A stretch of 64,000 bases of DNA. It comes from Longimicrobiales bacterium. GTDB taxonomy: Bacteria; Gemmatimonadota; Gemmatimonadetes; Longimicrobiales; Gaopeijiaceae. The DNA is taken from NCBI GenBank assembly GCA_958295645.1, contig OY282361.1:2694501-2758500 (forward strand), in the 5' to 3' direction. The translations under genes and the position numbers were made by a program. Below, in pieces: positions 1-64,000 of this stretch (position 1 is the first letter of the stretch; every line of letters begins with the position of its first letter). The notes under the pieces are model-generated. The model was given only the letters and a program-made list of their open reading frames with translations. It had not been told where the DNA came from and searched no databases.

Positions 1-1489
1 TGCGCGTGCGGCTCGGCCCGCCCCAGGTCGAGTTGTCCTGCAAGCCGCCGTAGATGCCGAAGAAGGGCTCCTGCATGTCCACGCCCACCGCATAGAACTG
101 GCTGATGGGCAGGTTCGGAGAGAAGTCCCACGTCTCGCCCCGGTCGTGCGACGCGTAGAAGCCGCCGTCGTTGCCGAGCAGGATGTGGGTCGAGTTATGG
201 GGGTTGATCCACATGGCGTGGTGGTCCACGTGCACGGAGCGGGCGATCCTCGTCCACGTCTCGCCGCCGTCCTCGGACCTCTGCAACGGCACGCCGAGAT
301 GGTATACCACTTCTGGGTCCGTGGGATCGACGCGGATCTGGCCGAAGTACCAAGGAATCGAGGCGATGTCGCTGGTCTTGCGCCAGCTGGCGCCTTCGTC
401 GTCCGTGCGGTAGACGCCCTGCTCCGATCCCTCGATGACGGCGTAGACGGTGGCGGGTCGGCGTTGGCTGATGTCGAGTCCGATCCGCCCCATGTCCGAC
501 TTGGGCAGGCCGTTGGACAGCTTGGTCCAACTATTGCCGCCGTCGGCGCTCTTGTAGATGCCGCTGCCCGGCCCGCCGCCGACGTAGCTGTATGCGCGAC
601 GTTCGCGTTGAAGGGCGGACGCATAGAGCACCTGAGCGTCGTGCGGATGCATGACGAGATCGGTTACGCCCGTGTGCTCGTCGATAGTTAGAACCGCCTC
701 CCACGTCTCGCCGCCGTCGATGGTCTTGAAGACGCCACGCTCTCCGCCGGCGCCCCATAGCGGACCGACGGCCGCCACGTACACGATGTCTGGGTTGTAC
801 GGGTGGACGACGATGCGACCAATATGCTGAGATCGCCGCAGGCCCATGTGTCGGAAGCTCTTCCCGCCGTCTTCGGACTTGTACACGCCGTCGCCGTAGG
901 ACGAGCTGCGCATGTTGTTGGGCTCGCCGGTTCCGACCCACACGTGACGGGATCCCCGTGAGACGGCGACGGCGCCGATCGATCCGACTCCCGCCTCGTC
1001 GAAGACGGGCTCCCACGTCACGCCTCCGTTGGTGGACTTCCAAACGCCGCCCGTGGCCGCCGCGATGTAGATGACAATGCCCGTCTCAAGGAGGGAGCGC
1101 TCGTAGCTGTCGGCGAGCGACGGCTCCGGCGTAGGCACAGCGATGTCCACGACCCGGCCGCTCATGACCGCGGGCCCGATGGACCGAGCCTTCACCCTCG
1201 AAATCAAGGATTGTTCGGACGGGTTCGCACCAGCGGCGCCGCCGCCGGAACCTCGCTGGCCGGTCAGTGGCGAAGCAGGCAGGAAGAGCAGCGCCACCAG
1301 GAACGCGGCCAATGCGGCGGAGCGGGGCGGTTGCAAGCCAGACGAGCACGAACGAGACAGCGGGCAGGCCGGTTGCGGACGAGTCGGATGCGACCGAGAC
1401 GAATACGGACGAAAGGGCTGCGTGAGTCTTGGCATCGGAACGACCTTGCGTGCGAGTAGTATGGGAATCATGCGCTTGGCGGGATTCAT
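1..1489 (-). CDS. Vps10/sortilin-like BNR-propeller secreted protein, C-terminus cut by the window edge
   Basis: The reading frame is open from the left edge to an ATG at 1489 and has no internal stop. It repeats Asp-box motifs such as SxDGGxTW (KTIDGGETWEA, KSADGGNSWTK, RSEDGGETWTR), the signature of BNR/Vps10 beta-propellers. It aligns with the neighbouring gene at 1486-4659 (IGPAVMSGRVVDIAV against IGPAVMGGRVSDVAP), so the two are paralogues. A hydrophobic stretch near residue 65 (AALAAFLVALLFLPASP) is a likely signal segment, which makes internal ATGs at 1471 or 1435 possible starts. The ATG at 1489 overlaps the upstream stop as ATGA, indicating translational coupling. Such proteins are exported; the substrate is unknown. 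Confidence 0.8.
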   Translation of the reverse strand, partial: MNPAKRMIPILLARKVVPMPRLTQPFRPYSSRSHPTRPQPACPLSRSCSSGLQPPRSAALAAFLVALLFLPASPLTGQRGSGGGAAGANPSEQSLISRVKARSIGPAVMSGRVVDIAVPTPEPSLADSYERSLLETGIVIYIAAATGGVWKSTNGGVTWEPVFDEAGVGSIGAVAVSRGSRHVWVGTGEPNNMRSSSYGDGVYKSEDGGKSFRHMGLRRSQHIGRIVVHPYNPDIVYVAAVGPLWGAGGERGVFKTIDGGETWEAVLTIDEHTGVTDLVMHPHDAQVLYASALQRERRAYSYVGGGPGSGIYKSADGGNSWTKLSNGLPKSDMGRIGLDISQRRPATVYAVIEGSEQGVYRTDDEGASWRKTSDIASIPWYFGQIRVDPTDPEVVYHLGVPLQRSEDGGETWTRIARSVHVDHHAMWINPHNSTHILLGNDGGFYASHDRGETWDFSPNLPISQFYAVGVDMQEPFFGIYGGLQDNSTWGGPSRTR

Positions 1490-4400
1490 GGCGTTCGACG
1501 AGGGTCGGGGGGAGGGGAACGGCGCCTAGGAACAGGGATCGGATCGCCTGACTTTGGACGCACCCCGGCCTCGTCCATCCGCCTGTGGAACTCCGGAACC
1601 CGCTCGGCAACGTACAAGTTCGCCTCTTCGACCAGCGCGGGCACCTTCGCCCAAGCCTGCTCGATGGCCTGGAGCTGCGTCGTGGACGGCGGCCCGGCGT
1701 TTCGTTCGATGCCCGAAGCCGCCCGGCCCGGCCTGGCGTCCTGCAACTTCTCCTGCAGCGAGTCCACGGCGGCGGCGAGCGCGGCAGCCTGGTCGCTCAG
1801 CTCCTCGTCGGCCCCGGCGTCCTTCAGCAGAGCCTCGGCCTCGTCCAGCTGCTCGGACAGCCTGCGCAGCGCCCGCACGGCCAGCGCGACCGTCGCGTTC
1901 AGCGTTGCCACGTCCCTTGCGGCTTCCTGGCGCGCCCGCAGCGCGTCCATGTCCGCCTCCGCTCGGGGGTCGAGGCGCACCACGACTTCCAGCATCGAGA
2001 TCTGGCCCGCGGCCCCCAGCCGCACCACATACACGCCCGGCAAGACCAACGGGCCTTCCGCCGCGCCGCCGAAGCGTCGCCCGCCGCCCCCGCCGCCACC
2101 GCCCGCGCCGTCTTCCTCAGGCACCTCCACCGGCGCATCCTCCCGAAGGTCCCAAACCACTTGGTTCATGCCCGCTTCGGCCGTCGCCTCGAGCTTCCGC
2201 ACCAGCCCGTCTCCCCCGGCCGACGCCACCGTCAACATCGCCGAGTCCACGCTCTCGGCCAGCCAGTAGCGGATGACGGCGCCGTCGGGCGGATTGTCGG
2301 CCTCGTAGAGGTCGCCCCGAAACGGCCATCCGCCCATGCGGAACCATTGCGTCGCCCGGGCCACCGGAAACAGGTAGGCGTCCTTCTCGAACACCGCGCC
2401 CGCCGCCATGTGTTCGAGCGGCGCCAAGTCGTCCAATATCCAGATGCTCCGGCCGTGCGTGCCCACCACCAAGTCGTTGTCTTGCCGTTGCACGGCCAAG
2501 TCGTCCACGGGCACGCGTGGAAGGCCTGTCATGCGATGCCAGGAACCGCCCCGGTCCAGCGAGACGAACACGCCGGCTTCGCTTCCCAGGAACAGCAGAT
2601 CCTCGCTGCCGGGATGCTCCCGAATCACGTTGACCGACCAATCGGGCAACCCGTCCACGACGCGCCGCCAGGATGCGCCGAAGTCGTCGCTGGCGTAGAC
2701 GTAGGGCCGGTAGTCGTCGTCCCAGTGCCGGTCGAAGGAGGCGTAGACTCGGCCGCCGGCGTGGTGCGAAGCCTCGACGCGGCTCACGTAGGAGCGCTCC
2801 GGCAGTCCGGGCGCATTGCCGGCGACGTTGGTCCACGTGGTCCCGCCGTCCGTCGTGAGTTGCAGGTTTCCGTCGTCGGTCCCCACGTAGATCACGTTCG
2901 GATCCAGGGGCGATTCGTCGATGGTGGTGATGTTGCCGTAGCTGCCGATGCCGTCGTGGCGCGACAGCGTGGAATCGGTGACCAGCGCGCCCATGATGGG
3001 CAGGGAATCGCGATCGACGGCCTTGGTCAGGTCGGGGCTCGCCTCCTCCCAGGACATGCCCCGGTCGCGGGATCGCATGAGGTGATTGTTGCCGACGTAC
3101 ACGGTGCCGGGATCGTGCGTCGACACCACGATGGGCGCGTTCCAGTTGTAGCGATAGGTGCGCTCCTCGGGAGCCTGCGCGCCCTCGTCCGCCCGGGGCT
3201 GGTCGGGCGGCGGGGGAGGAGGCGGCACGGGACGCATGTTGAGGACTTCGCCCGTTGCCAAGTTGACGCGCCCCGAGTTTCCGCCTTGAGACTCGGTGTA
3301 GAGGATGTCGGGGTTGGCGGGATCGAACTGGTTGTAGAACCCGTCGCCGCCCCAGACGTCGCGCCAGTCGCGGTTGCGCAGCCCGTAGCCGGTGATGGTC
3401 TCGTTGGGCGCGCACCACGAACTGTTGTCCTGGAGTCCGCCGCAGACTCGGTAGGGATCGCTCGTGTCCACGCCGATCTCGTAGAACTGGCCGACGGCGA
3501 TGTTGTTGTGATGCCGCCAAGTGCGGCCGCCGTCGAAGCTGGTGGCCACGCCGCCGTCGTTGCCCAGCACCAAGTAGTCCGAGTCGCCGGGATCGATCCA
3601 TAGCGCGTGGTGATCCACGTGGATGCCCTCGGCCGCGTCGCCCTCCCACCAAGTCTTGCCGCCGTCGTCCGAAGCCGAGAAGCGAACCCCGCCCAGGTAG
3701 ATGCGCTCGGGGTTGTTGGGGTCGATGCGCACCATGCTGAAGTACATGGGCCGCGGGTTGCGGCTCGAGACCTTCTGCCAGCTGTCGCCCCGGTCCTCCG
3801 AGCGATAGAGGCCGCGCCCGTCTCCCCGCGACTCCACCAGCGCGTAGACCAAGTTCCCGTCGCGCCTGTACACGTCCACGCCGATGCGTCCCTTGTCGCC
3901 CTTCGGCAGCCCCTCGGCGAGCTCCGTCCACGTCTCCCCGCCGTCCGTGGTGCGGTACAGCCCGCTTCCGCCGCCGCTGGCGCTGAACCCGAAGGCGGTG
4001 CGCCGCCGCTGGTACATCGCCGCGAAGAGCGTGCGCGAATCCGACGGGTCCATCACCAGATCGATGGTGCCGGTGTCCTGGTCCACGTAGAGCGCCCGCT
4101 CCCACGTCGCGCCGCCGTCGGTGGTTCGGTAGACGCCCCGCTCCTCGTTGGGGCCGAAGAGATGCCCGACCGCCGCCACGTAGGCCACGTCCGGGTCCCG
4201 GGGATGCACGACGATGCGGGCGACGTGGCGCGTCTCCTCCAGGCCCATGCCGGCCCAGGTGCGCCCGCCGTCCGTGGACTTGAAGACGCCGCAGCCGTAA
4301 GGCGAACTCTGCCGGTTCTGGGGCTCGCCCGTGCCGGCCCAAACCACGTTCGGGTTCGCTTGGAAGACGGCGACGGCCCCGATCGACGCACAGGGCTGCT

Positions 4401-4659
4401 CGTCGAAGAGCGGCGTCCACGACATGCCGTTGTTCTCGGTCGCCCAGACCCCAGCGGAGGCGAAGCCCACGTAGAACTTGGCGGGATTCGACTCCAGCGG
4501 CGCCACGTCCGACACGCGCCCGCCCATGACCGCGGGGCCGATCTCGCGAAACGTCATGGCGTCGAGGGCCTCTTGAAGGGGGGACTGGCCGACGGCCGGG
4601 GATGCGGCGGCCCCCGGCGCAACCGTCAGAACGGCGAAGGACAGGGCAAAGGCGAACAT
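1486..4659 (-). CDS. Vps10/sortilin-like BNR-propeller secreted protein
   Basis: A 1057-residue exported protein. The start is set at ATG 4659 because an AGGAG lies 5 nt upstream and the protein then opens with a signal peptide (MFAFALSFAVLTVAPGAAA); a longer frame to 4899 lacks this logic. The first ~750 residues are repeated propeller blades with Asp-box motifs (FKSTDGGRTWAG, YRTTDGGATWER, YRSEDRGDSWQK, QLTTDGGTTWTN). A proline run and a glycine run (GAGGGGGGGGRR) are low-complexity linkers. The last ~150 residues are helical and coiled-coil-like (RALRRLSEQLDEAEALLKDAG). Proteins of this family are abundant and secreted in Gemmatimonadota and Acidobacteria and are often annotated as glycosyl hydrolases without enzymatic proof. 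It is followed by a coupled paralogue. Confidence 0.88.
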   Translation of the reverse strand: MFAFALSFAVLTVAPGAAASPAVGQSPLQEALDAMTFREIGPAVMGGRVSDVAPLESNPAKFYVGFASAGVWATENNGMSWTPLFDEQPCASIGAVAVFQANPNVVWAGTGEPQNRQSSPYGCGVFKSTDGGRTWAGMGLEETRHVARIVVHPRDPDVAYVAAVGHLFGPNEERGVYRTTDGGATWERALYVDQDTGTIDLVMDPSDSRTLFAAMYQRRRTAFGFSASGGGSGLYRTTDGGETWTELAEGLPKGDKGRIGVDVYRRDGNLVYALVESRGDGRGLYRSEDRGDSWQKVSSRNPRPMYFSMVRIDPNNPERIYLGGVRFSASDDGGKTWWEGDAAEGIHVDHHALWIDPGDSDYLVLGNDGGVATSFDGGRTWRHHNNIAVGQFYEIGVDTSDPYRVCGGLQDNSSWCAPNETITGYGLRNRDWRDVWGGDGFYNQFDPANPDILYTESQGGNSGRVNLATGEVLNMRPVPPPPPPPDQPRADEGAQAPEERTYRYNWNAPIVVSTHDPGTVYVGNNHLMRSRDRGMSWEEASPDLTKAVDRDSLPIMGALVTDSTLSRHDGIGSYGNITTIDESPLDPNVIYVGTDDGNLQLTTDGGTTWTNVAGNAPGLPERSYVSRVEASHHAGGRVYASFDRHWDDDYRPYVYASDDFGASWRRVVDGLPDWSVNVIREHPGSEDLLFLGSEAGVFVSLDRGGSWHRMTGLPRVPVDDLAVQRQDNDLVVGTHGRSIWILDDLAPLEHMAAGAVFEKDAYLFPVARATQWFRMGGWPFRGDLYEADNPPDGAVIRYWLAESVDSAMLTVASAGGDGLVRKLEATAEAGMNQVVWDLREDAPVEVPEEDGAGGGGGGGGRRFGGAAEGPLVLPGVYVVRLGAAGQISMLEVVVRLDPRAEADMDALRARQEAARDVATLNATVALAVRALRRLSEQLDEAEALLKDAGADEELSDQAAALAAAVDSLQEKLQDARPGRAASGIERNAGPPSTTQLQAIEQAWAKVPALVEEANLYVAERVPEFHRRMDEAGVRPKSGDPIPVPRRRSPPPDPRRTP

Positions 4660-4919
4660 GACGGCTCCTGGCGGGTGAGCGGTGCGTCCGCAGGTCGTGG
4701 CGGACGGCTGGCGTTCCTGCTGCCGTACTAGTATGCTACGGTGCACTGGAGCGCCAGTCGGGAACACGGTGCGCCCGCGGCGGCGGCCCTCGGACGCGGG
4801 CCTGCCGGGAGCCCGGCCCTTGCGTGTACGGAACGCTCCGGGCCGTGTCCGCGGGTGCGCAGGCGTGCCCGAAGGCGCCCGATCCTGTTCACTGCTCACA
4901 GCGATGCGAGGACGGAAAC
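4660..4919. promoter_or_regulatory. divergent intergenic region
   Basis: This gap separates the Vps10-like operon (minus) from the deoxyribosyltransferase-like gene (plus) and must hold both promoters. The AT-rich patch around 4728-4740 contains CATACT on the minus strand, a possible -10 hexamer, but no convincing -35 was found. An open frame from 4824 runs into the downstream gene and may extend it. Confidence 0.3.
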
Positions 4920-6164
4920 GTGGCCGGCTCTGGAAAGTTCACGATCTATCTCGCCGGTCCGATCAGCGGTTGCAACGACGACCAGAAGCACAGGTGGCGC
5001 AACGACGTGAAGAAGAAGTACGCGAAGGACTTCGACTTCATCGATCCCTGCGAAGGCGACCCGGCCGGCCCCGGCGGCGACGCGGGGCTCCGAAGGACGA
5101 GCCAGCTGCACGTCGTGGAAGCGGATCTCGAGGCCATCAAGCGATCGGACGGATTCCTGGCCAACATGTGGCGCGAATCGATCGGAACCACGCTCGGCAT
5201 CGTGCACGCCAACGAGACGGGACGCCCGGTCGTGGTGGCCGACCCCAACGGCCTGCGCCATCATATGCTGGAGTTCTACGCCGACGCGGTCGAAGACAGC
5301 GTTCTCAAGGCCGCCAAGGCGCTGCGCGACATTCTGCGAGCCGAGGCGTGGCAGGTGCTGAAGTCGGGCGGGCGCCTCGAGGAATTCAAGCGTCGCAAGA
5401 TCAGGTGGTCGGTTCAGCAGGTCTGCCGCCAAGCCAACACGGACGACATCGGCGTGCCGTCGGTCGTGTTGCCGAAGGTGATCGAGATTCTCGCAAAGGG
5501 CGGCCGGCGGATCGACAATGCGGTTGCCAGCAAGGACATCGGCGACGCGGTGCTCCGAGTGTTCAAGAGGATGGAGCGCAAGAAGGAGCGAGCCTTCAAG
5601 GGGATGGGGCTGTCGTCGTTGTGGGCGTATGGCTTGGCGCGGCCGCAAGGGCTCGCGGGATCCGTGGCGGAACCGTCTCCGGGTTCGCGGATCAGGGTCC
5701 AGGTCTACTCGCCGAAAGCCCACAGCACGATCTGGGGCAGGCGCGTCGGAGATGTCGAGGACATTCCGTCTCGCTTGGCTCGGGAGGCAGTCCGGACGAT
5801 CGCGTCGGTGCCCGGAGTGACCCGAGTCGTGTTGGGTCAGTTCAGCGGGAAGGAATCGAGAGTCGCGTGCTCGGCCGACGTGCTGGCGTCGGACATGCAG
5901 AACGTGATCGAAGGCAGACTGTTCGACAGAGGTGAAAGGGGCACGATGCAGACGTTCAAGGCATACGTGCAAGACGACGACATGAAACCCCAAGTCATGA
6001 CAACTATTACCAAGGCTCTCGAGCAGAAGAAATTGTGGGCGGGAACGCGCGACGCCCCGACCAAGACATACGTGCCGCTGCCGTCCGAGGCCCGGACGAA
6101 GACATGCATGCCGTCGTCGCTCGACGCGCCGACCGAGACCTCGCCGCCGGACTGGACGCATTGA
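4920..6164 (+). CDS. nucleoside 2-deoxyribosyltransferase-like domain fused to an ATP-cone domain
   Basis: The protein has 414 residues if it starts at GTG 4920, which has GAGG a few bases upstream; an ATG at 4824 would add 32 residues. The N-terminal ~130 residues begin KFTIYLAGPISG, the phosphate-loop motif of the nucleoside 2-deoxyribosyltransferase/SLOG-like Rossmann fold. The region usually holding GTxxE with the catalytic glutamate reads GTTLGIVHAN, so the nucleophile may be missing and the fold may only bind a nucleotide. The next ~75 residues (VLKSGGRLEEFKRRKI onward) fit the ATP-cone pattern of nucleotide sensors. A third, unrecognised domain of about 110 residues follows, then a low-complexity tail with three degenerate repeats. 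The stop overlaps the downstream receptor start by one base (TGATG). Function is unknown. Confidence 0.72.
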   Translation: MAGSGKFTIYLAGPISGCNDDQKHRWRNDVKKKYAKDFDFIDPCEGDPAGPGGDAGLRRTSQLHVVEADLEAIKRSDGFLANMWRESIGTTLGIVHANETGRPVVVADPNGLRHHMLEFYADAVEDSVLKAAKALRDILRAEAWQVLKSGGRLEEFKRRKIRWSVQQVCRQANTDDIGVPSVVLPKVIEILAKGGRRIDNAVASKDIGDAVLRVFKRMERKKERAFKGMGLSSLWAYGLARPQGLAGSVAEPSPGSRIRVQVYSPKAHSTIWGRRVGDVEDIPSRLAREAVRTIASVPGVTRVVLGQFSGKESRVACSADVLASDMQNVIEGRLFDRGERGTMQTFKAYVQDDDMKPQVMTTITKALEQKKLWAGTRDAPTKTYVPLPSEARTKTCMPSSLDAPTETSPPDWTH

Positions 6165-9100
6165 TGAGGCCGCCTCGCGTCGTTCTTCAGCTCCTCGTTG
6201 TTGCCGCATCCAGCTTGCCCCTCTTCGCTCCCGGCCTAGTAGCCGCCCAGGGCGTGACCACCGGGGCCGTGAGGGGACTCGTCCTGGACGCGGAAGGGCA
6301 GCCGCTGGCAGGGGCGACCGTCACCGCCGTGCACGTCGAGTCGGGGACGCGCTATGCCGCCGTCAGCCGCGAGGGGGGCATCTTCGCGCTGCCGAACATG
6401 CGCGTGGGCGGGCCCTACATGGTCGCCGCCGAAATGCTCGGCCGCGCCGTTCAGACCGAGGAGGACGTCTTCGTGCTGCTGGGCCGAACCGTGCGGATCG
6501 ACTTTCGCCTCGAGGCCGAGGCCGTCCGCATCGAGGGCGTCGGCGTGGTCGTCTCCCGGCAAGACGTGCTCGACGAGGGGCGAACGGGCGCCGCCACCTG
6601 GGTGGGACCCGAGCAGGTGGCCAATCTGCCGTCGGTCAAGCGCAGCACGCGCGACTTGGTCCGGATCGACCCGCGCAACGACGGGAACCTGGCCTTCGGA
6701 GGCCGCAACTGGCTCTTCAACAACGTCTCGCTGGACGGCTCCTACTTCAGCAACCCGTTCGGTCTCGACGACCCCGCGCCGGGCGGACAGGCGAACGCCG
6801 AGCCGGTGCCCTTCGACGCGGTGGAACAAGTGCACGTGTCGATCGCTCCGTTCGACGTGCGCGAGGGCGGCTTCACGGGCGCGAACGTGAACACGGTGAC
6901 CAAGAGCGGCACCAACGACTTCAGGGGCTCGGCCTACACGTTCGTGCGCAACGAGTCGCTGACCGGCAACCGGATCGAAGGGAACTTGGTCTCGGCGCGC
7001 CCGAACCTTTCCTTCAACCAGTCCGGCGTGACCGTTTCCGGTCCGCTGGTGCGCGACAAGCTCTTGTTCTTCGTGAACGGAGAGATCGAACGCCGCAGCG
7101 ACCCGGGCACGAACTTCCTGGCGGACAAGGACGGCGTCGTGTCCTTCGGGGAGTCGCGCGTGCGGGCCTCGGTCATGGACTCGATTCGCGCGAGGATGAT
7201 TTCCGTGTACGGCTACGACCCCGGCCCCTACGAAGGGTACATGCACGATACCGACAACGACAAGCTCCTGGCCAAGCTGAACTGGAACATCACCGACAGG
7301 CACCACTTCACGTTTCGCTACAGCTACTTGGACGCGAGGCGCGAGCAGGGACCGCATCCATGGGCGATCTCCATCGCCAACGCCGGCCGAGGGCCCAACG
7401 CCGCCTCGTTGCCGTTCAGAAACGCGGGATACGAGATCAACAACCAGCTCAATTCGTTCGCGTTCGAGCTCAACAGCCGGGGCGACGCGTACGCCAATCG
7501 CTTCTTCGCGAGCTACAACCGGTTTCGCGACTTTCGCGCCCCCTTCAGTTCGGACTATCCGACGATCGAGATCGGCGAAGGCGGCATCGGATACACGACC
7601 TTGGGCCACGAACCTTTCTCGATTCGCAACATCGTGGAACAGGACGTGTGGCAGCTGACCAACAACTTCACGGCCTACGTGGGCAGGCACGAACTGACGG
7701 CGGGCGTGAACTTCGAGACGTTCGGCTTCGGCAATTCCTTCAATCTGTTTCGGCACGGGCTGTTCTTCCTGCCGTATTCGCTGCCTGTCGGTTCCACCTT
7801 TTCTTCCGTGGAAGAGTTCTTCGCCGGGACCGAAGCCGGCGCCAAGGACTTCGAGGCGATGATCGGACGCGGCCCGTACAAGGGCGGGAACACCGACGTC
7901 GGGCAGCTGTCCGTCTATGCCCAGGACAAGTTCGCGCTGGGCGAACGTCTGGACTTGACCGTGGGCCTGCGCATGGACGTTCCCATGTACTTCACCGAGC
8001 CCGTGGACAATCCCTTTTCGAGAGGCCTCGCGGCACGAGACCGCGCCGGCAACCCGGAGACGGTGGACCAGAGCGTGCTTCCGGGGGCCACGCCGCTGTT
8101 CTCGCCGCGGATCGGCTTCAACTGGGACGTCGCGGGCGACGGAACGACGCGCCTGCGCGGCGGCACGGGCGTCTTCACCGGCCGGATCCCCTTCGTCTGG
8201 GTCGGCAACACGATCTCGAACCCCGGGGCCAATCCCAACATCTGGGCGCCCGGCACCAACGAGAACGTGCCGAAGATATACACCCGCGAGAACACGGTTC
8301 AGCAGCAGTCCTTCGACCTCAATGCGCTGGACCCCGACTTCAAGTGGCCGCAGGTGTGGGTGACGGACGTCGCCGTCGACCAGACCCTGGCCGAGGGCTT
8401 GGTCGGCACGGTCGAACTCGTGTACGGCAACGACGTGAACGCCATCGTGGCGAGGAACGCCGACCTGGGGCCGGTGGTGCGAACGCTGAGGGACGGGCGG
8501 CCCTACTACGGCGGCGCCGGCGCGAACGAGCTGAACCCCGACGGGGGCGCGGGCATCTACGTGCTGGACAACACTGGCGAGGGCTACAACATGAACGTCA
8601 CCGCGCAGCTGCGGCAGGCGTTCGAAAATGGTGCGAGCGCGTCTCTCGCCTACGCCTTCACGCAGGCCAAGAACGCGCTCAAGTCGACCGAGATCGCCTC
8701 CATTCTATGGCAGAACCTGCCCGTGCAGGGCGACCCCAACAACCCCCGCCAGTCGTGGTCCGAGTTCGGCCCCAGGCACCGCTTCGTCGCGGCCGGCACC
8801 TACACGCGGCGCTGGTCCGACCGGTTCGCGACCCACTTCGGCCTCTTCGCGGAACTCTCGCAGGGGGGACGCTTCACCGCGGCGGGCGGCAACCGCTTCT
8901 CGTTCGTCTACGCAGGCGACGTGAACGGCGACGGACAGGCCGGCAACGACCTGATCTACATCCCCCGCGACCAAAGCGACATCGCCCTGTCCGACCCGGC
9001 CGACTGGACCGCTCTGAACGCCTTCATCGAGCAAGATTCCTACCTCAGCGGGCGGCGCGGCCAGATCGCCGAGCGGATGGGCGCGCTGGCGCCGTGGTTC

Positions 9101-9379
9101 TCGAGCCTGGACGTCCGCGTGCTGCAGGACATCGGGGTCGCCGGCCAGACCGTCCAGATCAGCCTGGACGCTCTCAACGTCGGGAACCTCCTCAACAGTG
9201 CGTGGGGCGTGCGAAGGATCGCCAACCCGAGCGCCACGTCGCCGTTGCGGCTGGTCGAATTCAACGCCGCGGGCGAGCCCGTGCTGGACTTCGTCGGCCC
9301 CTCGGAGACGTTCATCCCCGACCCAGGAATCTTCTCCCGCTGGCGGATCCAACTGGGAGCGCGGGTGATCGTGGGTTAG
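6164..9379 (+). CDS. TonB-dependent receptor with N-terminal carboxypeptidase-regulatory-like domain (Oar-like)
   Basis: A 1071-residue outer-membrane protein. The start at ATG 6164 gives a signal peptide (VVLQLLVVAASSLPLFAPGLVAAQ). It is followed by an Ig-like carboxypeptidase-regulatory domain (GAVRGLVLDAEGQPLAGATV), a plug domain (VGPEQVANLPSVKRSTRDL, VNTVTKSGTNDFRG) and a long beta-barrel rich in aromatic alternating strands. This Oar/CarboxypepD_reg arrangement is typical of Gemmatimonadota, Bacteroidota and Myxococcota. The ligand cannot be inferred. The C-terminus (RWRIQLGARVIVG) has the alternating hydrophobic pattern of a terminal barrel strand. The gene is coupled to its upstream neighbour by TGATG, and its stop overlaps the convergent gene at 9376. 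Confidence 0.9.
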   Translation: MRPPRVVLQLLVVAASSLPLFAPGLVAAQGVTTGAVRGLVLDAEGQPLAGATVTAVHVESGTRYAAVSREGGIFALPNMRVGGPYMVAAEMLGRAVQTEEDVFVLLGRTVRIDFRLEAEAVRIEGVGVVVSRQDVLDEGRTGAATWVGPEQVANLPSVKRSTRDLVRIDPRNDGNLAFGGRNWLFNNVSLDGSYFSNPFGLDDPAPGGQANAEPVPFDAVEQVHVSIAPFDVREGGFTGANVNTVTKSGTNDFRGSAYTFVRNESLTGNRIEGNLVSARPNLSFNQSGVTVSGPLVRDKLLFFVNGEIERRSDPGTNFLADKDGVVSFGESRVRASVMDSIRARMISVYGYDPGPYEGYMHDTDNDKLLAKLNWNITDRHHFTFRYSYLDARREQGPHPWAISIANAGRGPNAASLPFRNAGYEINNQLNSFAFELNSRGDAYANRFFASYNRFRDFRAPFSSDYPTIEIGEGGIGYTTLGHEPFSIRNIVEQDVWQLTNNFTAYVGRHELTAGVNFETFGFGNSFNLFRHGLFFLPYSLPVGSTFSSVEEFFAGTEAGAKDFEAMIGRGPYKGGNTDVGQLSVYAQDKFALGERLDLTVGLRMDVPMYFTEPVDNPFSRGLAARDRAGNPETVDQSVLPGATPLFSPRIGFNWDVAGDGTTRLRGGTGVFTGRIPFVWVGNTISNPGANPNIWAPGTNENVPKIYTRENTVQQQSFDLNALDPDFKWPQVWVTDVAVDQTLAEGLVGTVELVYGNDVNAIVARNADLGPVVRTLRDGRPYYGGAGANELNPDGGAGIYVLDNTGEGYNMNVTAQLRQAFENGASASLAYAFTQAKNALKSTEIASILWQNLPVQGDPNNPRQSWSEFGPRHRFVAAGTYTRRWSDRFATHFGLFAELSQGGRFTAAGGNRFSFVYAGDVNGDGQAGNDLIYIPRDQSDIALSDPADWTALNAFIEQDSYLSGRRGQIAERMGALAPWFSSLDVRVLQDIGVAGQTVQISLDALNVGNLLNSAWGVRRIANPSATSPLRLVEFNAAGEPVLDFVGPSETFIPDPGIFSRWRIQLGARVIVG

Positions 9380-10158
9380 CCTTCCCCTTCCGGGCCTCCC
9401 TCCGCCAACGCCCGTTCGGCTTCTTCGCGACATAGCTCCACAACCGCCTCTTCCGGCAAAGCATCCAACAACAGCACTCCTCCTACGCGGTTCAACGACA
9501 CCATCCAGCTCCGAAACACCGCCCTCGCAAACAGTCGCCGATCGCCTTCCCAATGCTCACGCATCACCATGTAGATGCAACTAAGCACCTGCCGATTCAT
9601 CGACAGCGATGCCCGCTCGATCAACGCCGATCTCACGTCTTGCCGATGAAGCAATATCTCCAAGAACCGCCGCGGGTTCTCGCCATCCACCTCACGAGCA
9701 ATCGTCCCGAGCCACCAAAGGCGCGACAGGCCGTTGTCGCGAATCAATGCCCTGTTTCTGTTTCCAACTGCGAAGAAGTGGTTCACTACCTTCCGCGCCG
9801 CATCGTCGTCGCTAGCTGGTCTCTTGCTCAACCATCTGGCCGACACGTACCGCGGACACTCGCAGTGACACAAGTACGCCCACATCTGCTCGGATGCCGC
9901 CTGCCTACGACTCAGGCCTACAAGACTTCCCGACACAATCAACGCCCCCTCAATATCAGCGACGACACCTGGCGGGTTTCTTGTCATTAGCTTTGTCGCC
10001 AATTTTTCTCGCATCGTCAATCGTGACTCCATTAGGCCGTTCCGTGGCTTCGTCCACGGAGAACGACCCGTCGGCTCGTAGTACCACTCCAGATGACGGC
10101 GCACCCCATCCCGCAACTCGGAAAGCGCTCTGACCCTATAGTACGCGAGTCTTTTCAT
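9376..10158 (-). CDS. DUF6339-like protein of putative defence cassette
   Basis: The protein has 260 residues. The N-terminus (LAYYRVRALSELRDGVRRHL), the central QMWAYLCHCECPRYVSARW and NGLSRLWWLGTIAR, and the late block DVRSALIERASLSMN resemble the DUF6339 family as I remember it. That family is uncharacterised and I know it from phage-defence neighbourhoods next to methyltransferases and GHKL ATPases. No catalytic motif is evident. It is the last gene of a four-gene minus-strand cassette, 6 bp after the preceding stop, and converges on the TonB receptor with a 4-bp overlap of the 3' ends. Base composition is lower in GC than the flanking genes. Confidence 0.6.
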   Translation of the reverse strand: MKRLAYYRVRALSELRDGVRRHLEWYYEPTGRSPWTKPRNGLMESRLTMREKLATKLMTRNPPGVVADIEGALIVSGSLVGLSRRQAASEQMWAYLCHCECPRYVSARWLSKRPASDDDAARKVVNHFFAVGNRNRALIRDNGLSRLWWLGTIAREVDGENPRRFLEILLHRQDVRSALIERASLSMNRQVLSCIYMVMREHWEGDRRLFARAVFRSWMVSLNRVGGVLLLDALPEEAVVELCREEAERALAEGGPEGEG

Positions 10159-10164
10159 CGTCCT

Positions 10165-11019
10165 TCAATCATTCGCCTCGCGAAAAAGCGGCATCCTGAG
10201 CATGGGCGCTTCCAAAATCTTCTGTGCATCCACTAGTCGGTCCGCATTTGTTCCAAGCTCGGAACCGCCTATATCTTCCAGGCGTTTATCCAACGACGCA
10301 AACCACTTACAATCAAAATAGCCTTTTGCATCTTGGTCGATCTTATGTAGCGCCGTGACCAACGCTGGCAAATAAAGACCGTTCATCAAATATTGCCCCT
10401 CGCTCGTTTCGTTCACTCTATCGCGTGCCTTATTATATTGTTCCGAGTCAGCGTTAGACATCACAATCCAAATGCGGTCGTCATCAATTTCGATTTTCCA
10501 GTGTCCATCGCCGATACTGCTTGCCGACTTGTGTCCAATGATCGAACCTAACGGCTTTTCGTCCGCGATATCGATCCAATAGTCTTTCGGCATATCTTCC
10601 GCCAGAACCGTTCCCCGACGAATCTCGTAACTTCGCGTGCCAAAATCAGGATGCCATCCAGCACTCCTAAATTCTTCAACATCTTCTCGGCAAACTACAA
10701 AAGGCGACAACGTCACTCGTCCTAACAAAGCGTCGCTCGGCAGTTGTTGGTCCACGTTGTCCTGCCCACTCACGATTGCTTCTCGATAATGCGTCCCCGT
10801 CGCCCTTATTAGCAATACGTAATTGGCGCGGTCTGATTCGATCAATCGAAGCAAGTCGGGATCGCTCAACTGGTACACGACCTTTACGGATACGGAAGTG
10901 CTTCCTGGCGTCTTCAAGACGTCAATATCAGCCTCAAACTCCGCATCCGGATAATCGTTCCCATACGCCGGAGGCCGCAACACTGGGTGTGGCCAAGCCT
11001 TGGATTGATCGAACCGCAC
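10165..11019 (-). CDS. unknown protein of putative defence cassette
   Basis: The protein has 284 residues and I do not recognise it. The GTG start at 11019 shares its first G with the TAG of the upstream ATPase gene (TAGTG), so translation is coupled. The protein looks soluble and mixed alpha/beta, with no signal peptide or membrane segment. The C-terminal third has a pattern like SEGQYLMNGLYLPALVTALHKI, which could be a helical packing region. It is noticeably AT-rich for this genome. Its position between a GHKL ATPase and a DUF6339-like gene suggests it is a component of the same complex or pathway, perhaps the effector; that is inference only. Confidence 0.6.
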   Translation of the reverse strand: MRFDQSKAWPHPVLRPPAYGNDYPDAEFEADIDVLKTPGSTSVSVKVVYQLSDPDLLRLIESDRANYVLLIRATGTHYREAIVSGQDNVDQQLPSDALLGRVTLSPFVVCREDVEEFRSAGWHPDFGTRSYEIRRGTVLAEDMPKDYWIDIADEKPLGSIIGHKSASSIGDGHWKIEIDDDRIWIVMSNADSEQYNKARDRVNETSEGQYLMNGLYLPALVTALHKIDQDAKGYFDCKWFASLDKRLEDIGGSELGTNADRLVDAQKILEAPMLRMPLFREAND

Positions 11020-13004
11020 TATTCTGAGTCTTCCACCAAGAACGCGGACACCCGAAATGCTCTATCCTTGATCGGAGAGTCGCCAGTGATCTCTATGTCC
11101 ATCTTCTGATCGTGCGATAGAGCTATAGCGTCGAGTGACGTGCTGGCGTCCACAGCTCGAATGTCGTTTCGCGGACGGACCAACGAGTCTCCCAGTTCGG
11201 CAAGCTCCAAACGTGCTCGACCGCTACGATCCGCACGAAACAAGAGCCGATACCTGTTCTCCGTCTCGTCAATTGGCACGATACGGACGCCAAGGACTCC
11301 GACCGCCGTCCGTCCTCCGGTCCCTCCTCCACGCCCCCCCGTTCCTCCGTTCCCGTCCCCATCGCCCGGTCCGCCCCCGCCACCTCCTCCGCCACCACCT
11401 CTCGACCCTCCGCCTGCCCCCCCGACGTCCCCGATGTCGTCTCCATCCCCCTCGGACAGATCATCATTATCATCGCTCGTTTGCGCGATGAGCTGCCGCC
11501 TCCTCCGAGTCGGCTTAAGCGAGATCGATATGTCCGCCTCAAACCCCGGGTCGCCATCGTTCGCATCGTCTCCCCGGGATGAATCAAATGGCTCCTCTGA
11601 TTCGGTATCTGGGAGGTATGTCGCGAGTTCCGTCAGGTTCGTGGCCTGCCCGTGCTTTGGCCGACCTGCGTGTTCCTTAATCTGATCGCGAATCCAAGCT
11701 GTAATGCGTCGAAGCGCTAGTTCGCCACGCTCTTGCTCGCTCTTCGGCAACCGTTGTGGTTCGAATTGATCGTGTCGCGGGTTCTCCATACCCCTCAGCA
11801 GTTCGTTGCCAGCCGGATCCTCAAATACACATAGTGCCACAAAATCCCGACAAGTCGGAAATCGAATCAGATGTCGCTGTTGCATGGTTACCAGCATTCC
11901 GGACCTTCGAACAATCGCGACGCGCTTCGGCAACCCATCGGCAACATCGATCCAAAGCTTGCAATGGCCAAAGTCCGCATCCTGCTTCTCAACGACCGGC
12001 TGCCTTCGCGAGAGTTCGCAAAGGCGTCTACATAATGCCACATGGTCTTCATCGTCTTCCGCCAACTTACCGTTATCGCCTGCCTCTTCTAGGTGCGAAA
12101 ACCATCGATCTAGCGAAGTGCAGTCAATTGCAATCATTTCATCGCTGACACTCTCGTCCTGCTCGATGAATGCTTCGAGAATACCAGTGGCGATGGCGTA
12201 GAAATAGTTCGTGATGATACTTCCAGCAATGCGAAGAAGCCAGCCGTCATGGGCGTCGAAGCCCAAAATCGCCACGCTGGTACCGCGCAACGGATGACTG
12301 TGTTTATCAATTATTCGAAAACATTTCGGGATGTCCGTGGACAGCTCTTTGCATCCATCTCGCCAGCCGTAGAATCCGGTTCCTTGTCGCTCTTTTCCAT
12401 TGCGGTCGTGAGATAACAGAACTGACTTTTCTTGACATTTCTCTATCGCGTCACCATCCTCGTCATAGCAGGTCCAGTAGAAGATTGTCCGAAGCATGGA
12501 CACCGCAAAGGGTGCGAACTTGCCGATGCCAAATGAACCTCCTGCACCTTCGAGGCCTTCTTTGAAGCTCGCTCCTTGCATTTTGACGAGGGTTTTCCAC
12601 TTTCTATCCTTGAGGCCACTCGTATTTTCATCAGAAACACGAAGACAAGATATCGACTTCTCTTGGATGATCGCGTGCGCCTGATCTAGCGCCTCCATTT
12701 CCCTCTTCTCTTGCTCGGTGACCTCACGTTTGCACGCGACGATGGTCTTGGCGAGGTCCTCCCCTCCCACATCCGCGGGTCTCACGTCGATCAACTCGAA
12801 AGAGACGCGCACGGGGGTTTCCGGTTGTAGCTGTGCGTCAAGTGAATTCTGGATGATTTCACGAGCCAAGCTAGACAACGGTGCACCAGCAAAGTGCGAA
12901 ATGCCGGAATCGTTGAACCCGTCGCTACGCCCGCCCCCTGTCGGCGGAAACTCCCATCCGATGCCCGTGCTCACGGGAGGCGGTTTCGCAGAATACTTGC
13001 GCAC
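11019..13004 (-). CDS. GHKL-type ATPase (HATPase_c/MORC-like) of putative defence cassette
   Basis: The protein has 661 residues. Bergerat-fold ATP-binding motifs are all visible near the N-terminus: N-box LAREIIQNSLDA (E..N..D), G1 box LRVSDENTSGL (DxNxxG) and a G2 glycine loop GGSFGIGKFAPF. That places it with the GHKL superfamily (Hsp90, MutL, MORC, histidine kinases), but no kinase or topoisomerase partner domain is evident. Residues ~470-560 are an acidic, then glycine-rich low-complexity linker leading to a ~100-residue C-terminal beta-rich domain. The gene overlaps the end of the methyltransferase gene by 34 bp and the next gene by 1 bp. Composition is AT-richer than the chromosome backbone. 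Confidence 0.82.
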   Translation of the reverse strand: MRKYSAKPPPVSTGIGWEFPPTGGGRSDGFNDSGISHFAGAPLSSLAREIIQNSLDAQLQPETPVRVSFELIDVRPADVGGEDLAKTIVACKREVTEQEKREMEALDQAHAIIQEKSISCLRVSDENTSGLKDRKWKTLVKMQGASFKEGLEGAGGSFGIGKFAPFAVSMLRTIFYWTCYDEDGDAIEKCQEKSVLLSHDRNGKERQGTGFYGWRDGCKELSTDIPKCFRIIDKHSHPLRGTSVAILGFDAHDGWLLRIAGSIITNYFYAIATGILEAFIEQDESVSDEMIAIDCTSLDRWFSHLEEAGDNGKLAEDDEDHVALCRRLCELSRRQPVVEKQDADFGHCKLWIDVADGLPKRVAIVRRSGMLVTMQQRHLIRFPTCRDFVALCVFEDPAGNELLRGMENPRHDQFEPQRLPKSEQERGELALRRITAWIRDQIKEHAGRPKHGQATNLTELATYLPDTESEEPFDSSRGDDANDGDPGFEADISISLKPTRRRRQLIAQTSDDNDDLSEGDGDDIGDVGGAGGGSRGGGGGGGGGGPGDGDGNGGTGGRGGGTGGRTAVGVLGVRIVPIDETENRYRLLFRADRSGRARLELAELGDSLVRPRNDIRAVDASTSLDAIALSHDQKMDIEITGDSPIKDRAFRVSAFLVEDSE

Positions 13005-14272
13005 TCAGCCCCGAGCAGGGATGCGAGGCCAACGCAGACCGCGTTCCCCAATAACCGATACTTCTCATGTGTTGGAATATCCGGAAAGAGGTCAGCCTTC
13101 GAGTCAAATCCTTGTAGTTGAGCGACTTCCTCAACACTTAACCTTCTGATCCCCCACTGGTCACGAATAAACGGGACATTGTGTCCACCGCGACCCATAT
13201 TCGCCGTAAGCGTTGGACACAAGTTGCCCTTCTTCTCGCGTACATACGAGCGACGCAGCTGGTAGATGTTGTCTACTGACGTACCTGCTTCCATGGCTTT
13301 GGCGATCATTTTATGGTATCGATTCTCGGGCGGTAAATAGGCGTCGTCTGAACCGCGTTTCGAGCGGTCGACGAAATCGGCAAGGGGACGACGCCCAGTG
13401 CCATTGGCGACGGCCGGAGGGGAAAAAGGGTTGCGACGAAAGTGGCGACGGGAAGCGGCAACCATGAATAGACGGTCACGATCCTGCGGCAGGTCCGTGG
13501 CTGCCTTCACGTTCACTCGCCAACATGATGTCTCCCTAAACCAATATCCGCTTTGACGCAACTTACGTTGGATTTGATCAAACCATGACTTGTGGGCGGC
13601 GACCAACAGATTGGGGACGTTCTCGAGGATCACCAAGGCCGGTCGACGATCTGGTTGAAAGCCACCGAGCAGCCGCGGTATCTCAAAGAACAGTGCGCCA
13701 CGGGGATCATCGAATCCAAGGCGATTGCCAGCTTGAGAAAAACTTTGGCAGGGGAAACCTGCAGCTAAGACATCGACACTCTCTAGGGCGTCGGTCTCTA
13801 CATGAACGTTCCGAATGTCCTTCTCGACCACTCGGACCCCAGGAAATTGGTGGCTGAATGTTGTGCATGCGAAGGCATTGCTGTCGTTGGCCCAGCGGAC
13901 ATCAAACCCGGCGGCGACGAGACCGGCGGCAAATCCCCCCATCCCGCAGAACAGGCACCCAGCGGTCAATCTTGGAGATTCAGCAAACGACGAGTTGGAG
14001 AGTGGAGCAGGCAAGTCCGCGCTCACCTGAGTGTAGCCCGGAGCGTCGCCAGCGACGGCGACGGCCGATGATCCGCGGGGAGGTGCTTCTCGGAGCCGAG
14101 TGCCCGTCTTGTGCGCCAGCGACGACTGCGTAGCACGGTCGGGTCCATGTCGCCGGACGCGGGCCACGACGGCGACGATGCGGCCGGAGGCGCGCGGGTC
14201 GCCTCCTGGTGTCACCGGGCGCGTCATGGCCGGTCGCATCCGCTGGTGGGGCAACGGCTGGTCAAGGGGCAA
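12971..14272 (-). CDS. DNA (cytosine-5-)-methyltransferase
   Basis: It transfers a methyl group from SAM to C5 of cytosine in a specific site. The ordered motifs of the C5 family are present: I CLFCGMGGFAAG, IV GFPCQSFSQAG with the nucleophilic Cys, VI ENVPNL, VIII QDRDRLFMV, IX/TRD end RRLSVEEVAQLQGF, and X RLLGNAVCVGLA. Motif I has Cys-Gly-Met where AGxGG is usual. The first ~100 residues precede motif I and have high-GC, non-conserved composition, so the true start may be internal (for example GTG 14026). No separate restriction endonuclease or Vsr gene is adjacent; the three downstream genes replace it. It heads the cassette and overlaps the ATPase gene. Confidence 0.88.
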   Translation of the reverse strand: MPLDQPLPHQRMRPAMTRPVTPGGDPRASGRIVAVVARVRRHGPDRATQSSLAHKTGTRLREAPPRGSSAVAVAGDAPGYTQVSADLPAPLSNSSFAESPRLTAGCLFCGMGGFAAGLVAAGFDVRWANDSNAFACTTFSHQFPGVRVVEKDIRNVHVETDALESVDVLAAGFPCQSFSQAGNRLGFDDPRGALFFEIPRLLGGFQPDRRPALVILENVPNLLVAAHKSWFDQIQRKLRQSGYWFRETSCWRVNVKAATDLPQDRDRLFMVAASRRHFRRNPFSPPAVANGTGRRPLADFVDRSKRGSDDAYLPPENRYHKMIAKAMEAGTSVDNIYQLRRSYVREKKGNLCPTLTANMGRGGHNVPFIRDQWGIRRLSVEEVAQLQGFDSKADLFPDIPTHEKYRLLGNAVCVGLASLLGAECASILRNRLP

Positions 14273-14564
14273 CTACGAGCTGGTGCGAGTGGTATCGGTG
14301 GTCGCGCCTTCAGGAAAAGCGTGACGACGGCGAACGGCGGCAATGTAACGAGAATCCACGCGAGCGAGCAAGGGCGTCGCGAGGTTGGGCCGATGAAGTC
14401 GCGGGTTCGGGGCTCTGATCCGGGAACGGTCGCGTACTGAGGCCGGAACTCGGCACAACGGTCGCGGGCCCGGATGTCCGGATAATGACCGCTGGCCGCC
14501 GAACGCCACGTTGAGAAGGGCGACATAGCGGCGAGGCTGGGCGGGGTGGGTCGTCGAGGAGAAG

Positions 14565-14648
14565 CGGAGGCGGAGGGACTCGAACCCCCAAGTGCTTGCG
14601 CACGCCGCATTTCGAGTGCGGTGCCTTACCAATTAGGACTACGCCTCC
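14565..14648 (-). tRNA. tRNA-Ser (CGA)
   Basis: Acceptor GGAGGCG pairs with CGCCTCC. The anticodon stem CCGCA/TGCGG holds loop CTCGAAA, anticodon CGA. A long variable arm (GTGC-GCAA-GCAC) and discriminator G fit serine. CCA is not encoded. Last gene of the tRNA array. Confidence 0.95.
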
Positions 14649-14697
14649 AGTTGTGCGGCGGCTGGCGATCCGCCGGAACGGCCTGTCGGCCAGAAAA

Positions 14698-14771
14698 TCG
14701 GGGCGCCCGGATTTGAACCGGGGACCTCTGCGACCCGAACGCAGCGCTCTACCGGGCTGAGCCACGCCCCG
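14698..14771 (-). tRNA. tRNA-Pro (CGG)
   Basis: Acceptor CGGGGCG pairs with CGCCCCG. The anticodon stem CTGCG/CGCAG holds loop TTCGGGT, anticodon CGG. Discriminator A; CCA is not encoded. Confidence 0.95.
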
Positions 14772-14843
14772 CCAGTTGTGTGTGAACCGCCGCGCTCCGG
14801 CAACTGCCAGCGAGATGGCCGGCGACCCCGCGGTTCCGTGGAG

Positions 14844-14927
14844 CGGACGGGGTGGGATTCGAACCCACGCGGGCAGATGCCCACACGATTTCCAGTCGTG
14901 CGCCTTAAGCCACTCGGCCACCCGTCC
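14844..14927 (-). tRNA. tRNA-Ser (GGA)
   Basis: Acceptor GGACGGG pairs with CCCGTCC. The anticodon stem CACGA/TCGTG holds loop CTGGAAA, anticodon GGA. Long variable arm (GGGCATCTGCCC), T-loop TTCGAAT, discriminator G. CCA is not encoded. Confidence 0.95.
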
Positions 14928-14968
14928 TTCAAGGCGCCGCGCGCAGGTCCGCCCGGCGTCTCGAAAAG

Positions 14969-15053
14969 CGGAGGGAGTGGGATTCGAACCCACGTGGTCC
15001 TAGGGACCAACGCCTTAGCAGGGCGCCGCTTTTAGCCGCTCAGCCATCCCTCC
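14969..15053 (-). tRNA. tRNA-Ser (GCT)
   Basis: Acceptor GGAGGGA pairs with TCCCTCC. The loop CTGCTAA gives anticodon GCT. Long variable arm (GGTCCCTAGGACC) and discriminator G mark serine. CCA is not encoded. Confidence 0.95.
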
Positions 15054-15057
15054 GAAG

Positions 15058-15130
15058 TAGCCCCGCCTGGGTTCGAACCAGGACTCTTCTGATCCAGAGT
15101 CAGACGTGTTGCCAATTACACCACGGGGCT
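15058..15130 (-). tRNA. tRNA-Gln (CTG)
   Basis: Acceptor AGCCCCG pairs with CGGGGCT. The anticodon stem TCTGA/TCAGA holds loop CTCTGGA, anticodon CTG. Discriminator A; CCA is not encoded. It starts only 4 bp after the 3' end of the next array member's spacer, so spacing here is very tight. Confidence 0.95.
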
Positions 15131-15148
15131 GTCCGCCGTCCTGCCGAG

Positions 15149-15221
15149 AGCCACCGGTCGGACTCGAACCGACGACCCCGTCATTACGAGTGACGTGCTC
15201 TACCAGCTGAGCTACGGTGGC
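15149..15221 (-). tRNA. tRNA-Thr (CGT)
   Basis: Acceptor GCCACCG pairs with CGGTGGC. The anticodon stem CGTCA/TGACG holds loop CTCGTAA, anticodon CGT. Discriminator T, as is common for threonine. CCA is not encoded. Confidence 0.95.
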
Positions 15222-15256
15222 GTCTCCGTCGCTTGCCTGCCGGCAAGGCCGGAAAA

Positions 15257-15329
15257 TGGAGCCGAGGGGAGTCGAACCCCTGACCTCAGCATTGCGAACG
15301 CTGCGCTCTCCCAACTGAGCTACGGCCCC
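15257..15329 (-). tRNA. tRNA-Ala (CGC)
   Basis: Acceptor GGGGCCG pairs with CGGCTCC, including the G3:T70 pair that identifies alanine. The loop TTCGCAA gives anticodon CGC. Discriminator A; CCA is not encoded. Confidence 0.95.
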
Positions 15330-15337
15330 TCTCGTCA

Positions 15338-15411
15338 TGGGCGCGACAGGACTCGAACCTGTGACCTCCACGATGTCAACGTGGCACTCTAACCAGCTGA
15401 GCTACGCGCCC
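15338..15411 (-). tRNA. tRNA-Val (GAC)
   Basis: Acceptor GGGCGCG pairs with CGCGCCC. The stem CCACG/CGTGG holds loop TTGACAT, anticodon GAC. Discriminator A; CCA is not encoded. Confidence 0.95.
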
Positions 15412-15507
15412 TTTCCGCGTTGCGGCCGCCGCAGGTTCTCTCCGGCAACCCGGCCTTTTCGTGCGACAACCCCACGGTGCTCTCCGGCTTCCGTCACTCT
15501 CGTCCCA

Positions 15508-15581
15508 TGCGCCCGGGAGGACTCGAACCCCCAACCCCCTGATCCGTAGTCAGGTACTCTATCCAATTGAGCTACGGGCGC
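15508..15581 (-). tRNA. tRNA-Arg (ACG)
   Basis: Acceptor GCGCCCG pairs with CGGGCGC. The stem CCTGA/TCAGG holds loop CTACGGA, anticodon ACG, whose A34 is normally deaminated to inosine by TadA. Discriminator A; CCA is not encoded. Confidence 0.95.
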
Positions 15582-15609
15582 GCCCGGCCGGCGCTTTCCG
15601 CCCCGGCCA

Positions 15610-15693
15610 TGCCCACGACAGGACTCGAACCTGTACGTCCTTTCGAACACTGGTCCCTCAAACCAGCCTGTCTACCAATTCCAGCACGTGGGC
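15610..15693 (-). tRNA. tRNA-Leu (GAG)
   Basis: Acceptor GCCCACG pairs with CGTGGGC. The stem CTGGT/ACCAG holds loop TTGAGGG, anticodon GAG. A long variable arm fits leucine. Discriminator A; CCA is not encoded. Confidence 0.95.
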
Positions 15694-15715
15694 GGCCACT
15701 TGTCCCCAAAAGGGA

Positions 15716-15800
15716 TGCTCGGGGAGGGACTCGAACCCTCACGGGGTTAACCCCCACAGGATCCTGAATCCTGCGCGTCTACCAATTCCGCCACCCGAGC
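15716..15800 (-). tRNA. tRNA-Leu (CAG)
   Basis: Acceptor GCTCGGG pairs with CCCGAGC. The stem CAGGA/TCCTG holds loop TTCAGGA, anticodon CAG. Long variable arm (GGGGGTTAACCCC). Discriminator A; CCA is not encoded. Confidence 0.95.
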
Positions 15801-15832
15801 TTCGGCCGGGCCAACGACCCGGCCACCGGCAG

Positions 15833-15905
15833 TGGAGCCGAGGGGAGTCGAACCCCTGACCTCCTGAATGCCATTCAGGCGCTCTCCCAACTGAGCTACG
15901 GCCCC
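15833..15905 (-). tRNA. tRNA-Ala (GGC)
   Basis: Same acceptor, D and T arms as the Ala(CGC) gene at 15257, again with G3:T70. The stem CCTGA/TCAGG holds loop ATGGCAT, anticodon GGC. Discriminator A; CCA is not encoded. Confidence 0.95.
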
Positions 15906-15966
15906 TGCCGGATGCGATGCGAGCCAGGAGCTCGCTCGACGACCCATCTTTTCAAACACCGCCTCA

Positions 15967-16041
15967 CGGGGCTGACGGGACTCGAACCCGCGGCCTCCGG
16001 TGTGACAGACCGGCACTCTAACCAAACTGAGCTACAGCCCC
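15967..16041 (-). tRNA. tRNA-Asp (GTC)
   Basis: Acceptor GGGGCTG pairs with CAGCCCC. The stem CCGGT/ACCGG holds loop CTGTCAC, anticodon GTC. Discriminator G, as expected for aspartate. CCA is not encoded. Confidence 0.95.
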
Positions 16042-16093
16042 TTGGCCCTCCTTCTTCCGGGGACCCCGGCCCCTCGCCACCAGGAGCCCCCGA

Positions 16094-16165
16094 TACCCTC
16101 ACGGGGAATCGAACCCCGATCTCCACCTTGAAAGAGTGGTGTCCTAACCGTTAGACGATGAGGGC
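16094..16165 (-). tRNA. tRNA-Glu (TTC)
   Basis: Acceptor GCCCTCA pairs with TGAGGGT (one G:T). The stem CCACT/GGTGG holds loop CTTTCAA, anticodon TTC. It is the only array member with a T in the wobble position. CCA is not encoded. Confidence 0.95.
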
Positions 16166-16176
16166 GCCCCTCGAGG

Positions 16177-16250
16177 CAGGCCCGGAGGGACTCGAACCCC
16201 CAACCGCCGGTTTTGGAGACCGGTGCTCTACCAAGTTGAGCTACGGACCT
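16177..16250 (-). tRNA. tRNA-Trp (CCA)
   Basis: Acceptor AGGTCCG pairs with CGGGCCT. The stem CCGGT/ACCGG holds loop CTCCAAA, anticodon CCA. Discriminator G, as expected for tryptophan. The 3' CCA end is not encoded. Confidence 0.95.
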
Positions 16251-16267
16251 GTTTGTCGCTTCCCGCA

Positions 16268-16340
16268 TGGCCAGGGGCGGAATTGAACCGCCGACACCGC
16301 GATTTTCAGTCGCGTGCTCTACCAACTGAGCTACCTGGCC
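16268..16340 (-). tRNA. tRNA-Phe (GAA)
   Basis: Acceptor GGCCAGG pairs with CCTGGCC. The stem CGCGA/TCGCG holds loop CTGAAAA, anticodon GAA. Discriminator A; CCA is not encoded. Confidence 0.95.
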
Positions 16341-16488
16341 AATCCCCCAAACCCTGCCGACAAAAAACCGACCGGGCTCGTTCCGGCCACGGCTCCAGCC
16401 ACCGCGCCCGTACCAGATCCCCTGGCCGGCCTAGCTCCGGCGCCGCCTCCCGCGCGGGCGACGATGCCGGATGTCCTCTTACGAGTCA

Positions 16489-16562
<74 letters not shown>

Positions 16563-16573
16563 GGAAGGCCTGA

Positions 16574-16602
16574 AACGTACCGAACCGTTCGAATCGCGTC
16601 AA
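16574..16602 (-). promoter_or_regulatory. sigma70-type promoter of the tRNA array
   Basis: On the minus strand TTGACG (16602-16597) and TACGTT (16579-16574) are separated by exactly 17 bp, directly upstream of the initiator tRNA. The predicted start is about 5 nt before the tRNA. Assignment is from sequence only. Confidence 0.65.
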
Positions 16603-16718
16603 CACGCGCTCCCGAGCGGGGCGAGCGGCTTGGTCGCGCCGCGGCTCGGCCAAGCAGGTTATCTTGAAGGTGGTCGAACGCCGACCGAGACTCGCCCCAA
16701 GCTTGAAGGAGCGCCAGG

Positions 16719-17009
16719 ATGACCGGCAAGCTGTCCGGGAAGGAAATCGGCCTCTGGACGGACTCGCACCCCGGCTGGAAGTTGCGGGGCGACGCGCTTC
16801 GCAAGACCTACCGGTTGTCGAGCTTTCGGGACTCGATCGTCTTCGTGAACCGCGTCGCGACGATCGCGGACGAACTGGACCACCATCCCGACATCCGGGT
16901 TCGGTTCGACAAGGTGGACCTGCGGCTTTGGTCGCACGACGCGGGCGGGGTCACGGCTCGCGACGTGGCTTTGGCGGAGAAAATCGACTACGCGACGTCA
17001 GCCCGCTGA
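16719..17009 (+). CDS. phhB: 4a-hydroxytetrahydrobiopterin dehydratase
   Basis: The protein has 96 residues, the usual size. It removes water from 4a-hydroxytetrahydrobiopterin so that the pterin cofactor of aromatic amino acid hydroxylases can be recycled; some homologues act as DCoH-type regulators. The diagnostic core is ADELDHHPDIRVRFDKVDL, with the His-His-Pro active-site motif, followed by the conserved ARDVALAEKID end. The ATG at 16719 has AGGAG nine bases upstream. The gene is monocistronic and converges on the aminotransferase at 16998, overlapping it by 12 bp. No phenylalanine hydroxylase gene is in the window. Confidence 0.9.
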   Translation: MTGKLSGKEIGLWTDSHPGWKLRGDALRKTYRLSSFRDSIVFVNRVATIADELDHHPDIRVRFDKVDLRLWSHDAGGVTARDVALAEKIDYATSAR

Positions 17010-18281
17010 CCGGACGGCGGCGGCCAGCATCTCTAGGCCGCGGCGAAGTTCGCCGGGCTCGGCCACGGCGGGCGGCGTGATCTGAACGACCTTGCCCGCG
17101 GCGCCGGCGGGCAGGACGATCAGTCCCTCTTCCAGGGCGCGGGCGGCCACCGCGGCGGCTCGAACGGGTCCCAGGCCGATCATCAGCCCGCGGCCCCGCA
17201 CTTGCACGTCGGCGCCGACGGCCTCTCTCAGGTAGGCCGTCGCCTCGCGGCCCAGCGTCTCGGCTCGTTCCGCCAGGCGTTCGCGCTCCAGCGTCTCCAG
17301 GAACCCGAGGCCCGCCGCGCAGGACAGCGGATGGCCCAGGAAGGTGGACGTGTGGATCGCCTCGCCGGAGGAAGGCGGCCACGCGTCCATCACGTCGGCC
17401 GGCCCGCAGCAGGCCGACAGCGGCATCCCGCCGCCGAGCGCTTTCCCGAGACAGACCAGGTCGGGCGTCATGCCGTCGAGCGAACAGGCGAGCAGCGCGC
17501 CCGTGCGCCCCATTCCCGTGAAGATCTCGTCGGCGATCAGCAGCGCTCCCCGCTCGCGGGCTGCCTCGGCGAGCGACTTGAGGAACCCGGGAGGCGGAAC
17601 GCGCACGCCCGCCCGTCCCTGCACGGGCTCGACGATCACGGCCCCGGCGGGGGATGCCGGCGCGCTCGTCGCACGCGCCACCGCCTCCAGGCTGGCCTCG
17701 GCCTCGCTGGGCGTTTCCGGGAAGGGCACGAACGTGACGTGGTTCGCCAAGCGGCGTGTGAAGGGGCGGCGGAAACGCTCCCGGTGAGTGGCTGCCAACG
17801 CGCCCAGCGTGAGGCCGTGGTAGGCGCCCTCGAAGGCCACGACGCCGGGATGGCCGGTGGCCAGGAAGGCGGTCTTGAGCGCCGCTTCCACGGCGTCGGA
17901 GCCGCTCAGGCCGAGGACGATCCGGGTGTCGGGCCACGGCATGAGCGCCGCCAGGGCCTCCAGGAACTCGACCTTCGCGGCTGGCGGATGCAGATCGCCC
18001 ATCCCATGCACGAGGCGGGAGGCTTGGCTGGCGATGCGGCGAACGACCGCCGGAGGCCGGTGACCAGCCAGCGCGACGCCGAACGCCGCCGTGAAGTCCA
18101 GATAGCGCTTGCCGTCCGCATCGACGACGGTGACGCCTTCCGCCTCGGCCCAGAAGGGCGGAGCGGGGTCGAGGCTGGTGATTCCTCGCGACTCGACGCG
18201 GGCAAGCCGCCGGGCGAGGCGGAGGCTGGCGCTCGGTGGGCCCGGGCCGGCCGGCGGGCTGGAGTCGCTCGGCGGGTTCAA
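16998..18281 (-). CDS. class III PLP-dependent aminotransferase
   Basis: The protein has 427 residues and is fold type I. The PLP-lysine motif is LVCLGKALGGGMPLSA, preceded by LIADEIFTGMGRTG with the Asp that contacts the pyridine nitrogen. LGLSGSDAVEAALK is the cofactor phosphate loop and HTSTFLGHPLSCAAG is the family's conserved late block. 4-Aminobutyrate, acetylornithine and similar omega-amino donors are typical substrates; which applies here cannot be told. The start is set at TTG 18281, which overlaps the antiporter stop as TTGA; an upstream ATG at 18380 would bury most of the extension in the antiporter gene. It is third in the ligA operon. Confidence 0.85.
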   Translation of the reverse strand: MNPPSDSSPPAGPGPPSASLRLARRLARVESRGITSLDPAPPFWAEAEGVTVVDADGKRYLDFTAAFGVALAGHRPPAVVRRIASQASRLVHGMGDLHPPAAKVEFLEALAALMPWPDTRIVLGLSGSDAVEAALKTAFLATGHPGVVAFEGAYHGLTLGALAATHRERFRRPFTRRLANHVTFVPFPETPSEAEASLEAVARATSAPASPAGAVIVEPVQGRAGVRVPPPGFLKSLAEAARERGALLIADEIFTGMGRTGALLACSLDGMTPDLVCLGKALGGGMPLSACCGPADVMDAWPPSSGEAIHTSTFLGHPLSCAAGLGFLETLERERLAERAETLGREATAYLREAVGADVQVRGRGLMIGLGPVRAAAVAARALEEGLIVLPAGAAGKVVQITPPAVAEPGELRRGLEMLAAAVRSAG

Positions 18282-19321
18282 GCCGCCAGGGCGAGCCAGC
18301 CCATGAAGCCGACATAGGCGAGGATCAGCAGCAAGCCCTCGGCCCTGCGCACCCTCTTGGCGGAGGCCACGATCGGCCATATCAGGATCGAGAGGACCAC
18401 CACGGCGCCCAATTCCGTGTTCAGAACCTCGGAGTTGATCTCGAAGCTGCTCATGGCGGCGGTCGCGCCGGCCACCGCCGTCAGGTTGAAGATGTTGGAG
18501 CCCACGATGTTGCCCACGGCGATGTCTCCGTGATGGCGCGCGGCCGCGACGACGGCCGTGACGAGCTCGGGGAGCGACGTGCCCACGGCCACGACGGTGA
18601 AGCCCATGACGTCGCCGCCGATGCCCATCGCGCCGGCCACGTACTCCGCCCCCGTGACGATGGCGTGCCCGCCGATTCCCAGCCCCGCGGCGCCCGCTAC
18701 GATCAGCCCGAAGTCGCGGACCAGCCTAGCCTCGGCGTCGGTGCGACCCGTCTTCCCGGCCGACTCTCCCGCGGTCGCGAAGTCGGCCGCCGTCTTCCCG
18801 GGCCGCCCGGCGGGTTGCCCGGCGACCTCGTCGAGCCCTCGCTCCCCCAAGATCTCCTTCATGTCCTCGGCGGGCGTCCTGAACGTGAAGGCCACGTAGA
18901 CGACCAGGAGAGCGAGCAGGAAGATCCCTTCGCCTCGGTTCAGTTCCTTGTCCATCACCAACGGCAGGAAGAACAGGGACACCAGGATCATGATCGGGAC
19001 GTCGCGGCTGATGACGCGGTTGGGAACCGCAAGAGGCCGGATCACGGCCGTGGCGCCCAGGATGAGGCCGATGTTGGCCAGGTTGGAGCCCAGGATGTTG
19101 CCCGTCAGGAGGTCGCCGTTGCCGTCCAGGTTGGCCACGATGCAGACGACGAGTTCCGGCGCCGACGTGCCCAGCGACACGATGGTCAGGCCGACGACCA
19201 CCGGACTCACTCCCATGGTGGAGGCGACCCGCGCCGCGCCCCGGATGAGCCATTCCGCGCCGAAATAGAGTGCGCCGAACCCGCCCAGCAGGAGCAGAAC
19301 GTGGGCGAGGAGCGGGCTCAC
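18278..19321 (-). CDS. calcium/sodium antiporter (CaCA family, YrbG-like)
   Basis: A 347-residue inner-membrane protein with about ten helices. The two inverted alpha-repeats are clear: VGLTIVSLGTSAPELVV with GNILGSNLANIGLILG, and VGTSLPELVTAVVAA with GNIVGSNIFNLTAVAG. The acidic Glu in each GTSxPEL binds the cation. A hydrophilic loop lies at about residues 155-190. It probably exports Ca2+ in exchange for Na+ or H+. The GTG start at 19321 overlaps the ligA stop as GTGA and its stop overlaps the next start as TTGA, so it is the middle gene of a coupled operon. Confidence 0.92.
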   Translation of the reverse strand: MSPLLAHVLLLLGGFGALYFGAEWLIRGAARVASTMGVSPVVVGLTIVSLGTSAPELVVCIVANLDGNGDLLTGNILGSNLANIGLILGATAVIRPLAVPNRVISRDVPIMILVSLFFLPLVMDKELNRGEGIFLLALLVVYVAFTFRTPAEDMKEILGERGLDEVAGQPAGRPGKTAADFATAGESAGKTGRTDAEARLVRDFGLIVAGAAGLGIGGHAIVTGAEYVAGAMGIGGDVMGFTVVAVGTSLPELVTAVVAAARHHGDIAVGNIVGSNIFNLTAVAGATAAMSSFEINSEVLNTELGAVVVLSILIWPIVASAKRVRRAEGLLLILAYVGFMGWLALAA

Positions 19322-21552
19322 GGGCTGCTCGGGGCGGCGCGTTGCGCGGACGGCTGGGGATCGGGCGAAGGAGCGGGCGGCTCGGGCTTGGCCGTAGGAG
19401 TCGACTCCGGTTCGGGCAGGAGAGCGGGCGGCTCGAGTTCGGCGGAGGCCGCGAGCTCGGCGAACAGCTTGGGCAGGCGTTGCCGCAAGTCCTGCTCGCT
19501 CAGGAGCTGGACGCCGAGTTCTTGCGCCTTGCGCAGCTTCGAGCCGGGGTTGGCGCCGACGATCACGAAGTCGGTGCGGCTGCTGACGGCGGCGGTCACC
19601 TTGGCCTGCCGAGCCTCCAACGCCTCGGTGAGCGACGTTCGCGAGAAGGCCTCCAGCGATCCGGTCAACGCCACCGTCTTTCCGGCCCAGCCGCCGCTGG
19701 CGTCGTCCTCTTCGGCTGCCACGGTCGGCGGCGGCAGGGGATCGACGCCCTTGGCCAGCAGGTTGTCGATCGAGGCGGCGACGTTGGGGTTGGCCAGGAA
19801 GTCCAGGATGGCGCGCGACATGGTCGGGCCGACGCCGTCGATCTCTTCGAGCGCTTCGGCGGAGGCATCCCGGAACGAGTCGAAGCTGCGGAAGTGGCGA
19901 GCCAAGTCGCGGGCCACCGAGACGCCCACTTCGGGGATGCCGAGGCCCGCGAGGAAACGGGCGAGTTCAGGGCGGCGGACGGCCTGGATGGCCTCGACCA
20001 AGTTGCGGGCCGACTGTTCCGCTTGGCGGTCCAACTCGGCGACGGCCTCCGCCGTCAAGTCGAAGAGATCCGCCAGCTCCGCCACCAACCCGTGCTCCAC
20101 CAGCTGCGACACCGTCTTCTCCCCGAGGCCCTCGATGTCGAGGGCGGCCCGCGACGCAAAGTGCACGATCCGCCCCTCGAGCTGGGCGAGGCAGCCGAAG
20201 TGGTTCGGGCAGAGGGTCAACGGGCCGCGTTCGACGAGGGCCGCACCGCAACTCGCGCACGTCGCCGGCATGGCGAACGCAGGCTCCCGCTCCACGCGCT
20301 TCACGATCTGAGGGATGACGTCGCCGGCCCGCTGGACCATCACCACGTCGCCCACGCGGACGTCCTTTCGCTCCAGCTCCTCGCGATTGTGCAGAGTGAC
20401 GTTGGTCACGGTCACGCCGCCCACCTTCACCGGCCACAGCCGGGCCACGGGGGTCACCGCGCCGGTTCGTCCGACCTGCGTTTCGATGGCTCGGATGGCG
20501 GCGCCCACTTGGTGCGGCCGGAACTTGAGGGCCATCGCCCATCGGGGATGGTGCGACGTCTCGCCCAGCTCCCGGCGCAGCGCCAGTTCGTTCACCTTGA
20601 CCACGATCCCGTCGATCTCGTAGTCCAGGTCGTCGCGGCGCTTGACGAAGTCGTCGTGATACTCCGCGATCCGATCCACCGAGTCGGCGGTCTTGACTCG
20701 CTCCGGCGTCTCGAAGCCCCAGGTCTTGAGCGCCGAGAGCGCTTTCCGGTCGGTGGCGGGCTCGGGCGCACCCTCCAAGGCCAGCACGTCGAAAGCCAGC
20801 AATACCAAGGGACGCCGGGCGGCGGCGCGGGAATCCAACTGGCGAAGCGCCCCCGACGCCGTGCTGCGGGGGTTCATGTACTCCGAACGACCCTTGCGGC
20901 GGCGACTGTGGTTGAGGAAGTCGAAGTCGCTCAGCCTCATGACGGCCTCGCCGCGCACCGACAGAAACGAAGGCACGGGCCACTTGGTGCCGCCGCGCAG
21001 CCGCAGGGGCACGGAGCGGATGGTGCGCACGTTCTCGGTGACCACTTCTCCGGCGAAACCGTTTCCGCGGGTGGCCGCGCGCACCAAGAGACCCTCTTCG
21101 TAGACGAGCTCGAGCGAGGCGCCGTCCAGCTTGGGCTCGAGCACGTAGTCGACGGTGTCCCTGCTCAGCGCTTTGCGCAGCCGCTCGTCGAACCGCCGCA
21201 TGTCTTCGATTTCGTACGAGGAGTCCAGCGACAGCATCGGCGCAGCGTGCTCCGCGGTTGGCAGCTCGGCCACCGGCTCCGCCCCGACTCGCAGCGTCGG
21301 CGAATCGGGCCTGCGCATCTCTGGATGGGCCCTCTCCAGCTCTTGAAGCCGCCGAAAGAGCGCGTCGTACTCGAAGTCGGAAATCTCCGGCTCGTCCATC
21401 ACGAAGTAGAGATGGTCGTGCCGGTCGATTTCGGCCGCGAGGCGTTTGATCTCTTGGGCGACGTCGTCGGAACCGACGCTTGCCGGGTCGGCGACTCCAC
21501 CCGAATCGGCGGCGCCGTTGGGATCGACCTTCCCGTCCGCGTTGGAGATCAT
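19318..21552 (-). CDS. ligA: NAD+-dependent DNA ligase
   Basis: It seals nicks in DNA during replication and repair using NAD+. The protein has 744 residues from ATG 21552. In order: domain Ia (HDHLYFVMDEPEISDFEYD), adenylation site with the AMP-lysine in LEPKLDGASLEL, an OB-fold, a four-Cys zinc finger (CASCGAALVERGPLTLC then C), helix-hairpin-helix repeats (ALDIEGLGEKTVSQLV, IDGVGPTMSRAIL), and a BRCT domain (WAGKTVALTGSLEAFSRTSL). A proline-rich ~40-residue C-terminal tail is additional to the family norm. Upstream in-frame ATGs up to 21774 give non-conserved sequence. First gene of the operon with the antiporter and aminotransferase. Confidence 0.95.
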   Translation of the reverse strand: MISNADGKVDPNGAADSGGVADPASVGSDDVAQEIKRLAAEIDRHDHLYFVMDEPEISDFEYDALFRRLQELERAHPEMRRPDSPTLRVGAEPVAELPTAEHAAPMLSLDSSYEIEDMRRFDERLRKALSRDTVDYVLEPKLDGASLELVYEEGLLVRAATRGNGFAGEVVTENVRTIRSVPLRLRGGTKWPVPSFLSVRGEAVMRLSDFDFLNHSRRRKGRSEYMNPRSTASGALRQLDSRAAARRPLVLLAFDVLALEGAPEPATDRKALSALKTWGFETPERVKTADSVDRIAEYHDDFVKRRDDLDYEIDGIVVKVNELALRRELGETSHHPRWAMALKFRPHQVGAAIRAIETQVGRTGAVTPVARLWPVKVGGVTVTNVTLHNREELERKDVRVGDVVMVQRAGDVIPQIVKRVEREPAFAMPATCASCGAALVERGPLTLCPNHFGCLAQLEGRIVHFASRAALDIEGLGEKTVSQLVEHGLVAELADLFDLTAEAVAELDRQAEQSARNLVEAIQAVRRPELARFLAGLGIPEVGVSVARDLARHFRSFDSFRDASAEALEEIDGVGPTMSRAILDFLANPNVAASIDNLLAKGVDPLPPPTVAAEEDDASGGWAGKTVALTGSLEAFSRTSLTEALEARQAKVTAAVSSRTDFVIVGANPGSKLRKAQELGVQLLSEQDLRQRLPKLFAELAASAELEPPALLPEPESTPTAKPEPPAPSPDPQPSAQRAAPSSP

Positions 21553-21934
21553 GCTCGGAATGCTAAGCCCGGCAGGCGCCGACGGAAAGGCGAGCCGTCG
21601 TCGCGTGGTGCCTCGGTCCAGGATTGGGCGGAGTCTGCCGGTGCCGTCGGGTTCGGAGGAGGAAGCTGGCCCGGGATCGCGGCATTCGGGGCGTGAGTTG
21701 TCAACGCATGCGCTCATCCAGAGGCAAGTCCTCGATACGCAACACAGTCCTCTATGTGTTTCTGGTTGTTGCACCGGAACTTGTAGCCATTATGCTTCGC
21801 AATTCTTCTATCTCCATGGTTGACTCTTGGCAAGCGTCATCTGATCACGTCTTCTCCAAACAAGCCTCTAGGTGGTCGATGGACCGAATATTCTCGACAG
21901 TCAAGCTCTCGACGTGCATACGGAGGTGTTGCCG
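21553..21934. other. 382-bp gap with no recognised gene
   Basis: The stretch between ligA and the aldolase remnant is AT-richer than its surroundings. Only overlapping short frames without family resemblance are present. No tRNA, hairpin with T-run, or repeat was seen. It should contain the ligA promoter. Confidence 0.4.
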
Positions 21935-22802
21935 CTAGCCTTCCCGTCCCGCGGCCAGCCGTCCCGCCGTCACTGCGGCCGGGTCGCTCACGATGAAGAC
22001 GCGGAACCCCTGGGCGATCCGGTCGGCGATGTCGTCCGGTCCCGCGGTGATGCCGCACGGAACGTCGTGGTCCTCGCAGGCGGCCGCCACGGCCTGGATG
22101 GCGTCTTCCACCGCGGCCATGTCTCCGTCGTAGGCCCGGCGCAGGTCGCCCGGTCCGGCGAAGACCACGCTGACGCCCGGCGTGGCCACGATCTCGTCCA
22201 CCCGCTCCACGGCCGCCCGGTCCTCCACGATGAGCATGTTGACGAGCGCGCCCTCGGCGTCGCCGGGCCAGGAGTCGCCGCCCATGGCCGAGACCGCCGC
22301 CGTCGCGTCCTCCGCCGACTCGACGTGCGGGAACACGACCCCGGCCACGCCCTGCCTCCAGCGCCTGGGCCACGTTCTGCCGCATCTGCTCTGCCCCGTC
22401 TCGAATCGGAGGCACGCGCAAGACCAGCGGATGCGCCGCCCCGGGAGCGGATCCTTCGCCGACTCCGGCCATGTAGTCCGCCATTGACGGAATGTCGAAA
22501 GGGCCGGACTCCAGCGAGTAGAACACGAAGTCGAGTTCCCGGTTGCGGCCGATTTCCGCGCCCTGCTCGCGGGTCTTGGGACCGGAGAACATGCCGAACG
22601 CGACTTGGCCGTCCGAGAGCAGCCGAACCAGCGGCGCAGAGAGCGCGGCGGCCGACGGCTGGGCCCGCATCGTCGGTTGCGCCGACTCCGTGCTGGACGC
22701 GGAATCGCCGGCGGCGGAGTCGGGCTTGCCGGAACAGGCCAGGGAGGCGACGGCCCAGGCGAGCGCAAGCGAAACGCGGAGGGCGACGCCCGTGGGGCGC
22801 AT
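21935..22802 (-). pseudogene. secreted HpcH/HpaI aldolase-like gene with a +1 frameshift
   Basis: The N-terminal part, in one frame from ATG 22802, has a signal peptide (VALRVSLALAWAVASLAC, lipobox-like) and the aldolase start LVRLLSDGQVAFGMFSGPKT with FVFYSLESGPFDIPSM. The C-terminal part, in another frame, continues with VAGVVFPHVESAEDA, NMLIVEDRAAVERVDEI and VVFAGPGDLRRAYDG, the metal- and substrate-binding blocks of HpcH/HpaI aldolases. The frames join near 22355, where the minus strand reads GAGGCAGGGCGTGGCC and removing one base would give a continuous EAGVAGVVFP. HpcH/HpaI aldolases cleave 2-keto-3-hydroxy acids; an exported version is unusual. It may be a true pseudogene or an assembly error. 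Confidence 0.75.
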
Positions 22803-23020
22803 TCTCGACGGAGCGTACTTCACCAAGCGTCCTCCCTTGGGCCGGAAACAGGAAAGCGTCAACGCGGGCGGTGGCGCAACCGCGGGCACGGTTGGGGCCG
22901 CGTCGGCCATCCGGCAACCTTGCCGACTGGCCGTCGGCAACAGTATCCTCACCAAGACGGCCGTCGCAAGGCGGCTTCAGTACCCGAGATCCCACACCAA
23001 GACCGCAGGAGTTCATCCGC

Positions 23021-24745
23021 ATGGCCCTCCCCGCAGACTTTTCTTGCCGGACGCAACCCGGATCCGCAACACGCCTCAGGCTCGCTGGTTCGCCCGCCCT
23101 CGCCCGCGCCCGCGCTCTCCTCCTCCGAGCCTTTGCGCCGGCGACCACGTGGGCCTGCGCCCTGGCCCTGGCCTTGGCCGCGACCTTGACCGCCCCCGCC
23201 TCCGCCTCCGCCCAAATGGAGCCCACCACGCCGCGGGGCGCCGAAGAAGGCGACGGCCCTCACGAACGGCTCATCCTTCGCGGCGCGACCGTCATCGACG
23301 GCACGGGCGCTCCGCCGATGGGACCCGTGGACATCGTCATCGAGGACGACCGCATCGTCCAGATCAGGGCCGTGGGCTACCCCGGCGTGCCCATCAACGA
23401 AGACCGCCGCCCGTCCGGGGCGACCAAGGAGATGGACATGACCGGCATGTACATCATGCCCGGCTTCGTGGACATGCACGCGCACACGGGGGGCTCGGGC
23501 AAGGCGCCGCAGCCCGAGTACACGTACAAGCTGTGGATGGGACACGGCATCACGACGTCCCGGGGCGTCGGCCACGGTCCCATGATGTGGGCTCTCGAGC
23601 AGAAGGCGGCGGCGGCCCGCAACGAGATCGTGGCGCCGCGCATGTTCACCTACGCGCGTCCGGGCGAGGCCTGGGACGAAGGCCCCGTGAACTCGGCGGA
23701 GAAGGCTCGGGAATGGGTGCGTTGGGCTGCCGGCGTCGACGTCGAGGGAGCCAAGATCGACGGCCTCAAGCTCACGGCCATGGACCCGGAGTTGATGGCG
23801 GCGGTGATCGACGAGGCGCACAAGCATGGCCTGGGGACGGTCGCCCACCTGGCCCAGACGGGCGTGGCCCGCATGACGGCGCTCGACGCGGCGGAAGTCG
23901 GCCTGGACATGATGACGCACTACTACGGGCTGATGGAGTCCATGCTGACCGACTACAGCATTCAGGACTGGCCGCTCGACTACAACTACCAGGACGAGCA
24001 GCATCGCTTCGGCAACGTGGGACGCCTGTGGTACCAATCCGCCGAGCCGGATTCGGAGCAGTGGAACGCGCTGATCGAGCGCTTCCTCGAACTGGACTTC
24101 GCCTTGGACCCGACCATGTCGATCTACGAAGCCAGCCGGGACGTGATGCGTGCACGGGAGGCGGATTTCCACGAAGAGTACACGTTGCCCAGCCAGTGGG
24201 AATTCTACCAGCCGTCGCGGCGGGCCCACGGCTCCTACTGGTTCTACTGGACGAGCGAGGACGAGTATCACTGGAAGCGGTTCTTCCAGAAGTGGATGCA
24301 CTTCCTGAACGACTACAAGAACGCCGGCGGGCGGGTCACCACGGGCTCCGACTCGGGCTTCATCTACAAGCTCTACGGCTTCGACTACATCCGGGAGTTG
24401 GAGCTGCTTCGGGAAGCCGGCTTCCATCCCGTCGAGGTGCTCCGCTCGGCCACGCTCTACGGCGCCGAGGAGCTCCACGAGCCCAAGGGAACGCCCATCG
24501 AATTCGGCATTCTGCGGGCGGGCCTCAAGGCCGACATGGTCGTGGTGGACGAGAACCCGCTGCAGAACCTCAAGGTGCTCTACGGAAACGGTGCCGTGAA
24601 GCTCAACGACGAGACCGGCGAAGTGGAGCGGATCGGGGGCGTCAAGTACACGATCAAGGACGGGATCGTGTACGACGCGCAGCAGCTCCTCGCGGACGTC
24701 AGGGAGATGGTCAGGAAGGCGAAGGAGGCGGTTGCGGTTTCCTGA
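23021..24745 (+). CDS. exported amidohydrolase-family protein
   Basis: The protein has 574 residues from ATG 23021 with AGGAG nine bases upstream. An arginine-rich n-region and hydrophobic core (ATTWACALALALAATLTAPASASAQ) form a signal peptide. The amidohydrolase signature is MPGFVDMHAHTG (metal HxH), with later metal or active-site candidates in LGTVAHLAQTG and VTTGSDSGFIYK, and the C-terminal composite beta-domain ends in AGLKADMVVVDENPLQNL. The expected lysine or second histidine ligands fall in a long aromatic-rich insertion (residues ~290-440) not typical of imidazolonepropionase or dihydroorotase. The natural substrate is unknown; related secreted enzymes hydrolyse cyclic amides or peptides. 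It diverges from the aldolase remnant. Confidence 0.85.
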   Translation: MALPADFSCRTQPGSATRLRLAGSPALARARALLLRAFAPATTWACALALALAATLTAPASASAQMEPTTPRGAEEGDGPHERLILRGATVIDGTGAPPMGPVDIVIEDDRIVQIRAVGYPGVPINEDRRPSGATKEMDMTGMYIMPGFVDMHAHTGGSGKAPQPEYTYKLWMGHGITTSRGVGHGPMMWALEQKAAAARNEIVAPRMFTYARPGEAWDEGPVNSAEKAREWVRWAAGVDVEGAKIDGLKLTAMDPELMAAVIDEAHKHGLGTVAHLAQTGVARMTALDAAEVGLDMMTHYYGLMESMLTDYSIQDWPLDYNYQDEQHRFGNVGRLWYQSAEPDSEQWNALIERFLELDFALDPTMSIYEASRDVMRAREADFHEEYTLPSQWEFYQPSRRAHGSYWFYWTSEDEYHWKRFFQKWMHFLNDYKNAGGRVTTGSDSGFIYKLYGFDYIRELELLREAGFHPVEVLRSATLYGAEELHEPKGTPIEFGILRAGLKADMVVVDENPLQNLKVLYGNGAVKLNDETGEVERIGGVKYTIKDGIVYDAQQLLADVREMVRKAKEAVAVS

Positions 24746-24841
24746 CGCTGGGACGAACTCGCGCTCGGGCGCGGCCAGCCGGCGCTTTTCGGCGAATGGA
24801 GGGCGGCGGGGGCGGATCTCTCCAGGTCCGGCTCCCGCCCC

Positions 24842-25165
24842 TCAGCCTCCGACGCGGAGTTCCACGGCGGTGCCGTAGCAGAGCATCTCGGCGGCGCCCT
24901 GGCTGACTTGGGCCGACTGGAAGCGCACTGCGATGACGGCGTTCGCGCCGAGCGCCTTGGCTTCGTCCACCATGCGGTCGATGGCCTGTTCGCGGGCTTC
25001 GGCGAGGAGCTTGGTGTACTCGTAGAGCTCGCCGCCGGCCATGTTGCGGAGCGTCGCCATGAGGTCGCGGCCGAGGTGGCGGGCGCGAATCGAGCTGCCG
25101 CGCACCATGCCGTGCGTGCGCACGACGAGATGTCCGGCTACGGCTTCGGTCGTGGCGACGATCAC
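24842..25165 (-). CDS. YbjQ family (UPF0145) protein
   Basis: The protein has 107 residues from a GTG at 25165 that overlaps the preceding stop as GTGA. The family pattern is clear: IVATTEAVAGH at the start, VRGSSIRARHLGRDL, GGELYEYTKLLAEAREQAIDR and ALGANAVIAVRFQSA. YbjQ proteins form pentameric rings and are often called putative heavy-metal-binding; their role is not established. It ends an operon with an ECF sigma factor and an anti-sigma-like membrane protein, so it may be part of an envelope stress response; that is inference. A longer frame to 25327 is a shadow of the upstream gene. Confidence 0.88.
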   Translation of the reverse strand: MIVATTEAVAGHLVVRTHGMVRGSSIRARHLGRDLMATLRNMAGGELYEYTKLLAEAREQAIDRMVDEAKALGANAVIAVRFQSAQVSQGAAEMLCYGTAVELRVGG

Positions 25166-25596
25166 CTGTGCACGTCCTTGTACGGGTCGGTCTTGTACTC
25201 GTGCACGCGGGCGAGCACGACTCCGGCGAGGAGCATGAGGATGCCGATGGCGACGGCCCCGGTCGCCAACTTCGCGACGACCGCGGTCGGGGACTTGGCG
25301 AACACCCAGGCCCCGTAGCCCAGCCAAGCCACGGTTCCCGAGACGAGCAGCGCCCAGCCGAGCGGTTGCGTGATCTGGCGCCGCACGCGGTCCCAGGCGG
25401 AACCGCGCATCCGCGGAGGAGCGAAGGAGAGGTCCCGGAGATGAGCCTTCATGCCCTTGAAGATGGCGAACTCGCGCTGTAGTTCGCTCGACCGGTCCAG
25501 CCTGCGCTGGATGGCCCTCCTCTCCTCGGGCGTCGCCTCGCCGTCCAGGAGGCGCATCAAGTCTTCGCGGCTGGCGCCGGGGCGGGATGCGTTCAT
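25162..25596 (-). CDS. anti-sigma-factor-like membrane protein
   Basis: The protein has 144 residues. The N-terminal ~70 residues are a short helical cytoplasmic segment (REDLMRLLDGEATPEERRAI) resembling the sigma-binding region of anti-sigma factors, without the HxxxCxxC zinc motif. Two membrane helices follow (PLGWALLVSGTVAWLGYGAWV and VAIGILMLLAGVVLA). The ATG at 25596 is preceded by GGAGAG. It lies 19 bp after the stop of the ECF sigma gene and is coupled to the YbjQ gene. By position and architecture it probably holds that sigma factor inactive at the membrane. Confidence 0.7.
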   Translation of the reverse strand: MNASRPGASREDLMRLLDGEATPEERRAIQRRLDRSSELQREFAIFKGMKAHLRDLSFAPPRMRGSAWDRVRRQITQPLGWALLVSGTVAWLGYGAWVFAKSPTAVVAKLATGAVAIGILMLLAGVVLARVHEYKTDPYKDVHR

Positions 25597-25615
25597 GGGT
25601 CTCTCCGGTTCGCGT

Positions 25616-26185
25616 TCATGGATAGGTCACTCCAGCCGCATGGAGCACGTCGGCGAAGGCTCGCCGGGCGTGAAACAGTCGGCTCGCCACCGTTCCTTCG
25701 GGAATCTCCAATAGGGCCGCAATCTCGCCGTAGCGAAACCCCTCGAGTTCCTTGAGTACGAGGATCTCGCGGTGATCTTCATTCAGCTGCTCCAGGGCTC
25801 GCCAGACAATCTCCTTTGCTTCCTTGCGCTCTTGGCGCCGCTCCGGACCGTCTTCGGGGTCGGCCGCCATCCCGGCGAGCGCCCCGTCGTCGAGGACTTC
25901 GACGCGGAACTGGGCTTGTCGGCGGCGAAGCAGGTCGCGGCACTGATTCCTGAGTATCCGAAAGAACCAGGGACCGAAAGGCCGCTTGAGGTCGAAGCGG
26001 GCGAGGGACCGCCAAGCCTTGACGAAGGCGTCCTGCAAAGCGTCGCCTGCGTCGTCGCGATTCCCCGTCATCCCGAGCGCGATGCGCATGCCGCGGGGCT
26101 CGTAGGCACGCACGATCGGCTCGAAGAAGCGGGCGTCTCCGCCCTTGCACTTGCGCAGCAGCTCCCGTTCCGCGTCTGGGATCAA
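25616..26185 (-). CDS. RNA polymerase ECF-type sigma factor
   Basis: The protein has 189 residues from TTG 26185, chosen because GGAGG lies 4 nt upstream and the family sequence begins here; the open frame runs another 1.9 kb upstream but that part is a shadow of the TPR gene. Region 2 is FEPIVRAYEPRGMRIAL ... DAGDALQDAFVKAWRSLARFD, followed by FGPWFFRILRNQCRDLLRRR. Region 4 is LNEDHREILVLKELEGFRYGEIA and LEIPEGTVASRLFHARRAF, the -35-binding helix-turn-helix. Its partner is the membrane anti-sigma-like protein encoded next. It is divergent from the TPR gene, a candidate target. Confidence 0.92.
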   Translation of the reverse strand: MIPDAERELLRKCKGGDARFFEPIVRAYEPRGMRIALGMTGNRDDAGDALQDAFVKAWRSLARFDLKRPFGPWFFRILRNQCRDLLRRRQAQFRVEVLDDGALAGMAADPEDGPERRQERKEAKEIVWRALEQLNEDHREILVLKELEGFRYGEIAALLEIPEGTVASRLFHARRAFADVLHAAGVTYP

Positions 26186-26464
26186 GCACCCTCCGTGTCG
26201 TGGTTTCGTTCTGGGGAGTCTACGCTGGAGCGGCTCATGCCCTTCACTTTGCGTCGCCGGGGGGACGGCGGGGCAACGGGACTTGCGGCCTCCGGCGCCT
26301 GGACGACGGGGCGTCGCGTCGCGCCTCTTTCGGCCAGTGACAGCTAGCGGTTTTTCGGGGGCGGCGCAATGGCCCGATGTGGCGGAGAGGGGAGCCATGG
26401 CCCACTTTCCCCTGCGTTCTTGCCATCGGACGACCCAGGACGACCCAGAGAGCGGAGGCGCAAA

Positions 26465-28225
26465 GTGATCGAGCGGAGATTGGCGAACGTCGCTTCGACG
26501 ACGAACCATGGAAGGCGGAATGCAACGAAAGCCGGGCGGAATGCGGCAGGCGCCGGTTGCCGTGCCCTGGCAGCTGCTGGTGGGCTGGGCGGAGCCCTCG
26601 AACGGCGTGCCGGGGCGGGACGAGTTGCCGGATTCTGGTGCCTTGTCGTCGCGGGGGCGGCGCTTTCGCCCAGTCTGTTGTCCGGCCAGAACGGATCGGC
26701 CGTCGAGTATCCCGCTGGGTTCGACGAGGACGCCGAGTACTACCCGGAAGCCGTCGGCCCGCTCCACCGTCCCATCACGACGCAGTCGGCGGAGGCGCAG
26801 AAGTTCTTCGACCAAGCCCTGCAGATGCTCTACGCCTTCACGCCGTTGCGCGCCGCCCGCTCGTTTCGCCAAGCCCAGCGCGAGGATCCCGGTTGCGCGA
26901 TCTGCTACTGGGGCGAGGCGCTGGCCTGGGGCCCCTACCTGAACGGCCCGATGGGCGCCGACGACGCCCCGCGGGCACGCGAGCGCATCGACATGGCCCT
27001 GGAGCGAGTAGATCAAGCCAGCCCCGTCGAAAGGGCGCTCATCGAAGCGCTCGACACGCGGTACGTGAGCGAGCACGACGCGGCGCAGCGCAAGTCGCTC
27101 GATTCCGTCTACGCCGACGCGATGGGCCAGGTGCACAAGCGCTTTTCGGACGACCTGGACGTGGGCGCGCTGTACGGCGAGGCGCTGATGCTGCTGGAGC
27201 CGCGCCGGGGCCGCTGGGACATCGACAAGCCCGCGGTCCAGCGGATACACCGCGTCCTGGAGGCCACGCTTGCCCGCGACGTCACGCATCCCGGCGCCTG
27301 TCACCTCTACGTGCACGCCACCGAGCCCACCGAGCGCCCGGACAAGGCCGAGCCCTGCGCCGATCACCTCGGCCAGTCGATCCCCGGGGCGAGCCACATC
27401 CAGCACATGCCGTCCCACACCTACAACCGCGTGGGCCGCTGGGGCGACGCGGTGCGGGGCAACTTGGCCGCCTGGCACACCGACCTGCGCGCGAACGAGG
27501 ACAGGGCGTGGGCCATCTACCCGTCCCACAACCTGCACATGCTGCTCTTCGCCGCATCCATGGACGGGCAGGGCGCCATCGCCACGCGCGCCGGGAGGGA
27601 CTACGGCAAGATCGTTCCGAACGGGAGCTTCTATCACGCTATGACGTTGCTCCGGTTCGGCCGCTTCGACGAGATACTGGAGCTCGAGGCGCCGCCGGAA
27701 GGCGTCATCCAGCGCGGATTCTGGGACTTCAGCCGCGGCTACGCGTTCCTGCGCACGGGCGAGCAGGGGCGCGCGTCCATGTACCTGGAGAAGGTGCAGC
27801 GCGCTGCCGCGGCCGAGCCGGACGCGGTGTTCCGGGGGCACCGCGCGGCCGATCTCCTGGGCATTGCGGCGGCGATCCTGGAGGGCGAGCTGCTGCGCGC
27901 CGCGGACAGGGACGCCGAGGCGATCGAAGTCTTGAGGGCCGTGGTGGCGGTGGAAGACGGCCTTCGCTACGACGAACCGGAGCCGCTCGTCTTCTCGGTG
28001 CGCCACTGGCTGGGCAACGCGTTGCTCGAGGCGGACCGGGCGCCCGAAGCCGAAGAGGTGTTCCGGGCTGCGCTCGTGGATCATCCGCACAACGGGTGGT
28101 CGCTGTTCGGGCTGGAGGCGGCGTTGCGCGCGCAAGGGAAGGACGAGGCGGCGGCCCGGGTCCGCGCCGAGTTCGAAGAGGCCTGGGCTCGCGCGGACAC
28201 GTGGATTGACGCTGCCGTCTTCTAG
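26465..28225 (+). CDS. exported tetratricopeptide-repeat protein
   Basis: The protein has 586 residues from GTG 26465, which has GGAGG six bases upstream; an ATG at 26369 lacks a ribosome site. A hydrophobic segment at residues ~52-72 (VAGFWCLVVAGAALSPSLLSGQ) looks like a long-leader signal peptide. TPR-type helical pairs follow (QKFFDQALQMLYAFTPLRAARSF, and late PEAEEVFRAALVDHPHNGWSL). A conserved His/Cys-containing middle (HATEPTERPDKAEPCADHL, SHIQHMPSHTYNRVGRW) is characteristic of a TPR subfamily of unknown function common in Gemmatimonadota and Acidobacteria. It is followed 5 bp later by a sigma factor gene. Confidence 0.82.
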   Translation: MIERRLANVASTTNHGRRNATKAGRNAAGAGCRALAAAGGLGGALERRAGAGRVAGFWCLVVAGAALSPSLLSGQNGSAVEYPAGFDEDAEYYPEAVGPLHRPITTQSAEAQKFFDQALQMLYAFTPLRAARSFRQAQREDPGCAICYWGEALAWGPYLNGPMGADDAPRARERIDMALERVDQASPVERALIEALDTRYVSEHDAAQRKSLDSVYADAMGQVHKRFSDDLDVGALYGEALMLLEPRRGRWDIDKPAVQRIHRVLEATLARDVTHPGACHLYVHATEPTERPDKAEPCADHLGQSIPGASHIQHMPSHTYNRVGRWGDAVRGNLAAWHTDLRANEDRAWAIYPSHNLHMLLFAASMDGQGAIATRAGRDYGKIVPNGSFYHAMTLLRFGRFDEILELEAPPEGVIQRGFWDFSRGYAFLRTGEQGRASMYLEKVQRAAAAEPDAVFRGHRAADLLGIAAAILEGELLRAADRDAEAIEVLRAVVAVEDGLRYDEPEPLVFSVRHWLGNALLEADRAPEAEEVFRAALVDHPHNGWSLFGLEAALRAQGKDEAAARVRAEFEEAWARADTWIDAAVF

Positions 28226-28230
28226 TTCCG

Positions 28231-28803
28231 TTGCAGGACTCGAACGAAGAAGCGCCGGAACCAGCCCGCTCGATCGACCTGGCGCGGTTGCACGGGCGTG
28301 ATCCCGAGCTGCTGAGGGAGCTGATCCGGGAAGTCACGCCAAGCATCCGAGCCGCCGTCCGCAGCTACGCGACCGACGACGACCTGGACGACCTGGTTCA
28401 GGAGTGCTGGATCAGGATCATGGACAAGCTGGACCGCTTCAGGCGAGACGGCTCCTTTCGGGCCTGGGCTGTGGTCGTGAGCCGCAACTACTGCCGGCAG
28501 CAGTGGAAGCAGAGGAAGCGAGCAATCGAGACCGTGCCTCTGGACAGGGATGCGCCGTCCACCGAACCGAACCCGGAGGAAGCGCTTCATCAGGACCAAG
28601 TCCGGACGGCCTTGCACGAGGCTCTGGGCCGGTTGTCGCAACGCGAGCGCGACGCGGTCGTGATGAAGCTGGTCGACGGCCGCTCGACATCCTACATCGC
28701 CAGCGAACTGGGCGTCGGGGAGTCGGTGGCGCGCAAGATCGTTCACCGCGCCTCCTACAAACTTCAGGAGGAGGATGCCCTGCGCGACCTGTGGCTGCCG
28801 TGA
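28231..28803 (+). CDS. RNA polymerase sigma factor, sigma-70/ECF family
   Basis: The protein has 190 residues with a TTG start 5 bp after the TPR gene stop. No clear ribosome site is seen, so re-initiation is likely. Region 2 is DDLDDLVQECWIRIMDKLDRFRRDGSFRAW with the following VVVSRNYCRQQWKQRKR. Region 4 is LSQRERDAVVMKLVDGRSTSYIASELGVGESVARKIVHRA, a helix-turn-helix with a conserved lysine. No anti-sigma gene adjoins it, unlike the other sigma factor at 25616. It is probably co-transcribed with the TPR protein. Confidence 0.88.
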   Translation: MQDSNEEAPEPARSIDLARLHGRDPELLRELIREVTPSIRAAVRSYATDDDLDDLVQECWIRIMDKLDRFRRDGSFRAWAVVVSRNYCRQQWKQRKRAIETVPLDRDAPSTEPNPEEALHQDQVRTALHEALGRLSQRERDAVVMKLVDGRSTSYIASELGVGESVARKIVHRASYKLQEEDALRDLWLP

Positions 28804-28965
28804 CGGCGGGGGCAGGTCGTGGCCGATTCCGACATATCGAATCTGCCATCGGCGACGTTTTCAGTGTGATGGCCGCCCGTCTGCGGCCCCTGCCCATCAC
28901 GTCCAGGATCCGGTCGGGTCAGCTCACGAAGCGAACCGTCCTTGGTCCGGAAGAGAGGCTTCCGC

Positions 28966-30201
28966 ATGAAGAAGTCGGAGTCGTCGCCCACGACACGCCG
29001 GCGTCCAGCCCGTCGGTTGCGAGCTGGGCTGCTTCCCAGTTTGGCCGCTGCCATCCTCTTCCTGGCAACCGCGTGCGACGGCGAGCAAGTCGAAGGGCGC
29101 ACCAGCATGACGACCCAGGTCGACACCGTGAACGGAGTGGTTCACGTCCTCAATGCCGGAACCGCGCCCGAGTGGAACTTGGCTTTGGTGGCCGCCATCG
29201 GACCCAGTTCCATCCACGACGACACGCCCGAAGCCTTTGGAGCCGTCACTAACGTCGCCTTCGGACCGAGCGGGAACGTATACGTGAGCGACCGGATAAA
29301 CCGCGAAGTTCGGGTCTTCGAGCAGGACGGTTCGCATGTCCGCACGTTCGGGCGGCAGGGCCAGGGGCCGGGCGAGTTCGAAGACCTCCAGTCCGTCGCC
29401 TGGACGGGAAGCAGGCTCCTGGCGCTGGATTTCGGCAACGCCCGGATCGGCGAGTTCTCGGGAGAGGGCCGGTGGCTGGGCCAGCGCACCGAGCCGAGAG
29501 GGTTGAGCGGCAGCGGCGGCGGCTCCCTGCGGCTCTATCCGGTGTCGCCGGACGAAGCGTACGTCCTCACATGGTCCCCTTCCCATGGAGCGATGATGTT
29601 CGCGGGACACGACGACGCGGGACCCACGGCCGACACGGTCCCCGCCTTGGAAGCCCCCGAAGGGATTGACGCATTCGTGCGCTGCACCGGCGGCGACGTG
29701 ATTCGATATTACTCCATTCCCTTTGCTCCGGAGATCGTACAGCATCCGGGATCCGACGGCCTGCTCTATTCGGCCGTGACCAACCGGTACCGAATTTCCG
29801 TCATGAAGGGGGCGGACACCGTGCGCGTCGTCGACCGAGAGCTGGCCGCCGAACCCGTGACCGACGCCGAGTGGGAGACTGGCAACAAAGACTACCGCGA
29901 CTTCCTCTCGGAGCATTCGAGCGCGGGGTGCAGACCCCGGAGACCGCAGAAGCCCGAATGGAAGCCCTTCATTCGCGACATCTTCGCGGCGCCCGGTGGC
30001 CGCCTGTGGGTCGAAGTCCTGCGCAACGCCGGCAACCGGTGGGAGGTCTTCGGCCCCGACGGCGCTCTGGTGGGCTCTCTGCCTGCAACGAAGCGACGGG
30101 TCGGGCCGCTCGCGTTCGCCCAGGACCGCGTGGCGACCGTCCGTCGCGATGCCCTGGACCTCAACCACGTGGAGATCCACAGGATTCTAGAGGGACGGTA
30201 G
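28966..30201 (+). CDS. 6-bladed beta-propeller lipoprotein (NHL-like)
   Basis: The protein has 411 residues from ATG 28966, with GAGAGG 7 bases upstream. An Arg-rich n-region, a hydrophobic core and a Cys (SLAAAILFLATAC) predict lipidation and export. The propeller blades follow the NHL pattern: VTNVAFGPSGNVYVSDRINREVRVFEQDGSHVRTFGRQGQGPGEF, then LALDFGNARIGEFSGEG. This 'distant NHL, GxGPGEF' class of 6-bladed propellers is common in Gemmatimonadota and Bacteroidota and has no assigned function. The next gene is a diverged relative 14 bp downstream. Confidence 0.85.
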   Translation: MKKSESSPTTRRRPARRLRAGLLPSLAAAILFLATACDGEQVEGRTSMTTQVDTVNGVVHVLNAGTAPEWNLALVAAIGPSSIHDDTPEAFGAVTNVAFGPSGNVYVSDRINREVRVFEQDGSHVRTFGRQGQGPGEFEDLQSVAWTGSRLLALDFGNARIGEFSGEGRWLGQRTEPRGLSGSGGGSLRLYPVSPDEAYVLTWSPSHGAMMFAGHDDAGPTADTVPALEAPEGIDAFVRCTGGDVIRYYSIPFAPEIVQHPGSDGLLYSAVTNRYRISVMKGADTVRVVDRELAAEPVTDAEWETGNKDYRDFLSEHSSAGCRPRRPQKPEWKPFIRDIFAAPGGRLWVEVLRNAGNRWEVFGPDGALVGSLPATKRRVGPLAFAQDRVATVRRDALDLNHVEIHRILEGR

Positions 30202-30215
30202 AGGTGGCCAACGAA

Positions 30216-31421
30216 ATGAAGAACCTGATCCTCAAGATCACGCGACCGTTGTTGCCAGCGGTTGGCTTGATCGCTCTCCCCATCGCCTTCGAATCGGGTC
30301 CGGCGCCCGACGGCGCGGTGGTGCGGCTCGCTGCCGCGGGCGGGCAGGTCGGAGAGTGCCGTCGCGCCCCGGACTACATCTGCTTTAGCCCGTATGGCGA
30401 TCCTCACTGGATCAGAGAGAGGCAAGAAATCACGAAGTCGGAAGCCTTAGCAGTTCAGCGACAACTCGGCGGCACAGAAGATTTCGGACGGGTCAGTTTC
30501 ATCAAGCCGATCGGTGGACAACGTCTGCTAGTAGGCGACGAATTGACTGATCCGCACTTGTTCATCGTCGACCTTCCCGAAGAATCAATCGTGGCACGGA
30601 TTGGTAGGCACGGGGAAGGCCCGTCGGAGTTTATTTCTCCTGGCGCAATCGCACGCGATCCAATCAATCGCGACGTATGGTGGGTATTCGATTTTGGTAA
30701 TGCCCGATGGACAGCGATTGCAGTTGGCGATACGCCACGGATTGTAGAGCAGATCAGCTTCGCTGGTGTGCCGGTGTGGCCGGATATGCCGATATGGCTG
30801 GACGACAATGATGTGTTGGTGCACGGCATCTTCTACGGCTTTCCATTCTTGAAAGTGAAATTGGACGCCCCGGATCGTGTGATCGATTCGTTACGGAGGT
30901 TTAGCGGTCACCAGCCATTTGACGAGAGAACAATAGATCACGGCACTGGTTTGCGTTTCGTGAACCGGAATTTCATGGCAGTCCGACCGTCTCGAGACCT
31001 GTTTGTGTTGGCGTACCAATTCGGAAATCAGATTGACGTCTTCTCAACCGAGGGAGTCATAATCGGCAGGACACGTGGCCCCTACGACGTGAATGCCAAG
31101 TTTCGCATCATCGGCAATAGGTTTCATTGGGACGACGATAATCAGTCCGGATACGTCGAAGCATATGGCACCCAGCGCTTCTTCTATCTCCGCTGGAGCG
31201 GCCGCTACCTTGGCGACCCGCTGAACACAACCACCGAGATACACCAATTTAGTTGGAACGGACGGTTGCTGCGAACACTCGAACTCGATCAGGGGGTGCT
31301 AGCGTTTGCAGTGTCCGAGGCGGACGACCGACTCTGGGGCTACGTCGAAGATCCGCGTTCCATCATTCTGGAATGGGCACTGCCGCCGACCCAGGCCGAC
31401 CACGGACCGCCAGGATCGTGA
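30216..31421 (+). CDS. exported 6-bladed beta-propeller protein
   Basis: The protein has 401 residues from ATG 30216 (a GTG at 30204 is also possible). A signal segment (LLPAVGLIALPIAFESGPAPDG) is followed by an N-terminal Cys pair (ECRRAPDYICFSPYG) and propeller blades resembling BF3164-type proteins: LFIVDLPEESIVARIGRHGEGPSEFISPGAI, VWWVFDFGNARWTAIAV, FSTEGVIIGRTRGPYD. From about 30420 to 31260 the DNA is distinctly AT-richer than its neighbours, so part of the gene may have been acquired or replaced. Its stop overlaps the next start as GTGA. Confidence 0.78.
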   Translation: MKNLILKITRPLLPAVGLIALPIAFESGPAPDGAVVRLAAAGGQVGECRRAPDYICFSPYGDPHWIRERQEITKSEALAVQRQLGGTEDFGRVSFIKPIGGQRLLVGDELTDPHLFIVDLPEESIVARIGRHGEGPSEFISPGAIARDPINRDVWWVFDFGNARWTAIAVGDTPRIVEQISFAGVPVWPDMPIWLDDNDVLVHGIFYGFPFLKVKLDAPDRVIDSLRRFSGHQPFDERTIDHGTGLRFVNRNFMAVRPSRDLFVLAYQFGNQIDVFSTEGVIIGRTRGPYDVNAKFRIIGNRFHWDDDNQSGYVEAYGTQRFFYLRWSGRYLGDPLNTTTEIHQFSWNGRLLRTLELDQGVLAFAVSEADDRLWGYVEDPRSIILEWALPPTQADHGPPGS

Positions 31422-32263
31422 ACCGCAGGACGGTGCCGCTTCTCGCGATCATGGGCAGTCGAGTCCTTCGGAAGCGTTTGCGCATCGCCATTGATCACGG
31501 TGTCGTCTCCCGAATCGTTGGGCCGACGATCTTCGCCTCCGATTGGAGAGAGCTCGCCCAACTGACCGAGCTCCACGGGCGGTCGCCTGCGGTGGTTGAT
31601 CTCAGCTTTCAAAGTGCGACGGATCGCCCCGAGGCCGACTCCGTCCGCGTGCTTCAGGGCGTTTCCGCGCCGCTCGTCAGCTACTCTCGTCAGAACGGCG
31701 GCAGGACGACGACGACGCCGGGCATCCGCTTCGTGGCTGTATTGCGGCCCTCCGTGGACGACAGCGTCCCAGCCATCGCAGCTGCTGTGCTCCGGGCGGC
31801 CGGCGGGCATGCCGTCACCCGTCTGCTATGCGACATTGCACGCCGCGCAAATGGCGACGTGGAGCGAATCTTCGTGGTGGTCTTGGCCTTGGCCGTCCGG
31901 CGGTGCACAGTGCCGGAGCTTGCCGCGTCGCTGGCGCGGTCTCCGCGCTCGCTTCGCCGCGACTGCGCTGCGCTTGGCCTCCCGCCTCCCAAGAAGCTCT
32001 TGTCGCTGGGCCGAATATTCACCGTGGAGCGGCTCGCAGAGTGGAGCGGCCAGCCGTCCGGCGCTGTAGCGTTGGCACTTGGGTTCTCGGACTACGCCAA
32101 CTACCGGCGGCTGGTCCGCCACACGCTCGTCGACGAGCTGTCGCCGTTGACGCAGCGGATAGACGTAGACGATGTGCATCGGGTTATTCTGCAAGCCCTT
32201 GCGCCCGGCAGGGAACAATTTCCGGTTCGGCTTGCGGACGGAGATGGAGGAGAGGACGCATGA
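31418..32263 (+). CDS. AraC-like helix-turn-helix regulator
   Basis: The protein has 281 residues from GTG 31418, coupled to the propeller gene by GTGA. The C-terminal ~90 residues resemble the AraC DNA-binding domain: LARSPRSLRRDCAALGLPPP as the first helix-turn-helix and AVALALGFSDYANYRRLVRH as the second, with the classic GFxDxxxFxR-like block. The N-terminal ~170 residues are not a recognised sensor; they look like a degenerate receiver-type alpha/beta domain. Its stop overlaps the membrane protein start as ATGA, so regulator and membrane protein are made together, suggesting that the latter is its signal input or target. Confidence 0.7.
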   Translation: MNRRTVPLLAIMGSRVLRKRLRIAIDHGVVSRIVGPTIFASDWRELAQLTELHGRSPAVVDLSFQSATDRPEADSVRVLQGVSAPLVSYSRQNGGRTTTTPGIRFVAVLRPSVDDSVPAIAAAVLRAAGGHAVTRLLCDIARRANGDVERIFVVVLALAVRRCTVPELAASLARSPRSLRRDCAALGLPPPKKLLSLGRIFTVERLAEWSGQPSGAVALALGFSDYANYRRLVRHTLVDELSPLTQRIDVDDVHRVILQALAPGREQFPVRLADGDGGEDA

Positions 32264-33510
32264 AGCGGCGCCTGGAACGTATACTGAGAATCGCCAAGCG
32301 CGCCGCTCCAACAAACAGGAGACGGACAGTGCCACATCAGTTGGGTAAGCCGGCATCTGCCGACGATTTTCCGCGACGTGCCGGTGCCGTTTATCTGTCG
32401 CTCGCCGTGCTCTACGGCCTCTATGCTCTCCAAGGGCTCGACGATTTCTCCGCCAGCATCTCCATGCTGGACAGGCTGATCATGACCGTTGGCCCGAGTA
32501 GCGTCGCGCTGGCGTTGCTGGTTCCGGTGGCGGTTTTTTGGGCAGCGGCCCACAAGTTCGACTTGGTGGACGAAACGACGCTCGGCGGGCGGCGACGCGA
32601 TTGGACGTGGCTCGGCTTGATGGCGCTCGGTGCGTACTTGTCGAGCGCGATAGGTCCGCCTGCCTCGAATGAAATGCTCTTTCAGCTCGGCCCGCCTGGG
32701 CTCGGCCGTCCCGAGCGCCCGGTCTCCAATATCGCCGTGATGACCCTGGTACCGGTCTCGATTGGGATTTTCGCGGTCGTTGCCGGAGTTGCGGGGGCGC
32801 TGGTCGGCCAGTTCACCAAGTGGATGCCTTCCGGGCGGCGCCACGCTCTGCTATGGGCGGCCTGCGTAGCGCTGCTCTTCGGCTTCTGCTTGCCGGTGGT
32901 GGCCGTTGACGCGCTGGTTGCACGGCACGGATGGTCAGTCGCGTGGCTGCTGGTGGCCGCGCCGCTGGGGGTCCCGATGGTCGCGGCTTGGACCTTGTTG
33001 CGGGCGCAGGGCCATCGCCTTGGCGACATGTTGCCGGTGCCTGTGGCTGGTACGACACGCCGCCCGCTCGGTCCGGAGGCGGTGGACCGGCTGGCAACGG
33101 CTGTCGCCAACCACGACCAGGAGCGGGAAGCAGTACCCGTCTACGCCGATCGGCCCGAGGCCGAGATGGCGTCCTTTCTGCGCGGACTTCGCCAAGCCAT
33201 GCTCCCCGACGTGGCCGTAAGCGACTCGGAAGTGGATCGGCTGGTCGGCGCTGTCATTGCGGCAGATCCGGCCGCCACACCGACCCCTGCTGGCTCCGTC
33301 GCGCCGTGGCGGCGGTTCGATTTCGGCGTGGTCGGGAGACTAGCCGTCTCCTGCGCGTGCCTTGCCGTGGGCCTGTTGCTCCTGGGCCTCCTCGGCGGGG
33401 TGCCGCCGCACGTCGGGGCAGCCGTCGGGATCGGATTGCTGGGGAGCGTCGCCAGCCTCTGGTTCGGACAGCGGCAGTCGGTTCCCGCACCAGTGCCGAC
33501 GCGGGGTTGA
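32260..33510 (+). CDS. multi-pass membrane protein of unknown function
   Basis: The protein has 416 residues from ATG 32260 (ATGA overlap with the regulator gene; GAGGAGAGG upstream). About six hydrophobic segments are visible, including VYLSLAVLYGLYALQGLDD, VALALLVPVAVFWAAAH, IAVMTLVPVSIGIFAVVAGVA, LLWAACVALLFGFCLPVVAV and a C-terminal hairpin LAVSCACLAVGLLLLGLLGG with VGAAVGIGLLGSVASLWFG. A ~120-residue soluble part lies before the last pair. No transporter or kinase motif was found. It ends 6 bp from the convergent hutI stop, with an inverted repeat between. Confidence 0.65.
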   Translation: MKRRLERILRIAKRAAPTNRRRTVPHQLGKPASADDFPRRAGAVYLSLAVLYGLYALQGLDDFSASISMLDRLIMTVGPSSVALALLVPVAVFWAAAHKFDLVDETTLGGRRRDWTWLGLMALGAYLSSAIGPPASNEMLFQLGPPGLGRPERPVSNIAVMTLVPVSIGIFAVVAGVAGALVGQFTKWMPSGRRHALLWAACVALLFGFCLPVVAVDALVARHGWSVAWLLVAAPLGVPMVAAWTLLRAQGHRLGDMLPVPVAGTTRRPLGPEAVDRLATAVANHDQEREAVPVYADRPEAEMASFLRGLRQAMLPDVAVSDSEVDRLVGAVIAADPAATPTPAGSVAPWRRFDFGVVGRLAVSCACLAVGLLLLGLLGGVPPHVGAAVGIGLLGSVASLWFGQRQSVPAPVPTRG

Positions 33511-33528
33511 ACGCGCCTAGGAGCGCGT
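33511..33528. terminator. inverted repeat between convergent genes
   Basis: ACGCGC and GCGCGT flank a 6-base loop, at the meeting point of the membrane protein gene and hutI. There is no T-run on either strand, so it is at best a weak or factor-dependent terminator. Confidence 0.3.
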
Positions 33529-34767
33529 CCCCAAGCCGTTGACGGGTCTGCCGTCCTTCACTAGGCCGGCCAGCGGGCTTCGGCCCGGCACCCAGTAGCA
33601 GAGTTCCGCGAGATCCTGCACGTCCCACAAAGCGAAATCGGCGCGTTTTCCGACTTCGAGGACGCCGGCGTCGGCGTCGATGCCCAGGACCTTCGCCGCG
33701 GCCGCGGTGACGCCGAGCAGCGCCTCTTCGGGGGTGAGGCCGAAGAGCGTGCAGGCCAAGTTGAGGATCATGCCGACGTTCGTGAAGGGCGACGAGCCGG
33801 GGTTGGCGTCGGTGGCCACGGCCATGGAAACGCCGGCGTCGCGCAGCGCCTGCACGGGGGGCATTCGCCGAGCCCCGAGCGCGTGCGCCGCTCCCGGCAG
33901 GAGGACGGCCGACACGTCCGCTCGGGCCATGGCTTCGACGCCCTGTTGCGACAGATGCTCCAGGTGGTCGGCGGAGCGGGCGCCGACCTCGGCCGCCATT
34001 GCGCCGCCCCCGCCGTCGGACAGCTGGTCGGCGTGGACATGGCCGCGAAGGCCCGCCGAGACGCCCGCCTGCAGCACGGACCGGGCCTCGGCCGCCGAGA
34101 ACGCGATCTCCTCGCAGAACACGTCCACGCCCGTAGCGAGCCCTCGTTCGACGGCGGCCGGGAGGATTTCGTGGATCACGAGGTCCAGATAGGCGGAACG
34201 GCGCCCCGCGTATTCCGGCGGCAGGGCATGCGCCGCGAGCAGCGTGGGCATCACGTCGACGGGCATGTCGGCGCCCGCGGCGGCGGCGGCTTCGAGCATC
34301 TTGAGCTCCGTGTCGAGATCCAGCCCGTAGCCCGACTTGATCTCGACCGTGGTCACGCCCCATGCCAGCAGGTCGCCGAGCCGCTTGGCCGCGGCGGCGG
34401 CGAGTTCGTGGAGCGGCGCGGCGCGCGTAGCCCGGACCGTGGCCAGAATGCCGCCGCCGGAGCGGGCGATCCGCTCGTAGGACTCGCCCTGCAGCCTTCG
34501 CCGGAACTCGTCGGCCCGGTTGCCGGCGAACACGAGGTGCGTGTGGCAGTCGACGAGTCCCGGCGTCATCCACGCGCCCCCGCACCTGGTGACGAGGACC
34601 GTGCACGCGCCGGAACCCGCCTCGTCCGCCTCCGGCAGCTGGTCGGCCCGGCCGATCCACGCAACGCGGCCGCCCTTGGTCGCGACCGCCCCGTCCCTCA
34701 CGACGCCTAGCGACGCGTCCGTCATGCACGCCAAGTTGACGTCCGTCCACAGCCGGTCCCAGTTCAT
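33517..34767 (-). CDS. hutI: imidazolonepropionase
   Basis: The third enzyme of histidine breakdown hydrolyses 4-imidazolone-5-propanoate to N-formimidoyl-L-glutamate. The protein has 416 residues, the usual length. The zinc-binding motif is VDCHTHLVFAGNRADEF. Other family blocks are TVEIKSGYGLDLDTELKML, LAAHALPPEY, GHVHADQLSDGGG, HLEHLSQQGVEAM and VATDANPGSSPFTNVG. It is cytosolic; there is no signal peptide. It is divergent from hutF with 63 bp between the starts, which must hold both promoters. Confidence 0.95.
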   Translation of the reverse strand: MNWDRLWTDVNLACMTDASLGVVRDGAVATKGGRVAWIGRADQLPEADEAGSGACTVLVTRCGGAWMTPGLVDCHTHLVFAGNRADEFRRRLQGESYERIARSGGGILATVRATRAAPLHELAAAAAKRLGDLLAWGVTTVEIKSGYGLDLDTELKMLEAAAAAGADMPVDVMPTLLAAHALPPEYAGRRSAYLDLVIHEILPAAVERGLATGVDVFCEEIAFSAAEARSVLQAGVSAGLRGHVHADQLSDGGGGAMAAEVGARSADHLEHLSQQGVEAMARADVSAVLLPGAAHALGARRMPPVQALRDAGVSMAVATDANPGSSPFTNVGMILNLACTLFGLTPEEALLGVTAAAAKVLGIDADAGVLEVGKRADFALWDVQDLAELCYWVPGRSPLAGLVKDGRPVNGLGTRS

Positions 34768-34830
34768 TCGTCCCCGTCCCGCGTCCCCCGTGGTTCGGAC
34801 GGGCGCCGAGCCCCGAACGGACCCTTGCTC

Positions 34831-36330
34831 ATGACCCTCTGCCGCTCCCTCCAGTTCGACCGCCTGCTGATCGGGAACCGCTGGGCCGAGAACGCGCAGG
34901 TCGAGGTCGGCGCGGGCGGCGTCATCCGGAGAATCGGTGGCGACGGAATCATGCGCGATCGGGCGGCGGCGGAAGGGTTGCGGACGGAGCCGGCAGGCGC
35001 GGAGCGGGTCTCGGGCTGGACGGTGCCGGGCGTCCCCAACCTACACAGCCACGCCTTCCAGCGCGCAATGGCAGGCTTGGCCGAGGGGAGCGGGCCCGGC
35101 TCGTTCTGGAGTTGGCGCGACGTGATGTACCGGTTCGCGGCCCGGCTGGCCCCGGAGGACGTGGAGGCCGTCGCGGCCCAGCTCTTCGTCGAGATGCTGA
35201 AGGCCGGATTCACGTGCGTGGGCGAGTTCCACTACCTGCATCACGCGCCGGACGGACGGCCCTACGCCGACGAAGCCGAGATGAGCAGACGAATCCTCGA
35301 GGCCGCCACGACCACGGGCATCGGCTTGGTGCACCTGCCCGTCCTGTACGAGACGGGAGGCTTCGACGGGTCTCCCCTGGGCGGCGCCCAACTTCGGTTT
35401 CGGCTGGACTTGGAGGCGTTGGTGAGGCTGCGCGACGCGCTGGGCCCGGCCTTCCGGGAGGCCGGACAGCGCCTGGGCTGGGCGGTCCACAGCCTGCGCG
35501 CCGTCTCGCCTGCTTCCCTTCGGCGGGCGACGGAATTCTTGGATGGGACGGATGCGGCAATGGACGCGACGGGTGCGACGATGGGCGGGACGGACGCGGC
35601 AATGGGCGCGGCGAACGCCGTGCCGGGCGGACCAGCGGCGGATGCGCCCATCCACATCCACGTGGCCGAGCAGGAGCGCGAAGTCGAGGAGTGCTCGGCT
35701 GCGCGGGGCGCCAGGCCGGTGGAATGGCTGCTGGAGAACGCGCCGGTGGACGAGCGGTGGTGCCTGGTCCATGCGACTCACATGACCCGCGGGGAAGCGG
35801 GAGCGGTCGCGCGGCGAGGAGCGGTCGCGGGGTTGTGTCCCACGACGGAGGCCAATCTGGGCGACGGACTGTTCCCGCTGGAGACGTTCGCGCGCTCCGG
35901 TGGAAGATTCGGCGTCGGCACGGACAGCCACGTGTCCCGGTCTCCGGTCGAGGAGCTGCGCCTCTTGGAATACGGTCTTCGGCTGGCGTCGCGTCGCCGC
36001 GGCATCTTGGCGGCTTCGGTTGGCGGCGCGGGCGGAGCGTTGCTTGCCCAGGCGTGGGGCTCCGGGGCGCGGGCGCTGGCTTGGAACGGGGGCCGCGTCG
36101 AGGTGGGCGCGAGGGCGGACTTCGTTATCCTGGACGAGGAGCACCCCGCGCTGGTGGGCCGCGATGGTCCCGAGGTCTTGGACTCCTGGGTCTTCTCGGG
36201 CACCGACAATCCTGTCCGGGACGTCTTCGTGGGCGGCAGGCGGGTCGTCCAGGACGGGCGGCACCGGCGCGAAGAGGAGGTCCTGCGGGCCTTCAGGAAG
36301 ACGTCGGAGTCGCTGGCGCGGCGGATCTGA
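34831..36330 (+). CDS. hutF: formimidoylglutamate deiminase
   Basis: It converts N-formimidoyl-L-glutamate to N-formyl-L-glutamate and ammonia, the two-step route to glutamate that bypasses direct formiminoglutamase. The protein has 499 residues from ATG 34831 (a TTG lies 6 bp upstream). The amidohydrolase motifs are VPGVPNLHSHAFQRAMAGL, GFTCVGEFHYLHH, IHIHVAEQEREVEEC, CLVHATHMT and RFGVGTDSHVSRSPVEELR. Residues ~235-270 are a Gly/Ala/Thr/Met-rich insertion made of short repeats (GTDAAM twice), encoded by imperfect tandem DNA repeats around 35545-35625 and not typical of the family. It converges on hutU. Confidence 0.93.
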   Translation: MTLCRSLQFDRLLIGNRWAENAQVEVGAGGVIRRIGGDGIMRDRAAAEGLRTEPAGAERVSGWTVPGVPNLHSHAFQRAMAGLAEGSGPGSFWSWRDVMYRFAARLAPEDVEAVAAQLFVEMLKAGFTCVGEFHYLHHAPDGRPYADEAEMSRRILEAATTTGIGLVHLPVLYETGGFDGSPLGGAQLRFRLDLEALVRLRDALGPAFREAGQRLGWAVHSLRAVSPASLRRATEFLDGTDAAMDATGATMGGTDAAMGAANAVPGGPAADAPIHIHVAEQEREVEECSAARGARPVEWLLENAPVDERWCLVHATHMTRGEAGAVARRGAVAGLCPTTEANLGDGLFPLETFARSGGRFGVGTDSHVSRSPVEELRLLEYGLRLASRRRGILAASVGGAGGALLAQAWGSGARALAWNGGRVEVGARADFVILDEEHPALVGRDGPEVLDSWVFSGTDNPVRDVFVGGRRVVQDGRHRREEEVLRAFRKTSESLARRI

Positions 36331-36344
36331 CGGGCCGCGCGACA

Positions 36345-36427
36345 GACTTGGCGGGCTGCGCTCCGGACTTGGCAGGCTACGCTCGGATTTGGCGGGCTGC
36401 GCTCCGGACTTGCCGGACTAGGCTCCG
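36345..36427. repeat. four tandem ~21-bp repeats between hutF and hutU
   Basis: Units starting at 36345, 36366, 36386 and 36407 read close to GACTTGGCGGGCTGCGCTCCG. The last unit runs into the hutU stop and final codons. The array fills the space between the convergent 3' ends. Confidence 0.8.
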
Positions 36428-38070
36428 GGAATCTCGATCCCGGCGGCCCGCGCAGTCTCGATGGCGTCGTCGTAGCCGGCGTCCGCGTGCCGGGCCACGC
36501 CGAGCCCCGGATCGTTGGTGAGCACGCGCTCGATCCGCTCTCGCATCTCGGGGGTGCCGTCGGCCACCAGCACCTGCCCTGCGTGGAGCGAGTTGCCGAT
36601 GCCGACGCCTCCGCCGTGGTGAAAGGACACCCAGCTCGCGCCCGACGCCGTGTTCAGCAGCGCGTTCAGCACGGGCCAGTCCGCCACCGCGTCGGATCCG
36701 TCCTTCATTCCCTCCGTCTCACGGTACGGCGACGCGACCGAGCCGGTGTCCAGGTGATCGCGGCCGATCACGACCGGCGCGCTGATCTCGCCCCGGGCCA
36801 CCAAATCGTTCATCGCCACGCCGAAACGGGCGCGCTCGCCCTGTCCGAGCCAGCAGATGCGGGCCGGAAGCCCTTGAAAGGCGACCTTCTCGCGGGCCAT
36901 GCGAATCCAGCGGCACAGGTGCTCGTCGTCGGAGAACATCTCCAGCGCCAAGTCGTCCGTCCTGTGGATGTCCGAGGCCTGCCCCGACAGCGCCACCCAG
37001 CGAAACGGTCCCATCCCCTGGCAGAACAGCGGCCGCACGTAGGCCGGCACGAATCCCGGATAGGCGAAGGCGTCCTCGAATCCCGCGTCGCGGGCGTAGC
37101 CGCGCAGGTTGTTTCCGTAGTCCACGGCGACCGCGCCGCGCCGCTGCATCTTCACGATGGCTTGGCAATGCGTACGGATCGAGGCCATCGAGCGCCGGTG
37201 GTACTCCGCCGGGTCGCTTTCCCGAAGTCTCGGCGCCTGCTCGACCGAAAGGCCCGCCGGGATGTAGCCGTTCAGGGGATCGTGCGCCGAGGTTTGATCG
37301 GTCACCACGTCGGGCGTCACTCCATCCGCGACAAGCGCCGGCAGCGCTTCGGCGCAGTTTCCCACCAAGCCCACCGACAGCGGCTCGCCCTCCTGCGCCG
37401 CGTTGATCACCCAGCCCGTGGCCTCGGCGAGGTCGTAGGTCATCCTGTCGCAATAGCGGGTCTCGATCCTCCGCTCGATGCGGCGCGGATCCGCCTCGAC
37501 GACCAAGATCGCGGCCCCGTTCATGGTGGCCGCCAGGGGTTGTGCGCCTCCCATCCCCCCCATCCCTCCCGTCAGAATCCAACGTCCGGCCAAGCTTCCT
37601 CCGAAGTGGGTCTTGGCAATGGCGCCGAAGGTCTCGTAGGTGCCCTGCAGGATGCCTTGGGTGCCGATGTAGATCCACGAGCCGGCCGTCATCTGTCCGT
37701 ACATGACCAGCCCCGCCCGCTCCAGTGCGTGGAAGTGCTCCCAGGTGGCCCAGCGGCCCACCAAGTTCGCGTTGGCGATGAGGACCCGGGGCGCGTGCCG
37801 GTGCGTGCGAAAGACGGCCACCGGCTTGCCGGACTGGACCACGAGCGTCTCGTCGTCTTCGAGCTTCTCGAGCGCCGCGACGATGGCGTCGAAGGCCTCC
37901 CAGCTTCGCGCGGCCTTGCCCGTGCCGCCGTAGACCACCAAGCGGGCGGGGTCCTCGGCGACCGCCGGGTCCAGGTTGTTCATGAGCATTCGCAACGCGG
38001 CTTCCTGCGTCCATCCCTTGCACCGGAGGACCGTGCCGCGCGGCGCCCGGATCGTTCGGTTCGCGCTCAT
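36418..38070 (-). CDS. hutU: urocanate hydratase
   Basis: The second enzyme of histidine breakdown adds water to urocanate using tightly bound NAD+ as an electrophile. The protein has 550 residues from ATG 38070, which has AAGGAG seven bases upstream and overlaps the hutH stop as ATGA. Conserved blocks include [36 protein letters not shown] (seen here as [18 protein letters not shown]), [15 protein letters not shown]-type ([19 protein letters not shown]), [15 protein letters not shown] with the active-site Cys, and [19 protein letters not shown]. The length and all blocks agree with the family. Second gene of the hutHU operon. Confidence 0.96.
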
Positions 38071-39608
38071 CGGTTCGCTCCTTCTTCGGCGGGCCACGCG
38101 CATTCCTCGGCGGGCCACGCGAACGCCCCCGCTCTCGCCAGACGGGCCACGGCGCCCACGTCGGGGCTGAGGCTGCGATCCTCGTCCAGACGCGGCACCT
38201 CGCTCCGCACGACGGCCACGGCGCGCTCCACGCCGCCTCCGGCCCGCAGAGGCCGGTGGAACTCGACGGCCTGGGCCGCGCACAGCATCTCCACGGCCAG
38301 CACGGTCTCCAGCAGTCCCATGCTCCTCCGGAGCTTTCGGGCCGCCGTCATTCCCATGGACACGTGGTCTTCCTGGCCCGCGCTCGTCGGCACCGAGTCC
38401 GTGCTGGCGGGCGTGGCGAGGACGCGCATTTCCGAGAGGGCGTCGGCCGCCACGATCTGGGCCATCATGAACCCCGAACGCACGCCGGGCCGGGGCGTCA
38501 GGAACGCCGGCAGCCCCGAGAGGCTGGGGTTGAGCAGGCGGTCGGTGCGCCGCTCGGAGATGGCGGCCAGGTCGGTGGCTGCGATGGCGGCCAAGTCCAG
38601 GCACTGGGCGACGATCTGGGCGTGGAAGTTGCCGCCGCTCAAGACCGCGTCGCTTCCGGGCAGCACAAGGGGATTGTCGGTCGTGGAGTTCGCTTCGACG
38701 GCGAGGATGCGGTGCGCGTAGGCGGCGGCCTCCCTGGCCGCGCCGTGCACCTGGGGCATGCAGCGGAGCGAGTAGGCGTCCTGGACGCGCGGGTCGCCGT
38801 CGCGGTGCGATTCGCGGACTTCGGAGTCTGCGAGCAGCGCGCGCAACCGCCGGGCGCAGAGGACTTGCCCAGGGTGCGGGCGCGCCTCGTGAATCTCGGC
38901 CCGAAAGGCGCTCGGCGTCCCCTTCAGCGCTTCGAGCGAGGTGGCGCCGGCCACGTCCGCCGTGTCGAGGGCGCGCTCCAGCCGCCGAAGCGCGAGGATG
39001 CCGACTCCGGTGGACGCCTGCGTCCCGTTGAGGAGCGCCATCCCTTCCTTCTCGGCCAGCTCCACCGGCTCGATTCCGGCCTCCGCCAGCAACCCCGCGG
39101 CATCGGCGGTCTTCCCGCCCGCGCTCGCGGTCCCTTCGCCCATCAGCGCCAGCGCCGCGTGGGCGAGCGGAACCAAGTCGCCGCTGGCCCCGAGCGAACC
39201 GATCTCGGGGACGACCGGATGCAGTTGCCGGTTCAGCAGATCCAGCAGCCGCTCCACGATCACGGGACGGCAGCCGGAATGGCCCCGGGCCAGCGTGTTG
39301 GCGCGCAGCAGCATCATGGCCCGAACCTCGGCTTCCGGCAGCGGCCGGCCCGTTCCCGCCGCGTGGCTCCTGACCAAGTTGCTCTGCAGTTCCCGCCGCT
39401 CCGCCGCGCCGATCGGCACGCTCGCGAGGCTGCCGAAGCCGGTGGTCACGCCGTAGACGATCGCGCCGTCCGCCAGGAGAGATTCGAGCCGCTCGCGGGA
39501 CTGCCGGACGCTCGCCAGCGCTTCCTCGTGCAGGCGGACCGGCTCGCCGCCTTCCGCCACGGCTTCGACCTGCTCGAGCGTGAGCGTGCGCCCGTCGATG
39601 GTGATCAA
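38067..39608 (-). CDS. hutH: histidine ammonia-lyase
   Basis: The first enzyme of histidine breakdown releases ammonia to give urocanate. The MIO prosthetic group forms from Ala-Ser-Gly in [17 protein letters not shown]. Other conserved blocks are [47 protein letters not shown] and [15 protein letters not shown]. The protein has 513 residues from TTG 39608, chosen for the GGGGAG just upstream and because the sequence then starts [14 protein letters not shown]; the ATG at 39734 adds a non-conserved extension. The C-terminus holds a short duplication (AWPAEEC then AWPAEEG). The stop overlaps the hutU start. Paired palindromes lie directly upstream. Confidence 0.96.
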
Positions 39609-39620
39609 GGACTCTCCCCT

Positions 39621-39656
39621 TTGCGAACGTGACGCAACTTTGCGAACATGGCGCAA
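39621..39656. promoter_or_regulatory. tandem palindromes TTGCG-N7-CGCAA upstream of hutH
   Basis: Two copies of TTGCG-N7-CGCAA lie at 39621-39637 and 39640-39656, spaced 19 bp centre to centre, about two helical turns. They sit 13 bp upstream of the hutH start codon in the divergent region shared with the nucleotidase genes. The arrangement suits a dimeric repressor. The pattern is unlike the HutC site I know, and no regulator gene is in the hut cluster here. Confidence 0.6.
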
Positions 39657-39764
39657 CAACCCGTGAAGACTAAACTTAAGAGACGCCTTCGCGGCCCCGC
39701 CTTCGCCCGCGGTCGCGCGGGCTCTCGTCCGCATGTCTCTCCGTCCCCTGGGATCGGCGCGACC

Positions 39765-40646
39765 ATGTTCCCATATCGCCGAGCCGCCTACGCGTCCGTC
39801 CTAGCGTGCGCCCTGTCCGGTTGCTCGTGGAACTCCGCCGGGACGCCGCCGCCCGCCGATCCCCCTGGCCCCGTCCCTCTCGCCTACGAAGCCGGCTTCG
39901 TCGAGATCGCCGACTCGATTTCGGAGGCGGCGGACGTCGAAGGGATGCTCACCAAGTACCGCTCTCAAATCGAGAAGGAGCTGGCCGAGGTCGTCGGCTT
40001 GGCGAGCGGCCCGTTCGTGAAGGCGGATCCCGAAGGCGCGCTCGACAACTTGGTTGCCGACGCCGTCCTCCACACGGCCCGCCGCCTGGCGAGCGACACG
40101 GTCCACGCCGTCCTCCTCAACGACGGGGGATTGCGCGTGCCGCTGGCGGCCGGGCCGCTTCGGATGACCCATGCGTTCGAGCTGTTGCCCTTCAGGAACT
40201 ACGTGATCATCCTCTCGCTCACGGGGGAGCAGATGGAGCGCTTGGCCGACGAGATCGCGGCCAGCAACGGCGAACCGGTGGCCGGTTGGACCATGGCGCT
40301 GGACGGCCGCGACGCGGTGGACGTGCGGATCGGCGGCGAACCCGTCCGCGCCGACGGCGAGTACCGGCTGGCGACGGTGGACTATCTTGCCGACGGGGGC
40401 GGCACATGGAGCGTCCTGTGGGAAGTGGACCCGGAAGACCGCGAGGATCTGGGCCTCCTGATCAGAGACGCCTTCGTCGACTACGTGCGCGAGCGAGGCG
40501 AGGTCGCTCCTCTCCTGGACGGGCGGATTCGGCCTGCAGGCGCGAACGAAGGCGGCCCCGCCCGGGAAGTCGAGTCTGGCGAACGGGGGCCGCCGCGGCC
40601 GACTCCGGAGGCTCTGAACGAGCGCAGCTGCGGGAGGGCGCGATGA
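39765..40646 (+). CDS. 5'-nucleotidase C-terminal-domain lipoprotein
   Basis: The protein has 293 residues from ATG 39765. The signal (YRRAAYASVLACALSGC) ends in a lipobox ALSGC, predicting an outer- or inner-membrane lipoprotein. The rest matches the UshA-type 5'_nucleotid_C domain, which binds the nucleotide base: DNLVADAVLHTARRL, VHAVLLNDGGLRVPL, HAFELLPFRNYVIILSLTGEQMERLAD and RLATVDYLADGGG. The metal-binding catalytic domain is encoded separately by the next gene, whose start overlaps this stop as ATGA. Together they should equal one periplasmic 5'-nucleotidase. Confidence 0.88.
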   Translation: MFPYRRAAYASVLACALSGCSWNSAGTPPPADPPGPVPLAYEAGFVEIADSISEAADVEGMLTKYRSQIEKELAEVVGLASGPFVKADPEGALDNLVADAVLHTARRLASDTVHAVLLNDGGLRVPLAAGPLRMTHAFELLPFRNYVIILSLTGEQMERLADEIAASNGEPVAGWTMALDGRDAVDVRIGGEPVRADGEYRLATVDYLADGGGTWSVLWEVDPEDREDLGLLIRDAFVDYVRERGEVAPLLDGRIRPAGANEGGPAREVESGERGPPRPTPEALNERSCGRAR

Positions 40647-41659
40647 ACCGCAGAGGCTTCGTGCGGGCGTCCTGTCTCGCGGGCGCCGCGGGGCTTGCCG
40701 GGATGCCCGCGGGCGCTGCTGCGGACTCCTTCCTTCGCCGGACCGTTGCGCACCCGGAAGACGCGGAACTGCCGCCCTGGCCGTCGCGGGAATCTGTCGG
40801 CGCCTACCGATCTCCCGTCGGCGGGGCATCGCGGCTCGTCGTCCTCCACACCAACGACACGCACTCTCGCCTGGATCCGTTTCCGGAAGACGGGGGGCCT
40901 TTCGCCGGACTGGGAGGCGCGGCTCGGCGGGCGGAGCTGGTGGGGCGCATCCGGGCCGCCAACGAACACGTCCTCCTGCTGGACTCGGGCGACATCTTCC
41001 AGGGCACGCCGTACTTCAACTACTTCGGCGGCGAACCGGAGTTCAAGGCGATGTCGGCGATGGGCTACGACGCGGCCACGCTGGGCAATCACGACTTCGA
41101 CAACGGCGTGGACGGACTCGCCGACATGCTGCCCTACGCGGACTTCGATTTAGTCTCGGCCAACTACGACGTAGCCGGATCTCGGCTGGAAGGCCAAGTC
41201 AAGCCGTCCGTGATCCGCGACTTGGGCGCCTTCAAGGTGGGCATCTTCGGCCTGGGCATCGCCTTCGAGAGGCTGGTGCTCGCCAAGTTGCACGAAGGCG
41301 TGACGTATCGCGACCCAGTGGAGATCGCCCGCCGGACGGCAGCGGACCTTCGCGCTCGGGGATGCACGCTGATCGTCTGCCTCTCGCACCTGGGCTATCG
41401 CTACCGCGATCCTTCTCGTCCCAGCGATCGAACGATCGCCGAGGCGGCGCCCGAAATAGACCTGATTCTGGGCGGCCACACGCATACTTTCCTGGACGAG
41501 CCCGAAGCGTTCCTTCGCGGAGACGGCCGCACGACGCTGGTCAACCAAGTGGGCTGGGCAGGCATGCGCCTGGGCCGGATCGACATCGGGTTCGACGAGT
41601 CCGGGAATCCTTCCGGCTGGGCCGCCGCAGGCTACGACATCGACGACCACTTGGACTGA
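40643..41659 (+). CDS. metallophosphoesterase, 5'-nucleotidase catalytic-domain protein
   Basis: The protein has 338 residues. A twin-arginine-type leader (MNRRGFVRASCLAGAAGLAGMPAGAAA) suggests Tat export. The calcineurin-like metal site is LVVLHTNDTHSRLDPF, LLLDSGDIFQGTPYFN, AATLGNHDFDNGVDGL, LIVCLSHLGYRYRD and DLILGGHTHTFLDEP, the UshA/5'-nucleotidase N-terminal set with the N-H-D/E and GHTH signatures. It lacks the C-terminal nucleotide-binding domain, which the upstream coupled gene provides. The two halves appear to use different export routes (Sec/lipoprotein and Tat). Confidence 0.9.
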   Translation: MNRRGFVRASCLAGAAGLAGMPAGAAADSFLRRTVAHPEDAELPPWPSRESVGAYRSPVGGASRLVVLHTNDTHSRLDPFPEDGGPFAGLGGAARRAELVGRIRAANEHVLLLDSGDIFQGTPYFNYFGGEPEFKAMSAMGYDAATLGNHDFDNGVDGLADMLPYADFDLVSANYDVAGSRLEGQVKPSVIRDLGAFKVGIFGLGIAFERLVLAKLHEGVTYRDPVEIARRTAADLRARGCTLIVCLSHLGYRYRDPSRPSDRTIAEAAPEIDLILGGHTHTFLDEPEAFLRGDGRTTLVNQVGWAGMRLGRIDIGFDESGNPSGWAAAGYDIDDHLD

Positions 41660-41663
41660 CGGT

Positions 41664-43163
41664 TCAGCTCCCGGAGGCGGACTTCCCGTAGACGAAGTTC
41701 TCGACTTCTCCGTGTATGCGGGCGACGGTCTCCGCCGAGGGCGGCTTCGTCATTCGCGACACGACCAGCGTCACGACGAAGTTGACCGATACGGACCACA
41801 GGGCTTCGTGCAGTCCCAGCGGATGCAAGTACACGAAGCGCGTCACGTAGAGCGTCGCGAGTCCCGTCAGAATGCCCGCCAACACGCCCGTCCTCGTGGT
41901 GAGCCTTCGGCCGGGCAAGCAAACGCCGAACACGGCAGGCAACAGTTGCAGCGTCCCCGTTGCCGACAAGGTCACCAGCCGGACGAGGAAGTCGAAGCTG
42001 TTCACGGAGAGCAGATAGCCCACTCCCAGCAGCACGACTACGATGCAGCGCCCGAAGGCGACGTAGTGCGCCTGGCTGCGGCGGGGCGCGACGTAGCGCT
42101 GGTACACGTCCCTCGTGAGCACCGTCATGTTGGAATGCAGGATGGAATCCAGCGTGGACATGGCGGCGGCCGTCGCTCCCGCAAGGATGAGTCCGGTCAG
42201 CCAAGCCGGCGTGTAACGAAACAGCAGTTCGGGAAAGATGCGGTCGGCCGTCTCCAGATCGGGCAGCACGAGAGCGCCGCCGAGTCCCACCAGGGCGGCG
42301 GGGATGAACAGCGTCATCAGGTAGATGGGCGTGGTGGCGCCGAGGATCTTGAGCGTGCGCGCGGATGCGGCCGTGTAGTAGCGGATCATCATGTGGGGCT
42401 GGAAGACGACCCCGAAGGACAAGGCGATGGTCATGCCCGCCCAGACGCCGGGCGTGAAGAATCCTTCCGGCCCCGGGAGGCTGAGGAGGTCGGGCCGTTC
42501 CGCCGCAACCCGCCGCCACAGCGCCACCGGGCCGCCGAAGAGCTTGTACGTCAGGACCAGCGCGCCGATCCACACGGCGGCGTACATCCACACGCCTTGG
42601 ATCACGTCGGTCCAGTACACCGCCCGCAGTCCGCCGACCATGAGATACGCGGCCGACACCACCAGCAGAATCAGCACGGCCCACTCGAAGCTTATGCGAT
42701 CCCCCGTGGAGACCGACAGGATGTACCCCAGTCCCGTCGCCTGGACTTGGATGTAGATGATCGTGAACACCACCGACACCAAAGCGACGACGACTCTGAC
42801 GGCCTCGCTCTCGTAGAAGTCGGCCAGCAGATCCGCAGGCGTGACGTACCCGAACTTCTTGCCGAGCGCCCAGATGCGCGTCCCGAGGACGTAGGTGATC
42901 GCACCCACGAGCACCGTCCACGTTCCCGCCGCCCAAAACCCGATCCCGTGCTGGAAGAAGAAGCCGCCCGACCCCAGGAACGCGAACGCCGAGTGGAACG
43001 TGGCCACGACGGTCAGATAGAGGACGATCAGACCGGCCTGCCGGCCGTACAGCAGGAAGTCCTCGATGGTCGCGGACGTCCGCCGGCGGGCAACCTCGCC
43101 GATGATCAGAACCGCGATCAAATACGCGACGATGAGCGTGGTCGCGACGACCCAGGTCGGCAT
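41664..43163 (-). CDS. sodium:solute symporter (SSS family)
   Basis: The protein has 499 residues and about 13 helices. It starts at ATG 43163, sharing its first base with the stop of the small upstream gene (TGATG). SSS hallmarks are FLLYGRQAGLIVLYLTVVATFHSAFAFLGSGG, the core sequence VYWTDVIQGVWMYAAV, and FQPHMMIRYYTAASARTLK with ATAAAMSTLDSILHSNMTVLTRDVYQRY, the sodium-binding TM8 region. The substrate could be a sugar, amino acid, nucleoside or carboxylate and cannot be decided here. It converges on the nucleotidase gene with 4 bp between stops. Confidence 0.92.
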   Translation of the reverse strand: MPTWVVATTLIVAYLIAVLIIGEVARRRTSATIEDFLLYGRQAGLIVLYLTVVATFHSAFAFLGSGGFFFQHGIGFWAAGTWTVLVGAITYVLGTRIWALGKKFGYVTPADLLADFYESEAVRVVVALVSVVFTIIYIQVQATGLGYILSVSTGDRISFEWAVLILLVVSAAYLMVGGLRAVYWTDVIQGVWMYAAVWIGALVLTYKLFGGPVALWRRVAAERPDLLSLPGPEGFFTPGVWAGMTIALSFGVVFQPHMMIRYYTAASARTLKILGATTPIYLMTLFIPAALVGLGGALVLPDLETADRIFPELLFRYTPAWLTGLILAGATAAAMSTLDSILHSNMTVLTRDVYQRYVAPRRSQAHYVAFGRCIVVVLLGVGYLLSVNSFDFLVRLVTLSATGTLQLLPAVFGVCLPGRRLTTRTGVLAGILTGLATLYVTRFVYLHPLGLHEALWSVSVNFVVTLVVSRMTKPPSAETVARIHGEVENFVYGKSASGS

Positions 43164-43387
43164 CAGATCTTCTTCCTCAAGGCCCAGACCAGCACGCCGA
43201 TCGCCGCCGAATAGACGACCAGCAGGTACGCGAACAGGAACGGCGTGCCCAGAATCCACGGCTCCACGCGGTCGGCCAGGCCGTGCACTATCGGCGGTTG
43301 CGCGAGCGCCACGCACGCAATGAACGCGATCACGGCAATGCGGCCGGCCCGCGTGCGCGGACGGTAGTGGGAGCGGAAGGGCGTCAC
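43163..43387 (-). CDS. small two-helix membrane protein, DUF3311-like symporter partner
   Basis: The protein has 74 residues from a GTG at 43387. It holds two hydrophobic segments, IAVIAFIACVALAQPPIVHG and LFAYLLVVYSAAIGVLVWAL, with a conserved-looking WILGTPFLFAY between, and a positively charged tail (RKKI). DUF3311-type proteins of this size sit in front of SSS symporters in many genomes and are presumed accessory subunits. Its stop overlaps the symporter start by one base. Confidence 0.75.
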   Translation of the reverse strand: MTPFRSHYRPRTRAGRIAVIAFIACVALAQPPIVHGLADRVEPWILGTPFLFAYLLVVYSAAIGVLVWALRKKI

Positions 43388-43430
43388 GAGGGCGGCGAAA
43401 CCTCTCGGAGCGGACTCGGTCGTCGGCTGA

Positions 43431-43988
43431 CTATCGGTAGAACCATTGGTCGAAGGTCAAAGTCCTAAGTTTCCGAGCAACGCTACGTGCCGTGGCCGGA
43501 AACCACGCTAGCTCCCGTGCGTTGCCCGTGGGGTCGGCAGCAGAACGGCAATGCACCCCACGTAGCCCGGACGCCTTTGCTGCCGCTCCGACGGGCTGGC
43601 ACAACGCGTGCGGCACCTCGTGTCCCTTGCGTGAAATCGGGTATGTCGCCGGCAGTCCGGCTGCCGCGAGGCCTTCCGGTGTGTGCGCGTCGCAGACGAC
43701 TTGTCGAGATGGCAGTCGACATTCTACCAGCACCGGCCCGTTGACGTCGCTGAGCTCTTCTGGTTCGTATGGCCACTTTCTTGCAAATCGATGCATGTTC
43801 ATCCGAGCTGTACCTTCGTCTTCACTGAGATACAACGTGGCGTAGCTCTTGGGAGGATTCCAGCGACCGCCCTTGTTGCCGGCAAATGTTGGATCAAGCG
43901 GATCGTCCCAACGTTTCTCCGCAATGCGCCACCAACTCGTTGCATCGACAAGTGTCTCGGTCTTTTGTTTCATAACGTCGTTCTTCAA
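43431..43988 (-). CDS. RES-domain protein, toxin-like
   Basis: The protein has 185 residues with a TTG start (TTGA overlap with the preceding gene). The RES-domain pattern is visible: WWRIAEKRWDDPLDPTFAG, KGGRWNPP, ATLYLSEDEGTAR and a C-terminal ARELAWFPATARSV. RES toxins degrade NAD+ and are normally paired with an Xre/MbcA-like antitoxin. Here the usual alanine/leucine-glutamate block after YLS is altered, so activity is uncertain. It ends a coupled three-gene set with an unknown gene and a TIGR04255-like gene, all AT-richer than their flanks. Confidence 0.75.
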   Translation of the reverse strand: MKNDVMKQKTETLVDATSWWRIAEKRWDDPLDPTFAGNKGGRWNPPKSYATLYLSEDEGTARMNMHRFARKWPYEPEELSDVNGPVLVECRLPSRQVVCDAHTPEGLAAAGLPATYPISRKGHEVPHALCQPVGAAAKASGLRGVHCRSAADPTGNARELAWFPATARSVARKLRTLTFDQWFYR

Positions 43989-44524
43989 TCTTGAACGTTG
44001 TCAAACTTGAACATCTCGCGACAAACATGCAACAACTCTGTAGTATTCCCTTCTAATAGTAGTTCTACCAACATTTTTCCGTTCATTGCTTGGCTTGATC
44101 TTCGCACGATCCCTGCGATTCGATCTCGTTTAAGATAGTGCACCAGCAAGTCCGTGGCAGTTTCGATGTCAGCTACAGCGGCTTGGTCAAGGTTTAACTT
44201 GCCGATGCAAATTGCTTCCCTGTGACTAAGTGCCCAAAGTTCAATGATTCTCTCATTGACGGAAGGAAAATCTGTTTCACGCTGAACTTCGGGATTGGGA
44301 TGCGTTCCTCGAACGAGAAAGGTCGGCACAGCAGATTGCCAGTTGAGATCTATCAGTGCGCCGACCGCACCAGTAGGGTTACTGATGTCAAATGAACGAA
44401 AGCGAGGAATAGATTGATTCCTAGCGACGAATACTACCTCGTCACAACCCGACCGGTTAGTGGACAAGTATGTCAGCTCAGACGATCGCATTATAATATT
44501 TCTCGCGGTTTGTGACGGATTCAT
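43985..44524 (-). CDS. unknown protein between RES and TIGR04255-like genes
   Basis: The protein has 179 residues and is soluble; I do not recognise the family. It does not match the Xre/MbcA/ParS-type antitoxin that normally partners RES toxins: no helix-turn-helix and no C-terminal toxin-binding pattern is evident. Segments such as VNERIIELWALSHREAICIGKLNLDQAA and MLVELLLEGNTTELLHVCREMF are helical. The start overlaps the upstream stop (ATGA) and the stop overlaps the RES start (TTGA), so all three proteins are made together. By position it could be the neutralising partner of the RES protein. Confidence 0.6.
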   Translation of the reverse strand: MNPSQTARNIIMRSSELTYLSTNRSGCDEVVFVARNQSIPRFRSFDISNPTGAVGALIDLNWQSAVPTFLVRGTHPNPEVQRETDFPSVNERIIELWALSHREAICIGKLNLDQAAVADIETATDLLVHYLKRDRIAGIVRRSSQAMNGKMLVELLLEGNTTELLHVCREMFKFDNVQD

Positions 44525-45396
44525 GGTTTTCCCCCATAGTACCGCAAGAAGTCATCAGTTATCATGTATCGAAAAAGCGAATACAGGCATTCCGCGAAAC
44601 CGGCCGCCGTACTTATCAACACTGACGTTTCAAAATTATGTGACTGTGTCGTCGACATATCCATATCTAACACCCAGCTTTCTTCGTCTACGGGTTCAAT
44701 CATATCAGGATCGTGGCTTGCATTGGGTGGCATCATGCCCCAGCGTCCCAAGATGATGTTGCCATCGAAAGCACGAAACTGAACTTGTGTCATCATGTTA
44801 AGAATCGATTTCTCGATCTCGTTTGATTCAGTGTCAGCACGACCAAATATTCCCAACACCCTTGGTTTGACGAGCCGGTCGGAAAGACGAACTGCGTCGC
44901 CGGTCAATCGATCAATGTAACGAAGCCCTAGCCGGGTAGCCGCGGCCGGAGAAAAAACACTGTGGACAGCATCTACGACAACACGAAACCGATCCAGGAA
45001 GTCGCTACGGCTCGTGTAGTGGCGTGTCTCCAAGGCCACAAAGTCTTGTCCAAGAGAAATTCGCCAATCCGGATCTTGCCCTGAGTCGGCAAGGCGCCAA
45101 ATATGAGTTCGCTGAATATTCGGCTCCGAGTCTCCAGTCATACTGATCCGGCAGACGTATTCCTCCGACAAGTGCGGATAGCGATCCCGCAACATCTCCT
45201 GAAAATCGGCGGCGGTGTTGCTCCGGGCAATTGTCAAGATTGGGGGGAACCGGACTTGGGCCACGACCGCAACCAACGGCGTCCGGGGCAACGGCACTTC
45301 AGCAACCGGCGTTAGGCGTAGGGGTTGAGGCTTCGTCACTTCCAGTGATTGGCTGTTGGGATTCGGGACCAGGAGACGATCCAGCGAACCTAACAT
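44521..45396 (-). CDS. TIGR04255 family protein
   Basis: The protein has about 291 residues; ATG 45396 is used, but other starts (ATG 45426) are possible and no good ribosome site was seen. It carries the family's opening LPRTPLVAVVAQVRFPPI, the middle RLGLRYIDRLTGDA, and the long C-terminal blocks SWVLDMDMSTT and FRYMITDDFLRYYG. TIGR04255 proteins are sporadically distributed and uncharacterised. It is first in the RES cassette and divergent from hisG. The frame continues upstream to 46557 but that part is a shadow of hisG. Confidence 0.75.
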   Translation of the reverse strand: MLGSLDRLLVPNPNSQSLEVTKPQPLRLTPVAEVPLPRTPLVAVVAQVRFPPILTIARSNTAADFQEMLRDRYPHLSEEYVCRISMTGDSEPNIQRTHIWRLADSGQDPDWRISLGQDFVALETRHYTSRSDFLDRFRVVVDAVHSVFSPAAATRLGLRYIDRLTGDAVRLSDRLVKPRVLGIFGRADTESNEIEKSILNMMTQVQFRAFDGNIILGRWGMMPPNASHDPDMIEPVDEESWVLDMDMSTTQSHNFETSVLISTAAGFAECLYSLFRYMITDDFLRYYGGKP

Positions 45397-45576
45397 CACG
45401 CGCGAATGCTTCGCAAGCCGCCGCATGTCGTCAAATGGAGCATCCGTTGTCTTCGTGGTGCATGACCGTCGCGAATCGGAGCACCCTGCGCCGACGACCC
45501 GCGGCCAATCCAGCCAAGCGACTGACCGCGCATCGTCGTACCCACGGCAGCTGTCGGGAGTCCTCGTCGCCGTCAC

Positions 45577-45666
45577 TTGACCACCGGCCCCAGCCTCGCG
45601 ATCGTTCGCATAGAACAGCGCCGGTGGCGCGCCGCCCTCGAACGCTTCAGGGGCGGCGCTTTTTTT
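45577..45666 (+). terminator. intrinsic terminator / attenuator candidate in the his leader
   Basis: A perfect 9-bp stem GCGCCGCCC / GGGCGGCGC (45629-45637, 45651-45659) with a 13-nt loop is followed by seven T (45660-45666), 64 bp before the hisG start. A competing hairpin GCGCC-GGT-GGCGC (45618-45630) overlaps the first two bases of the terminator stem. A weak promoter-like pair lies at 45577 (TTGACC) and 45600 (GATCGT), 17 bp apart. No plus-strand gene ends here, so the terminator most likely controls the his operon. No His-rich leader peptide was found. Confidence 0.6.
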
Positions 45667-45729
45667 CGCCCCGCCGACACCCGCGACCCGCCGGTCGCAC
45701 GGACGAAGCCCCGGACGGAGGTTGCAAGC

Positions 45730-46683
45730 GTGAGCAGTTCGCGAGGCGCCACGCCCGAGGGGCCGGAGACGCCGGTCGGCCAGCCGGGAGGCGGGGAGCG
45801 CCCGTCGTGGCGCGGCGATGGGGCGGGTGCGATTCGCCTCGCCTTGCCCAAGGGGCGGATGCAGGCCGGCGTGCTGGAGTTGCTCGCCGACGCAGGGATC
45901 GGCGTTAGGCTGGCCGAACGGAGCTACCGGCCGTTCCTCTCCTGGCCCGGGTTCGACGCCAAGCTGCTCAAGCCGCAGAACGTCGTGGAGATGTTGCAGG
46001 CGGGCTCTCGCGACGTGGGGTTCGCGGGCGCCGACTGGGTCGCCGAACTGGAGGCCGACCTCGTGGAGCTTCTGGACACCGGGCTCGACCCGGTGAGCGT
46101 GGTCGCCGCAGCCCCTCGCGCACTGGCCGCCGGAGGAGCGTTGCCGTCCGGCCAGCCGCTGGTTGCGGCGTCGGAGTACGTGCGCTTGGCACGCGAGTGG
46201 ATCGCCCGCACCTCCATCGACGCGACGCTCGTGCGCTCCTACGGCGCGACGGAGGCGTTCCCGCCCGAAGACGCGGACGTGATCGTGGACAACACGGCCA
46301 CCGGCGCCACGCTCCGCCGCAACGGTTTGGTGGTGGTGGACAGGCTGATGCGCTCCTCCACGCGTCTCTACGCGAATCGCGCCGCCCTCGCGGACAGCGC
46401 CAAGAGCGGGCCGATTCGGGACTTGGCCATGTTGCTCCGGTCCGTTCTGGAGGCGCGCAGCCGGGTCATGCTCGATCTCAACGTCTCGGAGGAGGCCTTC
46501 GAGCGGGTGATCGGAGCCCTGCCTTGCATGCGCAAGCCGACGGTGGCGAGACTGCACGGCGAGTCCGCCTACTCGGTGAGGGCCGCCGTGCCCCGCAAGG
46601 GCCTCCCCGAACTGCTGGTCCGCCTCCGCACGCTCGGAGCGACCGACCTCGTGGTCGCGCAGCCCCGGCAGATCGTCCAGTGA
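45730..46683 (+). CDS. hisG: ATP phosphoribosyltransferase, long form
   Basis: It condenses ATP and PRPP, the first and regulated step of histidine synthesis. The protein has 317 residues from GTG 45730, with GGAGG eight bases upstream. Catalytic-domain blocks are [31 protein letters not shown] and [18 protein letters not shown] with the PRPP-binding site. The ~75-residue C-terminal ACT-like domain ([30 protein letters not shown]) shows this is the long form, feedback-inhibited by histidine without HisZ. First gene of a seven-gene operon. Confidence 0.95.
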
Positions 46684-48431
46684 TTCTCGACCTCAGCCTC
46701 AACGAGGGCGCGCCGCCCCCGCGCCAGTGCCTGGACGACCTGGCTGCGCACGACCCGCGGCTGCTCGCCAAGTACCCCGACCCCGCCCCGCTCGAAGCGG
46801 CCTACGCGGCCGACCTGGGTGCCGACCCGGCCTGCGTGCTGGCGACGACGGGCGGAGACGACGCGATCGACCGCGTCATGCGGGCCTCTCTCTCGCCGGG
46901 CCGAGAACTCGTCTTCCCGTCGCCGACCTTCGAGGTGATCCCGCACTGCGGGCGCATGGCGGGTGCGACGCTGGCGCCGGTCGAATACGAATGGGGCGCC
47001 TTGCCTCGCCAGGCCGTCGTGGAGGCCGTCTCCGAGAGGACCGCCGTCGTGGCCGTGGTGTCTCCCAACAATCCCACGGGCTGCGCAATGGCGGAACGGG
47101 ACTTGGTCGCGCTGGCCGAGGACCTTCCCGAACACGTCCTCTTGATGGTCGACCTGGCCTACGCGGAGTTCGCGGACCACGACCCGGCCCCGGCGTTGCT
47201 GGGCAGGCCGCGCGTCGTGATGATCCGCACGCTGTCCAAGGCCTGGGGGCTGGCCGGACTGCGCGTCGGCTTCGCCGTGGGAACGCCCGAGCGGATCGCG
47301 ACGCTGCGCGCCTTCGGAGGTCCCTTCCCGGTCGGCGGACCGGCGGCAGCTGTCGCCACGGACCAGCTGAAGCGGGGCAGGGGCCGGATGCGGGCCTTCG
47401 CGGCCTCGGTACGGCCGCGCCGGGCCAAGCTGGCCGCCCTCCTCCGGGACGCCGGCGGAGAGCCCGTGCCGTCGCAAGCCAACTTCGTCCTCGCCCGCTT
47501 CCCCGATACGCGCTGGATCGACCGCGGCTTGGCTGCCCAAGGCGTGCGCATTCGTCTGTTCGACAGCTTGCCGGGCTACGCGCGCGTCGCCGTGCCGCCG
47601 GGCGACGCGGAGTTTCGGCGCTTCGAGCGGGCGATGGAATGTCTGCGCGGGCCGGAGGCGCTGCTGTTCGACATGGACGGCGTGCTGGCCAACGTGCGGC
47701 AATCCTACCGTGCGGCCATCGTGGCCGCCTGCGAATCGTTCGGGATCGCCGTCGGTCCCCCCGAAATCGACGCCGCCAAGGCGAAGGGCAATGCGAACGA
47801 CGACTGGGCGCTGACCCGCTCCCTTCTGCAGGAGGCCGGCGTGGACGTGCCGCTCGACGAAGTGCGGAAACGTTTCGAGGCAGCCTACCAAGGTTCGAAA
47901 GACGCGCCGGGATTGCGCCGCTTCGAGACGCTGATCCCGCCGCGCGACTGGCTGGACGCGCTCGCCGGACGCTTTCGGCTCGGGATCGTGACGGGCCGCC
48001 CCCGTCGCGACGCCTTCCGCTTCTTGGAAGAACGCGGGCTGCGCGAACTCTTCGGCGCGGTGGTCTGCCGAGAAGACGCGCCCCTCAAGCCGGATCCCGC
48101 CCCCGTGGCCCTCGCCATGCGCCAGTTGGAAGTCGGCACGGCCTGGATGTTCGGCGACACCCGCGACGATATTCTTGCAGCAGGCGAAGCGGGCGTGGTG
48201 CCTGTCGGGGTTGTTCCGCCCGGCGCGTCCGGCGCGGCACGAGAGGTTCTGTGGGAGGCGGGAGCCGCTCGAGTCGTGGACGCGAGCGACGCGAGTTCCT
48301 GGGGACGGCTGAACCTCGCCGATCCCGCGTGGGCCGTGGAGCGAAGCGGGCCGACTGCACAGCCTCGAAGCCGACCGTCGCCGGGCGCCTCCGGGCCGCC
48401 CAGGCAAGCCACGGTTCTGGAAGGAGCATGA
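46680..48431 (+). CDS. hisC: fused histidinol-phosphate aminotransferase and HAD phosphatase
   Basis: The protein has 583 residues from GTG 46680 (GTGA overlap with hisG). Residues ~1-325 are a class I/II PLP aminotransferase of the HisC type: [32 protein letters not shown] and the PLP lysine in [17 protein letters not shown]. Residues ~330-550 are a HAD phosphatase of subfamily [16 protein letters not shown] (DxD), [24 protein letters not shown] and [15 protein letters not shown]. As no other histidinol-phosphatase is in the operon, the HAD half probably supplies that step. The pair would then perform consecutive reactions on imidazoleacetol phosphate and histidinol phosphate. A disordered ~35-residue tail follows. 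Confidence 0.9.
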
Positions 48432-48433
48432 CG

Positions 48434-49024
48434 ATGAGCAACAAAGGCAGAAGGGGCCGCGTGGTCCGCCAGACCAACGAGACGGGCGTCAGCGCCAACG
48501 TCCTGCTCGACGGGACCGGGGAAATCGAGATACGCACGGGCGTCGGCTTCCTCGATCACATGCTCTCGGCGCTGGCGTTCCACGCGGGCTGGGACCTGGC
48601 CCTGGCCTGCAAGGGCGACCTGGTCGTGGACGACCATCACACGGTGGAAGACGTGGCTCTGGGATTGGGCGAGGCCGTCCGCCAAGCCCTTGGCGATCTC
48701 TCCGGCGTGGCTCGCTTCGGCGCCGCGCACGCGCCGCTGGACGACGCTCTGGCCCGCGCGGTGGCCGACGTGTCCGGACGCCCCTTCTTCGCGGGCGAGC
48801 TGGGCCTCGTCCGCGACCGCCTGGGCGACCTGTCGTGCGAAAACATCCCCCACTTCTTCCGTTCCTTCGCGCAGACGGCGAGACTGACCCTCCACGTGGA
48901 CGTGCTCCGGGGCGCCAACGACCACCACCGGGCCGAGGCCGCGTTCAAGGCGCTCGCGCTCGCGCTCAAGTCCGCCTTCCAGCCGACGGGGCAGGGGCTG
49001 CGTTCCACCAAGGGGACGCTGTGA
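48434..49024 (+). CDS. hisB: imidazoleglycerol-phosphate dehydratase
   Basis: It dehydrates imidazole glycerol phosphate to imidazole acetol phosphate. The protein has 196 residues, dehydratase domain only. ATG 48434 is chosen because AAGGAG lies 7 bases upstream; ATG 48428, which overlaps the previous stop as ATGA, is too close to that site. Metal-binding motifs are [51 protein letters not shown] and [18 protein letters not shown]. The double DHH/NDHH signatures bind the two Mn ions. Confidence 0.95.
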
Positions 49025-49629
49025 AACCGGGGCGGCCGAGCGTGACGGTCGTGCGAACCGGGGCGGCCAACTTGGCCTCCGTCGTGGCCGCGTTCGAGCG
49101 GATGGATTGCAAGGTGTCGCTCGCCGAAAAAGCGCGCGAGGCCGCCCGTTCCGACCGGGTCGTGCTCCCCGGCGTGGGCGCCTTCGCCGCGGCCCGAGGC
49201 GCCCTGGCGCGCAACGGTCTAGCCGAGGCGCTGAGCGAACGCATCGAACGGGGCCGGCCCACACTGGGCATCTGTCTGGGAATGCAGCTCATGGCGGAAC
49301 GGAGCGCCGAGGCGCCGGAGGAGACCGGCTTGGGCGCTCTGCCGGGCCAAGCGGCCAAGTTCGCCGTCAACGGCAAGCGGGTCCCCCAAATGGGCTGGAA
49401 CCTGGTGGAGCCGGAGGACGACTGCCGCCTCGTGCCGAGAGGATACGCCTACTTCGCCAACTCCTACTACTTGGCCGAACGCCCGAAAGCTTGGCAGACC
49501 GCCTGGTCCCGCTACGGCGTCCAGTTCCTCGCCGCGGCCGAGCGCGGCCCGGTGGTGGGATGCCAGTTTCACCCGGAACTCTCCGGCGCTTACGGGCGCA
49601 CACTGCTGTCGCGATGGCTGAACGCCTGA
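49021..49629 (+). CDS. hisH: imidazole glycerol phosphate synthase, glutamine amidotransferase subunit
   Basis: It hydrolyses glutamine and channels ammonia to HisF. The protein has 202 residues from GTG 49021 (GTGA overlap with hisB). The class I triad is present: Cys in [15 protein letters not shown], His and Glu in [12 protein letters not shown]. The opening [16 protein letters not shown] and [16 protein letters not shown] are family-typical, as is the oxyanion-strand region [13 protein letters not shown]. The end overlaps hisF by 16 bp. Confidence 0.95.
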
Positions 49630-50465
49630 TTCTCGCCGAGCCGTTGCTTGCGGACGGCCCGCAAGGCATCGTCCCCGCGTTGCCCGTCCGAGTCGTGCCG
49701 TGTCTCGACGTGCGCGACGGCAGGGTCGTCAAGGGCGTCTCCTTCGCCGGGCTCACCGACCAAGGCGACCCGGCGACGCTGGCGGCGGCCTACGAACGGC
49801 AGGGCGCCGACGAAGTCGTCTTGCTCGACGTGACTGCGACCTCCGAGGGCCGCGGCGCCCGCGCCTCCACGGTGCGCGCCGTGCGCAAGGAATTGTCGGT
49901 GCCTCTCGCCGTCGGAGGCGGCGTGTCCGAGGTGGCCGGCGCCGCAGCCCTGCTCGAAGCCGGGGCCGACAAGGTCTCGGCCAACACGGCGGCGGTGCGC
50001 AACCCGGAGCTCCTGTCGGCGCTCGCGAGCCGTTTCGGCGTGCAATGCGTCGTCGTGGCCATCGACGCCGCGCGCGCAGGCCCCGGCGCCCGTTGCAGGA
50101 GCGGTTACGAAGTCGTGGTTCGCTCGGGCGCCGAGCGCACCGGAAAGGACGCCGTCGCCTGGGCTTGCGAAGCCGTCGACTCCGGCGCCGGAGAGGTGCT
50201 CCTCACCAGCTTCGACCGCGACGGCACGCGAAGCGGCTACGAACTCCGGCTGATCGAGAAGGTGCGAGCCGCCGTGAACGTGCCCGTGGTCGCCTCCGGT
50301 GGCGCCGACGCCCCTGCCGACATGGCCGAGGCCGTCCGCTCGGGCGCCGACGCCGTGCTCGCCGCCTCCGTCTTCCACACGGGCAACTGGACCGTGGAGC
50401 GCGTAAAGCAGGCGCTGGCGGACGAAGGTGTCCCCGTGCGCCCTCCCTACGGAGCCGAGCCGTGA
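49614..50465 (+). CDS. hisF: imidazole glycerol phosphate synthase, cyclase subunit
   Basis: It joins ammonia to PRFAR, giving imidazole glycerol phosphate and AICAR. The protein has 283 residues from ATG 49614, about 25 longer at the N-terminus than usual; the conserved part starts RVVPCLDVRDGRVVKGVSF with the catalytic Asp. Other blocks are DEVVLLDVTATSEGR, PLAVGGGVSEV, VVVAIDAAR, GAGEVLLTSFDRDGTRSGY with the second catalytic Asp, and VVASGGADAPADM. A start nearer 49680 is possible. The stop overlaps the next start as GTGA. Confidence 0.94.
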   Translation: MAERLILAEPLLADGPQGIVPALPVRVVPCLDVRDGRVVKGVSFAGLTDQGDPATLAAAYERQGADEVVLLDVTATSEGRGARASTVRAVRKELSVPLAVGGGVSEVAGAAALLEAGADKVSANTAAVRNPELLSALASRFGVQCVVVAIDAARAGPGARCRSGYEVVVRSGAERTGKDAVAWACEAVDSGAGEVLLTSFDRDGTRSGYELRLIEKVRAAVNVPVVASGGADAPADMAEAVRSGADAVLAASVFHTGNWTVERVKQALADEGVPVRPPYGAEP

Positions 50466-51738
50466 TCGTCCCGTCGATCGACTTGGCCGGCGGACGCGCG
50501 GTTCAGCTGGTTCAGGGCCGCCAGCAAGTGCTCGACGCGGGCGATCCGCGGCCGATTGCCGAGCGGTTCGGGCGAGTCGGGGAAATCGCGGTGGTGGACT
50601 TGGACGCGGCGTTGGGGCGGGGCTCGAACGCGGACTTGGTCGCCGAGTTGTGCCGGATTGCGCCGTGTCGGGTCGGAGGCGGGATCAGAAGCCGCGAGGC
50701 CGCTGTGGATTGGTTGGAGCGGGGGGCGGCCAAGGTCGTGCTGGGGACGGCGGCGACGCCCGAGACGCTGGGAGGACTGCCCGCGGATCGCGTGGTGGCC
50801 GCGCTGGACGCCTGGGAAGGCGAGGTCGTCGTCGAAGGATGGACCGAGCGAACGGGCCGTACCGTCTACCAGCGCATGGAGGAACTGAAGGACTTGGTGG
50901 GCGGATTTCTGGTGACTTTCGTGGAGGGAGAGGGCTTGCAGGCGGGATTCCCTCGCGACGAGCCGCCCAAGCTGGTGAGCGCGGCCGGATGCGCGCGGCT
51001 GACGGTCGCAGGCGGCATCAGTACGGAAGAAGACGTGCGGTTGCTGGACCACCAGGGCGCCGACGCCCAGGTGGGCATGGCGCTCTACCGGGGCACGCTG
51101 GACTTGGCGGAGGCGTTCGCCGCGCCCCTGCGGTCGGATCGAGCAGACGGACTCTGGCCGACCGTGGTCGCCGACGAGCGGGGCCTGGCGCTTGGACTGG
51201 CTTGGTCGGACGCGGAGAGCCTGCGCGCCGCCATAGACGAAGGCCGCGGCGTCTACCATTCCCGTCGGCGCGGTCTCTGGCGCAAGGGCGCCTCCTCGGG
51301 CGCCGTGCAGTCGCTGCTCCGCGTCGACGCCGACTGCGACCGAGATGCGCTTCGCTTCATCGTGGCCCAGTCGGGGGCGGGCTTCTGCCACGGCGGCGAC
51401 TGGACCTGCTTCGGCCCGGACGGAGGCTCCGGCGCGCTCGAGAGGATCGTCGCGCGCCGCCGAACCCAGCCCGAGCCGGGCTCGCTCACCAACCGGCTCC
51501 TCGCGGACGAAGAGATGTTGCGCGGCAAGCTGCTGGAAGAAGCGGGCGAGCTGGCCGCCGCCCAAGGCCGCGAGCGCGTCACCGAGGAGGCAGCGGACCT
51601 CCTCTACTTCATGGCCGTGGCGCTGGGACGCGCGGGCGTGGGATTCGCCGACGTGGAGCGCGAACTGGACCGGCGGGCCGCGAAGGTTCGGCGGCGCCCG
51701 GCCAGCAGTCCCAAGGGCGACGGCCTGCGGAGGCGCGG

Positions 51739-51742
<4 letters not shown>
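50462..51742 (+). CDS. hisA: trifunctional HisA-HisI-HisE fusion
   Basis: The protein has 426 residues from GTG 50462. Residues ~1-220 are the HisA isomerase barrel: VPSIDLAGGRAVQLVQG with the catalytic Asp, RVGGGIRSREAAVDW, and TVAGGISTEEDVRLL. Residues ~230-320 are phosphoribosyl-AMP cyclohydrolase (HisI): LGLAWSDAESLRAAIDEG, GVYHSRRRGLWRKGASSGAV, the metal motif DADCDRDALRF and GFCHGGDWTCFG. Residues ~325-410 are phosphoribosyl-ATP pyrophosphohydrolase (HisE): GKLLEEAGELAAAQ and EEAADLLYFMAVAL. It thus joins steps 2, 3 and 4 of the pathway in one chain. HisI-HisE fusions are common; adding HisA at the N-terminus is not, to my knowledge. ATGA overlap with hisD. Confidence 0.92.
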
Positions 51743-53046
<1,304 letters not shown>

Positions 53047-53124
53047 AACCGAGTCCTCGTGAAGTCGCTGGCGCCGCCAACGAGTGGCCCGGCGAACGCC
53101 GCGCCAAGCCGCGTGTAAAAAACT

Positions 53125-53169
53125 GCCCTACAGAATTGGAAGGTTCAGAGCGTTCATCAAGTGTAGGGC
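53125..53169. repeat. inverted repeat GCCCTACA-N29-TGTAGGGC
   Basis: Perfect 8-bp arms at 53125-53132 and 53162-53169 lie between hisD and the downstream lipoprotein gene, preceded by a run of six A. It could be an operator or a long hairpin; no T-run follows. Confidence 0.4.
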
Positions 53170-53193
53170 GTCGCGCCCCCGCTCGCCCCGAGG

Positions 53194-54078
53194 ATGCCCC
53201 GAAGGAACACGAAGAAGGTGATGAAGCCTGGAGTGCTCTCGGCGTTGCTCCTGGCAGGCGCGTGTGGGCCAGACGCAGACTCCCGCGCTCCCGACCCGGA
53301 ACCCGGCTATTTCACCGAGAGCGCTTCCGCCTATCAGGTTGGAGCAGTCTTCGCCCAAGTTCTCGAGACGGACGAAGACATCGCGTTGTTCAAGGCCATA
53401 GACGCGGAACGAACGCAGCAAGGCTACTTGATCGCCGACGCTGGGTTCTTGGAAAGCGCGACCCTGCGAGCCAATCCCACGGACTTGGCTTGGCACCCCG
53501 AGGCCGGACTCCTCGTTGCCGACGACGGCTCGCCTCTCCACTACCTTTCACGTCTCCACGAAGGAAGGCAAACGGAGTTCGCCCCGATCCCGTCCGCCCT
53601 CCGGATTGACGACAGCGCTTTCGTCTTGCGGCTTCGCACTGATCTCGTCGCAGTTGCTCCCGACGGCACGATCCACGTGTTCGACGGCTCCCATCTGGCG
53701 CTGGTCAGCTACGCATCGGACGGCACGCTGCTCCATGCGAGCTTCCTGCCGGAGCCCGCACGATCGGAAACGGTTGCGGCAGCGAGCCGAAACAGGGAAG
53801 CGCTGGGCGGCGCGTCGGTGGTGTTGGCATCGGAGTTGGCGACAACTCTTCAGCCGCTGGCCGACAGACGCCTGTTCGTGAAGGTGAACATGGGAAGCGC
53901 CATCGGCTACGTCCTGGATGCCGCGAGCGCCGAAGCGACTCCCGTCGTCTTCGCGGAAGGCCACGAAGGTAGAGGTTGGGGAGCCACGGCCCTCTTCGAG
54001 AGCGATCGGATCCTGTTCTACGGCGCCTTCAGCGGTCCCCAGCTTGCCCTTGCCAGGATCGAGCTGGTCGAACGCTGA
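53194..54078 (+). CDS. small exported lipoprotein, propeller-like
   Basis: The protein has 294 residues (285 from the alternative ATG 53221). The leader RRNTKKVMKPGVLSALLLAG ends at a Cys within LLAGAC, predicting lipidation. The mature part lacks a recognised domain; segments such as DLAWHPEAGLLVADDG, VAVAPDGTIHVFDGSHLALV and RLFVKVNMGSAIGYVLD resemble isolated blades of the 6-bladed propellers at 28.9-31.4 kb, so it may be a diverged relative. It stands alone downstream of the his operon. Confidence 0.7.
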   Translation: MPRRNTKKVMKPGVLSALLLAGACGPDADSRAPDPEPGYFTESASAYQVGAVFAQVLETDEDIALFKAIDAERTQQGYLIADAGFLESATLRANPTDLAWHPEAGLLVADDGSPLHYLSRLHEGRQTEFAPIPSALRIDDSAFVLRLRTDLVAVAPDGTIHVFDGSHLALVSYASDGTLLHASFLPEPARSETVAAASRNREALGGASVVLASELATTLQPLADRRLFVKVNMGSAIGYVLDAASAEATPVVFAEGHEGRGWGATALFESDRILFYGAFSGPQLALARIELVER

Positions 54079-54148
54079 CCGCTCCCCGGGTGTTGCCGAC
54101 AGCACTCCCCGAGGCCCCCGTGGCCAGCCTCCGCAACGCGTCCAGCGG

Positions 54149-54211
54149 TCAGATCTTGGAACGCAACCAGTCCAGCACGAACCGCAGGATGCGTCGGAGG
54201 ATCAGGCTCAT
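54149..54211 (-). CDS. possible 20-residue hydrophobic/basic peptide
   Basis: The ATG at 54211 overlaps the stop of the preceding small frame as ATGA and encodes 20 residues: alternating Leu/Ile/Phe and Arg, one Trp. Only the overlap pattern, which is universal in this genome, supports it. No homology is recognised. Confidence 0.2.
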   Translation of the reverse strand: MSLILRRILRFVLDWLRSKI

Positions 54212-54480
54212 CGGCGGGCCTTTCTTCGCTTTGAGTCGGTCGTTCGCGATGCGCCGAACCGCTTGGCGCGTGATTGCACTGCGTCGTCTTCAAGCATCTC
54301 GGTTTTTGAGATAGGTTCTAGACTCGATGCGGCGACTGCCCAGCCGTCGATTACGACCGACCGCCGCTCGCGTGCACCGGTCAGCAGAGGCTCGACGACG
54401 CGCCGCACTCGCTCTTCCTGCAACTTGTCCGTCAGGATGCGGTAGTCGCGCACGGACCGCCGCACGATCAGCGACGCCAA
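54208..54480 (-). CDS. possible small protein downstream of the LRR-protease gene
   Basis: A 90-codon frame from TTG 54480 (or GTG 54465) overlaps the last 13 bases of the LRR-protease gene. Unlike the arginine/proline-rich shadow frames it reads as ordinary protein: RRSVRDYRILTDKLQEERV, RRSVVIDGWAVAASSLEP, KTEMLEDDAVQS, with a basic tail. The segment fills the otherwise empty space to 54208. It could also be a remnant. No family is recognised. Confidence 0.3.
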   Translation of the reverse strand: MASLIVRRSVRDYRILTDKLQEERVRRVVEPLLTGARERRSVVIDGWAVAASSLEPISKTEMLEDDAVQSRAKRFGASRTTDSKRRKARR

Positions 54481-57400
54481 GCATCGGGCCGGGGGATGCC
54501 GGCACTCACCTGGACTTCCAGTCCCCGTTCCGGCAGTGCCCGCCCGGCGTCCGACTGCGCCCCTGCCGCCGACCCGGGCCAGTCGCGCAGAATGCCGCGC
54601 ACTCTTCCCGTGGCTGGGTCCCGCAACAACGCCGCCGCCGGGCCGGCGCCCGCGTTCATGGCCACGGAGCCGTCGGGGCCCGTCAACACGATTCGCGACA
54701 GAGCGTCCGCCCAGTCCGAATCCGTTGCAAGTGCAAGCGCGAACGACGAGCGGCCGTCGCCGTCGGCCATCTCCGCCATCTCGAAGCGCTGGGAGAAGAG
54801 CACGCGGCCGTCTCCCGCCTCGCCCACGATCCGCCATGCGCCGGCCCCGTCCAGGAGCGACGGCCTGCCGTCGAACACGAACGCCGGGTTCAGGAACGGC
54901 CCACCGTCGGCGTCGACGCCTCCCCAAAGCAACAGTGCCCGCCTGGGCGGCCCCGCGTAGTAGGCCCCGACTCCCGCCTCGTCGCGCAGGCGCCACCGCA
55001 ACGCGTTTGCGAAGTGGTAGTCGCTGATCATGTGCCGCGGGCGGCAGTAGCTCATTATGTCGGCAATCGCCCGGGACACCAAGCCCCCGGATCGACGATC
55101 CCAGCCCCACGCGCCAGCAACACCCCCGGCGTGCGGATACCCGAGATCGGGATTACCCGCCCCGCCGCAGGGGGCATGCCGAAGATGCATGTTGTGGCCA
55201 AACTCGTGCGCGATGGTTCCTCCGTTTGGCCAAGAGAACATGGCCTTGCCGGGAACGTAGGCTACCCCTGCTGCTCCTCCGGTCGGTTTGGGGAGTGTGC
55301 CCATGTAGTAGCCCGCTCCGCCCTCCATGACCCGAATCGCTTCGGTCTGGCGCAACAGAGTATATGCATTCCCCGTATAGGTCCAAACAGGTTCGTGAAC
55401 CGTCACGCTCATGGGCCCCACGGGCAAGAGACTGCGGGTCTCCTCGAAGAGCTCATCTTCCGCCGTCAGTCCATTCGTCACGTCCAGAATCGACGAATCT
55501 GGTTCGGACTCGTACAAGAACGGCACCACCGTCACGTCGAACGCCGGCATGTCGTACACGTCCAGCGCCGTCCGCCCCGTCGCGGGAATGCGCCGTGGAA
55601 CCCCCAGCGCCGGGTCGAGCGCGCCTTCCGGGTCGAGCACCACGACCATTTCCGCACCCGGCCGCAAGACGTCTCCCGGCACCTCGGCGTTCGCCGACAA
55701 AGAGAGACTGCCTTCTGCGGTCTCGGTCTCGGCCGGTATTGCTCCGTCTCCCGGCGAGACCCGAACGCTGTGCTTGGACCCATCGCGCTGGTAGAACGTC
55801 GCCCACCCCGACGGGATGGACGCGCCGCCCGCATCGGGTGCCGTCACGAACACGCGCAGCAGCCCCGGCCTGCCCGCGACCAGCGGCACGGGAACATCCG
55901 CCGACTGCACCGCCTGCACGATGTACGCCGTCGCCGTGGCCGTTTCCGCCGACGTCTTGCATATGGGAACGTACTGTTTCCACATTGACCTCAGCCGCAG
56001 CCGAGTGGCGAAGTCGCCCGGAACGCAGATTTCCGTGCCGCCCAGGACGATTTCTCGCAACTTGACGAGGTTCGCCAACGGCAATGTCCCAAACAGGTCC
56101 GGGTTGTTGGCCAGCGACAGCACCTCCAGGTTGGCCAAGTTGCCCAGTTCGGACGGGATCTCGCCCGTCAGGGCGTTGCCGGACAGGTACAGCCACTCCA
56201 GGCTGGCCAAGGCGCCCAGCTCGGGCGGGACCTCGCCCGTCAGACCGTTGTTGGACAAGTACAGCCGCGTCAGGTTGGCCAAGTTGCCCAGCTCAGGCAG
56301 GATCTCGCCCGTCAGGTTGTTGTTGTACAAGTACAGCCGCGTCAGGTTGGCCAAGTTGCCCAGCTCAGGCAGGATCTCGCCCGTCAGGTTGTTGTTGTAC
56401 AAGTACAGCCGCGTCAGGTTGGCCAAGTTGCCCAGCTCAGGCGGGATCTCGCCCGTCAGGTTGTTGTTGTACAAGTACAGCCGCGTCAGGTTGGCCAAGG
56501 CGCCCAGTTCGGACGGGATCTCGCCCGTCAGGGCGTTGCCGGACAGGTACAGCCACTCCAGGCTGGCCAAGGCGCCCAGCTCGGGCGGGATCTCGCCCGT
56601 CAGGTTGTTGTTGTACAGCCACAGGATATCCAGGTTGGCCAAGTTGCCCAGCTCGGGCGGGATCTCGCCCGTCAGGCCGTTGCCGCCCAGGAGCAGATGG
56701 TCCAGGTTGGCCAAGTTGCCCAGCTCGGGCGGTATCTGGCCCGTCAGGCCGTTGGTGTGCAGCCACAGCCGCGCCAGGCTGGCCAAGTTGCCCAGCTCGG
56801 GCGGGATCTCGCCCGTCAGGCCGTTGTTCCACAGCTCCAGCCCTCGGACGCGGCCGCTTGCGTCCGTCACGACTCCGTGCCACGCGTCCAGCGGGGCGCC
56901 GGTCAGCCAGTTGTCGTGGTTGGTCCACGATCGGCCCCCTGTTGATTCGAACAAGAGCCCCAGCACGTCGCGGTCCGTCAGCGGCGGGCACTCGTTGCCC
57001 GTGCCGGAATGCGACGGGATCGAACGCAACCACATGCGGAACGCGGGATTGGCCGGAGTACACAGATTCGTGCCGTCGTATGAGAGAGTCCTCAACGGCA
57101 AGACGGTCATTCCCAACCGAAGGCGACCGCCGAGTTGGCCGTTTCCGTCGAGCCGCAACTCTCGAAGCAAGTCCAACGACGCCAAGGTTGCTAGCAGTTC
57201 GCCGGACAGGCCGTTTCCGCTCAAGTCCAGTCCAGAGACGCGACCGGAGACGGAATCCGTCTCCACCCCGTACCAGTCGGCCAAGGGCCCTGGCTGAAGC
57301 CAGCCTTCGGACGATGTCCAGGCGGAACCTCGAGTCGAATGATAGACGGACCGGAGCACGGCGGCGTCGGCCTCGTGGCAGAACGGCCCTGCCTGGAAGT

Positions 57401-58049
57401 CGAGGCTCTCCGCAAAGCTGATGAACCGCCGTGTGCCCGGTGCACACAAGCCGGCGTTCGAGTTCCAAAAAAAGCCACTCAGGTTTGACAGATCGCTGAA
57501 CGCAGGCGGAATCACGCCCGTCAGGGCGTTGCCGGACAGGTACAGCCACTCCAGGTTGGCCAAGTCGCCCAGCTCGGGCGGGACCTCGCCCGTCAGGGCG
57601 TTGCGGAACAGGTTCAGCTGCTCCAGGCTGGTCAAGTTGCCTAGCTCGGGCGGGACCTCGCCCGTCAGGGCGTTGCGGGACAGGTTCAGCTGCTCCAGGT
57701 TGGCCAAGTTGCCCAGCTCGGACGGGATCTCGCCCGTCAGGGCGTTGTCTCTCAGGTCCAGCCATTGGACGCGGCCGCTTGCGTCCGTCCAGACTCCGTG
57801 CCACGCGTCCAGCGGCGCGTCGGTGAGCCAGTTGTCGTTCTTGGTCCAGTTCGAACCGCCCGTCGCTTCGTACAGAGCCGCGAGAGCGGCGCGATCCCCA
57901 GCGGTCGTCGCGAAGCCGCCGGCCGCAGCCGGGAGCGCTTCGACTGGAGGCTCGGTCAACTCGTCGCTACACGCAACCGTCGCCGCCAGCCCGAAGGCAA
58001 GCGCGGCCGCCGCGCGTCCCAGCGCAACCCTAATGACATCTCGACGCAT
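54468..58049 (-). CDS. leucine-rich-repeat lipoprotein with C-terminal metzincin-type metalloprotease domain
   Basis: The protein has 1193 residues from ATG 58049 with AAGGAG seven bases upstream. The leader (ALGRAAAALAFGLAATVAC) ends in a Cys, suggesting a lipoprotein. Three capping modules with TGGxxWTxxDNWLT (plant-LRR-like) introduce 24-residue repeats of the form LTGEIPPELGNLANLxxLYL; about fifteen repeats are present, many identical at DNA level (72-bp period, 56.1-57.7 kb). After residue ~660 comes a beta-rich region and then the zinc site GGTIAHEFGHNMHLRHAPC (HExxHxxxxxH) followed by ADIMSYCRP, the metzincin Met-turn. The C-terminal ~150 residues are beta-rich. The surface-exposed repeats may bind a partner or host glycan and direct the protease to it; that is inference. 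Confidence 0.88.
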   Translation of the reverse strand: MRRDVIRVALGRAAAALAFGLAATVACSDELTEPPVEALPAAAGGFATTAGDRAALAALYEATGGSNWTKNDNWLTDAPLDAWHGVWTDASGRVQWLDLRDNALTGEIPSELGNLANLEQLNLSRNALTGEVPPELGNLTSLEQLNLFRNALTGEVPPELGDLANLEWLYLSGNALTGVIPPAFSDLSNLSGFFWNSNAGLCAPGTRRFISFAESLDFQAGPFCHEADAAVLRSVYHSTRGSAWTSSEGWLQPGPLADWYGVETDSVSGRVSGLDLSGNGLSGELLATLASLDLLRELRLDGNGQLGGRLRLGMTVLPLRTLSYDGTNLCTPANPAFRMWLRSIPSHSGTGNECPPLTDRDVLGLLFESTGGRSWTNHDNWLTGAPLDAWHGVVTDASGRVRGLELWNNGLTGEIPPELGNLASLARLWLHTNGLTGQIPPELGNLANLDHLLLGGNGLTGEIPPELGNLANLDILWLYNNNLTGEIPPELGALASLEWLYLSGNALTGEIPSELGALANLTRLYLYNNNLTGEIPPELGNLANLTRLYLYNNNLTGEILPELGNLANLTRLYLYNNNLTGEILPELGNLANLTRLYLSNNGLTGEVPPELGALASLEWLYLSGNALTGEIPSELGNLANLEVLSLANNPDLFGTLPLANLVKLREIVLGGTEICVPGDFATRLRLRSMWKQYVPICKTSAETATATAYIVQAVQSADVPVPLVAGRPGLLRVFVTAPDAGGASIPSGWATFYQRDGSKHSVRVSPGDGAIPAETETAEGSLSLSANAEVPGDVLRPGAEMVVVLDPEGALDPALGVPRRIPATGRTALDVYDMPAFDVTVVPFLYESEPDSSILDVTNGLTAEDELFEETRSLLPVGPMSVTVHEPVWTYTGNAYTLLRQTEAIRVMEGGAGYYMGTLPKPTGGAAGVAYVPGKAMFSWPNGGTIAHEFGHNMHLRHAPCGGAGNPDLGYPHAGGVAGAWGWDRRSGGLVSRAIADIMSYCRPRHMISDYHFANALRWRLRDEAGVGAYYAGPPRRALLLWGGVDADGGPFLNPAFVFDGRPSLLDGAGAWRIVGEAGDGRVLFSQRFEMAEMADGDGRSSFALALATDSDWADALSRIVLTGPDGSVAMNAGAGPAAALLRDPATGRVRGILRDWPGSAAGAQSDAGRALPERGLEVQVSAGIPRPDAWRR
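56130..57765 (-). repeat. 72-bp leucine-rich-repeat DNA units
   Basis: Units of 72 bp recur within the LRR-protease gene in two blocks (56130-56840 and 57500-57765). Several consecutive copies differ by only a few bases, indicating recent expansion or gene conversion and making the locus prone to length variation. Confidence 0.85.
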
Positions 58050-58087
58050 AGCTGAACTCCTTGGTGTTGGTGTCCTCGCCGCCGGTC

Positions 58088-61000
58088 TCATCTCGGCGGT
58101 CTCTTCGCAACCAGCGCGAACTCTCCTGCCGACCTGCAGAGCGCCGGCTGCGACGACGCGCTCGAACGCGGCGGCGAACTCGGCTGGCACGCGCCCGCCG
58201 GGCTGGGCCGCGAGCTTCGAGCCACTGGCCCGAACTGGATCTGCCCGTCAGGCCGAACGACGGCGCCGGCGAACACCGACGGCGCTCCGGAGTCCGGTCC
58301 GCGGGGCCGTCGTGCGACCGGCGCCCCCGCCGCCCGAAGACCCCCTGTCGCGGAAATCGCGAGCTTGAGCGCCGTCGAGCAGTTGTTGTCCACGTCCGAC
58401 TCGCCCTCCACCGGGTCCACGCACTCGCCCAGCCATACGACGGTCCCCGGCGGCGCCGACGAACTCACCGTCATGGAGGCGGTTCCCTGCACCGACTCGC
58501 CGGGGCCGAGCGCAGGCACAAGGGACGTCCCGCCCACCATCTCGTCCGAAGTCGTGACGACCGAGTCCGCCGACGCGAACGTCCGCACCCGCGTCGCAGG
58601 CGCCGCGGCGTCGCCTCGGTTGCGAATCTCCACCACGTACTCGAAGTTGCCTCCGGGCGCGACCGCCACGCTGTCGGGCGACACGCTCGCCACCAGGTCC
58701 GGCGAGCCCGTCACCGCCACCTTGATCGCCGTCGAGCAGTTGTTGTCCACGTCCGACTCGCCCTCCACCGGGTCCACGCACTCGCCCACCCACACGACGG
58801 TCCCCGGCGCCAGCGACGCACTCACCGCGAAGGTCGCGGCCCTGCTCGCCGACTCTCCCGGGCCGAGCGCCGGCACGCCGGACGCCTCGCCCACCTCGTC
58901 GTCCGACGTCGTGACGACCGAGTCCGCCGACACGAACGTCCGCACCCTCGTCGCAGGCGCCGCGACGTTGCCTTGGTTGCGGACTGCCGCCGCGTACTCG
59001 AAGCTGCCTCCGGGCGCGACCGCCACGCTGTCGGGCGACACGCTCGCCACCAGGTCCGGCGAGCCCGTCACCGCCACCTTGATCGCCGTCGAGCAGTTGT
59101 TGTCCACGTCCGACTCGCCCTCCACCGGGTCCACGCACTCGCCCACCCACACGACGGTCCCCGGCGCCAGCGACGCACTCACCGCGAAGGTCGCGGCCCT
59201 GCTCGCCGACTCTCCCGGGCCGAGCGCCGGCACGTCGGACGCCTCGCCCACCTCGTCGTCCGACGTCGTGACGACCGAGTCCGCCGACACGAACGTCCGC
59301 ACCCTCGTCGCAGGCGCCGCGACGTTGCCTTGGTTGCGGACTGCCGCCGCGTACTCGAAGCTGCCTCCGGGCGCGACCGTCACGCTGTCCGGCGACACGC
59401 TCGCCACTAGGTCCGGCGAGCCCACTACCGTCACCTTGAGCGCCGCCGAGCAGTTGTTGTCCACGTCCGACTCGCCCTCCACCGGGTCCACGCACTCGCC
59501 CACCCACATGACGGTCCCCGGCGACGCCGACGCACTCACCGCGAAGGTCGCGATCCTGCTCGCCGACTCCCCCGGGTCGAGCGCCGGCACGTCGGACGCC
59601 TCGCCCACCTCCTGGTCCGACGTCGTGACGACCGAGTCCGCCGACATGAACGTCCGCACTCGCGTCGCAGGCGCCGCCGCCGTCCCCTGGTTGCGGACCG
59701 CCGCCGCGTACTCGAAGCTGCCTCCGGGCGCGACCGCCACGCTGTCGGGCGACACGCTCGCCACCAGGTCCGGCGAGCCCGTCACCGCCACCTTGATCGC
59801 CGTCGAGCAGTTGTTGTCCACGTCCGACTCGCCCTCCACCGGGTCCACGCACTCGCCCACCCACACGACGGTCCCCGGCGCCAGCGACGCACTCACCGCG
59901 AAGGTCGCGGCCCTGCTCGCCGACTCTCCCGGGCCGAGCGCCGGCACGCCGGACGCCTCGCCCACCTCGTCGTCCGACGTCGTGACGACCGAGTCCGCCG
60001 ACACGAACGTCCGCACCCTCGTCGCAGGCGCCGCGACGTTGCCTTGGTTGCGGACTGCCGCCGCGTACTCGAAGCTGCCTCCGGGCGCGACCGTCACGCT
60101 GTCCGGCGACACGCTCGCCACTAGGTCCGGCGAGCCCACTACCGTCACCTTGAGCGCCGCCGAGCAGTTGTTGTCCACGTCCGACTCGCCCTCCACCGGG
60201 TCCACGCACTCGCCCACCCACATGACGGTCCCCGGCGACGCCGACGCACTCACCGCGAAGGTCGCGATCCTGCTCGCCGACTCCCCCGGGTCGAGCGCCG
60301 GCACGTCGGACGCCTCGCCCACCTCCTGGTCCGACGTCGTGACGACCGAGTCCGCCGACATGAACGTCCGCACCCTCGTCGCAGGCGCCGCGACGTTGGC
60401 CTTGGTTGCGGACTGCCGCCGCGTACTCGAAGCTGCCTCCGGGCGCGACCGTCACGCTGTCCGGCGACACGCTCGCCACTAGGTCCGGCGAGCCCACTAC
60501 CGTCACCTTGAGCGCCGCCGAGCAGTTGTTGTCCACGTCCGACTCGCCCTCCACCGGGTCCACGCACTCGCCCACCCACATGACGGTCCCCGGCGACGCC
60601 GACGCACTCACCGCGAAGGTCGCGATCCTGCTCGCCGACTCCCCCGGGTCGAGCGCCGGCACGTCGGACGCCTCGCCCACCTCCTGGTCCGACGTCGTGA
60701 CGACCGAGTCCGCCGACACGAACGTCCGCACCCTCGTCGCAGGCGCCGCGACGTTGCCTTGGTTGCGGACTGCCGCCGCGTACTCGAAGCTGCCTCCGGG
60801 CGCGACCGCCACGCTGTCCGGCGACACGCTCGCCACTAGGTCCGGCGAGCCCACTACCGTCACCTTGAGCGCCGCCGAGCAGTTGTTGTCCACGTCCGAC
60901 TCGCCCTCCACCGGGTCCACGCACTCGCCCACCCACACGACGGTCCCCGGCGCCAGCGACGCACTCACCGCGAAGGTCGCGGCCCTGCTCGCCGACTCGC

Positions 61001-61655
61001 CCGGGCCGAGCGCAGGCACGCCGGACGCCTCGCCCACCTCGTCGTCCGAGGTCGTGACGACCGAGTCCGCCGACATGAACGTCCGCACTCGCGTCGCAGG
61101 CGCAGCCGCCGTCCCCTGGTTGCGGACCGCCGCCGCGTACTCGAAGCTGCCTCCCGGCGCGACCGCCACGCTGTCGGGCGACACGCTCGCCACCAAGTCC
61201 GGCGAGCCCGTCACCGTCACGGCGAAGCTCAGGCTCGCCGTCAGCCCGCCCGGGTCCCGAGCCGTCACGGTGACCATGGCGGTTCCCAGCGCGACCGGCC
61301 GCACTGTCGCCACGGCGCCCGAGATGCTCGCCGCGGCCACGCCGCCGTCGCTCGACGAGACCGCGTACGACAACGCGTCGCCGTCCGGGTCCGCGAAGTT
61401 GCTCGCCACGTCCACCGTCGCCGCCGGCCCGCCCAGCGTCAGCGCCTGGCCGGGTATCGACCCCCGCGCCTCGGGCGCGCGGTTGGCCGGCGGTTCCGGG
61501 GGCGGCGGCTCAGTGCCCGAATCCCCCCCACAGGCTGCCAGAGTCGATGCAACAACAACGACCGCCCAGCACGGCCACCTTGTCCGGGTCACTGTCTCAA
61601 GTCGCTCATTGTCGTCCTTCGAGATCGCGAAGGCACTCACACCTCTGTTCGCCAT
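58088..61655 (-). pseudogene. CARDB-repeat lipoprotein with a 1-nt insertion
   Basis: From ATG 61655 the protein has a lipoprotein leader (WAVVVVASTLAAC, canonical lipobox LAAC), a linker, an Ig-like domain (ASNFADPDGDALSYAVSS) and eight tandem ~119-residue CARDB-type repeats (PDLVASVSPDSVAVAPGG ... WVGECVDPVEGESDVDNNC). The frame breaks at 60397-60400, where the repeat reads GACGTTGGCCTTGG instead of GACGTTGCCTTGG; the continuation in the second frame runs to a stop at 58088. Correcting that base gives ~1190 residues. Repeats are surface adhesion or assembly modules. The break is either phase variation, a real mutation, or an assembly error in identical repeats. It starts right after the OsmC gene stop. 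Confidence 0.8.
58351..61212 (-). repeat. eight 357-bp tandem repeats
   Basis: The landmark G(T/C)CGAGCAGTTGTTG occurs at 58374, 58731, 59088, 59445, 59802, 60159, 60517 and 60874: steps of exactly 357 bp except one of 358, which locates the 1-nt insertion. The units are nearly identical and fall into two or three subtypes that alternate, suggesting block duplication. Confidence 0.92.
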
Positions 61656-62123
61656 CTACGCTTCCCCCTCCACGGCCAGCTCGGTCGTGATGTCCACGCA
61701 TCCGATCAGCGTTCGGTAGACCGGGCAGCGAGCCGCGTGAATCTCGTGCGCTCGCCCGATGGCATCCGGGTCGGCGCGGCCGGCCTCGAGCCGGTACTTC
61801 ACGTGGATGCTGCGAATCGCCAGCACACCGTCGTCCTTGCCGATCTTGCCGGACACCTCCGCCGTCAGCTTGCCGCCCGACGCATCGATCCCGCGTGCCT
61901 CCAGCACGCCGCCCAGGGTTCCGACCAGTCAGCCGCCGGTGGCGGCCACCACGTAGTCGAGCGTCGTGGTGGTCTCGTTGTCTGGGCTGGCGCCGTAGTG
62001 GGCGGCGATTGGGCCGTGCACGCCGAACTCGACCGGCGCCTCGCGGGCCGGCAGATAGGCGAGCCGGTGCGGCCCGCGCGTGCGCTCGATGCGGACTTGG
62101 GACTCGTAGACGATGTCGCTCAT
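61656..62123 (-). CDS. OsmC-family protein, probable selenoprotein (in-frame TGA at the catalytic position)
   Basis: From ATG 62123 (ATGA overlap with the upstream gene) the frame reads 64 codons to ...LDYVVAATGG, then TGA (61931-61929), then continues without another stop for 90 codons: LVGTLGGVLEARGIDASGG ... AARCPVYRTLIGCVD. OsmC/Ohr peroxidases have their first catalytic Cys exactly here (xAAxGGC) and the second in the CPV block, which is present. Replacement of only the peroxidatic Cys by TGA, with intact sequence on both sides, points to selenocysteine. A hairpin suited to a SECIS follows. The product would be a 155-residue cytosolic hydroperoxide reductase-like protein. The alternative is a nonsense mutation. 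A gene caller would split it into two false genes. Confidence 0.8.
61893..61909 (-). promoter_or_regulatory. candidate bacterial SECIS hairpin
   Basis: Downstream of the in-frame TGA, GCGTGC-TGGAG-GCACGC forms a perfect 6-bp stem with a 5-nt loop containing GG. The loop begins 26 nt after the TGA, within the spacing range known for bacterial SECIS elements bound by SelB. Confidence 0.6.
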
Positions 62124-62683
62124 GCCGCGGGCCACAGCCATCCGAAGATGCCCGCCGTGAGAAGCGCGTACACGAAGCCGTCCAGGGCCTGCTTGACCGC
62201 GGCGCTTCGGGGCAACCCCATCCAAATGCTCTCCTGGACGCTGGAGAAGGCGTAGGCCAGGAACGTCGCGGGACCCACCGTGCCGAACACGGCCATGTAC
62301 TCGGCGCCCGGCCCGTGAGCGCCGATCGCGATGTAGGCCACCAGTGTCGCCACCACCGCGTTGAAGACGAACGACTTGACCATCGCGCCCTTCATGTTCA
62401 GCGCGGACTGGGGGTCGCGCACCCGAAGGATGCCGACCGGGCCGGCCGCCACCTTCTGCTGGTATTCCTCGCTCCGCTCCTCTCCCTGGTCGACGAAGGG
62501 GAAGTAGTACATGCCGGGCTTGGGCGCACAGCGCCGCACGGCGTCTGTCAGCCGGTCTTCGTCGTCGGCGCGGGCGAAGTCCGAGCGGTGGTGCGGCAAC
62601 ACCGTCCAGGCGAGCGCGCTTGCGACGAACACCACGGCGGCGGACACGAGTATCGGAAGCCAAAGGTCGGCCATCTCTACCAA
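62120..62683 (-). CDS. membrane protein of unknown function upstream of the OsmC selenoprotein
   Basis: The protein has 187 residues from TTG 62683, supported by AAGGAG seven bases upstream; ATG 62674 is a weaker alternative. An N-terminal helix (LPILVSAAVVFVASALAWTVL) precedes a soluble part with the notable MYYFPFVDQGEERSEEYQQ and GILRVRDPQSALNMKGAM, then three helices (FVFNAVVATLVAYIAIGAHG, GTVGPATFLAYAFSSVQ, GFVYALLTAGIFGWLWP). I recognise similar hypothetical proteins in environmental Acidobacteria/Gemmatimonadota only in general terms. Its stop overlaps the OsmC start. Confidence 0.65.
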   Translation of the reverse strand: MVEMADLWLPILVSAAVVFVASALAWTVLPHHRSDFARADDEDRLTDAVRRCAPKPGMYYFPFVDQGEERSEEYQQKVAAGPVGILRVRDPQSALNMKGAMVKSFVFNAVVATLVAYIAIGAHGPGAEYMAVFGTVGPATFLAYAFSSVQESIWMGLPRSAAVKQALDGFVYALLTAGIFGWLWPAA

Positions 62684-62744
62684 GGCGAATCTCCTTGTTG
62701 CGGGTTCGGGTTCCGTTGACGGTAGCCGTCGTCCGCCGTGCGGG

Positions 62745-64000
62745 TCAAGCGGGAGGCCAGTGCGGAACTGGGACCAGCTCCAGCACCAAGCGGGCCTGCT
62801 GTTCCGCGGCGCCGCTGTTCTGCTCCAGCACGCGTCTGCCTGCCCGGCCGACCTGCGCAGCGCCGTCCGGGTCCGCCAGCCACTTCGCCGCGACGGCCAT
62901 GGGGTCCCGGCTCACCACCAGCCCGCCGCCCCTCACCAGCTGGCTCACGATCTCCGCGAAGTTCTCGCAGTGCGGCCCCATTGCCGTGGGCTTCCCGAGC
63001 GCCACCGGCTCCAGCGGATTCGAGCCCCCCATCGGGCCCAGGCTCCTGCCGACGAAGACGGCGTCGGCAAGCGAGTACGCCAGCGGCAGTTCGCCGATCG
63101 TGTCGAGGAGAAAGACGGGCGGCCCGGCTCGGCTTCCCCGCGCTCGGCCGCTACCTCTCGCGGTCCGGCTGCGGCGGGTCATGCCCGGAACCAGAGCGGC
63201 CACCTCGTCCCAGCGATCCTGGTTGCGGGGCGCCAGCAGCAGCTGACAACCCGGCGGGCGACTCCGGAGGATCGCCTCTTCCTCGCCGGGCCCCGTGGAC
63301 CCGGCCACGACCAGCGGACGATCCCGGTCGAGTCCCAGGTCGCAGGCCAGCGCCTCCGCCGCTTCCGGGTCGGGCGCCCTCTGGGCCGCGTCCCACTTCA
63401 GGCTTGCCCCGACGACCGCACGGTCGGGCGGCACGCCCAGCGCCACGAAACGCTCGCGGTACAGCCGAGTCTGGGCCGCCGCCATGGCCAGTTGCCCGAA
63501 CATGCGGCGCACGAAGCGGCCTCCCCTGCTGTACATGCGGAAGCTTCGCCCGGAGAGCCGTCCGTTGACCACGGCGACCGGAATCCGCCGCCGCTGGCAC
63601 TCCTTCATGAAGGACGGCCACAGCTCCAGCTCGCCGAGCAGAACCAAGCCGGGATCGACCGAGTCCAGAAAGCGCCGCACCATCCAAGTGAAGTCGAGCG
63701 GAAAGCGGACCACGGGCGCCAGACCCGCGTACAGAGCCTGGGCGCGCACGAAGCCGGTCGCAGTGCCTGCGCTCAAGAGGACGTCCGGCCGTTGCGGCGA
63801 TTCGGCAAGCGCCCTCGCCAAAGGCTCCAGCGCATCGACCTCCCCCACGCTGACCCCGTGCAGCAGGATGCGCGGCCCCGGCGCCCGCCTGGGGACGACG
63901 CCGGCCCACCCGGTTCGCTCGCGAAGCGACGGCCAGGCCCCCGTCTGCGCCCGCTTCTTGGCGGCGTAGCCCGCAAGGCCCAGACCCAAGGCTAGGTCGC
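62745..64000 (-). CDS. waaA: 3-deoxy-D-manno-octulosonic acid (Kdo) transferase, start beyond the window
   Basis: It transfers Kdo to lipid A at the inner membrane, a step of LPS synthesis. The frame is open to the right edge, so the N-terminal anchor may lie outside; a TTG at 63989 is the first start inside. The visible part has the family's start LRERTGWAG, the active-site region ILLHGVSVGEVDAL with the catalytic Glu, RFPLDFTWMVRRFLDSVDP, LLGELELWPSFMKECQRRRIPVAVVNGRLSGRSF, VVGASLKWD, and late FVGRSLGPMGGSNPLEPVALGKPTAMGPH. A 30-residue Arg/Gly-rich loop (TRRSRTARGSGRARGSRAG) interrupts the C-terminal domain and is unusual. Confidence 0.92.
   Translation of the reverse strand, partial: DLALGLGLAGYAAKKRAQTGAWPSLRERTGWAGVVPRRAPGPRILLHGVSVGEVDALEPLARALAESPQRPDVLLSAGTATGFVRAQALYAGLAPVVRFPLDFTWMVRRFLDSVDPGLVLLGELELWPSFMKECQRRRIPVAVVNGRLSGRSFRMYSRGGRFVRRMFGQLAMAAAQTRLYRERFVALGVPPDRAVVGASLKWDAAQRAPDPEAAEALACDLGLDRDRPLVVAGSTGPGEEEAILRSRPPGCQLLLAPRNQDRWDEVAALVPGMTRRSRTARGSGRARGSRAGPPVFLLDTIGELPLAYSLADAVFVGRSLGPMGGSNPLEPVALGKPTAMGPHCENFAEIVSQLVRGGGLVVSRDPMAVAAKWLADPDGAAQVGRAGRRVLEQNSGAAEQQARLVLELVPVPHWPPA

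Follow-up and report, generated by a model that had tools for sequence, protein, structure and literature searches.

An intrinsic terminator without a leader ORF before hisG in a Longimicrobiales bacterium: a likely derivative of a ribosome-mediated histidine attenuator

In the CTP-sensing pyrG attenuator of Bacillus, transcription meets a terminator shortly after it starts; the leader is very short and encodes no leader peptide. Ribosome-mediated attenuation at histidine codons is classical in Proteobacteria and is reported for some Firmicutes (PMC9413887). The trpL attenuator RNA of S. meliloti starts with the ATG of its leader ORF (PMC7298713). Our literature searches on leader-peptide attenuation found no report of His leaders in Gemmatimonadota. 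A paper retrieved for Planctomycetes, searched for four terms including histidine, showed no result on his leaders; for His leader peptides in Actinobacteria it refers to a meeting paper of 2015.

We analyzed a 64-kb stretch of DNA from a Longimicrobiales bacterium (OY282361.1, 2,694,501-2,758,500; its genome is designated G000), which is referred to as the window throughout. The following features are located at and upstream of hisG:

44524-45396, minus strand: TIGR04255 gene, the nearest gene upstream of hisG
45577-45582, plus strand: -35-like box TTGACC of the inferred his promoter, matching in position and spacing the TTGAC boxes found in all 31 related leaders compared
45600-45605, plus strand: -10-like box GATCGT, 17 nt after the -35-like box and aligned with those of relatives (GACGAT, GATCCT and similar)
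45618-45630, plus strand: small 5' hairpin GCGCC-GGT-GGCGC, seen in the sequence and present in the lowest-energy fold of the short RNA
45629-45666, plus strand: intrinsic terminator with a 9-bp stem, a 13-nt loop and T7 (-23.1 kcal/mol)
45717-45721, plus strand: ribosome-binding site GGAGG of hisG, read directly
45730-46683, plus strand: hisG, ATP phosphoribosyltransferase, first gene of the his cluster (PF01634, PF08029, TIGR00070, TIGR03455)

The terminator consists of a 5' arm, GCGCCGCCC (45629-45637), a 3' arm, GGGCGGCGC (45651-45659), and seven T (45660-45666), all read directly from the sequence; hisG follows with a GTG start codon at 45730, with GGAGG in front. An earlier note on this DNA had described a perfect 9-bp G+C hairpin with seven T upstream of hisG, which we confirm. 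It had also described a second hairpin overlapping the first: this hairpin exists at 45618-45630, but its overlap with the terminator arm is just 2 nt. Its remark that no plus-strand gene upstream needs a terminator holds as well, the nearest upstream gene lying on the minus strand, and the coordinate at which it began the element, 45577, is the first base of the TTGACC box.

A strict scan of the 64 kb on both strands (at least nine perfect pairs, loop of 3-15, at least six T of eight) returned the hisG terminator as its sole site, compared to a mean of 0.02 and a maximum of 1 in 50 dinucleotide shuffles. The terminator was again the sole site in the window under a looser rule (stem 7, five T; shuffle mean 0.64). 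A general terminator scan of 44000-47000 showed no excess (2 sites, shuffle mean 2.7); its loop limit of 8 misses the stem with the 13-nt loop, and it gave a weaker inner hairpin there. At a threshold of at least five T and -14 kcal/mol, six sites matched in a 264-kb sample of G000, composed of the window and ten 20-kb samples; the one before hisG alone has more than five T and is by far the strongest. The same threshold yielded one match in 100 kb of genome G025 and four in 100 kb of genome G024, all with T5. Strong intrinsic terminators seem rare in the sampled genomes of this lineage.

In the window, no short ORF with at least three His in ten codons occurs within 700 nt before the conserved core of HisG. 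HisG of the window's type (E ≤1e-60) is found in 25 of 121 genomes of the family and in 57 of 394 of the class; the search of the genome collection for HisG comprises the best 80 of 124 loci. Of 139 loci, 115 match at 1e-40 or better, and removal of 16 duplicates and of L052, which has no upstream DNA, leaves 98 hisG leaders. A His-rich leader ORF (8-45 codons, at least three His in ten codons, at most 420 nt upstream of the HisG core) is present in 89 of them, compared to 4-12 (mean 7.8) in ten shuffled sets and 6 on the opposite strand. The encoded peptides are exemplified by MNTRTHTPTHHHHGHREAVV (L003) and MKISIHNHSHLHHHPLTGGRLEVCT (L006). The ORF-bearing loci belong mostly to Gemmatimonadota, with further records named Planctomycetota, Actinomycetota, Myxococcota and others. 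Such ORFs, apparently leaderless, are the rule before hisG of the window's type. They also precede a more distant HisG type of the same family and order, in 20 of the 23 loci with enough upstream DNA among the best-scoring loci L008-L031 (700 nt upstream).

With a terminator defined as a hairpin plus T4, 59 of the 98 leaders combine ORF and terminator, and 30 have the ORF without a detected terminator, which may be an effect of the detector or reflect a different mechanism. Seven leaders have neither element (L037, L040, L041, L045, L082, L106, L128), and two have a terminator only: the window and L004 of G025. The earlier description of an attenuator-like leader lacking a His-rich leader peptide is borne out on both counts, as such an ORF is missing and the terminators at this position in relatives belong to His leader-peptide attenuators.

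Two longer frames were considered and rejected. A His ORF within the frame 45231-45908 is not convincing, as its His codons are scattered and the frame crosses the terminator without a stop. A HisG started further upstream, through the terminator, would find an open frame in the window (45577-46683) and in G025, but none of the usual start codons was seen close to where the transcript is predicted to begin; by our own estimate, a frame of this length is likely to be open by chance at this G+C level. Leaders of other amino acid genes were also inspected. We found trpE in four of five genomes searched, with no Trp-rich leader at any of the four, while no hit of the leuA and ilvB models exceeded its cut-off in any of five genomes, among them genomes of the sister genus; in G000 and G025 the hits were weak.

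Leader peptides of the Palauibacter group (L131-L139, L042, L080, L085) mix His with Phe and Tyr codons, as in MTNTHPFFGHYYYHRVRGGR, and this mix is seen in 12 of 12 leaders inspected. These leaders may sense aromatic amino acids besides histidine. HisC is related to aromatic aminotransferases, and at L038 hisC seems, from the ORFs read, to come after hisG. In the window, a HisC-like aminotransferase fused to a HAD hydrolase domain occupies 46680-48428, with NCBIfam hisC and TIGR01548 scores under their cut-offs; at L034, aminotransferase and HAD domains likewise share one open frame. Elsewhere in the window, 17 tRNA genes lie on the minus strand within 2 kb (14565-16562).

The arrangement of promoter and terminator was compared in 31 leaders of the family and the Palauibacter group, in which -10 boxes were picked by fit and are therefore approximate. 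All 31 display TTGAC, a spacer of 16-18 nt, a -10-like box and, 7-9 nt further on (6-11 allowed), the ATG of the His ORF. This placement implies that the leader ORF of the relatives begins at or near the transcript start. By the same alignment, the his transcript of the window is predicted to start at about 45612-45615. The distance from the -10 box to the terminator arm is 107-144 nt in all 31 relatives, compared to 23 nt in the window and 20 nt in G025. The terminators of the window (-23.1 kcal/mol) and G025 (-24.1 kcal/mol, 13 bp with one bulge) are both strong, compared to -12.2 to -26.0 kcal/mol in the 31 relatives. The sequences of the window and G025 terminators differ, and both pair. 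Two stem pairs of the window terminator, 7 and 9, are changed on both sides relative to L115 and still paired, as read from the two sequences.

Both geometries were searched as patterns in whole genomes, each with control patterns. The short geometry matches G000 once, at hisG, and G025 twice, the second match besides hisG having a weak hairpin (-7.1 kcal/mol). G068, G085 and G089 contain it too, at other places, and its backward control matches once each in G024 and G085. The long geometry recovers the his leader in G024, G089, G068, G085 and G160, where it has one additional match; G000 and G025 each contain it at a single non-his place, with weak hairpins of -6.1 and -5.3 kcal/mol, respectively. 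Its controls match once each in G089 and G068 and twice in G160. Two places in sister-genus genomes, L211 (G085) and L212 (G089), share a promoter-proximal terminator of near-identical sequence. The terminator of L211 precedes an NYN-domain gene (PF01936), and the gene behind L212 looks broken; no leader ORF is evident by eye at either.

A careful tree of 23 HisG rows, from which L119 was left out, groups the proteins of the window and G025 as sisters (95/97), as does a quick tree of 105 rows (89); the path between them in the careful tree is 0.43 changes per site. In an RpoB tree of 16 genomes the two genomes pair weakly (76/72). All 17 leaders of the sister genus (g25) in the geometry set carry a His ORF, and so does L005, which branches just outside; L128, a further member of g25, has neither ORF nor terminator. 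The presence of the ORF in the sister genus and in L005 marks its absence in the window and G025 as derived, and one single loss would most simply account for it. Loss of the ORF as such is not unique to this clade, as the seven leaders with neither element illustrate.

In G025, a small ORF and then a sodium:solute symporter gene lie upstream of and divergent to hisG. Both genes recur in this order in the window, where the small ORF shares 66% identity with that of G025 over 70 residues. There, however, a probably acquired stretch of about 2 kb with lower G+C (43434-45396, about 46-57%) separates the symporter region from hisG; it comprises a RES-domain gene (PF08808), a gene of unknown kind and the TIGR04255 gene. 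We rejected this stretch as the cause of the loss of the leader ORF, because G025 lacks both the ORF and the stretch.

We consider it reasonably likely that the leader of the window derives from a ribosome-mediated His attenuator that lost its leader ORF and kept its promoter and terminator, leaving fixed premature termination with read-through. The ancestor would have had a promoter, a leader ORF with a His codon cluster at or next to the transcript start, and then an intrinsic terminator before hisG. Before the window's genus and G025 diverged, their common ancestor would have lost some 85 nt from the region separating the -10 box from the terminator, leader ORF included, while retaining the promoter and terminator. 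RNA polymerase would now reach a strong terminator about 50 nt after the start. Most likely, transcription would then end prematurely at all times, with a constant share of polymerases reading through into hisG: a promoter-proximal brake. As there is no leader ORF, nothing visible couples termination to charged tRNA-His, and the brake, with no ribosome coupling left, would be blind to it. How efficiently the terminator works and the absence of a histidine response are deduced, as is the transcript start, while the missing ORF and its derived absence, the matching promoter and terminator and the sister relation in the HisG tree are read from the sequences themselves.

Several points weigh against this descent from a His attenuator. 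If read-through were not high, a strong terminator that nothing relieves would deprive the cell of its his operon. The -10-like box GATCGT is a poor match to the sigma-70 consensus, and the promoter of the window is absent from the output of the general promoter scan. The small number of terminator-only leaders (two) and the weak RpoB backing for the sister relation weigh in the same direction.

The terminator has been kept in two genera, which suggests that it has some use. It is conceivable, if unlikely, that the attenuator has been re-wired, so that in two genera a leader of about 50 nt with the inherited terminator serves a new sensor in place of ribosome stalling, for instance an RNA-binding protein, a small molecule, nucleotide-dependent initiation or NusA/NusG-dependent pausing. 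The terminator is still strong in both genera despite sequence change, with pairs 7 and 9 maintained relative to L115, in genomes whose samples otherwise rarely show strong intrinsic terminators; furthermore, a terminator of the same geometry, with no evident leader ORF, stands before the NYN-domain gene of a related genome. A search for the sensor speaks against such re-wiring. Rfam detected no RNA family at the hisG leader at gathering score, no T-box or His_leader match in 45400-45740 with E up to 5, and no family at seven related loci examined. A TrpR/HisR-family gene (PF01371) was found in none of seven genomes, G000 and G025 included; in a control search over 14 genomes, the two with matches were E. 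coli and B. subtilis. The sequence shows no stretch of a single repeated base where the transcript is predicted to begin, and when the window and G025 leaders were aligned, no shared motif was seen beyond promoter and stem.

Folding points in the same direction. When folded, the short RNA expected from this leader (about 53 nt) forms the terminator and the small 5' hairpin, with no stable competitor to the terminator. An 8-bp pairing of 45582-45589 with 45620-45627 was rejected, as its left arm lies inside the inferred promoter and it abuts the terminator without competing with it. Simple folding is a blunt test, producing an antiterminator in two of eight relatives and none in six, so that the demonstrated loss covers the leader ORF and the spacing, and any loss of an antiterminator lies beyond this approach. 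The suggestion in the earlier note that a protein or RNA ligand controls the leader finds no positive support in Rfam families, TrpR/HisR-family genes or a stable antiterminator.

We regard as rather improbable that the hairpin is a neutral remnant without a role and the his operon is transcribed from another promoter. Loss of the sensor makes a terminator a burden, and the seven leaders with neither ORF nor detected terminator, sister-genus L128 among them, fit such a course. However, the retention of the hairpin, intact and strong in both genera across the HisG path between them, argues against a remnant and leaves room for a new sensor; the TTGAC box also stands at matching spacing in both lineages, and no TTGAC box was seen between 45667 and hisG. 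A separate small RNA merely ending at the hisG terminator is very improbable: an RNA of about 53 nt would be made from start to terminator, and a sub-threshold match to sbrA, a Listeria sRNA, spans 45613-45666, but that match (17.4 bits, gathering score 45) has an E-value of 0.42, as expected by chance, and promoter and terminator correspond to the his attenuator of relatives.

Attenuators are usually seen as working wholes, and here, on the preferred reading of a His attenuator that lost its ORF, the terminator seems to outlive its sensor in two genera. The locus offers a natural test of how an unrelieved promoter-proximal terminator affects the amino acid operon behind it, and of the ways in which attenuators come to lose their sensors or exchange them.

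Compared to the described systems, the leader of the window resembles a His T-box in having a terminator before a his gene, but it has no T-box match in Rfam, and an RNA starting at 45612-45615 would be too short for a specifier stem. With the pyrG attenuator of Bacillus it shares a short leader, an early terminator and the absence of a leader peptide; it differs in its pathway and in having no identical-base run at the inferred start. The trpL attenuator of S. meliloti finds its counterpart in the related His leaders, whose ATG placement implies a start-adjacent ORF; this leaderless design is a feature of the relatives, whereas the window has lost the ORF. The closest likeness is to hisL of E. 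coli and Salmonella (RF00514, His_leader), with a terminator before hisG and descent via ORF-bearing relatives. In contrast to hisL, the window lacks a leader ORF and a cluster of His codons, for which there would be no space either, and the His_leader model is unmatched. As the element would descend from a ribosome-mediated His attenuator and yet lacks the defining feature of this class, we view it as a variant rather than a member.

Follow-up and report, generated by a model that had tools for sequence, protein, structure and literature searches.

A probable OsmC-type selenoprotein in a Longimicrobiales genome, from a subfamily that seems to carry only selenocysteine at its catalytic position

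Does an in-frame TGA at the catalytic position of an osmC-like gene mark a broken gene or a selenocysteine (Sec) codon? The locus that raises this question lies in a 64,000-nucleotide stretch of DNA (hereafter the window; positions 2694501–2758500 of contig OY282361.1, assembly GCA_958295645.1) from a Longimicrobiales bacterium, whose genome is a single contig of 2,885,659 bases (2.89 Mb) that is about 96% complete. An earlier note, made from the letters of the window, had described an OsmC gene with one in-frame TGA at the column of the catalytic Cys, and this is confirmed by the frame itself, which runs on the minus strand from ATG at 62123 to TAG at 61658–61656, has its sole in-frame TGA at 61931–61929 and, once translated with Sec, gives a match to Pfam OsmC (PF02566) over residues 49–148 that spans the TGA (51.9 bits against a cut-off of 27.5; E 1e-13). 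The features concerned are as follows.

61656–62123, minus strand: putative gene for an osmC-like selenoprotein, 155 residues long when the TGA is read as Sec (residue 65)
61929–61931, minus strand: in-frame TGA, candidate codon for Sec at residue 65, aligned with the peroxidatic (catalytic) Cys of the OsmC family
61893–61909, minus strand: hairpin of the bacterial SECIS type, with a stem of 6 bp (GCGUGC/GCACGC) and the loop UGGAG (61903–61899)
61725–61727, minus strand: codon of Cys133 (in CPVY), the presumed resolving Cys
62120–62683, minus strand: upstream gene of 187 aa, apparently membrane-bound (hydrophobic stretches), its TTG start coming from the ORF finder only

The second half of the gene is as intact as the earlier note had it, with its second catalytic Cys in place: Sec65 and Cys133 (the second in a CP motif), which occupy the places of the family's peroxidatic and resolving residues, are invariant in 31 of 31 orthologues. 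When the window gene is compared with near relatives, third codon positions vary ~1.7 to 4 times more than first and second ones on both sides of the TGA, as expected for an osmC-like gene that would be under constraint along its whole length. Under translation table 11 the osmC frame ends at the TGA, so that standard annotation would shorten or drop the gene, as the earlier note had foreseen; apart from this one stop the frame is intact. It is this same stop that could speak for a pseudogene or a sequencing error, that is, for a TGA that truly ends translation or that is a miscalled base in an ordinary gene for a Cys-containing OsmC, a reading against which the conservation of the post-TGA frame as protein already argues.

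What decides the matter is the behaviour of the TGA in relatives. Among 58 genomes (that of the window and its relatives), 38 of 38 strong matches have exactly one TGA, and these split into two subfamilies: the window gene belongs to A, marked by CPVY, and another copy in its genome belongs to B, marked by CPTA. Every full-length profile match listed at E below 1e-26 in 298 Gemmatimonadota genomes also has one TGA, with a sharp gap below these matches before distant Cys-OsmC proteins appear at about E 1e-7, and the same is true of all column-spanning matches at E below 1e-19 in 297 Acidobacteriota genomes. A scan of contigs with peptide patterns that omit the Sec column yielded 380 confirmed loci, of which the best 80 were examined; one TGA was found in 80 of 80, always at the expected column, which was recognised by pattern in 78 and by eye in 2. 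By record title, which for MAGs can be wrong, the phyla and groups represented are Gemmatimonadota, Acidobacteriota, Chloroflexota, Poribacteria, Tectomicrobia, Nitrospiraceae and Desulfuromonadales. The TGA sits at the catalytic column in 135 of 135 loci inspected by sequence, some of them duplicates, whereas in the larger tables its position is deduced from there being a single TGA in each match. Relatives with TGC or TGT at this column, which the earlier note had named as the finding that would tell against Sec, were looked for, and no such Cys orthologue was found in the 58 genomes of the first comparison, the 298 Gemmatimonadota genomes, the 297 Acidobacteriota genomes or the best 80 of the 380 loci. 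A pseudogene or a sequencing error is thus refuted by the relatives that share the TGA, at the same column and in many independent assemblies from several phyla, and its probability is negligible. The Cys/Sec exchange that alignment with OsmC homologues was to reveal is present when the subfamily is set against distant OsmC proteins, but none is seen inside it.

Downstream of the TGA, the earlier note had proposed a SECIS-like hairpin with a 6-bp stem at a distance of 26 nt. The stem is borne out but the spacing is not, since in the hairpin (GCGTGC-TGGAG-GCACGC) the stem begins 19 nt and the loop 25 nt after the TGA. Its folding energy is -9.7 kcal/mol, with none of 200 shuffles as stable (z -3.5), whereas the 52-nt fold from the UGA onward is only as stable as its shuffles (z 0.04), so that it is the short stem with its covariation that speaks for the hairpin, and not how stable a long fold would be. 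Published constraints on bacterial SECIS elements ask for a loop of 3–9 nt with G in one of its first two positions, an upper stem of 4–16 bp, 16–37 nt from UGA to loop and a minimum free energy of at most -7.5 kcal/mol (PMC13188914), and the hairpin complies with all of them, having a 5-nt loop UGGAG (GGA if U and G pair) with G at position 2, 6 bp, 25 nt and the energy given above.

The covariation is visible across 102 distinct sequences, in which 99.2% of the cells of the stem are paired and 26 are double-change cells, against a maximum of 74.7% paired and a maximum of 2 double-change cells for control stems slid along the sequence, these counts not being independent because of shared ancestry among the sequences. 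The codons involved are telling: (i) when the 5' arm carries the Val codon GTG, the 3' arm has the Ala codon GCA (17 of 17), (ii) when the Val codon GTG is in the 3' arm, as in subfamily B, the 5' arm has the Ala codon GCA (9 of 10) and (iii) when Ala is in both arms, the codons are GCG and GCG (73 of 75). GCA is the rarest Ala codon in the long ORFs of the window. Each orientation of the GTG/GCA pair occurs in a different subfamily, so that the two probably arose separately. Such a covarying hairpin is strong evidence that selection acts on the RNA and, lying inside a coding region, offers natural data that are of use for studying SECIS constraints. Since both the TGA and the hairpin are kept in about 100 distinct relatives, chance is ruled out.

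If the gene were real, the earlier note had reasoned, the lineage should decode Sec. A genome-wide search bears this out, with selA, selB, selD and tRNA-Sec all present in the same genome as osmC: tRNA-Sec scores 79.5 bits and has the anticodon UCA, SelB 316.9 bits (a 722-aa ORF), SelA 471 bits and SelD 370 bits. The selD gene (2528068–2528988 of the contig) has an in-frame TGA of its own, in the motif GUACK, and SelD of this genome is probably itself a selenoprotein. Could TGA instead be read as Trp or another standard residue, through an altered code or a suppressor? Nothing beyond the frame that would be open under such a code favours this, and it is rejected, with a probability close to nil, on several grounds. 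TGA is the stop codon of both neighbours of osmC and of selA, and the tRNA-Trp found within the window has the anticodon CCA, so that TGA is not a general sense codon here; moreover, the tRNA with the anticodon UCA that was found is tRNA-Sec, and the TGA column is that of the catalytic Cys and is followed by a SECIS-type hairpin. Another reading accepts the recoding and has Cys instead of Sec inserted at the UGA in part of the protein, for example under selenium scarcity. Misloading of Cys at UGA has been described for some Sec systems, and nothing in the sequence bears on it in this case; we consider it most improbable.

The Sec machinery also keeps company with the gene in other genomes. Of the 298 Gemmatimonadota genomes, 90 have the TGA-containing osmC, and 88 of these 90 have a SelA match at E below 1e-20, against 133 of the 208 other genomes (Fisher P 1e-11, uncorrected for relatedness); the two genomes that have the gene and lack a SelA match are both assemblies in hundreds of contigs. 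For loci titled mostly as other phyla, SelA was found at E below 1e-40 in 18 of 19 genomes, in two cases only as fragments. Taken at the level of sequence, the gene in the window is very probably a real bacterial selenoprotein gene, encoding an OsmC-type antioxidant enzyme in which the reactive Cys is replaced by Sec.

What would such a protein do? An AlphaFold model built from 31 orthologues, with Sec entered as Cys, has a mean pLDDT of 94.6 and a pTM of 0.88, and the top of the Foldseek list consists entirely of OsmC/Ohr structures (probability 1.00, 12–19% identity), so that the protein can be predicted with confidence to adopt the OsmC/Ohr fold. It is likely, in our judgement, that the gene encodes a selenol peroxidase of this fold, with Sec inserted at the UGA and a chemistry based on Sec65 and Cys133. 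In outline, SelB with Sec-tRNA(Sec) would recognise the hairpin that closely follows the UGA, placing Sec at codon 65; Sec65 would then attack a hydroperoxide, probably an organic one, and become a selenenic acid, which Cys133 would resolve to a selenenylsulfide, to be recycled by a reductant of the lipoyl or thioredoxin type. What was computed here is the conservation of the recoding site, the conservation and covariation of the hairpin, the presence of the machinery and the fold, while Sec insertion and catalysis are inferred from established knowledge of bacterial Sec and of Ohr/OsmC. By analogy with Ohr/OsmC enzymes, peroxidatic and resolving roles for Sec65 and Cys133, respectively, are the best supported assignment, and peroxidase activity and substrate would follow by the same analogy, over a distance of 12–19% identity to characterised OsmC/Ohr proteins and with the cut-off of the peroxiredoxin family TIGR03562 failed.

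Because the protein is far from characterised peroxiredoxin subfamilies, a serious rival is that it is a true OsmC-fold selenoprotein with a reaction other than hydroperoxide reduction, such as a different redox or repair reaction of the selenol, possibly one linked to the apparent membrane protein encoded upstream. Its scores far below the curated cut-offs for OsmC peroxiredoxins and OsmC selenoproteins fit this idea, as does the low identity to solved OsmC/Ohr proteins, and the lack of any Cys orthologue in the genomes and loci searched hints at a requirement for selenium. The upstream gene, which overlaps osmC by ATGA and whose product has no Pfam or NCBIfam match, also speaks for it, in that it adjoins osmC in about 15 close relatives, but it is found there in close relatives only, not across the subfamily. 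Together with the invariance of Sec65 and Cys133 at the family's peroxidatic and resolving positions, this makes a different reaction rather unlikely, and a selenol peroxidase is the reading that we prefer.

Other features of the window deserve mention in their own right. Downstream of osmC is an ORF of 1135 aa with CARDB domains, whose ATG at 61655 comes right after the TAG of osmC and which contains eight near-identical tandem repeats of 357 bases (93% matches; window positions 58364–61220). Further away, 17 tRNA genes form a dense array on the minus strand within 2 kb (window positions 14564–16562).

The second TGA-containing osmC gene of the same genome offers a comparison close at hand.

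1651827–1652258 of the contig: second TGA-containing OsmC gene, subfamily B (locus L045)

This paralogue has in common with the window gene a single TGA at the same column and a SECIS hairpin at the same position, the arms of which (GCGCAC/GTGCGC) are the mirror of those in the window gene. It differs in being only about 41% identical at the protein level, in having CPTA instead of CPVY and in its own wide distribution. Both subfamilies seem, from the sequences compared, to be Sec-only, which is unusual. A bolder version of this idea is that Sec is obligatory in both of these paralogous OsmC subfamilies, in several bacterial phyla and without a Cys version anywhere, and that they may serve another function than ordinary OsmC/Ohr peroxidases do; this we hold as tentative and somewhat doubtful. 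If the Sec-only reading were true, selenium chemistry would be essential to the reaction and not an optional upgrade from Cys, and subfamily A would be a case for asking which chemistry needs selenium.

How do these proteins compare with known members of the superfamily? Escherichia coli OsmC (1nye, 1qwi) and Pseudomonas aeruginosa Ohr (1n2f), which are among the top Foldseek matches, have in common with the window protein the fold and both catalytic positions, but they have Cys at the first of these where Sec is expected here, and the identity is in the range given above. Against NCBIfam TIGR03562 (OsmC family peroxiredoxin) the window protein scores 21.6 bits, below the cut-off of 85.8. A named Sec-containing OsmC group of the same superfamily, NCBIfam NF041052 (OsmC_like_Se, OsmC-related (seleno)protein), was rejected on score as the family of the window gene, with 20.5 bits for the window protein and 27.3 for its paralogue against a cut-off of 95, which no genome in the Gemmatimonadota sample reaches. 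NF041052 falls so far short of recognising the window protein that many MAGs probably carry wrong annotations for this subfamily. NF041052-like matches with a TGA in other Gemmatimonadota (L167–L173) were considered as the same protein as that of the window and rejected; they form a third TGA-containing OsmC group, with the motif U-T/M-S-M-T and with CPVH. At one locus (L167, 704–1081; G302:C47:1003–1380), a gene of this third group is found just upstream of a subfamily A gene, giving two putative OsmC selenoproteins in tandem.

The earlier note was also right that OsmC-like selenoproteins are known from metagenomes. They have been reported since 2005, in the Sargasso Sea and GOS metagenomes (PMC1088965, PMC2398784), and appear as well in the lists of two other papers (PMC9312934, PMC13188914), the latter a 2026 inventory that gives their motif as UxxT; no paper describing the present subfamily was found in the open-licence literature. 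Like the window gene, the Sargasso/GOS protein belongs to the OsmC family (PF02566 / COG1765), with Sec in place of the redox-active Cys and a SECIS hairpin downstream of the UGA. It differs in its motif as published, UxxT versus U-L-V-G-T with Thr at +4 here, and in that the Sargasso family had Cys homologues, whereas none was found within the subfamily of the window gene. The OsmC-like selenoprotein is thus a kind already known, of which the window gene is a further member, and the most interesting feature of its subfamily is a distribution that is Sec-only and spans several phyla.
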